DNA of 64,000 nt from Melioribacter sp. (GTDB taxonomy: Bacteria; Bacteroidota; Ignavibacteria; Ignavibacteriales; Melioribacteraceae): NCBI GenBank assembly GCA_003155655.1, contig PMDS01000026.1, positions 26,161 to 90,160 on the forward strand, read 5' to 3'. A program made the position numbers and the translations under genes. How positions within the stretch are numbered: the stretch's first letter is position 1; every line of letters starts with the position of its first letter. The notes under the pieces are model-generated. The model was not told the DNA's origin. It worked only from the letters and a program-made list of their open reading frames with translations, and did not search any database. This document shows positions 1-64,000 of the stretch, in pieces.

Positions 1-456
1 GGGTTAGGTCCATTTCCAACAGAATTGCTTGATGAGGATGGCGAGAAATTGAGAACTATCGGCTCTGAATACGGAGCAACTACTGGACGCCCGCGCAGGT
101 GCGGATGGTACGATGCAGCTCTTGTTAAATATTCAAGAATGATCAATGGTATGGAGCGTGTAGCCATAACAAAACTTGATGTATTAAGCAGTTTTGACGA
201 AATTAAGGTCTGTGTAGGATATGAATTAAACGGAAAAAGCATTAGTAATTTTCCAACAGACGTTAATAAATTGACCCGGGTAATTCCGATCTATGAATCA
301 CTCCCCGGTTGGAAAAAAAGTTTGTCTGAAATTAGTAATTACAATAATTTGCCTGCTGAAGCAAAAGATTATCTCCAATTTATAGCTCACCAAAGCCGAT
401 TTGAGATTAGTATGATTGGAGTAGGACCAAAAAGAAACCAGACGATTGAATTATAG
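1..456 (+). CDS. purA: Adenylosuccinate synthase, C-terminal part (5' truncated by window)
   Basis: The reading frame is open from base 1 and encodes the C-terminal ~151 residues of adenylosuccinate synthetase, which joins IMP and aspartate using GTP in the first committed step of AMP synthesis. The recognisable family block is GPFPTEL followed by an EYGATTGRPRRCGW segment (about residues 3-36 of this fragment). That block contains the GRPRRCGW loop and leads into the conserved DAALVKYS helix and the KLDVL strand, part of the base-recognition region of the active site. The first methionine-like codon inside the frame (TTG at 25) is not the start; the real start lies upstream of the window. 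No neighbour suggests an operon with the kinase that follows 85 bp later. Confidence 0.95.
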   Translation, partial: GLGPFPTELLDEDGEKLRTIGSEYGATTGRPRRCGWYDAALVKYSRMINGMERVAITKLDVLSSFDEIKVCVGYELNGKSISNFPTDVNKLTRVIPIYESLPGWKKSLSEISNYNNLPAEAKDYLQFIAHQSRFEISMIGVGPKRNQTIEL

Positions 457-541
457 ATATTTTTTTACCTTATCTAAAATATTTAATTAACAGAATTCAT
501 TTTGTAATTTCAACTAAGGAAATTTCCTGGAGGAGATTTTT

Positions 542-1759
542 ATGAAGATGTCTGGCGGTCCGGGGTCCATGAATATTAAGCTTTCCCTAATAATAGTTGG
601 TGCGGCAATTGCTTTTGGAACACTTTACTATACCCAAAATCTTGTAAACAAACTTCAACAAAGAGAACAAGAAATTGTAAAGTTGTACGCTAGCAGTTTA
701 GAGTTTATCGTAAACACAGAGTCTCCTAATACTGATCTTACTTTTATATTCCAGAATGTAGTTCAAAGAATTGATTTTCCTTTAATTCTGACTGACGATA
801 AAGACCAGATCAACTCTACAGAATCGGGAATAGGATATAGAAATATTAGCATTGACCCGAAGCTAAATAATAATGAAGTTAAAAGATTTCTTGATGAAAA
901 TGTTAAACAACTTTCTAAACAGCATTCCCCGATTTTTGTTAAGTCTAATGGACAAATTATTCAAAAAATATATTTTGGCGATTCGGATATTATTCTGCAG
1001 TTAAGATACTACCCATATTTACAAATTCTATTTGCCGTTTTATTCTTGATTGTTGCCTACGCAAGCTTTAGTTATGTTAAACGCAGTGAGCAAGGCAATA
1101 TATGGGTTGGAATGTCTAAGGAGACGGCTCACCAGCTTGGAACGCCAATATCAAGTTTAATGGGCTGGAATGAAATGCTAAGATTGAATTATAAAAATCA
1201 AGATAAGGTTCTGGATATTTCAGATGAAGTTAACAGCGACCTGGTCAGGCTCAGCAAAATTACCAAAAGATTTTCAAAAATTGGTTCCATACCGGAATTG
1301 AAAAATAACTCTCCGTATGAAACGATTGAACATGTAATTAATTACTTTCAAAGAAGGCTGCCTCAGCTTGGCAAAAATGTGGATATTACCCTTAAGGGTG
1401 AGAAAGACTTGTCTGTAAAATTGAATGCAGAGCTTTTTGAATGGGTAATTGAAAACCTGATAAAAAACGCTCTTGATGCAATTGAGAATAAAAAAGGAGA
1501 AATTTCATTCTTCGTAAGTTCCAGCAAAAAAAATGTTGAAATTGAGGTCTCTGATAATGGTAAAGGAATTGACCATAAAAGCCGTACTGATATTTTTAGA
1601 CCCGGTTACAGTACAAAAAGACGCGGCTGGGGACTTGGCTTAAGCTTATCTAAAAGAATAATTGAAGATTACCATAAGGGAAAGATCTTTGTTAAGCAGT
1701 CAACAATTAATGAAGGAACAACTTTTAAGATAATTTTGAACAAATCGGAAATATCTTAA
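542..1759 (+). CDS. Membrane-bound sensor histidine kinase (orphan)
   Basis: A 405-residue two-component sensor kinase. Visible parts in order: transmembrane helix about 12-30; a ~125-residue extracytoplasmic sensor region with no recognised fold; second helix about 158-178; dimerisation/phosphoacceptor helix with the H-box AHQLGTPISSL (His197); and an ATP-binding domain with N-box (Asn309), DNGKGI G1 box (338-343) and the GWGLGLSL G2 lid (about 362-369). The ATG is preceded by a strong GGAGGAG ribosome site. This H-box variant, with Gln-Leu-Gly-Thr-Pro in place of Glu-Leu-Arg-Thr-Pro, is one I associate with Bacteroidota-type kinases. No response regulator lies next to it, so its partner and signal cannot be named. 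Confidence 0.9.
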   Translation: MKMSGGPGSMNIKLSLIIVGAAIAFGTLYYTQNLVNKLQQREQEIVKLYASSLEFIVNTESPNTDLTFIFQNVVQRIDFPLILTDDKDQINSTESGIGYRNISIDPKLNNNEVKRFLDENVKQLSKQHSPIFVKSNGQIIQKIYFGDSDIILQLRYYPYLQILFAVLFLIVAYASFSYVKRSEQGNIWVGMSKETAHQLGTPISSLMGWNEMLRLNYKNQDKVLDISDEVNSDLVRLSKITKRFSKIGSIPELKNNSPYETIEHVINYFQRRLPQLGKNVDITLKGEKDLSVKLNAELFEWVIENLIKNALDAIENKKGEISFFVSSSKKNVEIEVSDNGKGIDHKSRTDIFRPGYSTKRRGWGLGLSLSKRIIEDYHKGKIFVKQSTINEGTTFKIILNKSEIS

Positions 1760-2019
1760 TTTGATTTTGGTATTTCCGGGCAGTGGTTTAGTTTCAAATA
1801 AAGGGCTAAATGAGTTATTTTGACTTTTTTCATACCATAAAAGGACTACCGAATTTTCTTCACATGCACCCCGGAATATTTCTTATATTTCCCCTTAAGA
1901 AATTTAAGGGTTCTCTAAGCAATGAGAAGAGCCAAAATCCTTCCCCTAAAATTAACTTTAACTTTTTACGATAATAGAGCGTCTAACAATAAATTATTAT
2001 AACAGGGAAAGATATAAGA

Positions 2020-2640
2020 ATGGCAGTCCAAGCATTAAATAAAAATCCTCAGACTATGAATCGCAAAAAAATATTAGAGGCTATTGTTTTTTTCACTCAA
2101 AAGAAGAAATTGAAAAATCCTTCAAAAACGATGATTTATAAATTACTTGCTGAAATTGATTTTCGTCATTTCGCTGAGACAGGATTGCCAATAACTAATT
2201 TGAAATATGAAGCTTTTAAGAAGGGACCTGTACCAAGGTCTTTTCACAATGAAATTACCAAGGGGAAAGAATTAGTTTTCCCAGAAGATTTTCAAGATTC
2301 ATTTGATGTTCAAAGTTTTGACTTTATTAACGAGAAAGGTGAAAAGAGTAAGGGATTTAATATTGTTGCACGTAGAAGTCCGGACTTAAAAATATTTTCG
2401 CCTCGTCAGATTAGAATTATGGAAGAAGTTGCTGAAATTTATAAAACAGCAACTGCAAAAGATGCATCAAAAGGATCGCATGAGCCTGGCAAACCATGGT
2501 CAATCGCAGTACAGAAAAGGGGTGAAGGGTCAATAATTGACCTATTGGATGATGTACAGTTATACAAATCTGTGACAAAAGAATTGGCTTCAGAAAAGTT
2601 GAAAGAGAAAGAGGCTATGATTTATAATTATGGTGAATAA
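2020..2640 (+). CDS. Panacea-domain (DUF4065/SocA-like) putative antitoxin
   Basis: A 206-residue protein whose middle part (about residues 35-75) matches the Panacea signature: a KLLAEIDFRHFAETG helix, then PITNLKYEAFKKGPVP, equivalent to the KLLYFADF...TG.PITGL.Y.A...GPVP pattern of DUF4065. From family knowledge, Panacea domains are promiscuous antitoxin modules encoded beside very different toxins. The neighbour fits that layout: the next frame starts on the base after this stop codon. Residues 1-30 are basic and could hold a DNA-binding element, but I see no clear helix-turn-helix. It lies in an accessory block between the sensor kinase and dCMP deaminase. Antitoxin activity is inferred from family and gene order. 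Confidence 0.8.
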   Translation: MAVQALNKNPQTMNRKKILEAIVFFTQKKKLKNPSKTMIYKLLAEIDFRHFAETGLPITNLKYEAFKKGPVPRSFHNEITKGKELVFPEDFQDSFDVQSFDFINEKGEKSKGFNIVARRSPDLKIFSPRQIRIMEEVAEIYKTATAKDASKGSHEPGKPWSIAVQKRGEGSIIDLLDDVQLYKSVTKELASEKLKEKEAMIYNYGE

Positions 2641-3054
2641 TTGGACTTTAAGAGAGGGGAAATTTTATTCGATCCAAATTTTGTTTATCCTGATGGTGGC
2701 ACACCCTGTGACAAAATCTTATTAGTTGTTAATAAAAAACATACTTCACCGGAAGACGTTATAATAATTCCTGCTAAAACCAATATTCGTAATTATCCAT
2801 ACAAACCAAATTGTAATGAAGTTGAAAAAGAATTTTATTTTGACAAGCAAATAGGATTCTATAAGCAAAATACCGTAATTCAACTATACCAAATTGATAG
2901 CAGGCCATGTGCGGTAATCGAAGATTTGATTACAAAAAAACGCATAGACAGATTAAATAAATTCACCGTCACCGAAGAAATAAATAGAATATTGAATTGT
3001 CTAAAAAGCATAAAAGATGACATTCCACTCTATATCCACGACTTAGTTTTTTAA
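2641..3054 (+). CDS. Putative toxin, PemK/MazF-like fold (partner of Panacea antitoxin)
   Basis: A 137-residue protein. The TTG at 2641 immediately follows the antitoxin TAA in the same frame. No ATG exists anywhere in the frame, so TTG is the only reasonable start unless the stop is read through. The N-terminal KRGEILFDPNF, the strand KILLVVN, the strand IIIPAKTN and the late segment VIQLYQIDSRP resemble the layout of PemK/MazF RNases (RGEI..., LVVS..., PITS..., LDQIR..). The similarity is distant and no catalytic pair can be assigned with confidence. Coupling to a Panacea gene supports a toxin role. It could instead be a non-toxic PemK-like protein or an unrelated small beta-barrel. Confidence 0.6.
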   Translation: MDFKRGEILFDPNFVYPDGGTPCDKILLVVNKKHTSPEDVIIIPAKTNIRNYPYKPNCNEVEKEFYFDKQIGFYKQNTVIQLYQIDSRPCAVIEDLITKKRIDRLNKFTVTEEINRILNCLKSIKDDIPLYIHDLVF

Positions 3055-3400
3055 TTGTTTTGCACTATGCTTAGTAGAATCTTATCAACATTTTTCATTA
3101 TTATAATTTTGCCAAATCTTCAATTGACTAAGGTCTTTAATAGAAACTCAACTTAGGACACTACTCGAATTCACCAAACATTGAAAGCAACTCCGGTTAT
3201 AGAAGAAAGGGTAACAAATAAAATTTGGAGTTGGGAAGAATTTTTGTGTTTGACAAATTAGAAAAGATTTGTAGCTTAATATTATCGACTAAAATTGTTG
3301 AATTATAAGCCCATTTTTATATATAAAGTCAGAAATTTCATTTGACTTTATCATGATCTACCTATATTTTGGTTTAGTAAGACAAGGCCATTAATATAAA
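3055..3400. other. Intergenic region, 346 bp, no gene seen
   Basis: AT-rich spacer between the toxin-like gene and the membrane-anchored unknown. I found no open frame resembling a protein, no tRNA-like structure, and no hairpin followed by a T-run. The last ~60 bases before 3401 probably carry the promoter of the next gene, but no convincing boxes can be named. Confidence 0.5.
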
Positions 3401-3934
3401 ATGGACACTACAAACGTTTTACCCGCAAAAGAATTTATCATGTCTTTATATAATATTATTGTTGCAATTGGTATTGTGTCGATTATTTCGGCTCTTATTT
3501 ATATAGGGCGCAAATTACAGATACTCGATGATCTGAAAAAAACAACAGATAAAATCAAAGCAAATTTGAAAGTTGTTAGTGATTATTTAATTAATAATGC
3601 AAGTTTCAATCCAGGAGAATTGCAGGGTTATAGTCCACTCTCCCTTACTGAAGAAGGGAAACAATTTATCACAAAGATTGGCTTTGATAAAGTATTTGAA
3701 ACATATAAAGCAGATTTTTTCTCATGCATAGATAGTGAAAAACCAAAATTAAAATATGATGTTGAGATTGCAGCCACTAAATCTATATTCATTCTTTCCA
3801 ATAAAGAATATATGAGTTTCCTAAAAATATTTTTTTATAACGAACCAAAGAGAAATATGGAAAATACTGCTCCTACTCTTGGGGTATATATACGAGATCA
3901 ATATTTAGCGGAACATCCAGAAATTACTCAATAG
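3401..3934 (+). CDS. Membrane-anchored protein of unknown function
   Basis: A 177-residue protein I do not recognise by name. An N-terminal transmembrane helix (about residues 18-38) is followed by a charged, probably coiled-coil stretch (about 40-65, DDLKKTTDKIKANLKVV). Then comes a soluble C-terminal domain that begins with the motif SPLSLTEEGK (about 78-87). Small proteins with an N-terminal helix, coiled coil and an SPL.LTE.G motif are, to my knowledge, scattered hypothetical proteins of accessory regions. ATG 3401 lacks a clear ribosome site. An internal ATG at 3440 would remove 13 residues and leave the helix at the very N-terminus. It stands alone, between the toxin-like gene and the deaminase. 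Confidence 0.6.
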   Translation: MDTTNVLPAKEFIMSLYNIIVAIGIVSIISALIYIGRKLQILDDLKKTTDKIKANLKVVSDYLINNASFNPGELQGYSPLSLTEEGKQFITKIGFDKVFETYKADFFSCIDSEKPKLKYDVEIAATKSIFILSNKEYMSFLKIFFYNEPKRNMENTAPTLGVYIRDQYLAEHPEITQ

Positions 3935-4371
3935 ATAAGCCCAATTTACTTAGTACATTTCTATCCAATCTACATTGAAATTGCAAAGTACTCCACTGGC
4001 AAATTAGAAAAAGTTACATGAAAAATATTCCTATAGCCGTATAAATGAATGCCATTATGAACGAATTAGGCAAAAAGACCTCAAAAATTTCTTTTAAGCC
4101 CTTCAAAAACTGATAATTTGGAACTTTTTAATACTTAATAATTTTTCAGACTTTCCATTTTGAAAAATAATGTATTGGTATGCCTTTTGCGTTATACAAG
4201 TAACTTCATTCGGCTGAAGATTCATAACACCCTCCTTATTACATTACTGACTGCTATGGTTGCCCTAGACTATAGCAGTTTTTTTTAACCCAGGGCACTC
4301 TCAAAAGTAGACGTAATTAAGTCAAAAAAACATTAGATTAACGAATACTTTTTATCCTTTATTGTAAAAAA
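3935..4371. other. Intergenic region, 437 bp, with one terminator hairpin
   Basis: AT-rich non-coding spacer. The only structured element I see is the hairpin with a T-run at 4250-4286, annotated separately. No protein-like frame or RNA gene is apparent. The 85 bp after the hairpin presumably hold the promoter of the deaminase-ppk pair. Confidence 0.5.
4250..4286 (+). terminator. Intrinsic terminator
   Basis: The arms ACTGCTAT (4250-4257) and ATAGCAGT (4272-4279) form an 8-bp stem with a 14-nt loop, followed by a T-run to 4286. It lies about 310 bp after the nearest upstream gene, so it may end a long 3' tail or a short untranslated transcript. Confidence 0.65.
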
Positions 4372-4869
4372 ATGAAAAAATCAGAACTTAAGCGTCCTTC
4401 TTGGGACGAATATTTTTTAAAGGTTGCAATGCTTGTCTCTGAAAGGGCTACCTGCCCCAGGATGCATTGCGGATGCGTTTTAGTTAAAGATAAACAAATT
4501 CTTTCTACCGGTTATAATGGTTCGGTACCAGGTGATGAACATTGTGAGGATGCCGGTTGTCTAATTGTGGATAACCATTGTATACGTACAATCCATGCGG
4601 AAATGAATGCAATTCTTCAATGCTCTTCTCATGGAATACGTACAGAGGGCGCTACTGCTTATGTTACAAATATGCCGTGTACCAACTGCGCCAAGGCATT
4701 AATTACAGCTGGAATTAAACAAGTTGTTGTCTTTTCCGATTATCATGACACTATGGCCGAAAACTTTTTCCAAAAAGCCAAAGTGAAAATTAAACGGCTA
4801 AATATTCCTGAAAAAGAAATCAAATACAACCTGGATAGTTTTTCATCTGCAAAGAGATTTAAGAAATAA
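4372..4869 (+). CDS. dCMP/deoxycytidylate deaminase family protein
   Basis: A 165-residue zinc-dependent cytidine/deoxycytidylate deaminase of the ComEB/dCMP deaminase type, which converts dCMP to dUMP for thymidylate synthesis. The zinc site is complete: His75 and the proton-shuttling Glu77 in THAEMNAI-type context, and PCTNC with Cys103 and Cys106. The N-terminal SWDEYFLKVAMLVSERATCPR segment and the GYNGSVPGDEHCED loop are typical of dCMP deaminases. Length is normal for the family. ppk follows after 57 bp on the same strand, so the two may be co-transcribed, though they have no shared pathway. Confidence 0.92.
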   Translation: MKKSELKRPSWDEYFLKVAMLVSERATCPRMHCGCVLVKDKQILSTGYNGSVPGDEHCEDAGCLIVDNHCIRTIHAEMNAILQCSSHGIRTEGATAYVTNMPCTNCAKALITAGIKQVVVFSDYHDTMAENFFQKAKVKIKRLNIPEKEIKYNLDSFSSAKRFKK

Positions 4870-4926
4870 AAACAACTATTTCTGATAATTTTATATTTTT
4901 TTTCATTCCTAGAAATAGATTAACAA

Positions 4927-7056
4927 ATGAAACTGACAAATGAATATCTTCAGAAATATATCAAACCTGAAAATTTTTTTAACAGGGATTTAAGCTGGTT
5001 AGAGTTTAACCGCAAAGTTCTTCAGGAAGTTATTGACCCATCACTTCCACTGCTTGATAAAATAAAATTTATCTCAATCTTCTTTTCCAATCTTGATGAG
5101 TTTTATATGATAAGAGTGGCAGGCATCAAGGAACAAATACGTGCAAAAGTGACAGATACTTCTATAGATGGACTAACGCCTGTTGAACAATTAAAAAACA
5201 TTGAAAAGACTATTCATCCAATGCTTGAGCAGATTTATTCTTTCTGGAAGGATGAAATCATTCCGCAGCTTAGAGAAAATAAAATCTTTATATGTTCAAT
5301 TGACGAATTAGGGAATGAAGAAAAAGAAACTCTTAACAATTATTTTCTGAAAGAGATTTATCCGGTTCTTACTCCTCTTGCTTTTGACCCCGGGAGGCCT
5401 TTTCCATATATATCAAACTTAAGTTTAAGTTTTGCTCTATTAGTTAAAAAAACAAGTGGAGAAAAATATTTTGCAAGAGTTAAAGTGCCAAATATTCTCC
5501 CCTTCCTGCTGAGAATTGACCAGATTGTAAAACCTAATGCGCTTAATGGATCTAATGGGTGTAACAAATTTATTTGGATTGATGATCTCATTAAGGCAAA
5601 TTTGTATTTGCTATTCCCGGGATTGGAAGTTCTTGAAGCTTACAGCTTTAGAATTACACGTGATACTGATCTTGAAATACAGGAAGATGAAGCTGATGAT
5701 CTTCTGCAGGTTATTGAAGAAAGTATTAAACAGAGAAAATTTGGATCTGTAGTTAGACTGGAAGTTGAGAAACTGATGCCGGAGTACATGATTGACACTC
5801 TGATTGAAAATCTTGAAATAACAAAAAATGATGTTCATATAATTGATGGCCGTCTTTCATTAAGTGATGTAATTGTATTATATGATTTACCATTACCCGG
5901 AATAAAGGAAAAAGCGTTTCACCCTTTCACGCCGGAAATATTTGAACAGGAAAATATTTTCTCTTTGATTCAACGGAAAGATATTCTTCTCCATTATCCT
6001 TTTGAATCTTTTGCGCCGGTTGAGGAGTTTATTAAACAAGCATCCCAGGATCCGGACGTTCTTGCTATCAAGCAGACACTTTATAGAATTGGACCAAATT
6101 CACCTATTGTTAGATACCTTATTGAAGCAGCTGAAAGAAAAAAGCAAGTTGCCGTACTTGTTGAACTAAAGGCACGTTTTGATGAGGAAAATAATATTTA
6201 TTGGGCAAGAGAATTAGAAAAAGCCGGAGTTCACGTTGTGTATGGATTGGTTGGTTTAAAAACTCATGCAAAAATGGCTTTAGTTATTAGAAAAGAAGCT
6301 GACGGTGTTAAACGGTACCTCCATCTAAGCACTGGAAATTATAATATTGATACTGCAAAGATATATACAGACCTTAGCCTTTTTACTACCGATGAAGAAA
6401 TCTGCACAGATGTTTCTGAAATTTTTAATTTTCTTACAGGTTACTCCGAACAAAAATCATTTAGAAAATTGTGGGTTGCGCCTGTTAATATACGTCAAAA
6501 GTTTATTGAACTTATTGAACGCGAAATTAATAATGTTGAAAACGGTAGTGCAGGACATTTAATATTTAAGATGAATGCACTGGTTGATCCAATACTAATT
6601 GCCGCATTATATGAAGCATCTAAATGCGGCGTTAAAGTTGATCTGATAGTCCGCGGTGTTTGCTGTTTAATTCCACAGCAGCAGGGATTAAGTGAAAATA
6701 TACGCGTAATAAGCATAGTGGGTAGATTTTTGGAACATAGCAGAGTCTATTATTTCAACAATGGCGGTAAAGAAGAGGTTTATTGCAGCAGCGCAGATTT
6801 GATGCAGCGTAATCTTGATAGAAGAGTCGAAGTTACATTCCCTATTTTTGATAACGATCTTAAAAAATTTATAATAAACACAATTTTAAATGCCTGCTTA
6901 AATGATAATGTAAAAGCAAGACTTCTAATGCCAACAGGCAAATATGTGTTTAATAAACCTGTCTACAATGAGAATAGAATTTGTTATCAGGAATTAATGA
7001 TGACACATCACGCCCCGAGTAATAAAAAAATATTACAGAAAGAAGTAAGCCAGTAG
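4927..7056 (+). CDS. ppk1: Polyphosphate kinase 1
   Basis: A 709-residue PPK1 that reversibly transfers the gamma phosphate of ATP to inorganic polyphosphate. The N-terminal domain begins with NRDLSWLEFNRKVLQE (about residues 19-34). The middle contains the FHPFTPEIF segment and the KQTLYRIGPNSPI loop (382-394). The two phospholipase D-like histidine sites are His447 in LKTHAKMALV (the phosphorylated one in this family) and His604 in FLEHSRVYYF. The CSSADLMQRNLDRRVEVTFPI block near the C-terminus is also characteristic. Length matches the family. A long hairpin begins at its stop codon and could end the transcript. Confidence 0.97.
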   Translation: MKLTNEYLQKYIKPENFFNRDLSWLEFNRKVLQEVIDPSLPLLDKIKFISIFFSNLDEFYMIRVAGIKEQIRAKVTDTSIDGLTPVEQLKNIEKTIHPMLEQIYSFWKDEIIPQLRENKIFICSIDELGNEEKETLNNYFLKEIYPVLTPLAFDPGRPFPYISNLSLSFALLVKKTSGEKYFARVKVPNILPFLLRIDQIVKPNALNGSNGCNKFIWIDDLIKANLYLLFPGLEVLEAYSFRITRDTDLEIQEDEADDLLQVIEESIKQRKFGSVVRLEVEKLMPEYMIDTLIENLEITKNDVHIIDGRLSLSDVIVLYDLPLPGIKEKAFHPFTPEIFEQENIFSLIQRKDILLHYPFESFAPVEEFIKQASQDPDVLAIKQTLYRIGPNSPIVRYLIEAAERKKQVAVLVELKARFDEENNIYWARELEKAGVHVVYGLVGLKTHAKMALVIRKEADGVKRYLHLSTGNYNIDTAKIYTDLSLFTTDEEICTDVSEIFNFLTGYSEQKSFRKLWVAPVNIRQKFIELIEREINNVENGSAGHLIFKMNALVDPILIAALYEASKCGVKVDLIVRGVCCLIPQQQGLSENIRVISIVGRFLEHSRVYYFNNGGKEEVYCSSADLMQRNLDRRVEVTFPIFDNDLKKFIINTILNACLNDNVKARLLMPTGKYVFNKPVYNENRICYQELMMTHHAPSNKKILQKEVSQ

Positions 7057-7108
7057 TTCTTAGAAATATGGAAAGGAGAATTGAGCCCTTCTACCGGCTT
7101 ACATTTTT
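7045..7108 (+). terminator. Possible terminator hairpin at the end of ppk
   Basis: GTAAGCCAGTAG (7045-7056, containing the ppk stop codon) can pair with CTACCGGCTTAC (7091-7102): 12 bp with one mismatch and a 34-nt loop. An ATTTTT stretch follows. The loop is long, so this is a weaker call than the other terminators. Confidence 0.4.
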
Positions 7109-7214
7109 ATCCCATTTATGTACCGTTTCTATCCCATTTTCACCTTGTTTTTACTCCATTTTTATCCCGGTTTTTATCCCATTTTCATCCCAATTTCATC
7201 CCAATTTTTCACCA
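7103..7214. repeat. Degenerate 11-bp tandem repeat (T-tract/ATCCC), about 10 units
   Basis: The unit is approximately TTTTTATCCCA. Clear ATCCC cores begin at 7109, 7131, 7164, 7176, 7187 and 7198, with degenerate cores near 7120, 7142, 7153 and 7209. Spacing is therefore 11 bp throughout, except one 12-bp step. Each unit carries a T-tract of 3-5 bases, so the tracts recur about once per helical turn. A short frame across this region translates to low-complexity sequence and is not a credible gene. Confidence 0.8.
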
Positions 7215-7321
7215 TTAGGCATCTATGGAATTGTCAGTATGTCAAAGAACTTTTTTCAGGGTAAAATATTTTTACTTCTACTTTACCCTTCGCTAATATG
7301 CAAAACTTCTTTTTAAAATAA

Positions 7322-7338
7322 TTTTGAACGGTTCAAAA
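7322..7338. promoter_or_regulatory. Palindrome with a GGTTC core, operator-like
   Basis: A perfect 8+1+8 palindrome, TTTTGAAC-G-GTTCAAAA. It shares the GGTTCA/TGAACC core with the repeat set at 7730-7821 on the other side of the Fic remnant. A regulatory role is only inferred from symmetry. Confidence 0.35.
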
Positions 7339-7477
7339 AGCTTTACCATATTTTTTTTATAGTGAAATGAAATTTCTTAACGTAATTCTTTTTAGGTGTG
7401 AAGGAAGTAACAACTGAATTTTCAATTGTGTCATGATGCATTTAATCCGCTAATTATTTATAAATAAAATCAACTGA

Positions 7478-7729
7478 AAATTTCAAAATAATTTTAACAA
7501 GAAAAAAATTACATCGGCTATTGAAAAATTAAAAGAAGTTATTGAACTTATTTATGAACAACCATACTGCAAGGCAGAATTTATAGTTACTCGCGGTATC
7601 TCTGCAAGAAAAGTTGCGGAACGTTACTTAAGAGAACTCGAAAGATTGAAAATTCTGAAACCTGTAAAAGTTGGCAAAGAAATGATTTATCTAAATACTG
7701 CTTTATTCGATATTTTAAGCGGTAAATAA
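7478..7729 (+). pseudogene. Fic-family protein remnant (C-terminal winged-helix part only)
   Basis: The frame from 7478 to the TAA at 7727-7729 encodes about 83 residues with no start codon in a usable place. From about 7514 it reads like the C-terminal winged-helix domain of Fic/DOC AMP-transferase proteins: KEVIELIYEQPYCKAEFIV, then SARKVAERYLRELERLKIL, then KPVKVGKEMIYLNTALFDIL. The upstream Fic core (HPFxxGNGR motif) is absent between 7320 and 7478, so this is the 3' end of a deleted gene. It sits on the plus strand, next to the 3' end of the minus-strand restriction operon. Confidence 0.75.
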
Positions 7730-7821
7730 CGTGGTTCAAACTGAACCATTTTTCAATAACGTGGTTCATTTTTTTCAATAATTAGACCACGTACTGAAGA
7801 CGAGAGTTAGAATGAACCACG
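7730..7821. repeat. CGTGGTTCA direct and inverted repeats
   Basis: CGTGGTTCA occurs at 7730-7738 and 7760-7768, and its exact complement TGAACCACG at 7813-7821. A shorter inverted copy, TGAACCA, is at 7742-7748, giving a tight GTGGTTCA-aac-TGAACCA dyad right after the Fic remnant stop codon. The layout suggests protein-binding half-sites or the debris of a palindromic element. Confidence 0.6.
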
Positions 7822-7899
7822 AAATAATGCTATTATGCACAAATGATCTTTAATCTTTTCAGTACCCAACTGTACACCGTGGCATACGTAAAATAACCA

Positions 7900-10494
7900 T
7901 TACAGAGCATGGATTATATTTAAGAAATCGTCAAGTTTGTAAGCATCTTCAACTGCTCTTTTATCATAAACCATGAAGTAACGATAATTATTCCCAGCTT
8001 TACCAACCCATAAATTACCTAATCTTATTTTTGATTCCGCATCTAAATGATCGCCTTTTGTTTCAAGAATTACAGTCTTGCCGCTTTTTGTGTAGATTAT
8101 AAAATCGGGATAGTGATTTATGAAACCATTAATGCGGAAACCTTTCATCTCAATATTACGTGTCCAGAATGCAATATTTTGAAGATTAGCAATTTCATTT
8201 ATGATCTTTTCTTCATAGGGATTTATGTTTGCTTCTTTTTCATAAAGAGATTTTGTTATGTCTTTAGAAGTTGTACTTGGGATTATAACATCTGGTAATA
8301 TAAAGGACGGTTTAATAAATACATGATCAGTGTCTAAAAATTCTTTGAATTTTTTCTCTGCAAAATCTTCTGACAATAATTTAATTTTTGTTTTTATTTT
8401 ATCTTTATAACTATATTCATTATTCACAAGGTCTTTAAACTGTTCGTCATTAAATCCTTCAAAAATTCGCGTTAGATATTTTTCAATCTCACTATCAGGA
8501 ATGGGATATAAATTACCCAATAAATCTAGAATGCGATTTACAAAATGTTTTACGCGATTAGGCCGATGCTTAGGGTCTGTAATATATTCGATAACTTTTT
8601 CTTTGATGCCCCCATCAAGTTTAACAAATGTGGGTGTATGTTCTTTCTTTGTTTCATCAAGATCGACTTTGTATAGTTCTGATGTAACACTATCAAAAGA
8701 AATATTAGTATCATATTTACTTAACTCAAAATCTTCGAGAAGATTTTCTTTCTCAAGAATTATATCAGAGCTATTATTAAAAAGTTCTGATAAAGGTTCT
8801 TTAATAAAGAATTGGGGAATCACTAGTTTAGTAGCTTGTTCTTTAAAAATCTCTTTCATTAAATATGTTTTCACAAGTGGCTGCAACTCCGATGGTAATA
8901 AAATATTGTTATTGGATTCCAAATCAGAAACAACTTTTTCAAAAGCCATATTTTGCTGGATTGCTGTTGATTCAATATCAGAAACTATTCCAGAGACAGA
9001 TGAAGGCTCATCCGAAGTAATAATTCTTGTTTCATCTATATCGGCTAAAATATCATCGGAATTGGTTTCTTGGGATTGACTGATTAATTCAAGCTGGGTA
9101 AAGGATTCTTGTTTGATTTGTTCTTCTTGAATTTGCGCTTGGGTTAAACGGTAATCATTTTCACTAAATCCAGCTTTGTTTAAACCTTTAATAATATTTT
9201 GAAGCGTATCCATAAATTTCGATGAAGCTGTTAAAACAAAACTTAGATTCAATAAAGGAAAGTTATGTTTTGAAACATAGGGTTGCCTTAATATTCTTCC
9301 AAGAATTTGTTCAACATCAACTGCTGAAGACTTATCAGCTAATGTAGCTAAAATATAAGCAAAAGGGCAATCCCATCCTTCTTTTAATGCATTAATGGTT
9401 ATTATATATCGGACCGGACAATCCCGGGAAAGCAGATCAACATTTTTAAGTTCATTTATTTCAGCGGTTTTAATTTTAATCCTATCCGCTGGAATTTTTA
9501 AATCTATGAGTTTTTGTTTGAGTTTTTCGAATGTTGTATTATCCTCGGTATTTTTAGGTTGAGCTTGAAAAAGAACAATCGGACGAATGTATTTACCGCC
9601 TTTTTTATGCTCTTCAATTGCTTGCAATTCTAATTTTCGCTGTAACTGTAAAGCGGAATTGATAACATCAGTCTTATCATTGTTATTGTAAACTATAACA
9701 GGAAGCTTAACCATGTTATCTTTTTTTAGTTCAAGCGCATCAACAAAACTAATTATGTTACTATTATTGCGAGGCGTAGCTGTAAGATCGAGCACAAAAC
9801 ATGGATTTAGGTTTTTTAACATCTCAACACTTAATTCACTTTCTGCATTATGACTTTCATCAACAACAACTACAGGGTTAAGTGAATAAATTACTCTCAT
9901 TAATGTTAAATCTTCATCGTCAGCCATTATACTTTCAAAAGAAGAAAGATTGCTGTTATCTTGATATACTTTTCTTTCTTCTTTGTTTTTAGCTCTTAAG
10001 CTGTCAAAACTGAGGATAAGAATATTCAATTGTTCGGAAACGCTTGTAATATTAAAACCACTACCTTGCAATAATTCAGATTTTGAAAATATTTGTACAC
10101 GATGGCTAAAAAGAGAATCTATTTTTTGTCGGTATGGGTGAGCCGGGTTTTTAAAATTATTTATTGTCTGATCTAATATTGTAATCGATGGGACAAGCCA
10201 TACAACAACTTTTCTTTTTTCATAATCGAATGCATCAAAAATTGTTTTTAGAGCATTTGCCGCGATAAATGTTTTGCCACCTGCTGTTGGAACTTTCATA
10301 CAAACATTTGGAACTCTAGCAATATTATTTTTATATGGTTCAATAGCAGTTCCAGGAAAGGGATTGAGTGGCGTGCGAGGATGGTTAACCCAAAAATTAC
10401 GGAATGCTGTACTGGCATCTTTTGTCTTTTGAACATAATCGAGATAAAGATCTAAATCTGATAATACTTGCTGTTGGTAACCTTTAAGTTCCAT
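7900..10494 (-). CDS. res: Type III restriction enzyme, Res helicase/nuclease subunit
   Basis: An 864-residue superfamily 2 helicase-nuclease, the restriction subunit of a type III system; with Mod it translocates or slides on DNA and cleaves about 25 bp from unmethylated sites. Seen: Walker A PTAGGKT (69-75), DESH motif II (212-215), LTATPR motif III, a later helicase half with KEGWDCPFAYIL and QILGRILRQP (motif VI), and a C-terminal PD-(D/E)XK nuclease (YPDFIIY with Asp797, then ETKG with Glu811 and Lys813). The ATG at 10494 has AGG six bases upstream; a TTG directly before it could also serve. It follows mod by 12 bp on the same strand. All key motifs are present, so it appears intact. Confidence 0.93.
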   Translation of the reverse strand: MELKGYQQQVLSDLDLYLDYVQKTKDASTAFRNFWVNHPRTPLNPFPGTAIEPYKNNIARVPNVCMKVPTAGGKTFIAANALKTIFDAFDYEKRKVVVWLVPSITILDQTINNFKNPAHPYRQKIDSLFSHRVQIFSKSELLQGSGFNITSVSEQLNILILSFDSLRAKNKEERKVYQDNSNLSSFESIMADDEDLTLMRVIYSLNPVVVVDESHNAESELSVEMLKNLNPCFVLDLTATPRNNSNIISFVDALELKKDNMVKLPVIVYNNNDKTDVINSALQLQRKLELQAIEEHKKGGKYIRPIVLFQAQPKNTEDNTTFEKLKQKLIDLKIPADRIKIKTAEINELKNVDLLSRDCPVRYIITINALKEGWDCPFAYILATLADKSSAVDVEQILGRILRQPYVSKHNFPLLNLSFVLTASSKFMDTLQNIIKGLNKAGFSENDYRLTQAQIQEEQIKQESFTQLELISQSQETNSDDILADIDETRIITSDEPSSVSGIVSDIESTAIQQNMAFEKVVSDLESNNNILLPSELQPLVKTYLMKEIFKEQATKLVIPQFFIKEPLSELFNNSSDIILEKENLLEDFELSKYDTNISFDSVTSELYKVDLDETKKEHTPTFVKLDGGIKEKVIEYITDPKHRPNRVKHFVNRILDLLGNLYPIPDSEIEKYLTRIFEGFNDEQFKDLVNNEYSYKDKIKTKIKLLSEDFAEKKFKEFLDTDHVFIKPSFILPDVIIPSTTSKDITKSLYEKEANINPYEEKIINEIANLQNIAFWTRNIEMKGFRINGFINHYPDFIIYTKSGKTVILETKGDHLDAESKIRLGNLWVGKAGNNYRYFMVYDKRAVEDAYKLDDFLNIIHAL

Positions 10495-10506
10495 CAATAA
10501 CCTATA

Positions 10507-12126
10507 TTAAAATCTGGTAATATCTCTGGGAATTTTTTTGAAAATAATATTGTGCTTTTGCATGTAATCTTTTGTAAGAAGACAATTATCTGCAAAAATA
10601 ACATATTGATCTGCTTTCGTTTTAACAGTACAAAGAAATTTATGATTCACTGTTGTTAGTTTTTTAACTTCGTAAAAGAAATAATAAGCGGTATCGTTAT
10701 GTCTGTTGAGAAAATATTTATTGTCTTTATTTTCGATGGTTTTAAGAGGTGTTTTAGTTAAAGAATAATAAACGTAGTTTCTAATTTTATCGATTCCAAC
10801 ACTTTCGTTTAGGTTGCCATCTTCTTGAAATAAGTTCGAACCAAGTTCATAATAATCGAAACTGGCAACGATTCCTTTATCATCACCATAACCTTTAATA
10901 ACACGTTTAATTCTTTCTGCAGTTATTGTCTCAGCATAATTTTCCATTTCTATAAGTATGAATTTTCGATTACCATTATCAGATTGATTAAGCTTCAGTA
11001 CTGCATGAGCTGTTGTTCCGCTACCTGAAAAACTATCAAGAATATTTGCATTTTTATTTTTAATTTGAGAAAGAAATGATTGTATTAAACCAACCGGTTT
11101 TGGGTTATTAAAAAGATTGGCTTTACCAAAAATATTTGTTAATTGTTTTTTTGCATCGCTATTTCGCTCTGTATTCAGCATCATAGAACGAGGTACTTTT
11201 TCTCTTTCATCATCATCCTCCAACCCATTACTATATTTTAAGTACAATTTATATTCGACTAACCAATTGTTCTTTCTATCTTTTCGAATATTAACAATTC
11301 CATTCTGAAGACCTTTTTTGTATTCATTTTCTTCCCATTTCCATTCATCAAATAATTCAGTTCCATCTGGCGCGATTATAATATACTGTAATCCTTCACG
11401 TGGATCTTCAGGTCTCATGCGCTTAAATGATTTGGTTTTATATGGACCCCACTTATTAAAATTATCGTCAATCTTTTTAAATGAAGCCTTTTCTTTCTCT
11501 GTTAAAGGTAAACGTATTTTCCCAATTTTATTCTTATTCTTGGCATAAGTTAAAATATATTCATGGTCTACAGCATAGTGCTTACTATCATTACCTCCAC
11601 CAGCATGTCTTTGCCAAACAATTTTTCTTAAAAAATTTAATGGACCAAATATTTCATCCATTATAAGACGTAGATTACTTTCTTCATTATCATCAATATG
11701 AATGAAAATTATAGCTTCCTCTGATAGTAATTTATACAACAATTGCAATCGAGGATACATCATACAAAGCCATTTATCATGTCGACTTAAGTCTTCCCCT
11801 TCTTTACCAACCATTGAACCAAGCCATTTTTTTATTTTCGGATGATTAACATTATCGCTGTAAATCCACCCCTTATTTGGCGCTCGATCATTGCCAGTAT
11901 TGTATGGGGGATCTATTTCAATACAATCAATTAATCCTTCATATTCTGGAAGTAAGGCTTTAAGAGCTTCAAGATTATCGCCATGGATAATTTTATTTCC
12001 GCTGTGGGTCTCTATTTTGGTTTGCTTACCGTTATTAAAACCATATTGATGTTCTAACACACGGAAGGGTACTTCCAAATGATGATTGATAACTTTTTCT
12101 TTACCTTGCCAATGGAGTGAAGGCAT
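10507..12126 (-). CDS. mod: Type III DNA methyltransferase, Mod subunit
   Basis: A 539-residue site-specific adenine-N6 DNA methyltransferase of the beta class. It has catalytic motif IV DPPY (72-75) near the N-terminus and the SAM-binding motif I DSFSGSG (364-370) towards the C-terminus. It provides sequence recognition for the type III enzyme and protects host DNA. The region between the motifs (about residues 170-340) is the expected target-recognition domain and is the part most likely to vary. It is on the short side for a Mod protein but shows no frameshift. I see no simple-sequence tract that would suggest phase variation. It is the first gene of the mod-res pair. Confidence 0.93.
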   Translation of the reverse strand: MPSLHWQGKEKVINHHLEVPFRVLEHQYGFNNGKQTKIETHSGNKIIHGDNLEALKALLPEYEGLIDCIEIDPPYNTGNDRAPNKGWIYSDNVNHPKIKKWLGSMVGKEGEDLSRHDKWLCMMYPRLQLLYKLLSEEAIIFIHIDDNEESNLRLIMDEIFGPLNFLRKIVWQRHAGGGNDSKHYAVDHEYILTYAKNKNKIGKIRLPLTEKEKASFKKIDDNFNKWGPYKTKSFKRMRPEDPREGLQYIIIAPDGTELFDEWKWEENEYKKGLQNGIVNIRKDRKNNWLVEYKLYLKYSNGLEDDDEREKVPRSMMLNTERNSDAKKQLTNIFGKANLFNNPKPVGLIQSFLSQIKNKNANILDSFSGSGTTAHAVLKLNQSDNGNRKFILIEMENYAETITAERIKRVIKGYGDDKGIVASFDYYELGSNLFQEDGNLNESVGIDKIRNYVYYSLTKTPLKTIENKDNKYFLNRHNDTAYYFFYEVKKLTTVNHKFLCTVKTKADQYVIFADNCLLTKDYMQKHNIIFKKIPRDITRF

Positions 12127-12246
12127 AATTATTAAGAAACTTGTATTAATTTATAGATTAATTTAAGAAATTATGCAACAGCATAAAACAATTTAATAAA
12201 ATTGAGATATGAAAATAAGAATATGTTGGAGTAAGGGAAGATGTAA

Positions 12247-12323
12247 TTTTTTCTTGGCTGTCGAGCTTGCCAGCCTGTGGCCGGGTCTATCCCTCGACAG
12301 AAATTGTTTGTGCAGTCAAGGAG
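12247..12323. repeat. 77-bp direct repeat, copy 1
   Basis: This copy matches 12602-12678 at 71 of 77 positions by my reading. It is clearly richer in G+C than its surroundings. It contains an internal hairpin (CTGTCGAG at 12258-12265 with CTCGACAG at 12293-12300) and ends in CAGTCAAGGAG. That end overlaps the left terminal inverted repeat of the adjacent MITE-like element. Confidence 0.8.
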
Positions 12324-12447
12324 TGGGAGTCTGTCCGAATACTAGCTTTTTGAAAAATTCGGTTTCGTTTTTAAAGTAAAATCAAAACTTTTTTTGAAAA
12401 AATTCCTCAAAATCGAAGTTCTCGGACAGACTCGTGGTCCTTGACTG
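12314..12447. mobile_element. MITE-like element with about 27-bp terminal inverted repeats
   Basis: A 134-bp segment. Its left end (12314-12340, beginning GCAGTCAAGG and ending GTCTGTCCGA) is an imperfect inverted repeat of its right end (12421-12447, beginning TCGGACAGAC and ending CCTTGACTGC). About five mismatches fall in 27 bp, clustered in the middle. The interior is AT-rich and non-coding, with two TTTTTGAAAAA-type stretches. The right end cuts directly into the dinD remnant. No transposase and no certain target duplication are visible. Confidence 0.55.
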
Positions 12448-12605
12448 CCTTAAAATAATTTGAGCAAAAGCGATTTCAGATTTAGCAGGATCACCATTTT
12501 GAGCAATTAAGTAACAAGCGTATCTTGTGAGAGCAATATCGTCAACTGGTCTTTCAGCACCACTCCATATTGATACCAATTTGTTGATATCAACAAAATG
12601 GTTTT
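12448..12605 (-). pseudogene. dinD (DNA-damage-inducible protein D) internal fragment
   Basis: On the minus strand, about 52 codons between the 77-bp repeat (copy 2) and the MITE-like element read NHFVDINKLVSIWSGAERP, then VDDIALTRYACYLIAQNGDP and KSEIAFAQ. This is the central conserved block of DinD-family proteins, which are usually about 280 residues. Both flanks switch abruptly to repeat sequence. The apparent 87-codon frame across the junctions (12382-12645) is therefore a chimera and not a gene. The remnant suggests element insertion and deletion destroyed a dinD gene beside the restriction operon. Confidence 0.75.
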
Positions 12606-12678
12606 TTCTTGGCTGTCGAGCTTGCCAGCCTGTGACCGGGACCATCCCTCGATAGAAAGTGTTTGTACAGTCAAGGAG
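12602..12678. repeat. 77-bp direct repeat, copy 2
   Basis: Second copy of the repeat at 12247-12323, starting with the same TTTTTTCTTGGCTGTCGAG and ending ACAGTCAAGGAG. The internal hairpin is kept except that CTCGACAG has become CTCGATAG, which still allows a G-T pair. The two copies are in direct orientation 355 bp apart and enclose the MITE-like element and the dinD fragment. Confidence 0.8.
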
Positions 12679-12862
12679 AAATTAATGATAGTGATTAGCA
12701 CAATGGTTACTTTGGGAAGCTAAGAATTTTTTATTTCAAACCGGATAATTAATTTGGAAATATTACCGACACACAAAATTTGGCGAGCTCTCCATTAATT
12801 TTTTCTTGCCAATATTTTGAAGTAAGATCATTCATCAATATTAATTCCTCGCTATTTCAAAA

Positions 12863-13930
12863 TTATTTATTCTTTTTATTAATCTTTTTTACATTTTTAA
12901 GTATTGCCTTATCGTCCCGATTAAGCCGTTTTTCAACTTTTTTAACTTCTTCGTCAAAATCACTTTCGTAATTGTGATCTTGTATAACTCTAAATTTATC
13001 AAATTCACCCTCAGCAAGTTTAAGGGCAACTTCATGGCTTATTTTACCGGCATCTTTCAATATATCATATTCATTAAACTGTAAAAAAGCGTCCACCTTA
13101 TTAATCCAATCGGACATTTTCATTGGTATTTGGCGGGCAGCCTGGTTTTCGGCATAATCCAAATACATAGAGACAATGCGTTCAAGTTCTTTAATTTCTT
13201 TTTCTGTTAAATAATTCTTTGCTATTCCAACATCACTCTTAAGAATTTTTCCCTTTGGTACATTTTTCCATGTTTGCAAACCCATCTTTGGTTTTGAAGA
13301 ATCTGCTCTTTCCGCTATTAATTGCGCTGCTGTTTTACCGGTTACAGCCCAATGAAGTTTATTCTGGACAGTTTTAAAAAACTTTTCTGTGATATCAGCT
13401 TCCTTATTGTAATCAATACTACACTGTTGGTAAATATCGGTGATTTTTTGGTAAAATCTTCTTTCACTGGCACGTATCTCCCGTATGCGTTCTAATAACT
13501 CGTCAAAATAGTCTTTACCAAATCTTTTCCCTTGTTTTAAGCGTTCATCATCAAGCACAAAACCCTTAATCATAAATTCACGGAGAGTCTTGGTTGCCCA
13601 AATTCTAAATTGAGTAGCTTGCAGGCTATTTACGCGGTATCCAACAGCAATTATTGCATCAAGGTTATATAAATTTGTAGGGTAATTCTTACCATCAGCA
13701 GCAGTTATCCGGAAATTCCGGATAACTGAGTTTTCATCAAGTTCCTTTGTTTTAAAAATGTTTTTCAAGTGTTCGTTAATTGTCCGAACATCAACACCAA
13801 AGAGCAATGCCATTCTTTTTTGCGGAAGCCAAAATGTTTCTTCCGAGAACATTACTTCTACTTTTACATCACCGGAATCTGAAGTGTATAGAATAATATC
13901 ACTACCGGTATTTTCATTATTTTTATTCAT
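12863..13930 (-). CDS. RhuM-family protein
   Basis: A 355-residue protein of the RhuM ('virulence protein') family, named after a Salmonella pathogenicity-island gene but widespread in restriction and toxin-antitoxin islands. Seen: N-terminal beta segment (DIILYTSDSGDVKVEVMFSE), then TFWLPQKRMALLFGVDVRTI with its following helix, which reads as a DNA-binding or helix-turn-helix segment. The Bro-N-like block YNLDAIIAVGYRVNSLQATQ and FRIWATKTLREFMIKGFVLD is the family hallmark. The long helical C-terminal half ends in a lysine-rich tail. Molecular function is not established for the family. The start ATG at 13930 is the first in frame. It is the right-most gene of the accessory island. Confidence 0.88.
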   Translation of the reverse strand: MNKNNENTGSDIILYTSDSGDVKVEVMFSEETFWLPQKRMALLFGVDVRTINEHLKNIFKTKELDENSVIRNFRITAADGKNYPTNLYNLDAIIAVGYRVNSLQATQFRIWATKTLREFMIKGFVLDDERLKQGKRFGKDYFDELLERIREIRASERRFYQKITDIYQQCSIDYNKEADITEKFFKTVQNKLHWAVTGKTAAQLIAERADSSKPKMGLQTWKNVPKGKILKSDVGIAKNYLTEKEIKELERIVSMYLDYAENQAARQIPMKMSDWINKVDAFLQFNEYDILKDAGKISHEVALKLAEGEFDKFRVIQDHNYESDFDEEVKKVEKRLNRDDKAILKNVKKINKKNK

Positions 13931-14209
13931 TCTAAACTCCGACTAAACTTTCTTTCAATGAATTATCTTACGATAGCAGGTTTGTTTGGAATGCCATCTT
14001 AATAAATCCGCAAATGACCTAATAAGGTTGTTTTTTCTAAGAAGTTGTTCATCAAGTATTATTCCTTAGAGATCAGGTGGAGTATTATTTCCCGCAAAAT
14101 TTAATTCAAATTAACACAAAAGAATATGAGAATAAAGGTTAGCTTTTAGTTTCAGACAAAATGCCGCAAGCTTTAAGCATGGGAAAATTCTTTTTTAAAG
14201 CAACAAATT

Positions 14210-15004
14210 TTAATACGGCAGTCTTAAAGACAGACCAAATTTGCCAGACCAATTTGAATTGCCTCTTGCAATGATTGATCCCGCCGAACAATCAATCTGG
14301 ATATTTTTTCTAACACGGTAAGTAAAACCACAATCAAAATTGTGCTGCGCCAATTCATTTGAAATTACATTCGAATAATATTCAGCAAATACACCCATAT
14401 ATTTGGTTAATTCATAATTCAGTAAGGTTGAAAAACTGTAAATATTCTTTCCCAAATTTGAATTATTCGTAGCGCCTAAATTAATTCCAAGAGCAAGAGT
14501 GTCTAAAAAATATTTATTAAGCGTTAAAATGATCCCGGGTTCAATTCTGTCAGGCCGCAAATTTTCACTGCCAAAAGGCAGTCCAAATTCAAGTATTATT
14601 CCTGCATTTGAAACTAAATTATTGTTTTTCCATAGCTGAATTTTCGACCCCACAAAAATACTCTGGAATCCCTGTACATCCGATGTAACATCATTAATAG
14701 TAGTTCTCCCCGAGAAAAATTCACCACCAAATCTTAATTCAATTTTTTCATTAATTCCATATCTGAACAAAGTGCTACCCAATTTTAAATTTTCAATTTC
14801 ATAATTGGAGTTTTTCACTTTGAACTTTTGGTCTTGATATGAAACACCGGATTCAATTTGAAATAAATTTTGAGGAATTAAAATTGGTCCTTGCGTCACC
14901 CCAAGTCTGTCGGAAAATAAATCAGGATATTCACTTTGGGCTGTTATTATAGAAGTTGCAGTTATAAGTATAAGAGCAAAATGCATTATAAATATTTTTT
15001 TCAT
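14210..15004 (-). CDS. Outer-membrane beta-barrel protein (transporter-like)
   Basis: A 264-residue secreted protein with a signal peptide (about 1-22, ending SIITAQ). After it come alternating strands of the kind seen in the 'putative MetA-pathway of phenol degradation' (Phenol_MetA_deg) outer-membrane family: PDLFSDRLGVTQGPILIPQNLFQIESGVSY at the start, GINEKIELRFGGEF in the middle, and a final SGKFGLSLRLPY. The closing strand ends in an aromatic residue, as expected for barrel insertion. Members are often annotated as transporters, but substrates are unknown. It is divergently arranged with mrp across about 230 bp that should contain both promoters. Confidence 0.75.
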   Translation of the reverse strand: MKKIFIMHFALILITATSIITAQSEYPDLFSDRLGVTQGPILIPQNLFQIESGVSYQDQKFKVKNSNYEIENLKLGSTLFRYGINEKIELRFGGEFFSGRTTINDVTSDVQGFQSIFVGSKIQLWKNNNLVSNAGIILEFGLPFGSENLRPDRIEPGIILTLNKYFLDTLALGINLGATNNSNLGKNIYSFSTLLNYELTKYMGVFAEYYSNVISNELAQHNFDCGFTYRVRKNIQIDCSAGSIIARGNSNWSGKFGLSLRLPY

Positions 15005-15235
15005 TTACTAATTCCCTGTTATTTACCCTGCCTTTCATAGAACACTTATTGAAGAATTTTTGTGGAATTAAATAATATAGAAACAAGTTAACAAAGCAGC
15101 CAATCTATTTCAATGACCTTTATTTTCCATTCAGCTTTAATGCCTTATGCGAATGAACCTAAACAAAATAAAAATGGTTTAGCAGTTTAGAGTATGAAAA
15201 ATTTACTATTTTTGAATCCAATTTTGGGAGTTCTA

Positions 15236-16339
15236 ATGTCAATTACAGTTGATTCAGTTATGAATGCTTTGCGCAAGGTTAATGACCCTGATTTACATAA
15301 AGACCTTGTTACATTAAATATGGTCCACAACGTAAAAATAGAAAATAACAATGTTGCACTTACCATTGAACTCACTACTCCTGCATGCCCTCTTAAAGAT
15401 AAAATTCAGCAGGATTGTGTGGATGCAATTAAAAAAGATAACCCTGATGTAGGATTAATTGCAGTTACAATGACTTCAAAAGTTAATACAGGTAAAAATC
15501 AAAGAATGAGTGAAATGCTTCCCGGTGTAAAAAACACTATTGCAGTTGCAAGCGGTAAAGGCGGTGTTGGTAAAAGTACTGTTGCCGTTAATCTTGCTGT
15601 TGCACTTGCTCTTGATGGTGCAAAAGTCGGTTTGATTGATGCAGATATATACGGACCCAGTATTCCAATGATGATGGGTATTAAGGATAAACCACAAATT
15701 TTACAAGATACTGTAACTGCAAAAATGCTTCCATTAGAAAATTATGGCGTAAAAGTGATGTCGATTGGTTTTCTAATTGAAGACGATGCACCTGTTATTT
15801 GGCGGGGACCCATGGCAAGCGGCGCTATAAAACAATTTATGAGCGATGTTCATTGGGATGAGCTTGATTATTTAATATTTGATTTACCTCCTGGAACCGG
15901 AGATATACAGCTTACACTTGTACAGTCTATTCCGCTCACAGGGGCAGTTGTTGTAACAACGCCGCAAGATGTTTCGATAATAGATGTAAAAAAGGCACTT
16001 AAAATGTTTCTGCGCGTAAATGTTCCTATTCTTGGCATTGTTGAGAATATGAGTTATTTTGTTGCTCCGGATACCGGCAAACGTTACGATATCTTTGGAA
16101 CCGGCGGAGGTAAGAAACTTTCGGAGGAACTTTCTATTCCTTTACTTGGACAACTTCCAATCAACCAGAATATACGTGAAGGCGGAGATTCAGGAAAACC
16201 GATAGTTTTTGATAAACCGGAATCTGAACAAGGAAAAAAGATTTTTGAAATAAGCAGAAAACTTGCTGCAGAAATTAGTAAAACTAACTATTCCTCTTCT
16301 TCCCCCAAAATTGAAATTGTTTTAGAAGAAGAAAAATAA
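15236..16339 (+). CDS. mrp: Mrp/NBP35-type iron-sulfur cluster carrier ATPase
   Basis: A P-loop ATPase thought to carry and deliver [4Fe-4S] clusters. From the ATG at 15236 (367 residues; GGGAG ribosome site 5 bases upstream) it has an N-terminal MIP18/DUF59 domain (about 1-80), then the deviant Walker A GKGGVGKS (107-114), LIDADIYGPS, FDLPPGTGD and ENMSYF motifs. The CxxC that binds the cluster in many homologues is replaced here by APDT before the GKRYDIFG segment; I associate this with the Bacteroidota-type Mrp. An upstream ATG at 15194 would add 14 hydrophobic residues and lacks a ribosome site. A NifU-like gene follows after 10 bp, which fits a joint role in cluster assembly. Confidence 0.93.
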   Translation: MSITVDSVMNALRKVNDPDLHKDLVTLNMVHNVKIENNNVALTIELTTPACPLKDKIQQDCVDAIKKDNPDVGLIAVTMTSKVNTGKNQRMSEMLPGVKNTIAVASGKGGVGKSTVAVNLAVALALDGAKVGLIDADIYGPSIPMMMGIKDKPQILQDTVTAKMLPLENYGVKVMSIGFLIEDDAPVIWRGPMASGAIKQFMSDVHWDELDYLIFDLPPGTGDIQLTLVQSIPLTGAVVVTTPQDVSIIDVKKALKMFLRVNVPILGIVENMSYFVAPDTGKRYDIFGTGGGKKLSEELSIPLLGQLPINQNIREGGDSGKPIVFDKPESEQGKKIFEISRKLAAEISKTNYSSSSPKIEIVLEEEK

Positions 16340-16349
16340 AGGAGAATTT

Positions 16350-16586
16350 ATGAGCGACGTTATGCATGAAAAGGTTGAAAAAGCTCTTGAGACTATAAGA
16401 CCATATTTAATTGCTGATGGCGGTGATGTTCAGCTTATTAAAGTTACACAGGAAGGCATTGTTGAAGTAAAACTGACCGGTGCGTGCAGTGATTGTCCTA
16501 TGTCTCAAATGACATTACGTGCCGGTGTGGAAAGAGCTCTTATAAGAGAAGTGCCCGGTATTCGTAGAGTTGAAGCTGTCAACTAA
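16350..16586 (+). CDS. NifU C-terminal domain-like Fe-S scaffold protein
   Basis: A 78-residue stand-alone NifU/NfuA C-terminal domain. The IRPYLIADGGDVQLI segment (about 16-30) and the cluster-binding CSDC motif with Cys46 and Cys49 (GACSDCPMSQMTL) are complete. Such proteins bind a bridging [4Fe-4S] cluster between two subunits and hand it to target enzymes. AAGGAG lies seven bases upstream of the ATG. It is translated right after mrp. A terminator hairpin overlaps its last codons, which separates the pair from tpiA. Confidence 0.93.
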   Translation: MSDVMHEKVEKALETIRPYLIADGGDVQLIKVTQEGIVEVKLTGACSDCPMSQMTLRAGVERALIREVPGIRRVEAVN

Positions 16587-16597
16587 CAGCTTTTTTT
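16573..16597 (+). terminator. Intrinsic terminator after the NifU-like gene
   Basis: AAGCTGT (16573-16579) pairs with ACAGCTT (16586-16592) around a 6-nt loop, followed by a T-run to 16597. The stem includes the stop codon region of the NifU-like gene. tpiA begins only 27 bp later, so this may be partial or attenuating. Confidence 0.7.
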
Positions 16598-16623
16598 CGT
16601 AATCAATAATATGAGGAATAAAA

Positions 16624-17379
16624 ATGCGTAAAAAAATTATTGCCGGAAATTGGAAAATGTATAATGATGTTAACGGCACTGTAAATTTAATTTCTGAGAT
16701 CAAGAAAGTAATGAGCGATAAAAATCTTAATGCAGGATTGATTGTATGTCCCCCTTTCACAAACCTTGAAACAGCTTCTGAATTATTGAAAGACACATCA
16801 ATAAAGCTTGGCGCACAAAATATGTATTTTGAAGAAAGCGGAGCTTTCACAGGTGAAATTTCCCCTTTAATGCTGAAAAGTGTTGGCTGTGAGTTTGTTA
16901 TTCTTGGTCATTCTGAAAGAAGAACAATTTTTGGCGAAGGTGACCAGGTAATCAACAAAAAAATTAAAACTGCAATTAAGCATGCATTAAAACCGATTTT
17001 TTGTATCGGCGAAACTTTAGACGAGAGAGAAAAAGGGGTTACATTCAAAGTAATTGAAACACAGTTAAAAAATGGGTTAGAAGGACTGGGTGAGGGTGAA
17101 TTGGCAAATTTAATTGTTGCCTATGAACCGGTTTGGGCAATCGGAACAGGTAAAGTTGCCACACCGGAACAGGCGCAGGAAGTACATAAATTTATTCGCG
17201 AGCTTATAGCAAAGATGTACTCGCAAAATTTTGCCAGTCAGCTTATTATTCAATATGGAGGCAGTGTTAAACCTGAAAATGCAAAAGAGTTGCTTGGGCA
17301 GGCAGATATAGACGGTGCGCTGGTTGGAGGAGCTTGTTTGAAGGCAGAATCTTTTATAAAAATTGCCGAGGTTTGTTAA
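16624..17379 (+). CDS. tpiA: Triosephosphate isomerase
   Basis: A 251-residue TIM-barrel enzyme that interconverts dihydroxyacetone phosphate and glyceraldehyde 3-phosphate in glycolysis. All catalytic residues are visible: Lys11 in AGNWKMY, His96 in LGHSERR, and Glu168 in VAYEPVWAIGTGK, which is followed by the flexible loop 6. The phosphate-binding YGGSV and GALVGGACL segments close the sequence. Length is standard. A strong terminator follows immediately. Confidence 0.98.
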   Translation: MRKKIIAGNWKMYNDVNGTVNLISEIKKVMSDKNLNAGLIVCPPFTNLETASELLKDTSIKLGAQNMYFEESGAFTGEISPLMLKSVGCEFVILGHSERRTIFGEGDQVINKKIKTAIKHALKPIFCIGETLDEREKGVTFKVIETQLKNGLEGLGEGELANLIVAYEPVWAIGTGKVATPEQAQEVHKFIRELIAKMYSQNFASQLIIQYGGSVKPENAKELLGQADIDGALVGGACLKAESFIKIAEVC

Positions 17380-17403
17380 TTTTAGAAATTCAGAACAAAT
17401 TGC

Positions 17404-17433
17404 AAAATGGGCTCAAATGAGCCCATTTTTTTT
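17404..17433 (+). terminator. Strong intrinsic terminator after tpiA
   Basis: An 11-bp perfect stem, AAAATGGGCTC (17404-17414) with GAGCCCATTTT (17419-17429), AAAT tetraloop and T-run to 17433. It sits 25 bp after the tpiA stop. The ATG inside the left arm, although in frame with the next gene, cannot be a real start. Confidence 0.92.
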
Positions 17434-17544
17434 GAACTTTTCATTGTAAAAAACGGATTTCCGTTGATACCCCGCCCCTCAATTTCGTATATTTGTGCGG
17501 TTTATTTTGGTAATTCGTCCTTTCGGGAGAAAAAGTACATCATC

Positions 17545-20109
17545 ATGACAAAATATCTTAAGTTTTCGCTTGTTTTTCTTCTTTTTATTATTAATTCAGT
17601 CTCCGCTCAAATAAAAATCACTTCTTTACCTCAAAATAAAAATGGAATTTTTGATCCTGTTTTTTATGATAAAAATGAGTTTAGAAATGTTGATTTACTT
17701 ATTAACGGATGGACTGTCTATTCAGAAAATGACCCTGAAAAGCAAGTAACAACTTCTATTCCTGCTTATTTCGAAGGAAAAGAATCCTTAATCTTTGAGA
17801 AGAAAATTACTTTTTCAAGCCAGCAAATTCAAAACTCTCAGTTTGTGCTGGGGTTTTTAGGTGTAAATTACTACGCAGAAATTTCTATAAATGATTATAT
17901 CATTTTTAAACATCCGGGTGGTTCATCTCCTTTTGAAATTGCGCTGCCAAAAGATATTCTAAAAGAAAATTCTTTAATTAAAATTAAGATTAGCAATAAT
18001 CTTGATTCTGAAAGTTCTATTCCTGTTTTGCAAAGATTCTTATTTCCGAACCTGGAAGGGGGTATTTTCAGAGAAGTTTATTTGAAGACTGTTCCTTCTT
18101 TACACATTACATACAACTCATATTCATTTACACTTGACCAGGCATTCTCTAAAGCCACTATTAATTTCCATGTTGGAGTTGGGAACTCTTTATTCAAAAA
18201 TTCTTCACAGACAAAAGATATACTTCTGCGGGTTAGTTTAATTGCAAAAGGATCGGTTTCTCCGCAGACTAAAGCAGATTTCATTCAAACAATTTCGGCT
18301 GAAGATAATGATTTTACTTGTAAACTTGATCTGGCAAATCCATCTCTTTGGACACCAGCAAAACCTAATTATTATTTATGCGAAATAAGTATACTAAAAG
18401 ATGGTCTGGTTGTTGATAAAACTATAAAACAAATAGCTTTCTTTGGATTTGACAAAACTCGCGTTCACTTTTTGCTAAATGGTAATCCATTCACACTACT
18501 TGGTACAACTTATTATTTGGACGAGACTTCATTGCATAGAATGGTATCTTATCAAAAGATAAAGGATGACTTAACATTAATTAAAAATACAGGATTTAAT
18601 GCGGTACGTTTTGCTAAGGCTTTTCCAAATCCATATGCAATAAAACTCTGCCAGGAAATTGGATTGCTTGCTTTAATAGAGCTGCCATTGAATTCTGTTC
18701 CTGAAGAAATTTTTGACAAAAATGATTTCCAACTGCGTGCTTCTAATTTTATGAAAGTTTTTGCAGGAAATTATATTGATTATGGAAATACTTTAATGAT
18801 TGGTGTGGGTAGTTCATTTCTTCCTAATTCTGAATCTACACAGAAATTTATTTCAAGAATGTGTCAATCAATTAGAGATCTTAAAGTTTTAACTTACGCA
18901 TCATTTGTTGGCCCTCAAACAGATGAAATTCCCGGTCTTGATTTATATGGAATAGAATTATACACTTCTCCGGTAGATCTGGCAAAAGACCATCTGCAAA
19001 AAATAATTAATGATTTAGGAAAAAATTCTGTTTTCATTAGCGAACTGACATACCCGAATTACAATGGAGATCAGAATGGATATCTGACAAAAAACTCTTC
19101 CGATGCACAGGCTAAATATTTTTCTGATATGATAAATCTTTCCCGTGATTTAAATTTATCCGGATTCTTTATTAACTCGCTATTTAATTATAATGGCGGG
19201 TTTGCTTCTTTATATGGAAGTTATTCAAATAATCTAATTTATAAGTTTGGCGTGCTTGATTTTTCACGGGATCTAAATTCAATCGGGTATAAAGTACTGT
19301 ACTCTAAGCTTAATGAAAGTTCAAAAGTGACTATTCCGATAGGCACAAGAAAGGACGACAACCCGATAATTTTCATCTTCCTGGCTTTGTTCCTTTCAAT
19401 AATTATGGCTGCTTTAATAAACTTAAAAAAGAAATTCCGTGAGGATTGTTCGAGGGCTTTATTGCGCCCGTATAATTTCTTTTCAGATATACGCGACCAC
19501 AGAATAATTTCAGGGATGCATACACTTGTATTAATGATGATTCAGGCTGGATCTATTTCGCTCCTTTTTACAATTATGTTTTACTACTTACGTACAAACA
19601 TTTTGTTGGAAAAGATTTTTCTCTCTTTTGGATCCCATACATTAATGAAATGGTTAAGTTTTATTTCATGGAACCCAATGATATGTTTTGTGATTTTATT
19701 TTTTGTAATAATCTTAAAATTTGTCGTAATTAGTATTATTGTAAAGGTTACCTCACTTTTCATAAAGACAAAAGTTGAATTTCTGGGTGTTTTATATAGT
19801 GTTATTTGGTCTTTCCTTCCCTTTACTTTATTGCTTCCTGTAGAACTGCTTTTATTTAAAATATTGGTAAATGGAAACTTTACTTACATAATTCTCACCT
19901 TAATCTTTTTCTTCTGTCTTTGGGTAGTTCAAAGATTGATCAAAGGTATCCATGTAATCTTTGACGTTCGCCCATTAACAGTATATTTCTATAGCATATT
20001 ATTCATCATTTTGTTGGTTTGTGGGGTAATTTTTAAATACCAGTTCACAAATTCAACGCTTTACTACATTACAAACGCTGTAAAGCAATACAAAGTGATG
20101 ATTTTCTAG
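17545..20109 (+). CDS. GH2-like secreted protein fused to a C-terminal six-helix membrane domain
   Basis: From ATG 17545 (854 residues) the order is: signal peptide (1-21, ending SVSAQ); a jelly-roll sugar-binding domain with FLGVNYYAEISINDYIIFKHPGG; an immunoglobulin-like domain; and a TIM-barrel part opening with GNPFTLLGTTYYLDET. About six transmembrane helices follow (first near 606-628, the rest about 655-832). The first three parts resemble glycoside hydrolase family 2. However, the usual Gly-Asn-Glu acid/base motif is replaced by GVGSS (residues 420-424, Ser424 at the Glu position), while a nucleophile-like Glu500 (FISEL) is present. It may be a binding protein or a changed enzyme tethered to the inner membrane. 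The frame extends upstream to an ATG inside the tpiA terminator, which I reject. smc follows 9 bp later. Confidence 0.8.
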   Translation: MTKYLKFSLVFLLFIINSVSAQIKITSLPQNKNGIFDPVFYDKNEFRNVDLLINGWTVYSENDPEKQVTTSIPAYFEGKESLIFEKKITFSSQQIQNSQFVLGFLGVNYYAEISINDYIIFKHPGGSSPFEIALPKDILKENSLIKIKISNNLDSESSIPVLQRFLFPNLEGGIFREVYLKTVPSLHITYNSYSFTLDQAFSKATINFHVGVGNSLFKNSSQTKDILLRVSLIAKGSVSPQTKADFIQTISAEDNDFTCKLDLANPSLWTPAKPNYYLCEISILKDGLVVDKTIKQIAFFGFDKTRVHFLLNGNPFTLLGTTYYLDETSLHRMVSYQKIKDDLTLIKNTGFNAVRFAKAFPNPYAIKLCQEIGLLALIELPLNSVPEEIFDKNDFQLRASNFMKVFAGNYIDYGNTLMIGVGSSFLPNSESTQKFISRMCQSIRDLKVLTYASFVGPQTDEIPGLDLYGIELYTSPVDLAKDHLQKIINDLGKNSVFISELTYPNYNGDQNGYLTKNSSDAQAKYFSDMINLSRDLNLSGFFINSLFNYNGGFASLYGSYSNNLIYKFGVLDFSRDLNSIGYKVLYSKLNESSKVTIPIGTRKDDNPIIFIFLALFLSIIMAALINLKKKFREDCSRALLRPYNFFSDIRDHRIISGMHTLVLMMIQAGSISLLFTIMFYYLRTNILLEKIFLSFGSHTLMKWLSFISWNPMICFVILFFVIILKFVVISIIVKVTSLFIKTKVEFLGVLYSVIWSFLPFTLLLPVELLLFKILVNGNFTYIILTLIFFFCLWVVQRLIKGIHVIFDVRPLTVYFYSILFIILLVCGVIFKYQFTNSTLYYITNAVKQYKVMIF

Positions 20110-20118
20110 AGGTCATAA

Positions 20119-23100
20119 TTGTTTTTATCCAAGTTAGAAATATTTGGTTTCAAGTCTTTTGCCAATAAGACAAGTATAAATTTCAACCGTGGTATAACGG
20201 GTATTGTAGGTCCTAATGGCTGCGGCAAAACAAACATTGTAGACGCAATTCGCTGGGTTCTTGGCGAACAGAAAACTGCTACTCTTAGAAGTGATAAAAT
20301 GGAGAATGTAATTTTCAACGGAACCAGAGAAAAAAAGCCAATGGGTATGTCCGAAGTTTCATTAACTCTTGTAAATGACAAAGGTGTTTTACCAACAGAA
20401 TATTCTGAAGTTACAATTACTAGAAGGATCTTCCGTTCCGGCGAAAGTGAATACCTCCTCAATAAAAATCTTTGCAGGCTTAAGGATATTACCAACTTGT
20501 TCATGGATACAGGAATAGGTGCAAATGCATATTCCGTTATTGAATTAAAAATGGTTGAAACAATTCTAAGCAGCAAAACCGAGGAAAGAAGAAAATTATT
20601 TGAAGAAGCTGCCGGTGTCAATAAGTATAAATTACGACGCCGCCTTTCTCTAAAAAAACTTGACGACGTTAAGGCTGATCTTACACGCGTAAATGATATT
20701 GTTTCTGAGGTTGAAAAAACTGTTCGTTCGCTTGAAAGGCAAGCAAAACGAGCCGATCAGTTTACTCAAATACAGTCTGTTCTTAGAGATAAAGAAGTTG
20801 ATCTTGCAGAACGGGAATTTGTTCAATTACAAAAATATCTTACTGCTCTCAAAGAAGATATTTCGCAATCGACTGTCAAGAAAGACCAGATTGATGTTGA
20901 TATAAGGAAAATCGAAAATGAATTAATTGAATTTCGCAACCAGATTAATTCAATTGATTCTGAACTTCAGCTTAAACGTAACGAACTTTCAAAGAATACC
21001 GAACTGCTTCACAATGCACAAAAAAATATTTCCGTTTCTGAAGAACGCTTAAAATCACTTGAGTATAATCACGACCGCCTTATTAAGGAAATTGAGGAGT
21101 TTGGTTTTCAATTAGAAGAAACCGATGAAGACATTCTGCAAAACAATGAACAGCTTCAAACTCTTTTACAAAATTTTGAAGTTATGACTCAAGAAATTGC
21201 AGAAAACGAACATTCCGTTTTATTTAAAAAAGAGCTGCTCGAACAAAAGCGCGCTGCGCTCAAGCAGTTAAGTGAAGAAAAATTTGAATTACTTCGCGTG
21301 ATTTCTGAAAAGGACAATTTCTCATCCGGTATTAAAAAAGAACTTGATAGTCATAACTCTAACATTGAAAAATTAAATCTGAAGATCCAGAACATTACTA
21401 CTACAATAGCAAAGACTGTTGGGTTTATTGAGGAGCTCAATGTTGAAAAAGCCAGTGCTGAAAAGAAACTTACAGAGGCCGGTTTATTAATAACGTTGCG
21501 TCAGAACGAAAAAGAAGAACTTGAAAAAGAACTAAACAAACTCAAGCAAAATGAGATTGAGCAAAAAACTTTTCTTGCAGGTTTGAAAGAAAAAATAAAT
21601 TTTTTGCAAACTCTTATTACCAATCTTGAAGGAATATCTAAAGGCGCAAAAATTCTTCTTGAAAATAATGAGTGGACAAATAAGAATAGAAATATTTTTG
21701 CTGATGCAGGCAACACACAAGAGAAATACCGTTTTGCCCTGGAAGCTGCTCTTAAATCTGTTCTTAATAATTTGCTTGTAGATAATTTTAAAGACCTTAA
21801 AAATGCTGTTGACTACCTGCGCAAAAATGATCTTGGTAAAGCTTCCTTTTATCTGCTACGCTCTTCCAATAGTCTTAAAAAATCATTTACTGAAAGGCTT
21901 CTGGAGCTTAACCTAAAGAGAAAATCCAAAAAGCTTTCTAAAGAAAAATCTTTTATTGGCTGGGCGCACGATTTTGTTGAAAGCGATAAAACATGGCAGC
22001 CATTTTTCAACCAGGCCCTTGCAAGAATAGCAGTAACACAAGATTTGAAATCAGCTTTAATATTGAATGGGAAATATCCCGAATTCCATTTTACTACGCT
22101 TGACGGCGATTTAATACAACAAAGCGGCATTGTTGAAGCTGGTTCCCTGCCCAAGCAAGATGAAACTCTTTTTGGACGCCGCCAGCTTTTAGATAGCTTG
22201 AAAAAGGAATATCCAAAGTATGAAACCGAACTTGTAAAGTTACAGGCTCTTATTTCTGAAACTGAAGGAAAAATTTCCCGCATTGATCTTAAAAATTTAA
22301 ATGATGCCGAGAAATTGATTGCAAATGATGTTTCAAATATTGAAAAACAAATTTCTCAGCTTGAATTCGAAAAGACTAAAGCAAACGAGGAAATTGAATT
22401 ATCCCGTAAAGAAATTCAGGAGTTTGTTGATAAATCAAATTCTCTCGACTCGCAAGCTGTTCAAATTGGAAACGAAATAATTGGATTAGTTGAGAACAAA
22501 AACGTTCTTGAAAACAACATTAGAAATGTCGAAAATGATTGTAACAGTTTTGAACTGGAGTTTAATTCATTTGTTGAACAACAGAATGAGCGTAAATTGG
22601 AGTCTGAAAGGATCAAAGGCCAGACTGAAAACAAACGAAATTCAATTAAACGTTCTGAAGAGAATAAAGAAGTTATACATTCCGGAATTGAGAAACGCAA
22701 AAATGATCTTGAGCAAAATCTTGCTGAAAAAACAACTCTTACCGGAATTATTGATCAAACAAAAGATGAACTTGGTTCCATCAACGTAATGCATTCGGCC
22801 CTGCTCGATGAAGAAAAAGAAATTGGTGCTAAACTTAAAATTGTTAAAGATGAAGCAGCCCGGTACGAAGGTCAATTAAATAATTTAAGAAATGAACGGC
22901 AATTAATCTCCGATAGTGTTCATTCTTTGGAAGTCAAAGAGACCGAATTTAATTTTAAGGTTGAAGGTCTGCTTGGACACATAAAAGAAAATTATTCAAT
23001 TGAATTATCCATTAAACAGTTTGATGATTTAGATACGTTTAACTTTGCCGAAGCTACTGAGGAAGTTCAAAAATTAAAAGAGAAATTGAAAAATTTGGGG

Positions 23101-23718
23101 CCTGTAAACCTGCTTGCATATTCAGAATACGATGAAGAAAGAATCCGCTTGGATTTTTTACACAAGCAGCGTGATGATCTTGTAGACTCTGAAAAGGATT
23201 TGATCAATACAATAAATGAAATTAATGAAACTGCTCAAAAACTTTTTATGGATACATTCGATCTAATCCGTCAGAATTTTATCCAGATTTTCCAAACATT
23301 GTTCGATCCGGGTGACGAAGCTGACTTAACTCTTGAAGAGGGAGTTGACCCGCTTGAAGGTAAAATTGAAATTATGGCAAAACCAAAAGGAAAACGTCCC
23401 ACTTCAATTGAACTTCTGTCAGGAGGAGAAAAAACATTAACGGCTACTGCTCTCTTATTTGCAATCTATCTTGTTAAACCAAGTCCGTTTTGCATTCTTG
23501 ATGAAGTTGACGCACCACTTGACGATGCAAATATTGACAGATTTACAAAATTAATAAAAGAGTTTAGTACCAAGACTCAGTTTATTATTGTAACACACAA
23601 CAAACGCACAATGGAATCGTCGGAAACCATGTATGGCGTAACTATGCAGGAGGAAGGAATTTCAAAACTGGTAGGCGTTCGGTTTGAAGAAATTCCGGCA
23701 AACTATGAACCTCAATAA
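20119..23718 (+). CDS. smc: Chromosome segregation protein SMC
   Basis: A 1199-residue SMC ATPase of the condensin complex, which organises and compacts the chromosome. Seen: N-terminal LEIFGFKSFA and Walker A GPNGCGKT (31-38); a long coiled coil; a hinge region about 500-680; returning coiled coil rich in Lys/Glu; then the signature LLSGGEKTLTATALLFA (about 1098) and Walker B FCILDEVDAPLDDANIDRF (about 1125), ending with VTHNKRTM. The start is TTG 20119, supported by AGAGGT upstream and by the family N-terminus MxLxKLEIxGFKSF. No scpA/scpB genes are next to it. Confidence 0.96.
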   Translation: MFLSKLEIFGFKSFANKTSINFNRGITGIVGPNGCGKTNIVDAIRWVLGEQKTATLRSDKMENVIFNGTREKKPMGMSEVSLTLVNDKGVLPTEYSEVTITRRIFRSGESEYLLNKNLCRLKDITNLFMDTGIGANAYSVIELKMVETILSSKTEERRKLFEEAAGVNKYKLRRRLSLKKLDDVKADLTRVNDIVSEVEKTVRSLERQAKRADQFTQIQSVLRDKEVDLAEREFVQLQKYLTALKEDISQSTVKKDQIDVDIRKIENELIEFRNQINSIDSELQLKRNELSKNTELLHNAQKNISVSEERLKSLEYNHDRLIKEIEEFGFQLEETDEDILQNNEQLQTLLQNFEVMTQEIAENEHSVLFKKELLEQKRAALKQLSEEKFELLRVISEKDNFSSGIKKELDSHNSNIEKLNLKIQNITTTIAKTVGFIEELNVEKASAEKKLTEAGLLITLRQNEKEELEKELNKLKQNEIEQKTFLAGLKEKINFLQTLITNLEGISKGAKILLENNEWTNKNRNIFADAGNTQEKYRFALEAALKSVLNNLLVDNFKDLKNAVDYLRKNDLGKASFYLLRSSNSLKKSFTERLLELNLKRKSKKLSKEKSFIGWAHDFVESDKTWQPFFNQALARIAVTQDLKSALILNGKYPEFHFTTLDGDLIQQSGIVEAGSLPKQDETLFGRRQLLDSLKKEYPKYETELVKLQALISETEGKISRIDLKNLNDAEKLIANDVSNIEKQISQLEFEKTKANEEIELSRKEIQEFVDKSNSLDSQAVQIGNEIIGLVENKNVLENNIRNVENDCNSFELEFNSFVEQQNERKLESERIKGQTENKRNSIKRSEENKEVIHSGIEKRKNDLEQNLAEKTTLTGIIDQTKDELGSINVMHSALLDEEKEIGAKLKIVKDEAARYEGQLNNLRNERQLISDSVHSLEVKETEFNFKVEGLLGHIKENYSIELSIKQFDDLDTFNFAEATEEVQKLKEKLKNLGPVNLLAYSEYDEERIRLDFLHKQRDDLVDSEKDLINTINEINETAQKLFMDTFDLIRQNFIQIFQTLFDPGDEADLTLEEGVDPLEGKIEIMAKPKGKRPTSIELLSGGEKTLTATALLFAIYLVKPSPFCILDEVDAPLDDANIDRFTKLIKEFSTKTQFIIVTHNKRTMESSETMYGVTMQEEGISKLVGVRFEEIPANYEPQ

Positions 23719-24433
23719 TAATTCATTCAAAATATTTGTTGATTTCGACGGAACCATCTCGCAGAAAGATGTTGGCGAACAAATGTTTCTGCGTTTTGGA
23801 GATGTTGAAAAAGCTAATGAGATCGCTGTTAAGTGGATGAATTTCACATTAAAAGCTACCGATGCGTGGACACAAACCTGCAATACGGTTAAAGATTTTA
23901 ATCACGACGAATTTGACACTTTTCTTAATGAAATAAAGATAGATGAAGGCTTTAAAAATTTTTTTGGATGGTGCGGTAAGAATGGATATGAAATAAAAGT
24001 TTTAAGTGATGGTTTCGATTATTATATCAAAAAGTTCTTATTGCGGGAAGGTTTACAAAATCTTGAAGTACATACCAACACACTTGCATTTGGGACTAAC
24101 AACGAACTGAAGCCCATTTTTCCATTTACCGATGAAGAATGCAGCAAGTGTGCCAACTGTAAGAGAAATCACATTCTAAATTTCAGCGGCGATGATGACT
24201 ATACAGTTTATATTGGCGACGGATTTACAGATTTCTGTCCCGCACAATTCTGCGATTTTGTTTTTGCAAAAGGATCATTGTTAAAATATTGCGAGAAAAA
24301 TAGAATCACTTATTTCCCGTATACTACGTTCAATGATGTTCTTAAAAAAATGGATGAGCTTAAAGGAAAAAAACGTTTGCGGAAAAGACATCAAGCAGAA
24401 CTAAAAAGACGGGAAGTTTTTATTCAAGGATGA
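23705..24433 (+). CDS. HAD-IB family phosphatase, MtnX-like
   Basis: A 242-residue haloacid dehalogenase-type phosphatase. The catalytic loop FVDFDGTIS has nucleophile Asp13 and acid Asp15. A motif II-like VLSDGFDYYI and motif IV YIGDGFTDFCPA are present, and a Cys-rich insert (CSKCANC) sits between them. The sequence resembles MtnX (2-hydroxy-3-keto-5-methylthiopentenyl-1-phosphate phosphatase of methionine salvage) and phosphoserine phosphatase-like proteins. No other methionine salvage gene is nearby, so the substrate is open. ATG 23705 overlaps the end of smc by 14 bp; a TTG at 23684 is less likely. The C-terminus is strongly basic. Confidence 0.8.
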   Translation: MNLNNNSFKIFVDFDGTISQKDVGEQMFLRFGDVEKANEIAVKWMNFTLKATDAWTQTCNTVKDFNHDEFDTFLNEIKIDEGFKNFFGWCGKNGYEIKVLSDGFDYYIKKFLLREGLQNLEVHTNTLAFGTNNELKPIFPFTDEECSKCANCKRNHILNFSGDDDYTVYIGDGFTDFCPAQFCDFVFAKGSLLKYCEKNRITYFPYTTFNDVLKKMDELKGKKRLRKRHQAELKRREVFIQG

Positions 24434-24442
24434 AAAACTATA

Positions 24443-24512
24443 GTATTTAGTAGTTAGTCCGCCGCGGTGGATTAGTCCTTAGACTAAAAGCTTAAATCTA
24501 GATACTAAATAC
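24443..24512. repeat. Inverted repeat flanking a short hairpin
   Basis: GTATTTAGTA (24443-24452) is exactly complementary to TACTAAATAC (24503-24512). The 50-bp interior contains CCGCCGCGG and TTAGTCCTTAGACTAA, itself a dyad. No T-run follows. It looks like an intergenic palindromic repeat rather than a terminator. Confidence 0.6.
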
Positions 24513-24525
24513 CAGGTATTTGAAA

Positions 24526-25107
24526 ATGAATCTAAATGCTCAAAAAATATTTAAGTACAGGAGTTACACTCCTCTGCCATTTTTATTATTAATGATAATA
24601 TTTCAACATGCTACAATAATAAGCATGATAATTGGATTTGCTGTTGCACTTTTTGGAGAATTCTGGCGTCTGTGGGGAGTATGTTACGCCGGCAGCGAAA
24701 CACGCACTACTAACGGTGTAGGGGCAACATTTCTTGTTGTTACCGGACCTTATGCCCATGTACGCAATCCTCTCTATATTGGCAATATGATGATGTATCT
24801 GGGAATTGGAATTATGTCAATGTCCTTATTCCCTTATCTTCAGATAATAGCGCTGTTGTTTTTCTTCTGGCAGTATTCAGTAATAATCAGTGAGGAAGAG
24901 AATTTTTTAAAAGGGAAATATGAGAAAAATTTTGAGAATTTTTTGAATTCTGTTCCAAAACTGATTCCAAAAATAACTAAATATGAAAATCCTGGTTTGG
25001 CACAGCCGCCTTTTGAATTAAAAAAGGGTTTGCGTTCAGAAAGAAGAACGTTCCAGGCATTTGGAATAATAATTTTAATTGTAATAATACGATACGCATT
25101 AAGTTGA
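24526..25107 (+). CDS. Isoprenylcysteine carboxyl methyltransferase-like membrane protein
   Basis: A 193-residue integral membrane protein with about four to five helices and the SAM-binding core of the ICMT/phospholipid methyltransferase family: GPYAHVRNPLYIGNMMMYLG, followed by EEENFLKGKYEKNFENF and a final VPKLIP segment. Bacterial members methylate unknown lipids or isoprenoids, so the substrate is not assigned. ATG 24526 is preferred over the TTG two codons earlier. Its stop codon overlaps the TTG start of lpxB by four bases, so it is translated together with the lipid A genes. Confidence 0.82.
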   Translation: MNLNAQKIFKYRSYTPLPFLLLMIIFQHATIISMIIGFAVALFGEFWRLWGVCYAGSETRTTNGVGATFLVVTGPYAHVRNPLYIGNMMMYLGIGIMSMSLFPYLQIIALLFFFWQYSVIISEEENFLKGKYEKNFENFLNSVPKLIPKITKYENPGLAQPPFELKKGLRSERRTFQAFGIIILIVIIRYALS

Positions 25108-26240
25108 ATAAAAAATTAATGATAATAGCCGGTGAAGCTTCCGGTGACCTGCATGGTGCCAGTCTGATTAAGGAATTAAAATTAATGGATTCCTCAATCG
25201 ATATATTTGGTATTGGTGGAGACAAAATGATTGCCGCCGGAATGAATGCGCAATATCATATCAAGCAGATGGCTTTTCTTGGATTTGTTGAAGTGCTTAA
25301 GCATCTTCCTTTTATAACCAAGGTTAGAAAGGAACTTCTTCAAAAAATATCGGAGGAAAACATCAATACAATCGTTTTGATTGATTATCCGGGTTTTAAC
25401 CTGAACATAGCAAAAAGACTTGATGAGCTGGGGAAAAAAGTAATTTATTATATATCGCCGCAGGTTTGGGCCTGGGGTAAAGGAAGAATTGATAAGATAA
25501 GAGAAGTTGTTGATGAAATGCTCGTTGTCTTTCCTTTTGAAGAAAAGATGTATAAGAAATATGGTGTTAACGTTAAGTATGTGGGTCATCCTTTAATTGA
25601 ACATGTTGAAAATTATTCTTACTTAAGCAAAAAGGAGTTTTTTAACAAGTTTAAATTAGATGATAAAAAAGAAATCCTGCTTTTACTGCCGGGAAGCAGG
25701 AAGCATGAAATAGCAAAAATATTTCCGGAGTGTATTTCCGCAGCTTCAAAGCTTGCCCGCGAATTCAATTTGCAAGTAGTTGTTGCATGCGCAGAGAATA
25801 TCAATGAAGATACATTCAGCACATTGACCAAAGAAAATAATTTCAAGATTGTTAAAGGATTTACATACGATTTGATGAAGTATTCATCTTTGGGAATAAT
25901 AAAATCCGGCACTTCAACATTGGAGGCGGGATTATTCCAATTGCCGTTTATTGTTGTCTATTCAACAAATTATTTCACTTATTGGCTGGGAAGAATTGTT
26001 GTGCAGATAAAAAATATTGCAATGGCAAATATAATTCTCGAAGAGAATGTTATTAATGAGCTGATTCAATATGACGTTAATGAAGAAAATATTTACTCAA
26101 AGTGCAGTGCAATTTTGAAAGACAAGAAAAAATACGATTCAATAAAGCAAAAACTTGGATTAATAAAAGAAAGACTTGGCGGACCAGGAGCTTCTATTAA
26201 TGCTGCCCGGTCAATTTATGCTGTGTTAAATGAAGCTTAG
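25104..26240 (+). CDS. lpxB: Lipid-A-disaccharide synthase
   Basis: A 378-residue GT19 glycosyltransferase that condenses UDP-2,3-diacylglucosamine with lipid X to form lipid A disaccharide 1-phosphate at the inner membrane. The N-terminal IIAGEASGDLHG signature, the GIGGDKMIAAGM loop, YYISPQVWAWGKGR, VGHPL, LLPGSRKHEI and the late KSGTSTLEA and GGPGAS motifs are all present. The TTG at 25104 overlaps the previous stop (TTGA). ATG 25119 would give MIIAGEASGD and is an alternative. It is the first of three coupled lipid A-related genes. Confidence 0.95.
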   Translation: MNKKLMIIAGEASGDLHGASLIKELKLMDSSIDIFGIGGDKMIAAGMNAQYHIKQMAFLGFVEVLKHLPFITKVRKELLQKISEENINTIVLIDYPGFNLNIAKRLDELGKKVIYYISPQVWAWGKGRIDKIREVVDEMLVVFPFEEKMYKKYGVNVKYVGHPLIEHVENYSYLSKKEFFNKFKLDDKKEILLLLPGSRKHEIAKIFPECISAASKLAREFNLQVVVACAENINEDTFSTLTKENNFKIVKGFTYDLMKYSSLGIIKSGTSTLEAGLFQLPFIVVYSTNYFTYWLGRIVVQIKNIAMANIILEENVINELIQYDVNEENIYSKCSAILKDKKKYDSIKQKLGLIKERLGGPGASINAARSIYAVLNEA

Positions 26241-26889
26241 TGATTCACAAAGGAATGTTCTTAGATATATTGGAATACGTTTTGCAAGCGCTGCAATTCA
26301 GCTGTTAATAAAATCATTGCGGTTTAAAATAACCGGCGATGATAGTATTGCCCAATTGGCAAAAGAAAAGAAAAATTTTATTGCGGCATTCTGGCATGGT
26401 TCAATGATGGTTGGCTGGTATTTGCATCATAACAAAAATACGGCAGCCCTTGTAAGTCAGAGTAAAGATGGCGAAGTACTTGCAAAAACTCTTGAAAAGT
26501 GGAATTACAAAGTTATTCGCGGCTCCAGCTCAATTGGAGGTGATGAAGCTCTAAAAAAAATGATCGAACTGCTTAAAGAGAATTATTCATTGGCAATTAC
26601 ACCGGACGGGCCCCGTGGCCCAATTTACAAGATGAAAGTAGGCGCGGTAATTTCAGCTAAAAAGACCGGTATTCCATTGTTTTTAGTTGGAATTGGAATC
26701 AAGAAAAAATTCCGGTTGAAAAGCTGGGATGCTTTTGAAGTACCAAAACCATTTACAAAAGTTGTTGCAATTTATTCTGATCCGATTTTTATAGATGGCT
26801 CTTTAAATTATGAAGAGACAAATAAAAAAATAATTGAGTGTGAAGAGCAGCTCAAAAAATTACAAATGGAAGCTTTTAAACTGTGTTAG
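26230..26889 (+). CDS. Lysophospholipid acyltransferase-like protein (DUF374)
   Basis: A 219-residue member of the DUF374 branch of the lysophospholipid acyltransferase superfamily. AAFWHGSMMVGWY holds the HG-containing block I equivalent. Later come LVSQSKDGEV, RGSSSIGGDEAL, and ITPDGPRGPIYKMKVGAV, the strongest family marker. Homologues lie in lipid A/Kdo gene clusters, and it is sandwiched between lpxB (11-bp overlap) and lpxK (7-bp overlap). A role in acylating lipid A or a precursor is therefore likely but unproven. Confidence 0.85.
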   Translation: MKLSDSQRNVLRYIGIRFASAAIQLLIKSLRFKITGDDSIAQLAKEKKNFIAAFWHGSMMVGWYLHHNKNTAALVSQSKDGEVLAKTLEKWNYKVIRGSSSIGGDEALKKMIELLKENYSLAITPDGPRGPIYKMKVGAVISAKKTGIPLFLVGIGIKKKFRLKSWDAFEVPKPFTKVVAIYSDPIFIDGSLNYEETNKKIIECEEQLKKLQMEAFKLC

Positions 26890-27929
26890 ATGTTTTTAGA
26901 ATAATATTATCGCCGTTGAACATAGTATACTCGTTTATTATAAAAATCAGGAATATGTTCTTTGATAAAAATATTTTTAAATCAACAAAAGTTGACGCAA
27001 AAATAATATCTGTTGGGAACATTACAGTTGGTGGTTCCGGTAAAACTCCTGCAGTAATTATGATTGCTGAAATACTAAAATCTCAGAAGAAAAAAATTGG
27101 CGTTATGAGCCGAGGTTATGGCAGAAGTTCTTTAGGCTATGTTTATATAAGCGATGGTAAGGAAATAAAAAAATCGGTTAGTGAGTCGGGTGATGAAATG
27201 TATTTTATCTCCCAGGAACTTAAGGTTCCTACGGCAGTAGCTGAAAGACGTGTTGAAGGTGCCCGGCATTTTATTAAGGATTCGGGCATTCAAGCTATAA
27301 TTTTAGACGATGCATTTCAGCATAGGTGGATTTACCGGAATATTGATATAGTAATATTTGACCAAAAATTTTTAACAGAAAGCAAACCAATAGAACAAAA
27401 AGTGCTCCCTCTTGGTCTAATGAGAGAGCCTTTTGATTCTTTAAAGCGGGCGGATATTATTATAATAAACAGGAAATTTTCCGACAAAGCGGAAATTCCA
27501 GATAAACTCAAGCAACATTTTGAAGGAAAGTTTGTCTTTAACGCATATTATAAAACGATTGGAATTTATGACGTTAAGACCCATAATTATTTTGATATGA
27601 AAGAATTTAAAGGACAAAAAAGTTTGGTCGTTTGCGGCATTGCCCGGCCGCATTCTTTTTTAGATGTGCTTGAAAAGAATCAAATTGATATTACAAACAA
27701 AATGATCTTTAACGATCATAAAAATTATACTTTGAAAGAAATTAGCAGCATCCGTAAAAGTTTTTATGACACTAATTCTTATTCTGTTTTAACTACTCAG
27801 AAGGATGCAGTTAAGCTTACAAATTTTTCCAAAGAACTTGATGACATTGACATTTATTTTTTAAAGATTGAACTCAAGCTGGATGAACAGGAAAAATTTA
27901 ATCAATTAATTATAAAATCTATTAACTAA
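26883..27929 (+). CDS. lpxK: Tetraacyldisaccharide 4'-kinase
   Basis: A 348-residue inner-membrane-associated P-loop kinase that phosphorylates lipid A disaccharide at the 4' position. A hydrophobic N-terminal helix precedes the Walker A VGNITVGGSGKTP (about 41-53). MSRGYGR, DDAFQHRWIYRNIDIVIFD and the LPLGLMREP motifs follow in the family order. The start is GTG 26883, overlapping the previous stop codon. This completes a lipid A cassette in which lpxB makes the substrate of LpxK. Confidence 0.95.
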   Translation: MLDVFRIILSPLNIVYSFIIKIRNMFFDKNIFKSTKVDAKIISVGNITVGGSGKTPAVIMIAEILKSQKKKIGVMSRGYGRSSLGYVYISDGKEIKKSVSESGDEMYFISQELKVPTAVAERRVEGARHFIKDSGIQAIILDDAFQHRWIYRNIDIVIFDQKFLTESKPIEQKVLPLGLMREPFDSLKRADIIIINRKFSDKAEIPDKLKQHFEGKFVFNAYYKTIGIYDVKTHNYFDMKEFKGQKSLVVCGIARPHSFLDVLEKNQIDITNKMIFNDHKNYTLKEISSIRKSFYDTNSYSVLTTQKDAVKLTNFSKELDDIDIYFLKIELKLDEQEKFNQLIIKSIN

Positions 27930-27958
27930 CAAAAAAACATTTACTGGAGGTAAGTTAA

Positions 27959-30727
27959 ATGGCAAAAGCAAAACAAAAGTATGTCTTATATTTCGGCGGA
28001 AAGCGTGCTGAAGGCAAAGCTGATATGAAAGAACTTCTTGGCGGAAAAGGTGCTAACCTTGCCGAAATGGTTAACATTGGTTTACCGGTACCGGCAGGAT
28101 TTACAATTACAACAGAAGTTTGCACTGCTTACTACAAGAACAACAAGAAATATCCAAAGGAATTGGATGGGCAGCTTAAAGCTGCATTGGTAAAAGTTGA
28201 AAAAGAAATGGGCGCAAAATTTGGAGATAAAGTAAATCCACTACTTGTTTCTGTTCGTTCAGGTGCCCGCGCTTCTATGCCCGGTATGATGGAAACAATT
28301 CTTAACGTTGGTTTGAACAATCAGACACGTGAAGCATTGATTAAAAAAACAGGCAATCCGCGTTTCGTATATGATTCTCACCGCCGCTTAATCCAAATGT
28401 ACTCAGACGTTGTTATGGAAAAAGCAGCCGGCATAGAACCGGAAGAGGGAAAAGGCGTTCGCCAGCAATTAGAAAGTGAGCTTCATAAAATGAAAGAAGC
28501 CCGCGGTGCAAAGAGCGATACGGATTTATCAGCAGATGATTTAAAAGAATTAATAGAGATCTACAAATCTAAAGTTCAGGAAGTTTTAGGCAAACCTTTC
28601 CCTGAAGATCCAATGGCTCAATTGTGGGGTGCAGTTTCTGCTGTATTCCAGAGCTGGATGGGTAAACGTGCTATCTCCTATAGAAGAATTGAAAGCATCC
28701 CGGATGAATGGGGAACAGCTGTAAACGTTCAATCAATGGTTTTTGGAAATATGGGTGAAACTTCTGCAACAGGTGTTGCGTTTACTCGTAACCCTGCAAC
28801 CGGAGAAAATTATTTTTACGGTGAATGGCTGACCAATGCCCAGGGTGAAGATGTTGTAGCCGGTATTAGAACCCCAAATCCAATCAATGAAGTTGGAAAG
28901 AGTGAACATACAGCACATCTTCAATCACTTGAAACAGCAATGCCTAAAACATACGTTCAGTTGCATAAAATTCAAAGATTACTTGAAAAGCATTATCATG
29001 ATATGCTTGACATCGAATTCACAATTCAAGAAGGCAAATTATACATGCTTCAGTGCCGGGTCGGAAAAAGAAATGGACCCGCAGCTGTAAGAATGGCAGT
29101 AGATATGTTAAAAGACAAATTAATTACAAAAGAAGAAGCTGTAATGCGCGTTCAACCGTCACAGCTTGATGAACTTCTTCACCCGATAATTGATCCAAAA
29201 GCTGAACTTACTTCTAACGTAATTGTAAAAGGATTACCGGCTGGTCCCGGCGGCGCATCCGGTCAGGTAGTTTTTTCATCTAATGATGCAGTTGCATGGG
29301 CAAAAGAAGGCAAGAGAGTAATTCTTGTTAGAGAAGAAACCAACCCTGAAGACATTGAAGGAATGCGCGCTGCACAAGCAGTTCTTACAGGCCGGGGAGG
29401 TATGACATCCCACGCTGCTCTTGTTGCACGCGGTTGGGGAAAATGTTGTATAGTTGGCGCTAGTGCTATTAAAATAAATTATCATGAGAAATATTTCACT
29501 GTTGGAAATGTTACCGTACGCCAGGGTGAATGGTTAACGTTAAACGGTTCAAAAGGAAATGTTTACGTTGGTGAACTGCCGATGATTAAAGCAGCAGAAG
29601 AAAATCCTGATTTCCAGGCTTTTATGAAAATATGCGACTCTGTAAGAAAATTAAAAGTTAGAACTAATGCTGAAACTCCTGAAGATGCTGCACGTGCACG
29701 TGCATTTGGCGCAGAAGGAATTGGTTTATTCAGAACAGAGCATATGTTCTATGGTAAACATTCTGAAGAGCCTCTTTTTAAACTACGTAAGATGATCTGC
29801 TCAAATACGGAAGTTGAAAGAAGGAATGCATTGGATGAACTTTTCCCGCATGTAAAACATGATGTAAAAGGTACACTTGAAGCTATGGACGGATTCCCTG
29901 TAACATTCAGAACACTTGATCCGCCTCTTCATGAATTCGTTCCAACAAGACAGGACGAACGAGAAAAACTTGCCGCAAGTCTTGGTATTTCTCTTACTGA
30001 ATTAAACAAACGCGCAGATTCTCTGCATGAGAACAACCCGATGATGGGACACCGCGGTGTGCGTCTTGGAATTACTTTCCCTGAAATAACTGAAATGCAG
30101 GTCCGCGCAATCTTTGAAGCAACTGCTGAATTATTAGCAGATGGCAAAAAAGCTTTTCCGGAAATTATGATTCCTGTTACCTGTCATGTAAATGAGATCA
30201 AACATCAGTATGTTATCATTAATAAAATTCATGATGAAGTTTGTGCAAAATTTGGAATAAAGAAAATTCCTCATTTAACAGGAACAATGATTGAAATTCC
30301 ACGTGCGTGTTTAACAGCAGATAAGATGGCAGAGGTTGCACAGTTCTTCTCATTTGGAACGAATGACTTAACCCAGATGGGATTCGGTTTTTCACGTGAT
30401 GATATCGGAAGCTTTTTGCCGGAATATCTTGAACAAAAGATTCTTCCTGTTGATCCATTCCAAACAATTGACCAGGATGCAATTGGCAAATTGATGGAAA
30501 TTGCAGTTCAGGGTGGCCGTAAAACCCGCCCGGATTTAAAAATTGGTATTTGCGGCGAACATGGCGGAGAACCAAAATCAGTTGAATTCTGCCATAGGAT
30601 TGGTCTGAACTATGTTAGTTGTTCACCATTCCGCGTTCCAATAGCAAGATTGGCTGCTGCTCACGCTGTAGTTAAAGAAATGAATTCAAAAAAGCCTGCA
30701 GTAAAAAAAGCAGCAAAGAAAAAATAA
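27959..30727 (+). CDS. ppdK: Pyruvate, phosphate dikinase
   Basis: A 922-residue PPDK that interconverts pyruvate, ATP and phosphate with PEP, AMP and pyrophosphate. The N-terminal nucleotide-binding domain begins FGGKRAEGKADMKELLGGKGANLAEM. The swivelling phosphohistidine domain has His485 in GGMTSHAALVARGWGKCC. The C-terminal PEP-binding barrel has RTEHMF, FGTNDLTQM and IGICGEHGG with Cys865. A ribosome site TGGAGG precedes the ATG. The last ~15 residues form a lysine/alanine-rich tail (KKPAVKKAAKKK) beyond the usual family end. It lies alone between lpxK and a palindromic element. Confidence 0.97.
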   Translation: MAKAKQKYVLYFGGKRAEGKADMKELLGGKGANLAEMVNIGLPVPAGFTITTEVCTAYYKNNKKYPKELDGQLKAALVKVEKEMGAKFGDKVNPLLVSVRSGARASMPGMMETILNVGLNNQTREALIKKTGNPRFVYDSHRRLIQMYSDVVMEKAAGIEPEEGKGVRQQLESELHKMKEARGAKSDTDLSADDLKELIEIYKSKVQEVLGKPFPEDPMAQLWGAVSAVFQSWMGKRAISYRRIESIPDEWGTAVNVQSMVFGNMGETSATGVAFTRNPATGENYFYGEWLTNAQGEDVVAGIRTPNPINEVGKSEHTAHLQSLETAMPKTYVQLHKIQRLLEKHYHDMLDIEFTIQEGKLYMLQCRVGKRNGPAAVRMAVDMLKDKLITKEEAVMRVQPSQLDELLHPIIDPKAELTSNVIVKGLPAGPGGASGQVVFSSNDAVAWAKEGKRVILVREETNPEDIEGMRAAQAVLTGRGGMTSHAALVARGWGKCCIVGASAIKINYHEKYFTVGNVTVRQGEWLTLNGSKGNVYVGELPMIKAAEENPDFQAFMKICDSVRKLKVRTNAETPEDAARARAFGAEGIGLFRTEHMFYGKHSEEPLFKLRKMICSNTEVERRNALDELFPHVKHDVKGTLEAMDGFPVTFRTLDPPLHEFVPTRQDEREKLAASLGISLTELNKRADSLHENNPMMGHRGVRLGITFPEITEMQVRAIFEATAELLADGKKAFPEIMIPVTCHVNEIKHQYVIINKIHDEVCAKFGIKKIPHLTGTMIEIPRACLTADKMAEVAQFFSFGTNDLTQMGFGFSRDDIGSFLPEYLEQKILPVDPFQTIDQDAIGKLMEIAVQGGRKTRPDLKIGICGEHGGEPKSVEFCHRIGLNYVSCSPFRVPIARLAAAHAVVKEMNSKKPAVKKAAKKK

Positions 30728-30735
30728 GTTAGTTC

Positions 30736-30817
30736 ATTCTGAGTCCCGCCGCTTTGGCGGGACGAAGAATCTCTTAATCAACGGGAATCTTTGTCCGGCA
30801 GCTGCCGGACTCGGAAT
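30736..30817. repeat. Nested palindromic (BIME-like) intergenic element
   Basis: Two GC-rich hairpins lie inside larger pairings. Hairpin 1 is GTCCCGCC (30743-30750) with GGCGGGAC (30756-30763). Hairpin 2 is the perfect 18-bp palindrome GTCCGGCAGCTGCCGGAC (30793-30810). An outer pairing joins ATTCTGAGTCC (30736-30746) to GGACTCGGAAT (30807-30817), and an inner one joins 30761-30773 to 30783-30795 (10 of 13). No T-run follows, so it is more a dispersed repeat than a terminator. Confidence 0.75.
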
Positions 30818-30834
30818 TTAATAAAGGAGAATAA

Positions 30835-31872
30835 ATGAAGTTATCAGATTTTAAATACAATTTACCCAAAACATCAATTGCAAAACACCCTGCAAACCCG
30901 CGCGATAAAGCAAAAATGATGGTACTTAACCGTGCATCAGGAGAGATTAAAGAAAATAAATTTTCTGATATTGTTGATTATTTGCAAAAAGGTGATGTTA
31001 TTGCTGTTAACGAAACTAAGGTAATGCAAGCCCGCTTGTTTGGTAAAAAAGAAAGAACAAATGCTAAAATTGAAGTTTTTGTTCTTCGCGAGCTAAACAA
31101 AGAAGAAAATATATGGGACGTAATTGTTGACCCGGCACGTAAAGTAAGAATCGGAAATAGAATTTATTTTAACGATAAACTTTGGTGCGAAGTAATTGAC
31201 AATACAACATCACGTGGTAGAACTGTCCGTTTTAATGATGATGCCGGAAATATTTTTGAGGCAATTGAAAAGATTGGGCATACTCCCCTTCCCCCATATA
31301 TAAAGCGCGATGCTGTTGCTTCTGATAAGGAAGATTATCAAACTGTATTTGCACAGATTGATGGATCAGTTGCAGCTCCAACGGCCGGACTTCATTTTAC
31401 GCCTGCTTTGGTTAAAAAAATTGAAAAAGCCGGAGTTAAAATTGTTCCTGTAATTTTGCATATAGGACTAGGAACATTTAGACCTGTTGAAGTGGAAGAT
31501 TTAACAAAGCACAGAATGGATTCAGAATTTTTCGAGATCCCGGAAGAAACTTCAAGGGTAATCAACAAAGCGTTGGAGGATAAGAAAAATATTTTTGTTG
31601 TCGGTACCAGCACCTGCCGCGCTCTTGAAAGCAGCGTTACTGCAGATGGTTTTGCAAAACCAAGTTTTGGATGGACAGATAAATTTATTTTTCCTCCATA
31701 TGACTTCAAAGTTACAAAAAAGTTAATCACAAATTTTCATCAGCCGGAATCAACTTTATTGATGCTTGCTGCTGCGTTTGCAGACTATGATTTTATAATG
31801 AAAGCATACAAGAAAGCTTTAAAAGATGGTTATCGCTTTTTGAGCTATGGCGACTCCATGCTTATTCTCTAA
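30835..31872 (+). CDS. queA: S-adenosylmethionine:tRNA ribosyltransferase-isomerase
   Basis: A 345-residue QueA, which transfers and isomerises the ribosyl part of SAM onto 7-aminomethyl-7-deazaguanine in tRNA to give epoxyqueuosine. The N-terminus (MKLSDFKYNLPKTSIAKHPA...RDKAKMMVL), GDVIAVNETKVMQARLFG, HTPLPPYIKR, DGSVAAPTAGLHFT and LHIGLGTFRPV are all family hallmarks, as is the final YRFLSYGDSMLI. AAAGGAG precedes the ATG. Its stop overlaps the ispD start by one base (TAATG), so translation is coupled. Confidence 0.97.
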   Translation: MKLSDFKYNLPKTSIAKHPANPRDKAKMMVLNRASGEIKENKFSDIVDYLQKGDVIAVNETKVMQARLFGKKERTNAKIEVFVLRELNKEENIWDVIVDPARKVRIGNRIYFNDKLWCEVIDNTTSRGRTVRFNDDAGNIFEAIEKIGHTPLPPYIKRDAVASDKEDYQTVFAQIDGSVAAPTAGLHFTPALVKKIEKAGVKIVPVILHIGLGTFRPVEVEDLTKHRMDSEFFEIPEETSRVINKALEDKKNIFVVGTSTCRALESSVTADGFAKPSFGWTDKFIFPPYDFKVTKKLITNFHQPESTLLMLAAAFADYDFIMKAYKKALKDGYRFLSYGDSMLIL

Positions 31873-32573
31873 TGAAAATATTTACATTAATTCCGTCAGG
31901 GGGTTTAGGAAAGCGGATGAATAATCCGCTCCCTAAACAGTATCTTAAATTCAACAACAGAGAATTAATAGCCTATACGCTTTCTGTATTCCAAAAATGT
32001 AATTTGATTGATGAAATAATTGTCGCAGCACAAAAAGATTACTTCAGATTGCTCGAAGAGATCAAAGAAAAGAATTCATTTACAAAACTCACCGGCATCG
32101 TTGAAGGCGGTAATGAAAGACAGCAATCTGTTTTTAACGCTCTTAAATCAATCAAGGCACACAACGATGATATTATAGTTGTTCATGATGCGGTGCGCCC
32201 GCTTCTTCAGCAGGATTTATTAATACGGGCAATTGAAACTGCAAAGGAGTTCGGCAGCGCTGTTGTAGCGGTAAAAGCAAAAGATACCCTTATTAAAGGA
32301 GATGATTTTGTTCAATCTTACATTGACAGAAGCGAAGTTTACTATGTGCAAACTCCGCAAATATTTAGATACAAAATAATATATGATGCTATGGAAACAG
32401 CAGCATCTAAAAATTTTGTTGGAACTGATGAATCTATGCTTGCACACTCATGTTTGGAAAAAGTCAAAATTGTTGAAGGCTCTTCATTAAATTTTAAAAT
32501 AACTAACCAGGATGATGTTAAACTTTTTGAGTTAATTTGCGACAATATTAAGAATGGTAAACTTACCTTGTAA
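31872..32573 (+). CDS. ispD: 2-C-methyl-D-erythritol 4-phosphate cytidylyltransferase
   Basis: A 233-residue cytidylyltransferase of the MEP isoprenoid pathway, making CDP-methylerythritol. The nucleotide-binding loop IPSGGLGKRM with NPLPKQYLKF is at the N-terminus; GGNERQQSVFNAL, VHDAVRPL and TPQIFRY follow in order. LNFKITNQDDVKLFE ends the catalytic domain. The sequence has Ser-Gly-Gly-Leu-Gly-Lys in place of the common Ala-Gly-x-Gly-x-Arg, a tolerated variant. It is coupled to queA and followed by plsY. Confidence 0.94.
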   Translation: MKIFTLIPSGGLGKRMNNPLPKQYLKFNNRELIAYTLSVFQKCNLIDEIIVAAQKDYFRLLEEIKEKNSFTKLTGIVEGGNERQQSVFNALKSIKAHNDDIIVVHDAVRPLLQQDLLIRAIETAKEFGSAVVAVKAKDTLIKGDDFVQSYIDRSEVYYVQTPQIFRYKIIYDAMETAASKNFVGTDESMLAHSCLEKVKIVEGSSLNFKITNQDDVKLFELICDNIKNGKLTL

Positions 32574-32619
32574 ATAGAGTACTTTTTCTATAATTTTGTT
32601 AAAATTTTTGGCGGTATTG

Positions 32620-33282
32620 ATGTTAAATCTACTTTTTGTTGTTATTCTTTCATACTTGGCGGGTTCTGTCCCAAATAGTATAATAGTAAGCAAATTAGTA
32701 CGGGGAATAGATATAAGAGAACACGGCAGCGGAAATGCCGGCGGAACAAACGTTTTTAGAGTACTTGGGTGGAAATATGGAATATTGGTTATTCTGCTTG
32801 ATACTTTAAAAGGCGCTCTTGCTGTTATAGTAATTGCACGTTTATACCTTGACCGTTTCCCATTTAATAATGTTACCCCATTTGATGATTTCACTCTTGT
32901 TCAAATTATATGCGGCATTGCTGCAGTAATTGGACACATTTGGACCGTCTTTGCCGGCTTTAAGGGCGGGAAAGGGATTGCAACGGGTTTAGGCGTTTTA
33001 GTAATGATGGTTTCTATTGATGTTATTGTTGCACTAGGAGTATTTTTTGTAGTCGTTGGTATTTCACGCTACATCTCGTTAGGTTCTTTAATAGCTGCAG
33101 TTTCAATTCCATTAATATTAATGATTCGGGAAAATATATTTGGAGTTGATATTCCAGGATACCATACATTACTGCCATTTTGCATTGCGATTGCATTATT
33201 AGTTATTTACACACATCGCAAAAATATTGATCGTCTCTTAAAAGGAAGTGAGAGCAAAATTTCATTCGTTAAAAAGAAATAA
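32620..33282 (+). CDS. plsY: Acyl-phosphate glycerol-3-phosphate acyltransferase
   Basis: A 220-residue polytopic inner-membrane enzyme that transfers an acyl group from acyl-phosphate to glycerol 3-phosphate, starting phospholipid synthesis. The family motifs are visible: SYLAGSVPNSIIVSK at the N-terminus, GSGNAGGTNVFRVLGWK (glycerol-3-phosphate binding), GHIWTVFAGFKGGKGIATG, and THRKNIDRLLKGSESK at the end. The ATG at 32620 gives the typical N-terminus; a TTG 24 bp upstream is less likely. gpsA, which makes its substrate, follows after 6 bp, so the two form a functional pair. Confidence 0.95.
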   Translation: MLNLLFVVILSYLAGSVPNSIIVSKLVRGIDIREHGSGNAGGTNVFRVLGWKYGILVILLDTLKGALAVIVIARLYLDRFPFNNVTPFDDFTLVQIICGIAAVIGHIWTVFAGFKGGKGIATGLGVLVMMVSIDVIVALGVFFVVVGISRYISLGSLIAAVSIPLILMIRENIFGVDIPGYHTLLPFCIAIALLVIYTHRKNIDRLLKGSESKISFVKKK

Positions 33283-33288
33283 TAATAA

Positions 33289-34290
33289 ATGAAAATTACT
33301 GTCCTAGGAGCAGGCGGCTGGGGTACAACTCTTTCTATTCTGCTTTATCATAATGGGCATGAAGTTATTCTATGGGAATTTGATAAAGCTTACGCCAAAG
33401 AAATTGAACAATCGCGTCTTAACAATATTTACCTGCCGGGGATTATTCTACCAAATGATATTTTAGTTACTCATTCTTTACTGGAGTGTTCTTCCGGCAG
33501 AGATATGCTGGTTATAGCTGTTCCATCGCAATTCATTCGTTCCGTGCTGCATCAATTAAAAAAAGTTGATTTAAAGAATACAATTCTAGTGAGCGTTGCA
33601 AAAGGAATTGAAAAAGATTCCCTTCATACTGTATCACAAATAATTAAGCATGAATTAAAAGATATTACCCCATCTCAAATTGGAGCTTTATCCGGTCCCA
33701 GTCATGCAGAAGAAGTCAGTAGAAAAGTTCCAACAGCGGTAGTTTCAGCATCCCGTGATCCTATAACGGCAAAACAAATCCAGATGACTTTTCTTACTCC
33801 CTATTTTAGAATTTACACAACGACAGATATTCTTGGTGTAGAATATGGAGGCGCATTAAAAAATGTTATTGCTCTTGCAGCAGGAATAATTGACGGCGCT
33901 AAATTTGGTGATAATACTAAAGCTGCAATAATGACAAGAGGTATAACAGAAATTTCCAGACTTGGATTTGCTCTAGGCGCTAAGGCAGATACTTTTTCCG
34001 GATTATCCGGAATGGGCGACCTGATAGTCACCTGTATGAGCAAGCACAGCAGGAACAGATATGTTGGTGAACAGGTTGGCAGCGGGATAAAATTAAAAAA
34101 TATTCTGAAAAACATGCAGATGGTTGCAGAAGGCGTTGAGACATGCCGGTCTGTACATCAACTCGGGAAAAAACATAAGCTAGAGACCCCAATATCAAGC
34201 GCAGTATACAATATTCTTTTTGAAGATCAAGACCCTGTTGAAGCTATAAGCAATTTAATGGCTCACGACATGAGGGCAGAAGAAGAATAA
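33289..34290 (+). CDS. gpsA: Glycerol-3-phosphate dehydrogenase [NAD(P)+]
   Basis: A 333-residue cytoplasmic dehydrogenase that reduces dihydroxyacetone phosphate to sn-glycerol 3-phosphate for phospholipids. The Rossmann motif GAGGWGTT is at residues 7-14. SVAKGIEKDS, SGPSHAEEV, the catalytic-lysine segment EYGGALKNVIALAAGI and the LSGMGDLIVTC/SRNRYVG segment follow in the expected order. Length is normal. It directly supplies PlsY encoded just upstream. Confidence 0.97.
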   Translation: MKITVLGAGGWGTTLSILLYHNGHEVILWEFDKAYAKEIEQSRLNNIYLPGIILPNDILVTHSLLECSSGRDMLVIAVPSQFIRSVLHQLKKVDLKNTILVSVAKGIEKDSLHTVSQIIKHELKDITPSQIGALSGPSHAEEVSRKVPTAVVSASRDPITAKQIQMTFLTPYFRIYTTTDILGVEYGGALKNVIALAAGIIDGAKFGDNTKAAIMTRGITEISRLGFALGAKADTFSGLSGMGDLIVTCMSKHSRNRYVGEQVGSGIKLKNILKNMQMVAEGVETCRSVHQLGKKHKLETPISSAVYNILFEDQDPVEAISNLMAHDMRAEEE

Positions 34291-34398
34291 CTTTCATAAA
34301 TATTCCAGCCTTTAATAATTTTTTCCGTTTTCTATTAAATATTATTTAAATTTATTTATTTTTTAACGATAATGATTTAAACAATTTTGGGAGAAATA

Positions 34399-34956
34399 AT
34401 GGAAGTTAAAGGGACAGCAGTAGCTTCTTTACCCAAATTTATTGCGGATAAATTTGGCGCTGAAGGTTTGGAAAAATGGCTCGCCGCTATTAATGACACT
34501 GCAAAAAGTGTTTATAGTCAAAGTATTTTAGCCAGTAAATGGTATCCGATGAATGAAATTTTAATTGATCCCACAATTAAACTTTGCGAAATGTACTACG
34601 GCGGAAATATTCAGGGGGCATGGGAAGCCGGAAGATTTAGTGCCTCATATGGTCTGTCGGGAATATTAAAAATATTCGTTAAGATGGGATCACCTGGTTT
34701 TATCATTAGCCGTGCAACAACAATTCTTCCCTCATATTACGAGTCAAGCGAAATTAAGGTTTTGGAACCCGGCACCTCAAGCTGCACAATACAAATTACA
34801 AAATTTCCTGAACCATCCGAAGTTATAGAAAATCGAATTGGCGGGTGGATTGAACGTGCGTTGGAGATTCAAGGCTGCAAATCTGTTTCTGTTAAAATAA
34901 CAAAGTCGGTTGCCAGACACGATCCGTTCTGTGAATACAAAGTATCATGGACATAG
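34399..34956 (+). CDS. Conserved protein of unknown function (DUF2378-like)
   Basis: A 185-residue soluble protein. ATG 34399 is chosen because GGGAG lies a few bases upstream; the TTG at 34387 would include that ribosome site. I see LPKFIADKFGAEGLEKWL near the N-terminus, a MYYGGNIQGAWEAGRFSASYGL helix and a SPGFIISRATTILPSYY segment. The pattern recalls the TIGR02265/DUF2378 proteins of Myxobacteria and the V4R/heme-NO-binding-like fold, but the match is loose. There is no signal peptide or membrane segment. Function unknown. Confidence 0.55.
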   Translation: MEVKGTAVASLPKFIADKFGAEGLEKWLAAINDTAKSVYSQSILASKWYPMNEILIDPTIKLCEMYYGGNIQGAWEAGRFSASYGLSGILKIFVKMGSPGFIISRATTILPSYYESSEIKVLEPGTSSCTIQITKFPEPSEVIENRIGGWIERALEIQGCKSVSVKITKSVARHDPFCEYKVSWT

Positions 34957-35089
34957 AACTACATTCTGTACTTATATAGTCGAATAATTTTTGTGCTTGT
35001 TGCAACATTTTAGGTGATATACAATATAACATCTTCACCTCCATCACAATTTTATTTATATTGCATTTTGAGAATACTTAAAATGATTT

Positions 35090-37267
35090 ATGCAGAACAA
35101 TCTTTCCCAGTCAATACAATATCTTAAGTCTGTCGGTCCTAAGCGGGCAGAATCTTTTTCAAAAATTGGAATAAATACAGTAAAAGATTTGCTCTTTTAT
35201 TTTCCCTCAAGATACCTCGACCGCTCCACAATTCTTAGCAGTATAAAAGTCGTTCAGCACGTTGTTGATGGTTATGAAGGAGAAGTCACAATCATTGGAC
35301 AGGTAGTAGATTCAGAAATTCATTACTATAATAAGAAACAAGTAATGAATGTTCATCTTAAGGACGCTTCAGGATTTTTTGAATGTATTTGGTTTCAAGG
35401 CGCAAAATATTTCAAAAATATTTTTAACAATGGGGATTACTTTGCCATATCTGCAAAACCTGTTTTAACAAAATACGGGCATCTTCAATTTGTTCATCCC
35501 GATTTTGACAGGCTTGCCGAAAAAGAATCGAAGGACTTCTTAAATACCGGCAAGATTATTCCATTCTATCATATGAAAAAAGAGCTGAGAGAAACAAATA
35601 TTGGAGACTTAAGCTTACGCAGAATTATTCATCAGGCTGTTCACGAATATTCTTCAAGTCTTCCCGAATCACTACCGGAATTTATTCTTTCGGAAAATGG
35701 ACTTCTTGGAATCTCAAATACAATAGAACAGATGCACTTTCCCCAAGACTATGATTCTCTAAATACTGCAAAGTACAGAATGAAATTCGAAGAGTTATTT
35801 TTCTTTGAATGTATTGTAGCCAAACGAAAACAGTTTCTAGTTGAAAGAAAAAAGGAGTTCTCTTTTAAGATAAAACCGGAACCAATTAAGAAATTTATAA
35901 ATATGCTTCCATTTAATTTAACCGGCGCTCAATTGAATGTTTTGGGAGAGATAAAAAAAGATTTGACTGGAAGTAAACCAATGAATCGTTTACTTCAGGG
36001 AGATGTTGGAAGCGGGAAAACAATTGTAGCACTAATAAGTATGATGATCGTAGCTGAAAATAACTACCAGTCAGTGCTGATGGCACCAACTGAAATATTA
36101 GCAGATCAGCACTTTAAGAACATTACCCAATTGTTAAAAGGATTTGGAATTGTAGTTGTTGAATTGCTGGGCGGTCAAAAAAAATCTGAGCGTGATATTA
36201 TTTTACAAAATATCAAAAATGGAACAGCCAAAATTATTGTGGGTACCCATGCCCTGCTTGAAGAAAATGTCGAATTCAATAAACTTGGGCTGATTGTAAT
36301 AGATGAACAGCAAAGATTTGGTGTTATGCAGCGCTCAACACTTGTTCAAAAGGGTATGAATCCTGATGTGTTAATAATGACTGCAACACCAATACCGAGA
36401 ACTCTGACAATGTCGATTTATGGTGATCTTGATGTATCAGTTATAGATCAAATGCCCAATAAGCGTAAAACGATAAAAACATATTTGCGCGGTGAAAAAA
36501 AATTGCCTGATATATATAATTTCATCATTAAGAAAGCAGCAGAGGGTTATCAAACATTTTTAGTTTATCCCATTGTTGAAGAATCTGCAAAAGTTGAATT
36601 GAAAGCCGCGGAGAAATATTTTGAATCTCTAAAGGAAGGCAGTCTTAAAGAATTGCGCTTATGTTTAATCCATGGCAGAATGAACTGGCGCGATAAAGAA
36701 AAAATTATGTACGACTATGCAGCTAAGAAATATGATGTGCTCGTTTCGACCACTGTAATTGAGGTTGGAATTGATGTTCCCGATGCTAATATTATAGTAA
36801 TTAACGATGCATTCAATTTTGGACTCTCACAGCTTCATCAATTGCGCGGGAGGGTTGGACGCAGTGAAAAGCAAGCATACTGCCTGCTAGTGACCCCGGA
36901 TTCTCTTGCTGTTAAATCAAATCAATTAAACTATAATTTTGATTATCTATCTCCTGCACAAATAGAAAAACACAAAACTATAATCCGCCTTAATGCAATG
37001 ATAAAACATTCCAGCGGATTCGAACTTTCGGAAATAGATCTTAAACTCCGCGGTCCGGGAAATATTTATGGGACCAAACAAAGTGGTTTGCCTGAATTTA
37101 AGTATGCAAACCTTGTTGAAGATTCAAAAATATTATTTACAACAAAAGAAGCAGCATTTAAAATCATTGGAGAAGATCCAAATCTGATCCAACCAAAAAA
37201 TATTTTGATCAAGAATACCCTGAGAGAAAAATATTACGAGAAATATTTTCTCTCACGCATCGGTTGA
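35090..37267 (+). CDS. recG: ATP-dependent DNA helicase RecG
   Basis: A 725-residue branched-DNA helicase that regresses stalled replication forks and processes recombination intermediates. The N-terminal wedge domain has an OB-fold part around VTIIGQVVDSEIHYY and VHLKDASGFFECIWF. Helicase motifs follow: LTGAQLNVLGEI (Q-like), QGDVGSGKT (Walker A), APTEILADQH, DEQQRFG (Walker B; DEQQ where many RecG proteins have DEQH), TATPIPRTL, VSTTVIEVGIDVPDAN and QLHQLRGRVGR. The TRG-like region ELSEIDLKLRGPGNIYGTKQSG follows. Length is normal, and it stands alone. Confidence 0.96.
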   Translation: MQNNLSQSIQYLKSVGPKRAESFSKIGINTVKDLLFYFPSRYLDRSTILSSIKVVQHVVDGYEGEVTIIGQVVDSEIHYYNKKQVMNVHLKDASGFFECIWFQGAKYFKNIFNNGDYFAISAKPVLTKYGHLQFVHPDFDRLAEKESKDFLNTGKIIPFYHMKKELRETNIGDLSLRRIIHQAVHEYSSSLPESLPEFILSENGLLGISNTIEQMHFPQDYDSLNTAKYRMKFEELFFFECIVAKRKQFLVERKKEFSFKIKPEPIKKFINMLPFNLTGAQLNVLGEIKKDLTGSKPMNRLLQGDVGSGKTIVALISMMIVAENNYQSVLMAPTEILADQHFKNITQLLKGFGIVVVELLGGQKKSERDIILQNIKNGTAKIIVGTHALLEENVEFNKLGLIVIDEQQRFGVMQRSTLVQKGMNPDVLIMTATPIPRTLTMSIYGDLDVSVIDQMPNKRKTIKTYLRGEKKLPDIYNFIIKKAAEGYQTFLVYPIVEESAKVELKAAEKYFESLKEGSLKELRLCLIHGRMNWRDKEKIMYDYAAKKYDVLVSTTVIEVGIDVPDANIIVINDAFNFGLSQLHQLRGRVGRSEKQAYCLLVTPDSLAVKSNQLNYNFDYLSPAQIEKHKTIIRLNAMIKHSSGFELSEIDLKLRGPGNIYGTKQSGLPEFKYANLVEDSKILFTTKEAAFKIIGEDPNLIQPKNILIKNTLREKYYEKYFLSRIG

Positions 37268-37376
37268 CCAAGAATATCGACTATCATTACTCGTGCCAGA
37301 AAATAATTCCAAAAAAAATTTCGACGACAATTTCTTGCAAAAAAATTTTAAATGATTATATTTCCATTAGAAATAA

Positions 37377-38468
37377 ATGGAAGGAAAGGTTATTAGTTCT
37401 TATTTGCCAAATAAAAAATTTAAAATTGCTCTAACATATAACGTCAAACCGAAAGAAGAATCATCTTTCGAAAGAACACCTCTCACCCCTAACCCAAAAG
37501 ATGCTGAAAAATTCAACGATACTTATGCAGAGTGGGATACAATCGAAACAGTCAACGCAATAAAGGATTCACTTGAGTTATTTCACGATGTTACAATGAT
37601 CGAAGCTGATGAGTACGCATTTGATAAATTTAGAAATGTTAGACCGGAAATAGTTTTCAATGTTGCTGAGTGCAATAATGGCGCAAGCAGAGAAGCGCAA
37701 ATACCGGCTATGCTCGATATGCTGCAAATTCCTTATACTGGATCAGATCCTCTGACGCTTGCCACATGTTTGGATAAAGCACGCACTAAGGAAGTTTTGA
37801 CTTATCATAATATAGCAACTCCAAAATTTTTATTTATTGACGCTTTGGATGAATTAAAAAACTTCCAGCTTAAATTCCCGGTGATGATTAAACCTGTAGC
37901 AGAAGGTTCCAGCAAAGGGATTTTTAATTCATCATTTATAAAAAATAAGTCTGAATTGGAAAAAAGACTAAAAGAAAATTTTGAAGCCTATAAGCAGCCA
38001 TTTCTAGTGGAGGAATTTCTCCCCGGACGTGAATTTACAGTAGCTATAATTGGCAATAACCCGGATACTGAAATTTTACCTATTGTTGAAATAAATTTTA
38101 ATGAACTGCCGGATGGACTGATACCAATTTATTCTTTTGAAGCTAAATGGATTGCAGACACCAGAGAAAATCCATTAGATATATTCACATGCCCGGCAAA
38201 AATTGATTCTGTTCTTGAAGAAAAGATTAAAAAAGTTGTTTTACAGACTTACAAAGTACTTCGATGCCGGGATTGGAGCAGAATAGATATTCGATTGGAT
38301 GCCGAAGGTGAACCAAATGTAATTGAAATTAATCCTCTCCCCGGAATCCTTCCCGATCCTCAGGATAATTCATGTTTTCCTAAGGCTGCACGTGCAACAG
38401 GTCTTTCTTATCAAGAAATGATAAATAAAGTTTTATTTACTGCCGCAAAAAGAAATAATTTATTATGA
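37377..38468 (+). CDS. ATP-grasp ligase, D-Ala-D-Ala ligase-like (first of two)
   Basis: A 363-residue ATP-grasp carboxylate-amine ligase related to D-alanine-D-alanine ligase. Core motifs: FNVAECNNGASREAQIPAML, PYTGSDPLTLATCLDKARTK, MIKPVAEGSSKGI (ATP-binding lysine), FLVEEFLPGREFTVAIIG, and the metal-binding RIDIRL then EINPLPGI. The N-terminal region lacks the GGxSxEHxVSL signature of true Ddl enzymes, so the substrates probably differ. It opens a four-gene operon. Its stop overlaps the next start (ATGA), and the next gene is a paralogue. The end product is not known; see the findings. Confidence 0.8.
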   Translation: MEGKVISSYLPNKKFKIALTYNVKPKEESSFERTPLTPNPKDAEKFNDTYAEWDTIETVNAIKDSLELFHDVTMIEADEYAFDKFRNVRPEIVFNVAECNNGASREAQIPAMLDMLQIPYTGSDPLTLATCLDKARTKEVLTYHNIATPKFLFIDALDELKNFQLKFPVMIKPVAEGSSKGIFNSSFIKNKSELEKRLKENFEAYKQPFLVEEFLPGREFTVAIIGNNPDTEILPIVEINFNELPDGLIPIYSFEAKWIADTRENPLDIFTCPAKIDSVLEEKIKKVVLQTYKVLRCRDWSRIDIRLDAEGEPNVIEINPLPGILPDPQDNSCFPKAARATGLSYQEMINKVLFTAAKRNNLL

Positions 38469-39523
38469 ATCTGGAACAGAAAATATTGATCTGCTATAAT
38501 GAACCTGTCCGTTACTATGATAATTATACCGGCAAAGATGTAGTTGATGGAAAAGATAATATAGATCTATCGGAAAGAGAATTTATAAAGCAGATAGAGT
38601 TGATAAAAAAATCCCTCTCGAAAAGATATATGAGTGTAGAGACTCTCCCTATCAACAGTGACATTAAAATTGCGATGAAAAAAATTCTTCATTACTCTCC
38701 TGATGTCATTTTTAATTTTGTGGAATCTGTTGAAGGCAATTCTAATCTGGAAGGTTATATTGCCGGAATGTTCGATCTCCTTGGGATTCCTTATACAGGT
38801 AATGGCCCAATAAGCCTTGGTAACTGCCTTATAAAATCCAGAACAAAGCAAATTTTACAATCACATGGAATAAGGACACCAAAGCATACAATTGTAGAAA
38901 TGAATAAGTACCCTGATAAAAACGGCTTTAAATTGAAGTTTCCGGTTATATTAAAATTGGCAAGGGAAGATGCAAGCATTGGGATTTCCGAACACTCGGT
39001 AGTGAATAATTTTGCAGCTATGAATGAAAGACTGGACTACCTATTTACTAATTTTACGCAGGATGTCCTAGTTGAAGAATATATAGACGGCAGAGAACTA
39101 AACGTTGCAATACTAGGAGATCAAATTCTACCAATATCAGAAATTCGTTTTGACGGATTACCTGAATTATTTCCTAAAATTGTTACATATGAAGCAAAAT
39201 GGTCCCCTGAAAGTGTTTACTTCAAAAATACAGTTCCGGTCTGCCCGACTGTTCTTGATAAACCACTTAAACAGAGAATTAAGAAGATGGCCATGGAGGC
39301 ATTTGAAGCACTTGAATGCAGAGATTACGCGCGCGTTGACATACGACTTAATCATAAAAATATTCCTTTTGTAATTGAAGTTAATCCGAACCCGGATATT
39401 TCTCCAGACACTGGTTTTGTCCGTTCAGCTGCTGCAGCGGATATTACCTATGAAGAATTACTTTATAAAATTTCAACGCTTGCGTTGAAGAGAATAAAAT
39501 ATGATACGCAAATTGCAAGCTGA
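38465..39523 (+). CDS. ATP-grasp ligase, D-Ala-D-Ala ligase-like (second of two)
   Basis: A 352-residue paralogue of the preceding protein, with the same order of motifs: FNFVESVEGNSNLEGYIAGM, PYTGNGPISLGNCLIKSRTK, LKLAREDASIGIS, LVEEYIDGRELNVAILG, RVDIRL and EVNPNPDISPD. Metal-binding residues (Asp, Glu, Asn of DIRL/EVNPN) are retained, so it should be active. It also lacks the Ddl N-terminal signature. Differences in the ATP loop (REDASIG against AEGSSKG) suggest the two are not redundant. It overlaps the upstream gene by 4 bp and the GNAT gene by 23 bp. Confidence 0.8.
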   Translation: MNLEQKILICYNEPVRYYDNYTGKDVVDGKDNIDLSEREFIKQIELIKKSLSKRYMSVETLPINSDIKIAMKKILHYSPDVIFNFVESVEGNSNLEGYIAGMFDLLGIPYTGNGPISLGNCLIKSRTKQILQSHGIRTPKHTIVEMNKYPDKNGFKLKFPVILKLAREDASIGISEHSVVNNFAAMNERLDYLFTNFTQDVLVEEYIDGRELNVAILGDQILPISEIRFDGLPELFPKIVTYEAKWSPESVYFKNTVPVCPTVLDKPLKQRIKKMAMEAFEALECRDYARVDIRLNHKNIPFVIEVNPNPDISPDTGFVRSAAAADITYEELLYKISTLALKRIKYDTQIAS

Positions 39524-39974
39524 CGACAGGAAACAACTTATTTCAATCATTGAAGGTATAAATAACTTTAATGATATAGAAAAGGAAGTTGCAGTTGAAT
39601 TGATTGATGATGTAATCACAAATTCAGCTGATAGTAGTTATATCATATATATATACGAAGATAATAAAAACGTTGCGGGGTATTATTGTATTGGTAAAAG
39701 AGAACTTACAGACGGAGTATATGATCTTTACTGGATTGTTGTTGATAATAAAATTCAGAATAAAGGCATAGGAAAAAGTTTATTAGAACACGCAGAAAAT
39801 TTTGTAAATGAAAATAATGGAAGATGGATTCTTGCAGAGACTTCTTCACAAATCAGTTATAACGCGACAAGAAATTTTTATTTGAGAAATAATTATTCGA
39901 TACTATGCCAGATAAAAGATTTTTATACAATAAACGATGATTTAATAGTTTTTGGGAAACTCCTTAAAACATAA
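39501..39974 (+). CDS. GNAT-family N-acetyltransferase
   Basis: A 157-residue single-domain GNAT enzyme. The acetyl-CoA pyrophosphate loop is NKGIGKSLLEHAENFV (Q/NxxGxG/A type), preceded by the strand YDLYWIVVD and followed by ILAETSSQISYNATRNFYLRNNY, the usual motif B region. It overlaps the second ATP-grasp gene by 23 bp and ends 28 bp before the lysine aminomutase gene. A GNAT beside kamA recalls the AblB/YodP beta-lysine acetyltransferases, but this one lacks their extra N-terminal domain. The acetyl acceptor is therefore a guess: an amine made in this pathway. Confidence 0.85.
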   Translation: MIRKLQADDRKQLISIIEGINNFNDIEKEVAVELIDDVITNSADSSYIIYIYEDNKNVAGYYCIGKRELTDGVYDLYWIVVDNKIQNKGIGKSLLEHAENFVNENNGRWILAETSSQISYNATRNFYLRNNYSILCQIKDFYTINDDLIVFGKLLKT

Positions 39975-40002
39975 AGGGTAATAAATATAAAGGGCAACTA
40001 TC

Positions 40003-41274
40003 ATGGAACTCTGGCAACAGATGATCAGAGACAGTGTTCACTCAGTCGATCAAATTGTTGAAAAATTCGGGATCGACAAAACTGTAGCAGAAGGGCTGGA
40101 TGAATTTTTCCAGGCAAGAATTAATCCTTACTATCTTTCATTGATCCGCGAACCGGGCGATCCTATTTGGAAGCAATGCGTTCCGGATAAGGCAGAGCTG
40201 GACGATATTGAAGGTTTTGAAGATCCACTTCAAGAAGACGCAATGAGTCCGGTTCCAAACATTACACACAGATATCCGGACAGAGCTTTATTTCTGACTA
40301 CAAGTCAATGTGGAATGTACTGCCGTTTCTGCACACGCAAGCGGAAAGTGGGTAACTCAGACAAAATTTCTATGAAAGAACTCGAGTCGGCTTTTAAGTA
40401 TTTGGAAAAGCATACCGAAATTAGAGATGTAGTAATGTCTGGCGGGGATCCGCTAATGCTGACCGATGCAATGTTAGAAAAAATTCTGAAAAGACTCCGG
40501 CAGATACCACACATTGAAATAATACGCATCGGATCAAAAATGCCGTGCGTTCTCCCTCATAGAATTACGCAGAAACTAGTTGACATGATTAAAAAGTACC
40601 ATCCAATATATGTTAATACACATTTTAATCATCCATGGGAAATTACACCTGAAAGCACAAAAGCGTGCGGCATGCTTGCCGATGCAGGAATACCTGTGAG
40701 TAATCAGGCAGTATTAATGAGAGGCGTTAATGACGATGCAGAGGTGATGAGGGAACTTTTTACCAAACTTCTTAAGATTAGAGTCCGTCCTTATTACCTT
40801 TATATGGCAGATGAAACACGCGGCGCCAATCATTTTCGAACTTCTCTTGATAAAGGCCTTGAGATAATGCAAAAGCTGCGCGGCTATACAAGCGGATTAG
40901 CAATACCACACTTTGTAATAGACGCACCTGGCGGCGGCGGAAAAATACCAATACTTCCCCAGTATGTTCTTCATCGTGATAATGACAGAGTTGTGATGAG
41001 AAATTACAAAGGAGATATATTCGTTTACCGAGAGGCTCATAATGATGAGAAAGAATCTGAAACTTCGATACCCATTGAGCTGGTTGAAAAGAAGGATGAT
41101 TCCAATGGGAATGGTACCAACGGGAACGGATCTAACGGAAATGGCTCTAATGGTAACGGAAATAATGGGAATGGTTCCAATGGGAACGGAAATAATGGAA
41201 ATGGTTCATCGAAGAAACCTAAAAATTATAAAGAGAAAATTGAAGTAACAGAAATTTCTTCAAGTAATAATTAA
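40003..41274 (+). CDS. kamA: Lysine 2,3-aminomutase-like radical SAM enzyme with Asn-Gly repeat tail
   Basis: A 423-residue KamA-family enzyme, which moves the alpha-amino group of L-lysine to carbon 3 using PLP and a SAM radical. The [4Fe-4S] motif is Cys103-x3-Cys107-x2-Cys110 (CGMYCRFC). The PLP lysine is Lys314 in APGGGGK. Asp270 (MADETRG) and Asp307 (FVIDAPG) match the two aspartates that bind the lysine side chain in the Clostridium enzyme, with the same 37-residue spacing, which favours lysine over glutamate. Residues 368-402 are seven NGNG(S/T/N) repeats, followed by a basic tail; this extension is unusual. It is the last gene of an operon with two ATP-grasp ligases and a GNAT. Confidence 0.88.
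   Translation: MELWQQMIRDSVHSVDQIVEKFGIDKTVAEGLDEFFQARINPYYLSLIREPGDPIWKQCVPDKAELDDIEGFEDPLQEDAMSPVPNITHRYPDRALFLTTSQCGMYCRFCTRKRKVGNSDKISMKELESAFKYLEKHTEIRDVVMSGGDPLMLTDAMLEKILKRLRQIPHIEIIRIGSKMPCVLPHRITQKLVDMIKKYHPIYVNTHFNHPWEITPESTKACGMLADAGIPVSNQAVLMRGVNDDAEVMRELFTKLLKIRVRPYYLYMADETRGANHFRTSLDKGLEIMQKLRGYTSGLAIPHFVIDAPGGGGKIPILPQYVLHRDNDRVVMRNYKGDIFVYREAHNDEKESETSIPIELVEKKDDSNGNGTNGNGSNGNGSNGNGNNGNGSNGNGNNGNGSSKKPKNYKEKIEVTEISSSNN
41104..41208 (+). repeat. 15-bp tandem repeat coding for NGNG(S/T/N), seven units
   Basis: Seven in-frame 15-bp units inside the 3' end of the aminomutase gene. Each encodes Asn-Gly-Asn-Gly plus Ser, Thr or Asn. Synonymous codons vary between units (GGA/GGG/GGT, AAT/AAC), so the array is not a fresh slippage product. 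Confidence 0.9.
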
Positions 41275-41477
41275 CTTGTTTGTTTTTCGTCAAGGAATAG
41301 GAGTCTATACGGGGATCGCAGGATAGTTATTGATTGTCCCGGGAATACAAAAGTCTTGTGAGAACGCTTGGATATTTTTGTTCTTTACTTAAAGACCAGT
41401 AGTTTGGGATTTTCTGAAATGTCTTGAGAAAGATAAAAATATTTTTATAATTAGAAATTTTACTAAAACCTAATTTC

Positions 41478-42167
41478 TTATTCCCAACCTTCATTCCCTA
41501 AAGCAATATGCAATTCATTAGGATTGTGTCTGCAATGATTTTCAATTTTGCTTGAATCTTCATGAGCCCGGTCATAATCCCACCCCTTAGCCATAAGATT
41601 TCTCTCATGTAATTCGTGAAGTAAAACATACGGCCGTTCAATTTCATCCAGATCGTTATCAATCCACACTTCGTTCTGCGGGACAAATTCATAAACATAA
41701 TCATGTCCGCCTTCTGTAAAATCAATGTCAAAAACGCTTCTCACTAGCCGGCCATCAACAATCCAAACGCTTACAGGCGTCTCTAATTTTTTCCATAACC
41801 TGACATGGACCTTTTTAGCATCAGGCAGATTTTTTCCTTTTGTTAATTTTCTAACATCACCGGATTTTTTTCTCTCAGCTAATTCAACCTTATCAGCTTG
41901 TTCTAAAGCATCGTTATAAGAGACGCCTTTCTCCATTAGCCGATGCTCAACGAGCAAATGATCAATAAAAAACTTTTGTTCATCAGGTTTACCCTCGTGG
42001 TCTAACCAGAATTCATATTTAGGGATGAATTTGAAATTATAATGTTGTCCACAATTTGTAAATTCTTCATCAATGTGAGTGCGAACATATGTACCATCTA
42101 CGATCCATATGATAATTTTCCCCCGCTGACCAATTTTTTTCAAGTATGGAAGTTTCAGTGATTCCAT
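41478..42167 (-). CDS. Unknown protein made of two copies of one ~80-residue module
   Basis: A 229-residue protein with an internal duplication. Module 1 (about 18-100) and module 2 (about 132-215) share (I/V)WIVDGxxVR, F(T)xxGxxYxxxFxPxxExWxDxD and HxLxExxLMxKGxxYxxAxxxxxKxE. Module 2 carries LLHELHERNLM, which looks like a metal-binding His-Glu-x-x-Glu-Arg helix; in module 1 the equivalent is HLLVEHRLM. I do not recognise a named family. There is no signal peptide and no membrane segment. The ATG has AAGGAAA upstream. It is convergent with the kamA operon and precedes no obvious partner. Confidence 0.75.
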   Translation of the reverse strand: MESLKLPYLKKIGQRGKIIIWIVDGTYVRTHIDEEFTNCGQHYNFKFIPKYEFWLDHEGKPDEQKFFIDHLLVEHRLMEKGVSYNDALEQADKVELAERKKSGDVRKLTKGKNLPDAKKVHVRLWKKLETPVSVWIVDGRLVRSVFDIDFTEGGHDYVYEFVPQNEVWIDNDLDEIERPYVLLHELHERNLMAKGWDYDRAHEDSSKIENHCRHNPNELHIALGNEGWE

Positions 42168-42338
42168 AGTTTGGTTTCCTTATAAATTATTTGGATTATT
42201 TTTTTCTTCTTTCAACTCAGTTTTATCTATATTCTTAAAAATTTCTTAAACATCATTTAATGCTTTTTCCGTATTCTTTTACCAGTGTCTAGAGCAACCT
42301 TAGATTTTTTTTTGAGCGCTATTTTTACAATAAGAACT

Positions 42339-42845
42339 TTATAATAGAACAATTTTTAGAATGTCTTTTTCTAATGTTTCTTTAGGTGATTCAACTATTC
42401 TTCCCTTTTCCATACCCATTTCATAAAAAATAATTGTCGGAACAAGTTTTATATCAAGGTTTTCAATAGCGCCTTCAGGCCATTCCCTTTTTCTGTTAAC
42501 GCAGATTAATTTAAGTTTTTGCTGATTATAGTTCAGTTTATCTAATATTTTAATTAAACGTGGCATTTCCCTTCTACTGTCGCTGCACCAGGAACCCATT
42601 ACAACAATAATATCATAATCATTCAACTTATGTCCGGCCTGTTTTAGAAAAACAGAATCTACGTTATAATTGTTATATTCAGGATTAAACCACCAGGCAA
42701 AATTTGTATCGGTAAATGCAGTGCGGTCGCAAATTCCAATCAGCATTTGCTTACCGGAGCTTTCATCAACAATTAATTTATTTTTATCTTGAGCAAATAA
42801 TGGAATAGATAATACAATTAGAAATATGATAATATTTTTTTTCAT
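42339..42845 (-). CDS. Secreted thioredoxin-fold protein with a single active-site cysteine
   Basis: A 168-residue exported protein: signal peptide 1-18 (ending LFAQ), then a thioredoxin-like domain with IIVVMGSWCSDSRREMPRL and a later cis-proline-type strand KLVPTIIFYEMG. The active site reads WCSDS, so the second cysteine of CxxC is missing. It may bind a partner, act by monothiol chemistry or have lost redox function. It is preceded on the same strand by nadK, 9 bp away, with which it may share a transcript. Confidence 0.75.
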   Translation of the reverse strand: MKKNIIIFLIVLSIPLFAQDKNKLIVDESSGKQMLIGICDRTAFTDTNFAWWFNPEYNNYNVDSVFLKQAGHKLNDYDIIVVMGSWCSDSRREMPRLIKILDKLNYNQQKLKLICVNRKREWPEGAIENLDIKLVPTIIFYEMGMEKGRIVESPKETLEKDILKIVLL

Positions 42846-42854
42846 TGAGATTCC

Positions 42855-43736
42855 TTATAAAGAGATATCGTTTTTGCGTACATCAAGACCCCAGTATAAT
42901 TTATTGCGTAAAATTTCGTAATAGTTTATCCTGTTAGAATGAACCAGGTTTACCGGCTTAACATCTTTTTCAACCTGGATTGTTAAAGGTGAATTATAAA
43001 ATTCTACACGCTGCCCGTCGCAGCTAACTTGAATTTTATCTGACAGAGAATTCGCAATAACAGTAATTTTTTGCATGCTTGAAATAATTAAAGGGCGCAT
43101 AGTAAGAGTATGCGGGGCAACAGGACTTAAAGTAATTACATCAGCTTTCGGGTTAATAATTGGGCCTCCTGCAGATAAAGAATAACCAGTGGAACCGGTT
43201 GGAGTTGCAATTATTAAACCATCGGCAGAAAAAGTTGAAACATAATCATCATCAACTTTGATTGTTAAGTTTATCATTTTAGGCCATGGGCCCTTATCAA
43301 TCACTATATCATTAATTGCATACAATTCTTTATTTTCTTTTTCTACAGAGCCGGCAATTAAAGCCATTCTTTCTTCAATGACATAATTTTTAGTCTTAAC
43401 ATCGTGCAGAAAATCAGTAAAGCTGGATAAATCAAATTCTGCAAGAAAGCCAAGTTTGCCATAATTCACACCCAGGATAGGAGCGCTTGAATTCCGGATT
43501 TCATAAGCAGTATTTAACATTGTTCCATCACCGCCAATGGATAAGACCATATCACAATTTTTACATAATTGATCGTGAGTTAAAAATTGTGATTGTCTAT
43601 CGAATTGTTCCTTGTACTTCAAAAGTGAATTGCTGAGAATATACTTAAACCCATTTTGGTTTAACTGTTTTATAATTTCTATTACAATTGAGAGAATATC
43701 GTTTTTAGAAATATTTGGAATTATTCCTATTGTCAT
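42855..43736 (-). CDS. nadK: NAD kinase
   Basis: A 293-residue ATP/polyphosphate-dependent NAD kinase, the only route to NADP. The catalytic GGDGTMLNTAY motif, VNYGKLGFLAEF, the NE/D-type AINDIVIDKG segment (here Asn-Asp), TPTGSTGYSLSAGGPI and LSPVAPHTLTMRPL are present. ATG 43736 gives the typical MTIGIIPN start and overlaps the upstream stop codon (ATGA); an ATG nine codons earlier lies within the previous gene. It is translationally coupled to the glycosyltransferase upstream. Confidence 0.96.
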   Translation of the reverse strand: MTIGIIPNISKNDILSIVIEIIKQLNQNGFKYILSNSLLKYKEQFDRQSQFLTHDQLCKNCDMVLSIGGDGTMLNTAYEIRNSSAPILGVNYGKLGFLAEFDLSSFTDFLHDVKTKNYVIEERMALIAGSVEKENKELYAINDIVIDKGPWPKMINLTIKVDDDYVSTFSADGLIIATPTGSTGYSLSAGGPIINPKADVITLSPVAPHTLTMRPLIISSMQKITVIANSLSDKIQVSCDGQRVEFYNSPLTIQVEKDVKPVNLVHSNRINYYEILRNKLYWGLDVRKNDISL

Positions 43737-44506
43737 TTTGATTTTTTCCCGTTTAGCTCCCATAATTTACAGTACTTCGTAAAAACATAGGCAGAAGAAA
43801 AGATAGCAAGTATTAATCCGTTAATTCCATCAAGAAAACCAAACCGGAAAATATACATTTTTAGAAAAAGAAATATTGGTCTAAGTATAATATCATTGAG
43901 GGAAGCATGTTTTCCATTGTCATAAAGTTCTGAGGCAGCCAGGGATGTATACGTATTGAATTTGCTAAAATAATGCTCAATTGACGGGTCGGTATAATGA
44001 TTTAGATCGTATTTCAAGTGACCAATTTCGCAATTAATTATTAATCCTTCATGAACTTCCTTTTCATCGAAATGAATCATTTTTTTGTTAAAAAGCCTGG
44101 TAACACGGGAAGGATACCAGCCGCTATGTTTAATCCACTTACCAAGAAAAAAGGCTCTGCGTGCAATGTCATAAGCATTGAACTGCGGTATATTTTCCTT
44201 AAAATATTTTAATTCATCTCTAAGCTCACCGGTCAATTCTTCATCGGCATCAATCCACAAGACCCAGTCATATTTTGTTTTTGAAACGGCATAAGTTTTC
44301 GTTTTTGAGTAGCCCTGCCATTCAACAACTTCACAATCAACATTTTTGTATGATGAAGCGATCTGCAAAGTTAAATCTTTAGTCCTTGAGTCTATAATAA
44401 GAACAATATTATCTATTATATTTATTTGACTCTCAATGCAGCGCCCAATGTTTTTTTCCTCATCGCGTGCAATAATGATTGAGGACAGTTTAAGTTTTTC
44501 TGCCAT
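43733..44506 (-). CDS. Family 2 glycosyltransferase, WaaE/KdtX-like
   Basis: A 257-residue GT2 enzyme with the N-terminal SSIIIARDEEKNIGRCIES segment, metal-binding WIDADEEL and the FFLGKWIKHSGWYPSRVTRLF block, which is typical of the WaaE/KdtX lipopolysaccharide-core glucosyltransferases. The C-terminal ~60 residues are hydrophobic and probably membrane-associated (ILRPIFLFLKMYIFRFGFLDGINGL). It directly follows the O-antigen-ligase-like gene (no gap), which supports a role in surface glycan assembly. Donor and acceptor are not determinable from sequence. Confidence 0.88.
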   Translation of the reverse strand: MAEKLKLSSIIIARDEEKNIGRCIESQINIIDNIVLIIDSRTKDLTLQIASSYKNVDCEVVEWQGYSKTKTYAVSKTKYDWVLWIDADEELTGELRDELKYFKENIPQFNAYDIARRAFFLGKWIKHSGWYPSRVTRLFNKKMIHFDEKEVHEGLIINCEIGHLKYDLNHYTDPSIEHYFSKFNTYTSLAASELYDNGKHASLNDIILRPIFLFLKMYIFRFGFLDGINGLILAIFSSAYVFTKYCKLWELNGKKSK

Positions 44507-46582
44507 TTATATTTTATTCTTGCTGTTTCCTGAATTATATAATCTATAAAGAGCCAGATTAAGCCCAAAAGTGAACCACACCATAGTAATAATTTCATGA
44601 TCGCCGAAATTCCATTCGGCAATACCTGCAAATAAAAATCCTATAAAAGCAGCAAACGTTCCCAGTGAAAACGCTGAGATGAACTGTATGTCTTTTAGAT
44701 CCACTGCAATTTTTAGATTAGTTCTAAATATTTTTATCAACATCCACATGATAATTATAAATCCAAAAACGCCAAAAATTACAATAAACTGGGTATAGTT
44801 ATTATGGAGATGTCCAAAATTTTCCTTTTCATAAGCCGCTCTGTACTTAGCATAAGCATGCTCAACACCAATATCGCCAATTCCAAAAACAGGATGGTCT
44901 TTGAAAATTCTCATTGCCGTTTGGAACTGATCTATTCTTTGAATATTTGTCATCCAGTATGGATCAACAATAGTTCTTAGCCTGTTATGCTTTTCAAAGC
45001 CATAATATATATTATTCCCAACAACCTGCATGCTGTTGGGAACAAAATCCAATTTTACTTTGTCAATTAACTGCAAAGTATTTATCAGAGGATATTGGAC
45101 CGAATACATATTACCAGATAAATCCAGCATAAATAATTTATTAGCTGCGATACAATACTGCGCAACACCCTTTATTTCCTTATTTTCTAAAATATATTTA
45201 ACCGAGTCATTTTTTACTTCAAATAGTTTTAAACTTCCCTCCATACTTAACAGAATGTATTTGTCGTCACCCAATAAATCTCCCAGGGTAGTATTAATTT
45301 TTTCTGAATATATCAATTTATCAGGCAGGAAATTTTTTAATGAATAGACAAACAGGTCATTACCGTAAGTGTAATAAGCAAGATAAGTATTCGAGACAAA
45401 ACTACTCTTAACATCCCTGGCAAAAACAAATCTTGCCGTATCTTTCAAATTATTCATTGAGCGGAATACTGTCAGTCCGCTGTCTTTATCAAACACATAA
45501 AAATATTTATTTGCTATGTTAAAAGAATTTGTTTGACCCGGGGAAATAAAAGTTTTTACTATTCTAAGGCTGTCGGTATAATTAAGAATTAAGAATCTTG
45601 AATCGATCAGGTTAGCCAGGTAATTCTTATCATCGAATTTGGCAATACTCCAGACCGGCCTTGGCAATTCAACTTTACCAACAAGTTTTTCTCCATTATA
45701 TACTTTTACTCCCTGCTGATAATCCGCATCCAATATTTTACTACTATCGGCATAAATATCCATCACTTTGCCGTCAGTAACTATTTCACTATTTTTAACC
45801 AATTTACCATTCTCAAAAGAATACTTGTAAATTTTGCTTACATCGGGACTTAATGCTACAACTGCCGCAATTAATATTATAATAGTTCCAATCATCCACC
45901 ATTTTTTCTTAAATATCAGAACAGCTGTAATGCCCGCAAAAGTACCAATCCACGAAGCTCTTGTATAACTTGCAGCAATTGCAAAAAATGAAATTAAAAA
46001 TCCAAATAGGTAATACAATTTTTTCTTATCCCATTTATTTTCATTTATAAAAAAGGAGAAGAAAAATATTGTGGTAAACATCATCAACCCGCCGGCAGTC
46101 ATTACATACTGAAAAGGTGATGGTCCACGGGCTTCTAATGAATATAAATGGTGTATAAAATGTTCATAAGCAAAACCAATGTAGACACAAATTGTAAGTA
46201 GAGCGGCCGTCATATAAGTTTTCACAAACAGTTTGCCGCGTTCAATATCTGTAGCGGAAATCATAATTACATAAACAATCGGGATTTGCAGCATTCTTTT
46301 AACCAGGTTTTCCATTGCATTTGGTTTGTAGTCAGAAACATTAGCCGAGACAAGTTCAACAAGAAAAAATAAAATGAAAAATACTTCGAACCCGGTTTTG
46401 GGAAATTGGTTCTCATTGGTTTTAAAGTAACGGACAAAAATAAAAAACAATGCAAAGTAGTAACCGATCTGGTTTACAAAAATTGAATTGTCGAGACTAA
46501 GAAGAAAAACCATTACAAACACAAAAATTATTTTGTCAATTGTTTGCGGACTTAAAATCTTAGAAGAAGTCTTCATTTCCAT
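44507..46582 (-). CDS. O-antigen ligase-like membrane protein with a large beta-rich insertion
   Basis: A 691-residue Wzy/WaaL-type protein. Residues 1-246 form about nine membrane helices, including the SYTRASWIG motif (Arg208) that precedes the big periplasmic loop in O-antigen ligases. Residues about 247-545 form a long soluble, strand-rich region with repeated patterns such as KVYNGEKLVGKVELP, YFYVFDKDSGLTVF, YLAYYTYGNDLFVYSL and KYILLSMEGSLKLFEV, reading like a beta-propeller. The domain then resumes with FKDHPVFGIGDIG, the His-rich GHLHNNYTQF (His591/His593) and three or four helices. Normal members have only a short loop here. It heads a minus-strand run with the GT2 gene. Confidence 0.8.
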   Translation of the reverse strand: MEMKTSSKILSPQTIDKIIFVFVMVFLLSLDNSIFVNQIGYYFALFFIFVRYFKTNENQFPKTGFEVFFILFFLVELVSANVSDYKPNAMENLVKRMLQIPIVYVIMISATDIERGKLFVKTYMTAALLTICVYIGFAYEHFIHHLYSLEARGPSPFQYVMTAGGLMMFTTIFFFSFFINENKWDKKKLYYLFGFLISFFAIAASYTRASWIGTFAGITAVLIFKKKWWMIGTIIILIAAVVALSPDVSKIYKYSFENGKLVKNSEIVTDGKVMDIYADSSKILDADYQQGVKVYNGEKLVGKVELPRPVWSIAKFDDKNYLANLIDSRFLILNYTDSLRIVKTFISPGQTNSFNIANKYFYVFDKDSGLTVFRSMNNLKDTARFVFARDVKSSFVSNTYLAYYTYGNDLFVYSLKNFLPDKLIYSEKINTTLGDLLGDDKYILLSMEGSLKLFEVKNDSVKYILENKEIKGVAQYCIAANKLFMLDLSGNMYSVQYPLINTLQLIDKVKLDFVPNSMQVVGNNIYYGFEKHNRLRTIVDPYWMTNIQRIDQFQTAMRIFKDHPVFGIGDIGVEHAYAKYRAAYEKENFGHLHNNYTQFIVIFGVFGFIIIMWMLIKIFRTNLKIAVDLKDIQFISAFSLGTFAAFIGFLFAGIAEWNFGDHEIITMVWFTFGLNLALYRLYNSGNSKNKI

Positions 46583-46853
46583 TCTGTAATTCCTGTTGAT
46601 TTAATTAGCAATTATGAATTAGCTGCCATCACAAAACTGTGTTAAAAAAATCCATTTCTATTAGTACAAATTTAGAAGAAAATCAGCTAAATACACTATT
46701 TCAATTATAAACGATTTAATTATCTCGCATTTTTTTCCAATATTTGAAGCCGAATATTGAATTAATATCCAACAATTTAGAGAATAATAAAGACTATGGA
46801 TATTAGCTCTTTTCGATTTCAAAAGTATATTACAAAACTAACAGCAAGTGAAC

Positions 46854-48674
46854 ATGAAAACATTCTGGCGTTTTTTCTCTTACATAAAACCTTATAAGGT
46901 TTCGTTAATTCTAGCTGTAGTAAGCTCTTTGCTGTTTGTTCTCTTCAATCTCATATCAATAATACTAATTATGCCCTTCATAGATATTCTATTTGGCAAA
47001 CCGGTAACAGCGCCTGTTCAACAGATAGAACTAAGTATATTCAACCTTAAAGATTACTTTACATACAAACTAGGGGAGTTGACTTCCGACTATAGCAAAA
47101 TAGTCCTTATTAAATATTTATGTATACTAATGATTGTTGTTTTCTTTCTAAAAAACTTGTTCACTTATTTACAGACTTATTTTATGGCTACCGTTGAACA
47201 GGGGATGATTAAAGACATACGCGGGGCATTATATAGTCATTTTCACAAACTTCCATTAAGTTTTTTTACAGAAGAAAAAAAGGGAACATTAATTTCGCGC
47301 ATTATTAATGATGTACAAATAATAAAAGACTCAATTGTTGCAGTAATAAATAGTTTATTTAGAGATCCGGCATTAATTATAAGTTTTTCACTTGTTCTTT
47401 TTATTTATAACTGGAAACTGACATTAATGATTTTTCTAATTGTTCCAGTCACAGGAATAATTTTATCAAAGATTGGCGATTCCCTAAAAAGAAAAAGCAC
47501 AAGGTCGCAGGAAAGTGTAGCAGCAGTTACTTCTATTCTGGATGAAACGTTTGGCGCAATGAGGATTGTTAAAGCATTCAACATGGAAGAATATGAGATC
47601 GGTAGATTCAATAAAGCTGAGAACAAATACTTTCATTTACTTACGCTGCTGGCGCGAGGCAGAGCTCTTTCTTCACCAATAACAGAAACAATAGGTGTTA
47701 TTGCAGTGGCAATTATCCTTTATATAATTGGCATCGATGTTCTTTCTGGTGACAGCTCAATGACACCTGGAGGATTCATTTTTTACCTTGCCATTTTCCT
47801 GCAAATGATGCCTTCACTTAAATTATTAGGGCAGGTTTACAATAGTATAAAAGAAGGCACCGCGGCATCAGAACGAGTTTTTGGTATACTTGATATCAAG
47901 CCTAAAATATTAGAGATTGAAAATGCCAGGGATATAAATTCCTTTAAAGGAAAAATTGAGTTCAAGAATGTCAGTTTCAAATATGAAAAAAGTGAACTTA
48001 TTTTAAGCGGAATTAACTGTACAATACCCAAGGGTAAAATTGTTGCAATTGTGGGGCCCAGCGGCGCCGGTAAATCTACATTCATTGATTTAATTCCCCG
48101 CTTTTATGATGTAACAGGAGGCGCTGTTTTAATTGACGGAATTGATGTACGCGAACTAAAAATAAAATCGTTACGCGACCTGATGGGTATTGTAACTCAA
48201 GAGACTATATTGTTTAACGACACTCTGTATAATAACATTTCTTACGGTTCCAACACTCGTTCCGAAGAGGAAATTATTAACGCAGCAAAAGCAGCTAACG
48301 CACATTCATTCATCGAAGGTTTTCCTGAAGGATATCAATCAATTATTGGGGACCGCGGGGTTAAATTATCCGGGGGAGAAAAGCAAAGAATATCGATTGC
48401 AAGGGCCCTTTTGAAAAATCCGCCAATATTAATTTTGGATGAAGCGACTTCTTCACTTGATACAGAATCTGAACTGCTCGTACAACAGGCTATTGAAAGA
48501 CTTATGGAAGGCAGAACTTCAATAGTAATTGCACATCGTCTTTCTACTATAAAACATGCAGATAATATACTTGTAATTAATGACGGAAAAATTGTTGAGG
48601 AAGGACGCAGTGTAGACCTTCTAAAGCATAAAGGCGTATACTCTAAACTTTACAATATGCAATTCAAGCTTTAA
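46854..48674 (+). CDS. msbA: ABC exporter, MsbA-like lipid A flippase
   Basis: A 606-residue half-transporter: six membrane helices (1-325) fused to a nucleotide-binding domain. It has Walker A GPSGAGKST, Q-loop VTQETILFND, signature LSGGEKQR, Walker B ILILDEATSSLD and the H-loop AHRLST. Overall it resembles MsbA and related lipid or polysaccharide exporters; lipid A or lipid-linked oligosaccharide is the likely cargo, given the glycan genes divergently placed upstream. ATG 46854 is used; GTG 46848 two codons earlier is possible. The 265-bp divergent spacer upstream should hold both promoters. Confidence 0.88.
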   Translation: MKTFWRFFSYIKPYKVSLILAVVSSLLFVLFNLISIILIMPFIDILFGKPVTAPVQQIELSIFNLKDYFTYKLGELTSDYSKIVLIKYLCILMIVVFFLKNLFTYLQTYFMATVEQGMIKDIRGALYSHFHKLPLSFFTEEKKGTLISRIINDVQIIKDSIVAVINSLFRDPALIISFSLVLFIYNWKLTLMIFLIVPVTGIILSKIGDSLKRKSTRSQESVAAVTSILDETFGAMRIVKAFNMEEYEIGRFNKAENKYFHLLTLLARGRALSSPITETIGVIAVAIILYIIGIDVLSGDSSMTPGGFIFYLAIFLQMMPSLKLLGQVYNSIKEGTAASERVFGILDIKPKILEIENARDINSFKGKIEFKNVSFKYEKSELILSGINCTIPKGKIVAIVGPSGAGKSTFIDLIPRFYDVTGGAVLIDGIDVRELKIKSLRDLMGIVTQETILFNDTLYNNISYGSNTRSEEEIINAAKAANAHSFIEGFPEGYQSIIGDRGVKLSGGEKQRISIARALLKNPPILILDEATSSLDTESELLVQQAIERLMEGRTSIVIAHRLSTIKHADNILVINDGKIVEEGRSVDLLKHKGVYSKLYNMQFKL

Positions 48675-48873
48675 CCAACTTAACCTCCGCCTTAAACGAC
48701 GGAGTAATAACTTACATCTTCATCACGAACGGCGGAGTTATAATATTATTATCCTCTTCCTTCAGGATATGGAGTCTAACCAAGTAAAAAAATATTTGGG
48801 CTGAAGCCCTTTCCTTTTGTGTTGTCCTTTTTCTCCGCCGTAACCGGCAGAGTTATATTGTTAACCAAGTAAA
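48675..48873. repeat. Convergent intergenic spacer with repeated CGGCGGAGTTATA-like motifs
   Basis: Three degenerate copies of an AACGGCGGAGTTATA-like motif occur (near 48697, 48728 and 48844). There is also a small GGGC-TGAA-GCCC hairpin at 48798-48809 and a GGAGTCT motif near 48771. No T-run of terminator quality follows. The region separates the convergent msbA-like and lipoprotein genes. Confidence 0.5.
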
Positions 48874-50109
48874 TCAATATAAACTGTTAAGACCACATCC
48901 GCCTGTTACAGAAATTGTATAATAATACTTATCTTTAATAAAATCATAAACCGCAATCTGCGAATTATTTCCCAGTCTTTGATCGAAGAATAATAATCTT
49001 CCATTAATTAAGATATTTTCATAACGGAACCCGGCAAATATTTTTTGAAGTTTCATCTCCTTTGCATTAATAACAAGTAATTCCCCGGAAGATTCTTTTT
49101 TCTTTCGCGGATTTTCGGGTACGGTATTATTGGTTACAATAAATAAATAATTACCATCGTCAGACCAGCGAGCGTCATATATTGTTCTAATTGTAACTGC
49201 AATTAATTCTTCCGAGCGTTTATCAAGATCTTTTAAATAGCAGTATGATTTGCCCTGTGTGCCGACAATTCTTAGCTGGTAATTTTTCAAGGGAGATAAA
49301 GTAACAGGCACGCGTTTCGGGGGCAGCGGGAATCCATCCTTAAATAAATCATACTTTCTTGTTTTAGTAACGCCTAAAATGCCGTTTTTATCAATTGAAT
49401 AAATTTTTTGAACTACCGTTTTAGAATCCGTACTGTCAGTTGAGGAATAATTTACTTTAAGCGTGTCATCATTCTCCCAATAAGTATAAAGCTGAACACC
49501 ATCATCAAGATCAATTATTTCATTGTCCTGGTCATCACCTCTTTTTAGAAGAAAGACTTTCGCATTGCGTACATAAGAGAGGCCAGCTTCCTTACCAAAA
49601 TTCTGTGCGGTTGATATAACGAAGGTGTGTGCATCCTTAGAATGATTCAACTCAACTACTTTTGCGTTTAGCCTGCTCCATACAACTTCAATTTGTTTTG
49701 TAATTAAATTAAAATTAAACACAGCCGGTTTGTCGGGATATTGTGCAACAAACAACACATTTGCAAAATCATCAAGAATTTGTTTGCCATGTATTATAAT
49801 CTTGTAATTCCCTATAAACCGGTCAGAGTGTAAATTAAAAGCTGTTTTGCCGGCTTCAAATGAATTAGTGAAATGACCATATAAGAGAATATATTTTTTA
49901 TCATTAATTTTTTCAATGCGTAAACTATCCTTGATTGTAGTATCCATCTTAGTTTTTAATTCGATTGCTTGTTCAACCTTTTTAAATTCCCCCAGAAGAA
50001 TTGAATACTTGTTTTGTAGAGTCTCATCCTTCGGATTTGGATTACAGGCAGCAAAAAAAATACAAGCTAAAAAAATTATTACCAAAAATATTCTTGAAAA
50101 TTTCCACAT
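48874..50109 (-). CDS. Putative lipoprotein with beta-propeller-like repeats, function unknown
   Basis: A 411-residue exported protein with a lipoprotein signal ending IFFAAC (Cys22), followed by NPNP. The region after about residue 60 is strand-rich with repeats such as KKYILLYGHF, IYDARWSDDGNYLFIVT and LLVINAKEMKLQKIF. The WSDDGNYLFI phrase is typical of TolB/WD40-like propellers. I do not recognise a named family. It is probably surface- or periplasm-facing on a membrane. The xerD gene lies 18 bp upstream on the same strand. Confidence 0.65.
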   Translation of the reverse strand: MWKFSRIFLVIIFLACIFFAACNPNPKDETLQNKYSILLGEFKKVEQAIELKTKMDTTIKDSLRIEKINDKKYILLYGHFTNSFEAGKTAFNLHSDRFIGNYKIIIHGKQILDDFANVLFVAQYPDKPAVFNFNLITKQIEVVWSRLNAKVVELNHSKDAHTFVISTAQNFGKEAGLSYVRNAKVFLLKRGDDQDNEIIDLDDGVQLYTYWENDDTLKVNYSSTDSTDSKTVVQKIYSIDKNGILGVTKTRKYDLFKDGFPLPPKRVPVTLSPLKNYQLRIVGTQGKSYCYLKDLDKRSEELIAVTIRTIYDARWSDDGNYLFIVTNNTVPENPRKKKESSGELLVINAKEMKLQKIFAGFRYENILINGRLLFFDQRLGNNSQIAVYDFIKDKYYYTISVTGGCGLNSLY

Positions 50110-50127
50110 AAAAGTAATTTGTCTATG

Positions 50128-51018
50128 TTATCCGCGCGGGTGGTGATCGCGGTGGACCTGTTTAATATAATTTCTATCTACGTGTGTATAAATTTGAGTT
50201 GTTGAGATATCAGCATGCCCAAGCATTTCCTGTACAGCTCTTAAATCTGCACCACCTTCCAAAAGATGCGTAGCAAAGGAATGGCGGAAAGTATGAGGAT
50301 GTATTTCTTTTGTTATTCCCGCTTCTTTTGCATAATAATTAAATATTTTCCAAATCCACATCCGTGAAAGCTTGGTTCCCCTTTTATTAAGAAATACAAT
50401 ATTCTGACTTTTAGATTTTTTTTCTAAATGCGGACGTGACCTAACAAAGTATTCCTTAAGCCATTTGACCGCACTGCTTCCAATCGGAACTATCCTTTCT
50501 TTGGCTCCTTTACCCAAGACACGAATTACATCATCTTCAAAAAATAAATCATTTATTTTTAGATTTATCAATTCAGATACTCTTAAACCGGATGAATAAA
50601 AAGTTTCTAATATTGCCTTATCACGCAAGCCTGTAATATCATCTGTATTAGGCACATTAAGGATTTTTTCAATTTCTTGAAAAGAAAGTACTGCCGGCAG
50701 TTTGCGTGATTTTTTAACAGGTCCCAATTTCTCCGTCGGATTCTTTTCAATATAATTATTTGATTCAAGATAAAGAAAGAAACTTTTTATTGAGGACATA
50801 TACCGCGCAGTGGTTGAGCTGTCAATTCCAAGTTCTCTTTGTTCTTCAAAATATTTAGTAATATGGCCGGATGTAATGTTATTAAGATCATTAATACAAA
50901 TCTCTTTTGCATATTCCATAAATTTGTTTATATCGTTCCTATATGCGTTTATTGTATTCTCAGAAAGATTTTTTTCGTAAAGAAGAATTGTAAGATACTC
51001 TTTTAGAAATTCCTCCAT
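50128..51018 (-). CDS. xerD: Tyrosine recombinase XerD
   Basis: A 296-residue Xer recombinase that resolves chromosome dimers at dif sites with XerC. The N-terminal SAM-like core-binding domain (about 1-90) is followed by the catalytic domain with Arg146 (SGLRVSEL), Lys170, His242 and Arg245 (HTFRHSFATHLL), His268 (LGHADISTTQIYTHV) and Tyr277. All catalytic residues are present. It closely matches housekeeping Xer proteins in length and motif wording, so it is not an integrase of a mobile element. It follows the PgpH-like gene by 5 bp. Confidence 0.92.
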   Translation of the reverse strand: MEEFLKEYLTILLYEKNLSENTINAYRNDINKFMEYAKEICINDLNNITSGHITKYFEEQRELGIDSSTTARYMSSIKSFFLYLESNNYIEKNPTEKLGPVKKSRKLPAVLSFQEIEKILNVPNTDDITGLRDKAILETFYSSGLRVSELINLKINDLFFEDDVIRVLGKGAKERIVPIGSSAVKWLKEYFVRSRPHLEKKSKSQNIVFLNKRGTKLSRMWIWKIFNYYAKEAGITKEIHPHTFRHSFATHLLEGGADLRAVQEMLGHADISTTQIYTHVDRNYIKQVHRDHHPRG

Positions 51019-51023
51019 GGCTC

Positions 51024-53213
51024 CTATTCTTCTTTTTTTGTTGATTCTAATTCTTCCTGGTTCGGATACCGGATTCTTTTATGTTGAAACCCGACAAGAA
51101 TATTCAGGAATGATTCTCTAATTTTATTAATATCATTTAAAGTTAAAGGAGAATCATCAAGCTGTCCGTCATCAATTCTACTGTTTACTAAATTCTTAAT
51201 AACATTTTCAATTTTCTGTATATCAACTTCAGAGAGTGTCCTAATAACAGATTCACAAGAATCTGCAAGCATAACAATTGCAGTTTCCTTTGTATTGGGT
51301 TTTGGTCCATGGTACCGGTAATCATTTATATCAACATTATTCTCACCATAAATTTCTTTGGCTTTTTCATAAAAAAAAGAGATAACCATCGTTCCATGGT
51401 GCATAGGTATAAAGTCCAAAATTTCTTTAGGCAGACCAAAATTCTTCCCCATCTCAATTCCCCGTTTGGTATGAGCCATAATTAGTTTCGCACTTCGTTC
51501 GGGCGCTAAATGTTCATGCACATTAGGTGAATCAATTTGGTTTTCGACAAAAATGCCCGGATCGTGTGTTTTACCGATGTCGTGGTATAAAGCGCCAACA
51601 CGCGCCAGAATTGGGTTAGCACCAATTGCTTCAGCAGCTGTCTCTGCAAGAGTTCCCAAGTGCATTGAGTGGTTAAATGTTCCCGGTGCTAAACGTGCAA
51701 ATTCTTTTAAAACAGGATTATTCAGATCCCCTAATTCCAAAAGAGTTAAATCCGTTGTTATTTTAAAAGTTCTTTCAATTAATATTATCAATCCATATGC
51801 GAGGAAGGGACATATTAAAGCATTTGAAACAGCAAGCACAAAACCAGAAGACATTAATTTCAATGAATCAAACCTCTCAAATCCAAAGGAAATAATACTT
51901 AGCCCATAACCCAGAACAATAAAGAGGAATGAACGGAAAATTTGAGTTCTGTTTTTAATGTCACGCACTGTATAAGCAGCAAGGGCTCCTGTCATAATAT
52001 TCATTAATGAAAAAGCATAATCATTACCTCTTAGCGCCCCGGCAATTAAAGCTATTACAATTGTACCATAAAAACCCAGGCGGGAATCAAATAAAATAGT
52101 TAGAAGCATAGATGCTACAGGTACAACAACCAGGTATTCAACCGGTAGTGAAACTTCCAGGTGATTAATTATATAAGTAAGAAAACTGATGAATAAAATG
52201 ACAAGGCAAATCAATAAAATTTTGGAGTTATCAGTATAAATATTTCTTCTAAAAAGTTTCACATAAATGATTAAAGGCATAAATACAATAATAACCTGCA
52301 GGAATTTTCCCAAATTCTGGGAGTAAGTTCCCCAATATTCAGTAGTTTCGGCTTTGGCAATCCTATACGATTCAATTTTTTGCTTTATCTCCGGGGTAAT
52401 TCTATCATGCTTAGCTACAATACGTTCATTTTCGTTTACTATACCAATATTTGCCGGAATTTTATCTTTTGCATTCTGAATTGCTATATCAGTAAGCTGT
52501 CTGCTGTATATTAAATTTGGTTTGATAAAATTGGAAATGTATTCCTCAACAGCTTCAATAAAATCCGGGTTATTCCCGATAATAAGAGCAAGGTCTGTCT
52601 TTACAAAATTATTTAATGATGGCCGGTCTAAAAAATATGATTTAGGAATTACTTTTTCAAATTTACCATTGCGTAAAGTAATGCTGTCTTTTGCTATATC
52701 ATTGTATGAAACATTAAGCATACCTCTCTGATATACCTTTATTACAAATTTCTGTATAACATCCATCAACTCGCGAACTGACGTTAAATTAACGGATGGC
52801 AAAAATTTTTGTTTATGCGCAAAAAGAGAAAACGTATTAAAAGATGCATTACTTAAAAAGGTATCATTCTTCCGGTCATAATTGTTCTGCGATAAAATGT
52901 TCGATATAAATGCAGTATATTTTTTAAGAGAGTCTAGATAAATACTTTCTATAGTGTAATCAGTAAGAAAGACGGGCTGAATGTGATTAGCAACTTGTTT
53001 TTTTTCATACTCATAAATTTGAGGATCTTTTAAAACTTCAAAAGTAGTCGAGGCAATTAAATCCTCATGCAGCCAAATTGAACCAATAGTAACTTCAGAC
53101 TCTATTGATTCACCATGAGGGAACATGATTACAATCAAGAGTATCATTATAAAAATGATAATGAACTTGACCAGCATATCGGATTGTAATCTTTTTTTAA
53201 TTGATGCTTTCAT
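51024..53213 (-). CDS. 7TM-HD family phosphodiesterase, PgpH-like
   Basis: A 729-residue membrane protein: one N-terminal helix (about 15-33), a large extracytoplasmic 7TMR-HDED-type domain (to about 300), seven membrane helices (about 305-500) and a cytoplasmic HD domain. The HD domain has FNHSMHLGTLAETAAEAIG, LYHDIGKTHDPGIF and the later IPMHHGTMVISFFYEKA. PgpH of this architecture degrades the second messenger c-di-AMP in Firmicutes; the same role here is inferred. Its ATG overlaps the HAD gene stop (ATGA). It is coupled upstream to the HAD phosphatase and downstream to xerD. Confidence 0.9.
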   Translation of the reverse strand: MKASIKKRLQSDMLVKFIIIFIMILLIVIMFPHGESIESEVTIGSIWLHEDLIASTTFEVLKDPQIYEYEKKQVANHIQPVFLTDYTIESIYLDSLKKYTAFISNILSQNNYDRKNDTFLSNASFNTFSLFAHKQKFLPSVNLTSVRELMDVIQKFVIKVYQRGMLNVSYNDIAKDSITLRNGKFEKVIPKSYFLDRPSLNNFVKTDLALIIGNNPDFIEAVEEYISNFIKPNLIYSRQLTDIAIQNAKDKIPANIGIVNENERIVAKHDRITPEIKQKIESYRIAKAETTEYWGTYSQNLGKFLQVIIVFMPLIIYVKLFRRNIYTDNSKILLICLVILFISFLTYIINHLEVSLPVEYLVVVPVASMLLTILFDSRLGFYGTIVIALIAGALRGNDYAFSLMNIMTGALAAYTVRDIKNRTQIFRSFLFIVLGYGLSIISFGFERFDSLKLMSSGFVLAVSNALICPFLAYGLIILIERTFKITTDLTLLELGDLNNPVLKEFARLAPGTFNHSMHLGTLAETAAEAIGANPILARVGALYHDIGKTHDPGIFVENQIDSPNVHEHLAPERSAKLIMAHTKRGIEMGKNFGLPKEILDFIPMHHGTMVISFFYEKAKEIYGENNVDINDYRYHGPKPNTKETAIVMLADSCESVIRTLSEVDIQKIENVIKNLVNSRIDDGQLDDSPLTLNDINKIRESFLNILVGFQHKRIRYPNQEELESTKKEE

Positions 53214-54061
53214 TTTTTACTTTTAGCTTGCAATAGTATTCTTAAAAATTCTGCAGCACCTTCTTCATTATTTGTTCCCTTAGTAATAAAGTCTGCCATT
53301 TTTTTCAACTCCGGAACAGCATTGGCAACCGCAATTTTCAGCGCATCAGTGTCAAAGAGAGTTTTATCATTATACCAGTCACCAATCACCACAGTATCTT
53401 TCATTTTAATTTTCAAATGCTTCAGTAATTTTCTTAAGCTTTCACCTTTGCTGCATCCAATTTTTCTAATTTCAAGATAATAATTGCCACCCGGAGCATG
53501 TGATTTATAATATGAAGAACGGATACCAAATGTCCAGGGAAAAGACATTTTTGAGGATACATGTTTTATATTGGCATTGTAATCACCGCAAATTATCACT
53601 TCTAAGGTATTCTTAAGGTAATCATCATAAGAACCGATCTGTTCATACCTTGCACCAAATTTATCCAGTAAGCTTGGAATTAATGCATTTTCTTCTGTAT
53701 AATAAATTGCGGAGTCGTGACAAAGAGCAATATTAAGCAGATATTGGTCAGTCAGTTTTAAAGCTCTAAGCACATATTTTTTAGGAAGATAAGCTTCAAA
53801 TACACTTTTTTCACCAGGGAATCTTTTAATTAAAGTTCCTTCAAGAGTAATTAAGGGAATTTTAATATCCAATTCGTCGGCATAATTTGTAACGGCACTT
53901 AAAAGCCTACCGGTAGCAATAGTGAATTTAACTCCAAGACGTGATAAATCTTTAATAAGAGTCTTAGTTTCTTCACCAATTTTACCATTGTCATCGGTAA
54001 GGGTTCCGTCAAGATCAAATACAACAAGCTTAATTCTACGAAGAAGTTCTTTGTTAATCAT
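53210..54061 (-). CDS. HAD-superfamily hydrolase, Cof-type
   Basis: A 283-residue phosphatase with motif I FDLDGTLTD (Asp16, Asp18), the motif II region FTIATGRLLS and motif III/IV VVIGDWYNDKTLFD, with a C2B cap domain between. The organisation is that of Cof/YidA sugar or nucleotide phosphatases. A general phosphatase role is inferred; the substrate is unknown. Motif IV reads Gly-Asp-Trp-Tyr-Asn-Asp in place of the common Gly-Asp-x-x-Asn-Asp and is functional in form. It overlaps the PgpH-like gene by four bases. Confidence 0.88.
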   Translation of the reverse strand: MINKELLRRIKLVVFDLDGTLTDDNGKIGEETKTLIKDLSRLGVKFTIATGRLLSAVTNYADELDIKIPLITLEGTLIKRFPGEKSVFEAYLPKKYVLRALKLTDQYLLNIALCHDSAIYYTEENALIPSLLDKFGARYEQIGSYDDYLKNTLEVIICGDYNANIKHVSSKMSFPWTFGIRSSYYKSHAPGGNYYLEIRKIGCSKGESLRKLLKHLKIKMKDTVVIGDWYNDKTLFDTDALKIAVANAVPELKKMADFITKGTNNEEGAAEFLRILLQAKSKK

Positions 54062-54223
54062 GGGTGAAATTTCTTCTTAATTTCAATTCTTAATTGAAAG
54101 ATAAACATTTTACTTGAAGAATTTAATAGAACTTTCACTGTTTTTAAATGGCATACAACCCCCAAATGACCAGCATGTTCTTAAAATATGTTAAATGAGA
54201 AGAGAAAAACGCGGTTTGCTATT

Positions 54224-54583
54224 CTACAATACTTCTAATTCTTTAATTGCTTCATTAACCGTGTTACAAACGTGAAGAACTCTATCTAACTGAGATATTT
54301 CAATAAGAGTTTTAACATTTTTTGTAGGGGAAGCAATTCTTATATGACCTTCATTAGATTGAAGAATTCTAAAAGCAAGCAGAATAGAACTCAAACCCGA
54401 ACTGTCACAATAGTCAACTTCGGATAGATCTATAATAAGTTTTTTAACATCTTCAGTATGCAGTAGAATTGTAAATTCACCTTTTACAAAGCCTGCAATT
54501 GAGGCATCAAACCGCTTTTCATTCAGTTTAAATATTGCGATGTTGCCAATTTTCTTTAATTCGTAGTTAAAATTTTCACTCAT
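54224..54583 (-). CDS. STAS-domain anti-sigma factor antagonist
   Basis: A 119-residue single STAS domain. The phosphorylation-site segment is VDYCDSSGLSSIL with Ser61 as the probable target, flanked by the strand KKLIIDLS and by RIASPTKNVKTLIEISQL. Such proteins switch partners with a kinase/anti-sigma factor. No RsbW-like kinase is next to it, so its partner lies elsewhere. It is separated from the HAD gene by 162 bp with no visible structure. Confidence 0.88.
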   Translation of the reverse strand: MSENFNYELKKIGNIAIFKLNEKRFDASIAGFVKGEFTILLHTEDVKKLIIDLSEVDYCDSSGLSSILLAFRILQSNEGHIRIASPTKNVKTLIEISQLDRVLHVCNTVNEAIKELEVL

Positions 54584-54656
54584 CTTTCAAATACAATAAT
54601 TGATTATTTTGTACCTATAATCTACAAATTCAGCTAAATAAACCAAACATTATTAA

Positions 54657-55187
54657 TCAAAACATCTGAAGATAATTCAAAAAACTCCTATATGAAGCTT
54701 CAGAACTAGCCTGTTTGTCTGTAATTTGAAGATTATAGTAGCTTTCCGAGAATTCTTTGGCAAAACTGACCTTCAATTTAGACTTTGCAATGTTGGTAAC
54801 CGCACTGAATAAAACATCTTCCCGGCGGTTCAAATCAATTGCAATGTCAAACTCCATTCCATCAAGGTACTCAATTATTTTTTTCCCCGGTAAGTTAAAT
54901 TTAGTTACTTGTTCAGGATTAAATGAGATGAACCTAAATTTTTCTTTTTGCGGGATCAGGCTTAATTTGTTGTTTGGCAGAAACAATGTTATAGACTTCT
55001 TTTTAGCTGATAAATATTTAAGAATTTCCAAGGAACACGAGAAATCATCATCCTGTTTTGGCATCACAATAAAAAAACTATGCGCATTTGAAATCACATT
55101 TGTATAAGGCAAAGGATTACTGTTTTTTTTAACATATCTTTGTCTTAATATAAAATGCGAAATTTTCTTTTTAATTTCTTCAAACAT
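54657..55187 (-). CDS. Unknown protein resembling a GT9 (heptosyltransferase) N-terminal half
   Basis: A 176-residue protein with a basic N-terminus and Rossmann-like strands: AHSFFIVMPKQDDDFSCSLEILKYL, SITLFLPNN, and FDIAIDLNRREDVLFSAVTNIAKSKLKVSF. The last pattern resembles the Asp-Leu-xx-xxxxSA...AK.KVGF segment of GT9 glycosyltransferases and of small Bacteroidota proteins of unknown function. The C-terminal donor-binding half of GT9 is absent, so it is either a truncated relative or a separate family. It sits 6 bp downstream of ligA on the same strand. Confidence 0.5.
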   Translation of the reverse strand: MFEEIKKKISHFILRQRYVKKNSNPLPYTNVISNAHSFFIVMPKQDDDFSCSLEILKYLSAKKKSITLFLPNNKLSLIPQKEKFRFISFNPEQVTKFNLPGKKIIEYLDGMEFDIAIDLNRREDVLFSAVTNIAKSKLKVSFAKEFSESYYNLQITDKQASSEASYRSFLNYLQMF

Positions 55188-55193
55188 TTGAGA

Positions 55194-57206
55194 TCATCCA
55201 ATCATTTCTAAAAGCTGTTTTTCTGTAAGAACCTGAATGCCAAATTTTTGTGCCTGTTTCAATTTTGAACCCGGACTTTCACCGGCAATAACATAATTAG
55301 TATTTTTACTAACGGCAGAGACAACTTTCCCTCCGTTTGATTCAATTTTCTCCTTTGCTTCATCACGAGCCATTGATTCTAATGTACCTGTCAAAACAAA
55401 AGAATTGCCTTCTAATTTGCCCGAAATTTTTTTCTTCATCTCTGAAGAGAAACATAGACCGGCCTTTTTTAGTTTTTCAACTATTTTCCTGTTCTGAGAA
55501 TCTGCAAAGAATCTTAAAATACTCTTGCTAATAGACGTTCCAATCTCATGGATAGTTTCAATTTCCTCTGCCGAAGCATTAACTAAATCATCAATTGACT
55601 GGAAGTGTTCAGCAAGTTTTTTTGCAGCACCGGCTCCAACATACCTAATTCCGAGCGCAAATAGAACTTTTTCAAATTTACGCTTTTTACTCTCTTCAAT
55701 AGCCTCTAAAAGATTATCTACACTCTTTTCTCCGAGTCTGTCAATTTGAATAAGTTCTTCCCGTTTATCTTTTAACCGGAAAATATCTGAATAATCTTTT
55801 AAGAATCCGGAATCAACAAAAAGATTAATAAGCGCCTCTCCCAAACCTTCAATATCCATAGCACCGCGTGCAGCAAAGTGCCCGATCCTTCCTTTTACTT
55901 GCTGCATACAAAAATTATTCTCACAGTAAAGTGCAACTTCTCCTTCGGGTTTAAACAATTTTGATCCGCATACAGGGCATTTTGAAGGTGGTTTTACTTC
56001 AACTGATCCTTTTAAACGCTTTTTAGGATCAACAGATACAACTTTGGGGATTACATCTCCACCTTTTTCAATAACAACCCAATCCCCTTCCCTTATATCT
56101 TTTCTTTTTATTTCATCGATGTTGTGAAGTGTAGCTCTGCTGATTGTTGATCCGGAAAGAAAAACCGGTTCTAGTTCTGCAACAGGTGTAAGAGTACCGG
56201 TTCTTCCAACCTGCCATACAATTTTGTTAAGCCTTGTCTGTGCCTGCTTTGCCTTAAATTTAAATGCAACAGCCCAGCGGGGCGACTTAGCAATGCTGCC
56301 AAGAATCTTTTGTTGTTTTAATGAATTTACTTTAACAACAACACCATCAATTTCATAAGGAAGTTTATCACGTTTATCTTCCCATTCTCTACAAAAACTC
56401 AACACTTCATCAATATTTTTACAGAGTTTATAATTTTTATTTACTCTAAATCCCAATTCATTAATCAGCAGTAAATTGTCATATTGTGTTTTTAGGGCGA
56501 TGTCTTCGGTAAAAAGAAAATACAAAAATATTTTTAGCGGACGTTTAGCAACTAATTGCGGGTCTTGAAGCTTCAAAGTTCCTGCAGAAGAATTGCGGGG
56601 ATTTGCAAATGTTTTTTCTCCATTCAGCTCCCTTTCTTCATTTAGTTTCTTGAATTCCTCAAGTTCCATATATACTTCACCGCGGACTTCAAAATTCCTT
56701 AAACTATATTTTTGCAGAGGCTTTTTATTTATTGCAAGGGGAACCGCTTTTATAGTCTTAACATTATTAGTTACTTCTTCACCAACAGCGCCATCACCCC
56801 TCGTTGCAGCAACATTTAATTTACCATCAAAATAATGCAGACTAACTGAAAGCCCGTCAATTTTTAACTCACATACATATTCAACATTTTCTTCTTCGGG
56901 TAATCCTTCTTTAACTCTTCTATCAAAATCAATTAATTCGTTTTCATTATATGTGTTCGATAAACTTAGCATAGGAATGTTGTGTTGAACAGGCTTGAAT
57001 TCTTTTGTAAGGTCAGAACCAACCCTCTGAGTAGGAGAATCTTTAGATATAAATTGCGGGTTTTCTTTTTCAAGCAGAATCAGTTCATTCAAAAGCTGAT
57101 CATACATGTAATCACTAATTGATGGCTCAGCAAGAACATGGTAATTATAATCGTGCTCTCTAATTTGCTCTCTAAGCTTTTCAATTCTGTTTTGTGGGAT
57201 TTTCAT
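55194..57206 (-). CDS. ligA: NAD-dependent DNA ligase
   Basis: A 670-residue replicative DNA ligase. From ATG 57206 (residue 1) the order is: NAD-binding Ia domain with the YHVLAEP segment; adenylation domain with Lys115 in CELKIDGLSVSLHY; OB fold; zinc finger CPVC...C...C; helix-hairpin-helix repeats (IGEKSVDNLLEAIE, GIRYVGAGAAKKLAEHF); and a BRCT domain ending GESPGSKLKQAQKFG. Length is exactly typical. A TTG further upstream would add 30 residues that overlap the RodZ-like gene, so I reject it. The true start overlaps that gene by 26 bp. Confidence 0.96.
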   Translation of the reverse strand: MKIPQNRIEKLREQIREHDYNYHVLAEPSISDYMYDQLLNELILLEKENPQFISKDSPTQRVGSDLTKEFKPVQHNIPMLSLSNTYNENELIDFDRRVKEGLPEEENVEYVCELKIDGLSVSLHYFDGKLNVAATRGDGAVGEEVTNNVKTIKAVPLAINKKPLQKYSLRNFEVRGEVYMELEEFKKLNEERELNGEKTFANPRNSSAGTLKLQDPQLVAKRPLKIFLYFLFTEDIALKTQYDNLLLINELGFRVNKNYKLCKNIDEVLSFCREWEDKRDKLPYEIDGVVVKVNSLKQQKILGSIAKSPRWAVAFKFKAKQAQTRLNKIVWQVGRTGTLTPVAELEPVFLSGSTISRATLHNIDEIKRKDIREGDWVVIEKGGDVIPKVVSVDPKKRLKGSVEVKPPSKCPVCGSKLFKPEGEVALYCENNFCMQQVKGRIGHFAARGAMDIEGLGEALINLFVDSGFLKDYSDIFRLKDKREELIQIDRLGEKSVDNLLEAIEESKKRKFEKVLFALGIRYVGAGAAKKLAEHFQSIDDLVNASAEEIETIHEIGTSISKSILRFFADSQNRKIVEKLKKAGLCFSSEMKKKISGKLEGNSFVLTGTLESMARDEAKEKIESNGGKVVSAVSKNTNYVIAGESPGSKLKQAQKFGIQVLTEKQLLEMIG

Positions 57207-58098
57207 TCTTTTGCCGAGGCTGTATTGTGAAAAAACGTACGGCATCAGGAGAAATAGAGATGTTCCTGATCTCACCACTTTTACCAATATTTTCAACTTG
57301 TTTATTGTTGAAAAATATCTTCACTAGTCCTGCATTTCCAACAGTAACACTAAAGTTTTTTATAGATGCAAAATTCAAGTTAATATTAGGCTGAATAACA
57401 CCCTGCTGAACAATTTTTCCATCAGAATAAACTTTTACCCATACTTTATCACTTGCCGTTAAACGAAGACGTAAACTGTCTGGTTTATTCTTAGCAGAAG
57501 GAGTATTAGGCTGGTCAAAACTTTGGCTATTATTGCTGGGCTCGGTTTCAAAACGTTGGGATGAATTATTAATGTTCTCTTTATCAGAGCCTTCTTTAAC
57601 AATATCAGCAGAGGAATTGTTAATAAATGCAAAATAGAACACAATTAACGCCAATAAAAGCACAATGCCGCCAATAATAACGTTCATTTGTGAAAATGGG
57701 CCGGCTTTTGGAGTAGTCTCCTCATAAACCTCATTAGAAACAGTTTGTGTTTCTTCTTGCTGCTCAGCAAATTTCTTTATTACCGGTTCATTTACAATTT
57801 TTTCTTTTTCAACATGTTCTATTACACGATCAGCAATATTTTGCCCTGGTTTCCAATTCTTAGCTTCATCATATTTTATTAAGATGTCATTAGGATTTAA
57901 ATCCAGAATTTGGCAATATTCTCTTAGGAATGCACGCATATAGATATCCGGAATGATATCAAAGTCGGCATTTTCAATAGCATTTAGAAATTTTGGATCA
58001 ATTTTAGTTTTTACAGCAATTTGCTGAATCGAAATATCTTTTGCTGCACGAATAACTTTAAGTTCTTCGGCAAATTTTTTAAGTACATCTGATGCCAT
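57181..58098 (-). CDS. rodZ: RodZ-like cell-shape protein (HTH plus DUF4115)
   Basis: A 305-residue single-pass membrane protein: N-terminal helix-turn-helix domain (about 8-75, with IQQIAVKTKIDPKFLNAIE and YMRAFLREYCQILDLNP), a linker, a transmembrane helix (about 143-162, IIGGIVLLLALIVFYFAF), a Ser/Asn-rich spacer and a C-terminal DUF4115 beta domain (KVWVKVYSDGKIVQQGVIQP). RodZ anchors the MreB cytoskeleton during cell elongation. The gene lies between rsmB (8 bp upstream) and ligA (26-bp overlap), a compact housekeeping run. Confidence 0.88.
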   Translation of the reverse strand: MASDVLKKFAEELKVIRAAKDISIQQIAVKTKIDPKFLNAIENADFDIIPDIYMRAFLREYCQILDLNPNDILIKYDEAKNWKPGQNIADRVIEHVEKEKIVNEPVIKKFAEQQEETQTVSNEVYEETTPKAGPFSQMNVIIGGIVLLLALIVFYFAFINNSSADIVKEGSDKENINNSSQRFETEPSNNSQSFDQPNTPSAKNKPDSLRLRLTASDKVWVKVYSDGKIVQQGVIQPNINLNFASIKNFSVTVGNAGLVKIFFNNKQVENIGKSGEIRNISISPDAVRFFTIQPRQKNENPTKQN

Positions 58099-58106
58099 AT
58101 ATCTAT

Positions 58107-59480
58107 CTAATTATGAGGAATTCTTTCCAACTTTGCCGCAAAGGAGCCATCAATTCCATGAATATGCGGCAAGATTTGTATACATCCATTCTCATCTGAA
58201 AAATCAGCAGAAAACGTATCACTACAGTTCACAAGTCTAAAATCCTGATTTTCCAATAAGAACTTATGGATAATCTCAAAATTTTCTTCGGGCTCTATTG
58301 TACATGTGCTGTATACTAGTACACCGTCTTTTTTTAGAAGAGATGCACCTTTTTTAAGTAACTCATATTGAATATTAGCAATTTTCCTAATATCCCCCAA
58401 GTCTCTTTTCCATTTTAAATCAGGCTTTTTAGTCAGTGTTCCCAAACCTGAACATGGGGTATCCACAAGTACTCTGTCAAAACCATTATTATCAGAAAAT
58501 TCATTAGCATCAATTGTCAAAGTTTTAACATTTTTAACTTGTAGTCTATCCAGGTTTTTTCTTAGTATTTTCAGCCTGCTTTCATAACGGTCGATTGCAA
58601 TTATTTCCCCTGAATTTTGCATTACATCTGCAATAAAGGCAGTTTTACCGCCGGGTGCGGCACATAAATCGAGAACACGCATACCTGGCTTAATATCCAG
58701 CAATTTAATTGGAATTCCAGTACTTTCATCCTGAACAGAAAAATACCCTTTGTGAAAATATTCCCAGTCGGTTATATTTGAAAGAACATTCATCCTAATG
58801 AATTCCGGCAAGTATTTACCTTCTGTAAACTTCAACTCGACACTATTGAGGAGGGAAATCATTTCTTCTTTTGAGGTTACAAGTGAATTTATTCGGATGA
58901 TTAATGAAGGTTTAGAATTGTTTGCGATTAAAAGCTTTTCAGTTTCATCCTTGCCATAACGGTTTATCCATCTTTTTACCATCCAGCCGGGATGCGAATA
59001 GTAAGCGCTAAAATAGCCTATCAAATCCTCAGCGGGATCGGGATAACGAATTGAATCTTTACTTCTGATTATGTTTCTCAAAACAGCGTTGGTTAAATCA
59101 GCCGATTTTTGTCCTTGTAGCTTTTTAACAAACTCAACAGCTTCATTTACAGCAGCATATTCCGGAACTTTGTCAAGAAATAAAATTTGATAGAGTGCGA
59201 CGCGCATAGCGTTTTTTACGTTTGGAATGCACTTTGAAAATTGACCTTTATAAAACCCATTTAAAATCCAGTCAATTCTTCCAAGCCATCGAGTAACACC
59301 ATGAACAATTTCATAAAGCAGAGATTTATCTGGACCTGATAAATTTGAGTTTTTTATTTCAATATCAAGAAGTTTATCAAGATATGCATCGGTTCTATCT
59401 ATACGATTGAGAATTTTAACTGCGCTGCCCCTAACCCCTTGGTATAGATTCATACCAAATGAATCGTTTATTATTTCCAT
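58107..59480 (-). CDS. rsmB: 16S rRNA (cytosine-967-C5) methyltransferase
   Basis: A 457-residue m5C methyltransferase: NusB-like N-terminal RNA-binding domain (about 12-140), then a Rossmann SAM domain with LDLCAAPGGKTAFIAD (motif I), IDRYESRL, VDTPCSGLGTLTKKPDLKWKR (motif IV) and VYSTCTIEPEENFEII (motif VI, catalytic Cys). Both conserved cysteines are present. It starts at ATG 59480; an internal ATG eight codons on is possible. The terminator of rpmE lies 60 bp upstream, so this gene probably begins a new transcript that continues into rodZ and ligA. Confidence 0.94.
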   Translation of the reverse strand: MEIINDSFGMNLYQGVRGSAVKILNRIDRTDAYLDKLLDIEIKNSNLSGPDKSLLYEIVHGVTRWLGRIDWILNGFYKGQFSKCIPNVKNAMRVALYQILFLDKVPEYAAVNEAVEFVKKLQGQKSADLTNAVLRNIIRSKDSIRYPDPAEDLIGYFSAYYSHPGWMVKRWINRYGKDETEKLLIANNSKPSLIIRINSLVTSKEEMISLLNSVELKFTEGKYLPEFIRMNVLSNITDWEYFHKGYFSVQDESTGIPIKLLDIKPGMRVLDLCAAPGGKTAFIADVMQNSGEIIAIDRYESRLKILRKNLDRLQVKNVKTLTIDANEFSDNNGFDRVLVDTPCSGLGTLTKKPDLKWKRDLGDIRKIANIQYELLKKGASLLKKDGVLVYSTCTIEPEENFEIIHKFLLENQDFRLVNCSDTFSADFSDENGCIQILPHIHGIDGSFAAKLERIPHN

Positions 59481-59539
59481 ATCAAACCACAGTTTTAGGT
59501 GCTTTATTCATTACACACCCCCTTTTTTGTAAAAATATA

Positions 59540-59572
59540 TTTAAAAAGCAAAAGGGCTGTTTATACAGCCCT
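59540..59572 (-). terminator. Intrinsic terminator after rpmE
   Basis: On the minus strand an 8-bp stem, AGGGCTGT with ACAGCCCT (plus positions 59553-59560 and 59565-59572) and a 4-nt loop, is followed by TTTGCTTTTT. It lies 23 bp after the rpmE stop codon. Confidence 0.88.
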
Positions 59573-59594
59573 GCTGTTTAACATATTAAAAACA

Positions 59595-59810
59595 TTAGGA
59601 TTGTTTTGCCTCTTTCAATCCATATCTCTTCTTAAATCTTTCAACACGGCCAGTAGAATCAACCATTTTCTGTTTACCAGTGAAGAAAGGATGACAATTT
59701 GAACAAAGCTCAATTTTTATACTACTTACAGTTGACCGCGTTACAAATGTATTACCGCAAACACACGTAACTTCGCATCTTTTGTAATCCGGATGTATTC
59801 CATTTTTCAT
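59595..59810 (-). CDS. rpmE: 50S ribosomal protein L31
   Basis: A 71-residue zinc-binding ribosomal protein of the C+ type. [20 protein letters not shown] contains Cys16 and Cys18; [12 protein letters not shown] carries the second pair Cys36 and Cys39; [11 protein letters not shown] ends the conserved part. All four zinc ligands are kept. Length and motif order are standard. It stands as a single-gene unit with its own terminator. Confidence 0.97.
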
Positions 59811-59888
59811 TTACAACAACTTCCTTGATTATTTTAATTTACAAATTTAGCTATGCCACATTAAAAAAACAAACAATAGATACAAAGA

Positions 59889-60545
59889 TTAGTGCGTTTT
59901 TTGCACTTTCTTCAACGAATCCGCTTTTAATTGCTCTTTTTTTACAGAATCTACACGTGCGCGGTATTTATCAAGTGTCTTTTTATCCGGCCGCTCGGAA
60001 ATAAAAAACCCGTTATCACCTGCTGGTTCACTTCCGCCATTTACAATATTACCGCGTTCCAAACCTTTTTGATTTGAATTTGCACCTGAAATATAGTCAT
60101 CAACTTTAACAGACCTTGAATCATCAATTTGATTTAAAGGTCTTTCATTGGAAGAATGAGAAAGCTGTGGTATTGATATTGTATTTTGGGACGCTTGATT
60201 AGAATTCTTCGCATTTTCTTCTTTTTTAAATGGTGCAACTGAATTATCGGCTATTGCCTGATTTTCAATAATGCGCGGGGAATTTGAAGGAACATTGCGC
60301 TGATTTGATGATGGAAGAAAAATAAAAAATAATAGTACAATTGTAACCACAATAGCCGAAGGAGCAAAAAACTTCACAAAATTAAATTGTGACTTTTGAT
60401 TCAAAGATTCTCCAAAATTTTTATTCTGAATTTTCGTCATCAAATTATACTCAAAATTTTCCGGCGCTTTTAATTTAGGAAGCTCTTTTAGATCTTTTAT
60501 CAATTTGTATTGCTTTTGCTCATTTTCACTGTAAATTTTATTCAT
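59889..60545 (-). CDS. Single-pass membrane protein, probable anti-sigma factor
   Basis: A 218-residue protein with a cytoplasmic N-terminal part (about 1-54), one transmembrane helix (about 55-76, FFAPSAIVVTIVLLFFIFLP) and a low-complexity Asn/Ser/Gln-rich periplasmic tail. It has no strong family signature. The zinc-anti-sigma HxxxCxxC motif is absent. It begins three bases after the stop codon of an ECF sigma factor gene, the usual place for a cognate anti-sigma factor, which is the basis of the call. Function is otherwise unknown. Confidence 0.55.
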   Translation of the reverse strand: MNKIYSENEQKQYKLIKDLKELPKLKAPENFEYNLMTKIQNKNFGESLNQKSQFNFVKFFAPSAIVVTIVLLFFIFLPSSNQRNVPSNSPRIIENQAIADNSVAPFKKEENAKNSNQASQNTISIPQLSHSSNERPLNQIDDSRSVKVDDYISGANSNQKGLERGNIVNGGSEPAGDNGFFISERPDKKTLDKYRARVDSVKKEQLKADSLKKVQKTH

Positions 60546-60548
60546 AGG

Positions 60549-61133
60549 CTACTCTCTATAAATGTGTTTTAGAAGTTTTTGTAATTGGATTCTTCCTCGA
60601 TTTATTCTAGATTTTACTGTGCCTATTGCCAGCCCGGTAATCTCTGAGATTTCTTCATAAGATAAATCCTGTATGTCTCTCAATATCACAACTTCTCTAT
60701 AAACTGGTTTCACTTTTAATAATGCTTTTTGAATTATCTCATTTTTGATCTGTCCGTCAGCGGTTCTATCCGGCGACAGGAACATTTTGTCTTCAATTTG
60801 CGGCGTTTTCTCATCATCATTATTATTAATTGAAAAAATATTTCTTCTTCTTCTTCTTTTCAACTCATTTTTAGCAAGGTTGCCTGCAATAGTATAAATC
60901 CAGGTTGAAAACTTAGCAAATGACCTATAAGAATCTTTATTCAAGTAAAATTTTATCATCGTATCCTGAACTATGTCGGTACACACATCTCTATCACCCA
61001 CAAATCTATAAACAAAGTTCATTAACGGGTCTTTATAACGCTTAACCAAATACTCATAAGCCTCAAGAGTATTATTATCCTGGAATTCTTTAATAAGTTC
61101 TTCATCTGTCAACGCGGTTAAGGGCTTATTCAA
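60549..61133 (-). CDS. ECF-family RNA polymerase sigma factor
   Basis: A 194-residue sigma-70-type factor. Region 2 contains LVKRYKDPLMNFVYRFVGD, DIVQDTMIKFY and FSTWIYTIAGNLAKNELKRRRRR. Region 4 has VYREVVILRDIQDLSYEEI and SEITGLAIGTVKSRINRGR, a clear helix-turn-helix. A 35-residue linker separates the domains. The start is TTG 61133. The tight link to a downstream membrane protein suggests envelope-signal control, but the stimulus and regulon cannot be read from here. Confidence 0.93.
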   Translation of the reverse strand: MNKPLTALTDEELIKEFQDNNTLEAYEYLVKRYKDPLMNFVYRFVGDRDVCTDIVQDTMIKFYLNKDSYRSFAKFSTWIYTIAGNLAKNELKRRRRRNIFSINNNDDEKTPQIEDKMFLSPDRTADGQIKNEIIQKALLKVKPVYREVVILRDIQDLSYEEISEITGLAIGTVKSRINRGRIQLQKLLKHIYRE

Positions 61134-61219
61134 CTAATATTATACCTTATTTGGATAGAAATGTTTCAAAATTTTAATTTAATTTTAGCCATTCAAGAAA
61201 ATAAAAGCAAGAGTTATAG

Positions 61220-62257
61220 TCAGTTCATAATATCAGACGTTATTTCCTGTCCTAGCATTTCTGCAATTAAAATCAGCAAAACAGTCTGCGGATTTGCAGA
61301 CGTAGTTTTAGTAGCAAGATCTGCGTTCAAAAGTGCCCGGGAAGCATTTAAAAGACGCTCATCAGACATTAAATATGCTGCTTTTTTGCAATTAATATAG
61401 TATCCCCAACTTACTCCAGCCATTTTAGCTGCTTCATTATCATTTATTCTTGATTTTATTAATTCAGATATCTGTGCAACTGTTAATACAAATTTAGCCA
61501 GCATGTTAATTATCACAACAATTTCAACGCCAGCATCTAATAAATTATAGGCAATTTTAACAGCCCTTGGTTTATCACCTTTACCCACAGCATCTTGAAG
61601 ATCAAAAATTGAATATTCTTTCGTGGGCGAGGCAATTTTTTTAATATCTTCGAATGTAACCTCACTCTTACCATGAAGGAAATCGACAAATTTTTCAAGT
61701 TGCGTCTCTAAAAGTGATTTATCCTCTCCAACAATTTCGACAAGCGACTGCGCATTATCATTTGTAAAATTGACTCCATATGCTTTTGCTTTCTTTATTA
61801 TCCAATCAAATAATTCTTGTCCTTTAGCAACCCTGGCTTCAAAAAGAAACTTCTTGTCTAATAAAATTGAATATGGTTCCTTCCCTATATCAATAATTTT
61901 CCCATTTTGAATTATAATTAAAATTGTAAATTCCGGAAGATTGGAAAGATAGTTTGTCAACTCCTTTTTGTCATTGAATTTCTCAAAGTTTTTCAGAATT
62001 AATAATTTTTTCCCGCCTCCAAATGGAAAGGAATAGGCAAGGTCTAGAACCTGCCGCAAGTTTTGACTTTTCTCCGCATTAATCACTTCTTTATCAAAAT
62101 CTGACAGAACAAGCGGTATTATAGTTTTTTCAATTGTTTCAACCGCTAGTTCAATAGTGTATTGATCCTCTCCACACAAAAAAAAGACAGGAAGAGATTT
62201 ATCTTTTGAGAGATATTTAGAAATATCAGTTATGAAAGGAATTTCTTTTTTTGCCAT
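61220..62257 (-). CDS. holA: DNA polymerase III, delta subunit
   Basis: A 345-residue clamp-loader subunit that opens the beta sliding clamp. The weak but recognisable pattern is: VFFLCGEDQYTIELAVETI at the N-terminus, KKLLILKNFEKF, the three-helix region GEDKSLLETQLEKFVDF, and YSIFDLQDAVGKGDKPRAVKIAYNLLDAG. VVIINMLAKFVLTVAQISELI follows. The Walker A is degenerate, as is normal for delta. It follows the cyclophilin gene by 11 bp on the same strand. Confidence 0.88.
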   Translation of the reverse strand: MAKKEIPFITDISKYLSKDKSLPVFFLCGEDQYTIELAVETIEKTIIPLVLSDFDKEVINAEKSQNLRQVLDLAYSFPFGGGKKLLILKNFEKFNDKKELTNYLSNLPEFTILIIIQNGKIIDIGKEPYSILLDKKFLFEARVAKGQELFDWIIKKAKAYGVNFTNDNAQSLVEIVGEDKSLLETQLEKFVDFLHGKSEVTFEDIKKIASPTKEYSIFDLQDAVGKGDKPRAVKIAYNLLDAGVEIVVIINMLAKFVLTVAQISELIKSRINDNEAAKMAGVSWGYYINCKKAAYLMSDERLLNASRALLNADLATKTTSANPQTVLLILIAEMLGQEITSDIMN

Positions 62258-62268
62258 ATAATAAAGAA

Positions 62269-62883
62269 TTATCCGGCTCTTTTTTCAATAATAACTTTTT
62301 GCATTACTACTTTTTCTAACGGTTTATCATTTTTGTCGGTTTTTACTTTGCCAATGTCATTAATCACGTTCATTCCGCTGGTTACAATGCCAAAAATAGT
62401 GTGCTTTCCATCTAACCAGGGCGTAGGAACAGTTGTAATAAAAAATTGACTTCCATTTGTATTGGGTCCTGCATTTGCCATCGAGACAACGCCGGGGTCA
62501 TCGTGATGCAGAGTTGGTACAATTTCGTCCTCAAATGTTTTTCCGTAAATGCTTTCTCCGCCGGAACCTGTGCCGGTCGGATCTCCGCCTTGAATCATAA
62601 AATCTTTTATTACTCTGTGAAATATCAATCCATTGTAGTATCCTTTGGCTGCAAGCTGAACAAAATTTTGTACGGTTTTCGGAGTTTGTTTTGTAAAAAA
62701 TTCTATGTCAAATGTTCCTATGTTTGTTTCAATAACTGCTGCTAATTTTTCCCCATCTTTTAAGTTCATAAGCTGATCCACAGTTGCTCCTTCTTCTGAT
62801 GATTGAATTACCTTTGGTTTACATCCGGTAATTAATATTAATGCAATAATAAAAAGTGTTATAATATATTTTCTTGAATCCAT
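62269..62883 (-). CDS. Cyclophilin-type peptidyl-prolyl isomerase lipoprotein
   Basis: A 204-residue exported isomerase. The lipoprotein signal ends ILITGC (Cys21). The cyclophilin domain follows with [44 protein letters not shown] and [11 protein letters not shown]; the catalytic Arg (FHRV) and the QFFIT segment are intact. It should help fold proteins in the periplasm. AGGAGG precedes the ATG. It is flanked by uppP and holA, probably one transcript. Confidence 0.95.
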
Positions 62884-62892
62884 AACATCCTC

Positions 62893-63741
62893 CTAAGGCA
62901 GAATAAGACCTTTTGCAATCAACACTAAAATCAAAGCACCAATTACTATCCTGTAGATAATGAAAATAAATGTAGTATTCGTCTTTAAGTAACGTAAAAG
63001 AAATCCAATGGTGGCATATCCAACAATAGCCGCGGCAATTGTTCCAATAGCCATATTTATCAGACCATGTTTATCAAGAAATTTAAGCGATTGGTAAAAT
63101 TCAAGTAATCCGCTGGCAGCTACTGCGGGAATGCTTATCAAGAAAGAAAAACGCGCGGCAGTCTCTCTGTTAAATCCTAAAAATAATCCGGCAGTAATAG
63201 TAGTTCCGGATCTGGAAGACCCGGGTATTAAAGCCATTGCCTGTGCAATTCCAACAATTAAGGCATCATACCATTTCAAATTCTTCAATTCACGATTAAA
63301 TCTTCCGGTTTTTTCTGCTGCAGCTAAAATAACTGCAAGGATAATCAGACTTGCAGCAATAACATATAAATTTTTTGTAAATACTCCTTCAATTTGATGT
63401 CTGAATGCTAGTCCAATTACTGCAACCGGAATTGTAGCAATAATTATAAACCATCCCATTTTTGAATTCAAATTTTGAGATGAAAAACTTTTTCTTTGTA
63501 ATAGATTTTCATTAAAAAAGTCAATAATAATATTTAACAAATCCTTCCAGAAATAAATAATTACAGCCATCAGTGTTCCAAGCTGGATTACTGCAATAAA
63601 TGCAGTCCAATGTTCAGGATTATCTAATGAAATTAAATTCATCAGTTTGCCTGCAACCGTCAAATGACCGGTGCTGCTTATTGGAAGAAATTCCGTTATT
63701 CCCTGGATGATTCCCAAAATAATTGCATCAAGTGTGTTCAA
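62893..63741 (-). CDS. uppP: Undecaprenyl-diphosphatase
   Basis: A 282-residue polytopic membrane phosphatase (BacA family) that recycles undecaprenyl pyrophosphate to the monophosphate carrier used for peptidoglycan and surface glycans. The two active-site signatures are present: GITEFLPISSTGHL near the N-terminus and PGSSRSGTTI in the middle, with GFNRETAARFSFLISIP after it. The start is TTG 63741, preceded by AGGAG at good spacing. It ties in with the lipid A and glycan genes elsewhere in the window. Confidence 0.96.
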   Translation of the reverse strand: MNTLDAIILGIIQGITEFLPISSTGHLTVAGKLMNLISLDNPEHWTAFIAVIQLGTLMAVIIYFWKDLLNIIIDFFNENLLQRKSFSSQNLNSKMGWFIIIATIPVAVIGLAFRHQIEGVFTKNLYVIAASLIILAVILAAAEKTGRFNRELKNLKWYDALIVGIAQAMALIPGSSRSGTTITAGLFLGFNRETAARFSFLISIPAVAASGLLEFYQSLKFLDKHGLINMAIGTIAAAIVGYATIGFLLRYLKTNTTFIFIIYRIVIGALILVLIAKGLILP

Positions 63742-63750
63742 GTTTTTCTC

Positions 63751-64000
63751 CTAAAATGTGTATGTAACGCCAAGATAAATTCCAAAAGAGATTGAATTAA
63801 TATTTAAATTCTCTCCAATTGAGTTATTAACAAGTTTACTACTGCCGTTGGATACTTCTCCCGGTGCATCATATCTTGCATCAAGGCCAATCAGGGCATA
63901 GAAATTTTTTGACAATTGTGTGTTACCCACAGCACAAAGAAGAAGACCAACACCTGAAGCGGTATAATTAGAACTCGAATAAACTTTTTCATTAAGTGAA
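63751..64000 (-). CDS. Outer-membrane beta-barrel protein, C-terminal end (5' truncated by window)
   Basis: On the minus strand the frame is open from the window edge to the TAG at 63751-63753, giving 82 residues. The sequence alternates polar and hydrophobic positions (VGLLLCAVGNTQL, FYALIGLDARYDAPG) and ends SFGIYLGVTYTF. The terminal phenylalanine and aromatic strand are the usual barrel-assembly signal. It appears to be the last ~80 residues of an outer-membrane protein; the family cannot be named from this part. Its stop is 10 bp before the uppP start. Confidence 0.7.
   Translation of the reverse strand, partial: SLNEKVYSSSNYTASGVGLLLCAVGNTQLSKNFYALIGLDARYDAPGEVSNGSSKLVNNSIGENLNINSISFGIYLGVTYTF

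Follow-up and report, generated by a model that had tools for sequence, protein, structure and literature searches.

The locus examined here raises the question of whether an O-antigen ligase of Melioribacter sp. carries a folded domain inside its catalytic loop and, if so, what that domain might contribute. A sequence-only reading of the 64,000-nucleotide stretch of DNA that we analyzed (hereafter the window) had placed an O-antigen ligase fold at 44507-46582, interrupted in its catalytic periplasmic loop by a propeller-like insert. These coordinates are right, and the gene lies on the minus strand, as do all ligase features given below; the plus strand across this interval holds many stops. 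The interruption itself was borne out by profile searches, structure prediction and phylogeny. The open reading frame, Pfam and AlphaFold2 together describe a 691-residue protein of the Wzy_C family with a propeller insert. Two stretches of it match Pfam Wzy_C (PF04932; E 1.5e-17, 64.2 bits against a cut-off of 31.7), and a family profile search identified WaaL (7TPG/7TPJ; CAZy GT121) as the closest solved relative, a similarity seen at the profile level only (E 3.9e-7). On sequence grounds, the protein is probably a WaaL-type O-antigen ligase, which would join sugar chains to a lipid of the outer surface.

The full-length AlphaFold2 model, built with 60 relatives (pLDDT 93.7, pTM 0.91), predicts 12 transmembrane (TM) helices, as counted on the model, and a large periplasmic loop after TM9. 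AlphaFold2 secondary structure and alignment with insert-less homologues assign residues 1-246 (45845-46582) to TM1-TM9 of the membrane domain, while residues 532-691 (44510-44989) comprise the catalytic portion of the periplasmic loop and TM10-TM12, as judged from Pfam, the model and alignment with 7TPG. Because propellers dominated the structural matches of the full model in Foldseek and VIA, the membrane fold was judged by profile, and the absence of WaaL from those matches is uninformative.

An insert of 285 residues (247-531; 44990-45844) separates TM9 from the catalytic portion of the loop; it is absent from insert-less homologues, and AlphaFold2 predicts it to be a seven-bladed beta-propeller. 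Because TM1-TM9 precede it, the insert should be periplasmic if the N terminus is cytoplasmic. Folded alone, it gave a pLDDT of 96.7 and a pTM of 0.92. In both the full-length and the insert-only model, 28 strands make up seven four-stranded blades, with blade 7 closed by the pairing of strands 248-257 and 260-268 with 517-521 and 524-531, as read from strand order. The propeller can be superposed on solved ones at Z 24.7-24.8 (2.7 A over 261 residues), so that both strand number and structural similarity identify a seven-bladed propeller. The compact fold suspected from the letters was thus recovered in both predictions, with a correction to its limits. The start at residue 247 stands, and the proposed end at 545 is about 14 residues too far, the real end lying near 531: residues 532-545 (the HNRLRTIVDPYWMT region) also occur in insert-less relatives, whose matches start at 532-533, and therefore belong to the ligase. 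As modeled, an architecture in which a ligase is interrupted by a propeller in its catalytic loop is near certain.

A Pfam scan of the insert in the window's protein gave zero matches, LVIVD (PF08309) included. Among 53 relatives, 15 matched LVIVD at E up to 10, and the curated cut-off of 20.2 bits was exceeded in two of the four that were rescanned (49.6 and 28.7 bits). These matches in relatives point to an LVIVD-type source of the propeller. LVIVD-repeat propellers have been described for cell-surface proteins (PMC2447325); unlike those, the propeller considered here sits within a membrane enzyme.

The residues expected of a ligase are retained around the insert. Arg208 and His591/593 had been noted on either side of it, and these positions hold, with Arg549 to be added. 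Arg208 (45959-45961), at the periplasmic end of TM8, is by conservation and alignment to 7TPG the counterpart of WaaL Arg191; Arg549 (44936-44938) is likewise conserved and aligns with residue 265 of 7TPG, making it the counterpart of WaaL Arg265. The conserved His591-Leu592-His593 (44804-44812) aligns with the HAHN of 7TPG, where His593 corresponds to WaaL His313. In WaaL, R191, R265 and H313 have been named with their roles (PMC10920833), and R208, R549 and H593 supply the equivalent two phosphate-binding arginines and catalytic histidine. Arg208 was invariant in the first alignment and conserved at 90% or more in the 61-sequence alignment, in which R549, H591 and H593 were all invariant; R208, R549 and H593 are conserved in forms with and without the insert. 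In Wzy polymerases of clan GT-C1, the position of the ligase histidine is taken by Asp or Glu in all families but one (PMC10920833), so the invariant H593 favors a ligase rather than a Wzy polymerase. As an aside, propeller ligases fall into two active-site subtypes with co-varying motifs at family residues 138-165 and 205-210, VMTAGG with SYTRAA (24 sequences) and PIT..E with TYKRTG (40 sequences).

The long form was found in 42 of 294 genomes of the class, the window's own genome counted, and in families f1, f2, f3 and f13 only. Among named strains, at least Stygiobacter electus 09-Me (L079) has it. Long forms are 27-46% identical to the window's protein; beyond them, the best matches in the 294 genomes fall to E 6e-38 and cover only residues 532-680 or 1-250. 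In the first alignment, the segment from 247 to 545 measured 294-306 residues in every one of the 40 relatives (lengths taken with the boundaries of the sequence-only reading), which argues that the insert is not due to chance. Among the Wzy_C matches listed from 118 genomes of the phylum, the domain is uninterrupted almost everywhere, and the split matches, which start at profile position 62-80 in frames of 688-709 aa, correspond to the propeller clade. The other listed Wzy_C frames above 600 aa showed an uninterrupted match, the exception being a 725-aa frame matched only in part (2-127). A search of the phylum with a profile of the insert returned, outside these ligases, only weak partial matches in other proteins. 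The insert is thus no normal feature of Wzy_C proteins at large, but neither is it a one-off, since it is fixed in the orthologues of one clade. Longer frames in other families (L158-L161) were considered as further inserts and rejected, being either unrelated frames or ordinary ligases extended upstream by read-through. In another Bacteroidota lineage, a Wzy_C match is spread over 708 bases (G343:C12:28091-28798), a spread suggestive of another, different insert some 90 residues long.

In a tree restricted to columns of the membrane domain, one change (support 91 by a quick method) separates the long forms from the short, so that a single insertion in the ancestor of the long-form clade suffices. 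Loss of the insert alone was seen in none of 55 long forms, and 12 aligned insert-less homologues have three residues at the propeller's site. Alignment of long and short forms revealed a second difference, an 8-residue insertion in the TM5-TM6 periplasmic loop of propeller forms (residues 147-154, Y-x5-G-P; 46121-46144), which is missing from all 12 of these homologues and in which every one of the 55 long forms has G153 and P154. Half of the positions conserved only in long forms (11 of 22) are periplasmic (P 0.02). Within the limits of the sampled tree, the propeller and loop 147-154 would have arisen together.

Conservation within the propeller is unevenly spread. Mean pairwise identity is 24.7% in the insert versus 47.1% in the membrane domain, and near-invariant insert residues include T269, G271, D287, G291, P309, D327, R329, G349, D365, D367 and G369. 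Scored by loop, this conservation marks out top-face elements at T269-G271, leading into blade 1 (45770-45778), D287-Y-x-x-G291 in blade 1 (45710-45724), D327-x-R329 in blade 2 (45596-45604) and D365-x-D367-S-G369 in blade 3 (45476-45490). When the 27 loops are ranked by conservation, the first six places go to the six D-A and B-C loops of blades 1-3, each of them on the top face; that a single contiguous series of top-face loops should fill those places by chance has a probability of about 3e-5, in a test framed after the data had been seen. Over all blades, the difference in conservation between top and bottom loops was not significant (P 0.063). The conserved D...G loops are partly a structural signature of LVIVD blades. 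The membrane domain joins blade 7 after strand B and before strand C, that is, on the top face, where it replaces one loop; the conserved patch of blades 1-3, which takes in all the near-invariant residues named above, P309 and G349 included, is thus placed on the enzyme side. Given strand topology and the high pTM, the patch should face the enzyme, an orientation more in keeping with docking or binding of a substrate than with a free-standing sensor of carbohydrate or protein, the possibility raised in the sequence-only reading. Covariation pairs linking propeller and active site mostly trace one split into two subfamilies, and we did not count them as evidence.

The gene order around the ligase is largely shared with insert-less relatives. 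On the other side of the ligase from a syntenic family 2 glycosyltransferase (43733-44506, minus strand; PF00535, E 9.4e-13) and NAD kinase (42855-43763, minus strand; a syntenic marker) lies an MsbA-like lipid A ABC exporter (46848-48674, plus strand), a syntenic partner that is inverted in this genome and matches TIGR02203 at E 2.3e-168 and 561 bits, under the 602-bit cut-off. Insert-less homologues at the same locus occur in Ignavibacteria families outside the clade (e.g., L105 and L107) and in L112, of the Calditrichota. Most of their loci keep the order MsbA-like exporter, ligase, family 2 glycosyltransferase and nadK, so these homologues are probably positional orthologues. They share the catalytic residues and, where the locus is complete, the gene order with the propeller form, at 25-31% identity overall, and differ from it at the propeller site and in loop 147-154. 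The genome encodes one further Wzy_C protein, whose gene sits in a polysaccharide cluster next to that of a Wzx-like flippase, leaving the propeller protein to serve as the ligase.

Taken together, we lean slightly toward a WaaL-type ligase with a built-in docking cap. Such an enzyme would transfer an undecaprenyl-diphosphate-linked glycan to lipid A-core at the periplasmic face of the inner membrane, with ligation at R208, R549 and H593. Its LVIVD-type seven-bladed propeller would have been inserted once, between TM9 and the segment bearing R549 and H593, in the ancestor of an Ignavibacteriales-like clade. With the membrane domain in place of one top-face loop of blade 7, the top face would be turned to the active site, and the patch of blades 1-3 together with loop 147-154 would form a vestibule above it, into which the donor glycan or the acceptor core would dock, or else a tightly bound partner. 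More generally, the propeller probably aids the enzyme's choice or hold of a substrate or partner. A narrower version, in which the patch acts as a recognition cap that binds donor or lipid A-core and selects the chains to be ligated, perhaps those anchoring cargo of the type IX secretion system (T9SS), is a tentative proposal; we know of no WaaL enzyme for which substrate gating by such a cap is recorded.

Periplasmic propellers commonly bind proteins, and the propeller might instead be a scaffold that binds no substrate and recruits an envelope protein, such as a component of the Lpt bridge, MsbA or a T9SS component. The periplasmic scaffold BamB is among the top Foldseek matches, msbA is a constant neighbor, and the genome encodes about 90 T9SS C-terminal domains, all of which would suit recruitment; we nevertheless regard it as unlikely, since the conserved patch is predicted to lie on the face toward the membrane domain and not on the exposed one. 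Protein recognition would also be served if the enzyme were a PglL-like protein O-oligosaccharyltransferase whose propeller, a plausible module for that purpose, selects acceptor proteins. Wzy_C spans both ligases and protein O-glycosyltransferases, two activities that sequence alone cannot separate, but lpxC in the genome, together with the MsbA-like exporter and glycosyltransferase genes that often accompany the ligase, favors a lipid A-core acceptor and makes this alternative rather improbable. The low identity of the insert relative to the membrane domain is what one would expect of a neutral or merely stabilizing insertion with no specific role. Its constant length, the lack of insert-only loss among the long forms, the near-invariant residues gathered largely on one face and the co-occurrence of loop 147-154 all argue against this, and we consider it very improbable.

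Compared with known systems, the docking-cap ligase that we favor resembles WaaL in its Wzy_C homology, 12 predicted TM helices, TM9-TM10 periplasmic loop and equivalently placed two arginines and one histidine, and departs from it in the propeller at the start of that loop and the TM5-TM6 insertion. An O-antigen ligase with an extra domain has precedent in Brucella WadA (PMC9938171), but there the addition is an N-terminal cytoplasmic glycosyltransferase domain, unlike the periplasmic propeller in a loop described here. In Porphyromonas gingivalis, T9SS cargo is anchored to A-LPS, which is bound by PorZ, a protein with two propellers (PMC8545088). PorZ and the ligase both have a propeller and come from the same larger bacterial group, although PorZ is a surface protein with a T9SS domain and is no enzyme; by analogy, a glycan-binding role for the ligase propeller is plausible. 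The literature that we searched contained no description of an O-antigen ligase or Wzy_C protein with a propeller in its loop. The propeller ligase is a real, clade-specific variant of a known enzyme. Domain insertions are common; a full propeller in the catalytic loop of a ligase, with a conserved face predicted to look toward the active site, is unusual, and we count the surprise as moderate. To our knowledge, how periplasmic WaaL ligases choose donor and acceptor is poorly understood. The propeller ligase and its insert-less homologues at the same locus offer a natural pair, with and without, for the role of an accessory domain in ligation.

In some close relatives (L148, L157, L150 and L151), two of which belong to the same genus, the ligase gene is cleanly missing from its place next to msbA, before the glycosyltransferase, and the locus is otherwise retained, so the gene is dispensable in some lineages. 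Elsewhere, the slot after msbA holds a distant short Wzy_C-type ligase (L149:2595-3764, L154:2318-3499 and, as two frames, L156:5038-6218). In the window, the orientation of the msbA-like gene relative to the ligase is unlike that in every relative where both were found. Its product is 46-49% identical to MsbAs of the same genus, which are 78-97% identical among themselves, and the flanking genes are normal; it looks as if a distant homologue had replaced the gene in situ. The window's ligase is 38-43% identical to same-genus copies, themselves 54-57% or more identical, and may have been exchanged together with msbA. Between xerD and msbA, many relatives share a gene found here at 48874-50109 (minus strand), which encodes a fast-evolving putative lipoprotein without a Pfam or NCBIfam match, and the short-strand repeats of this product look propeller-like by eye.
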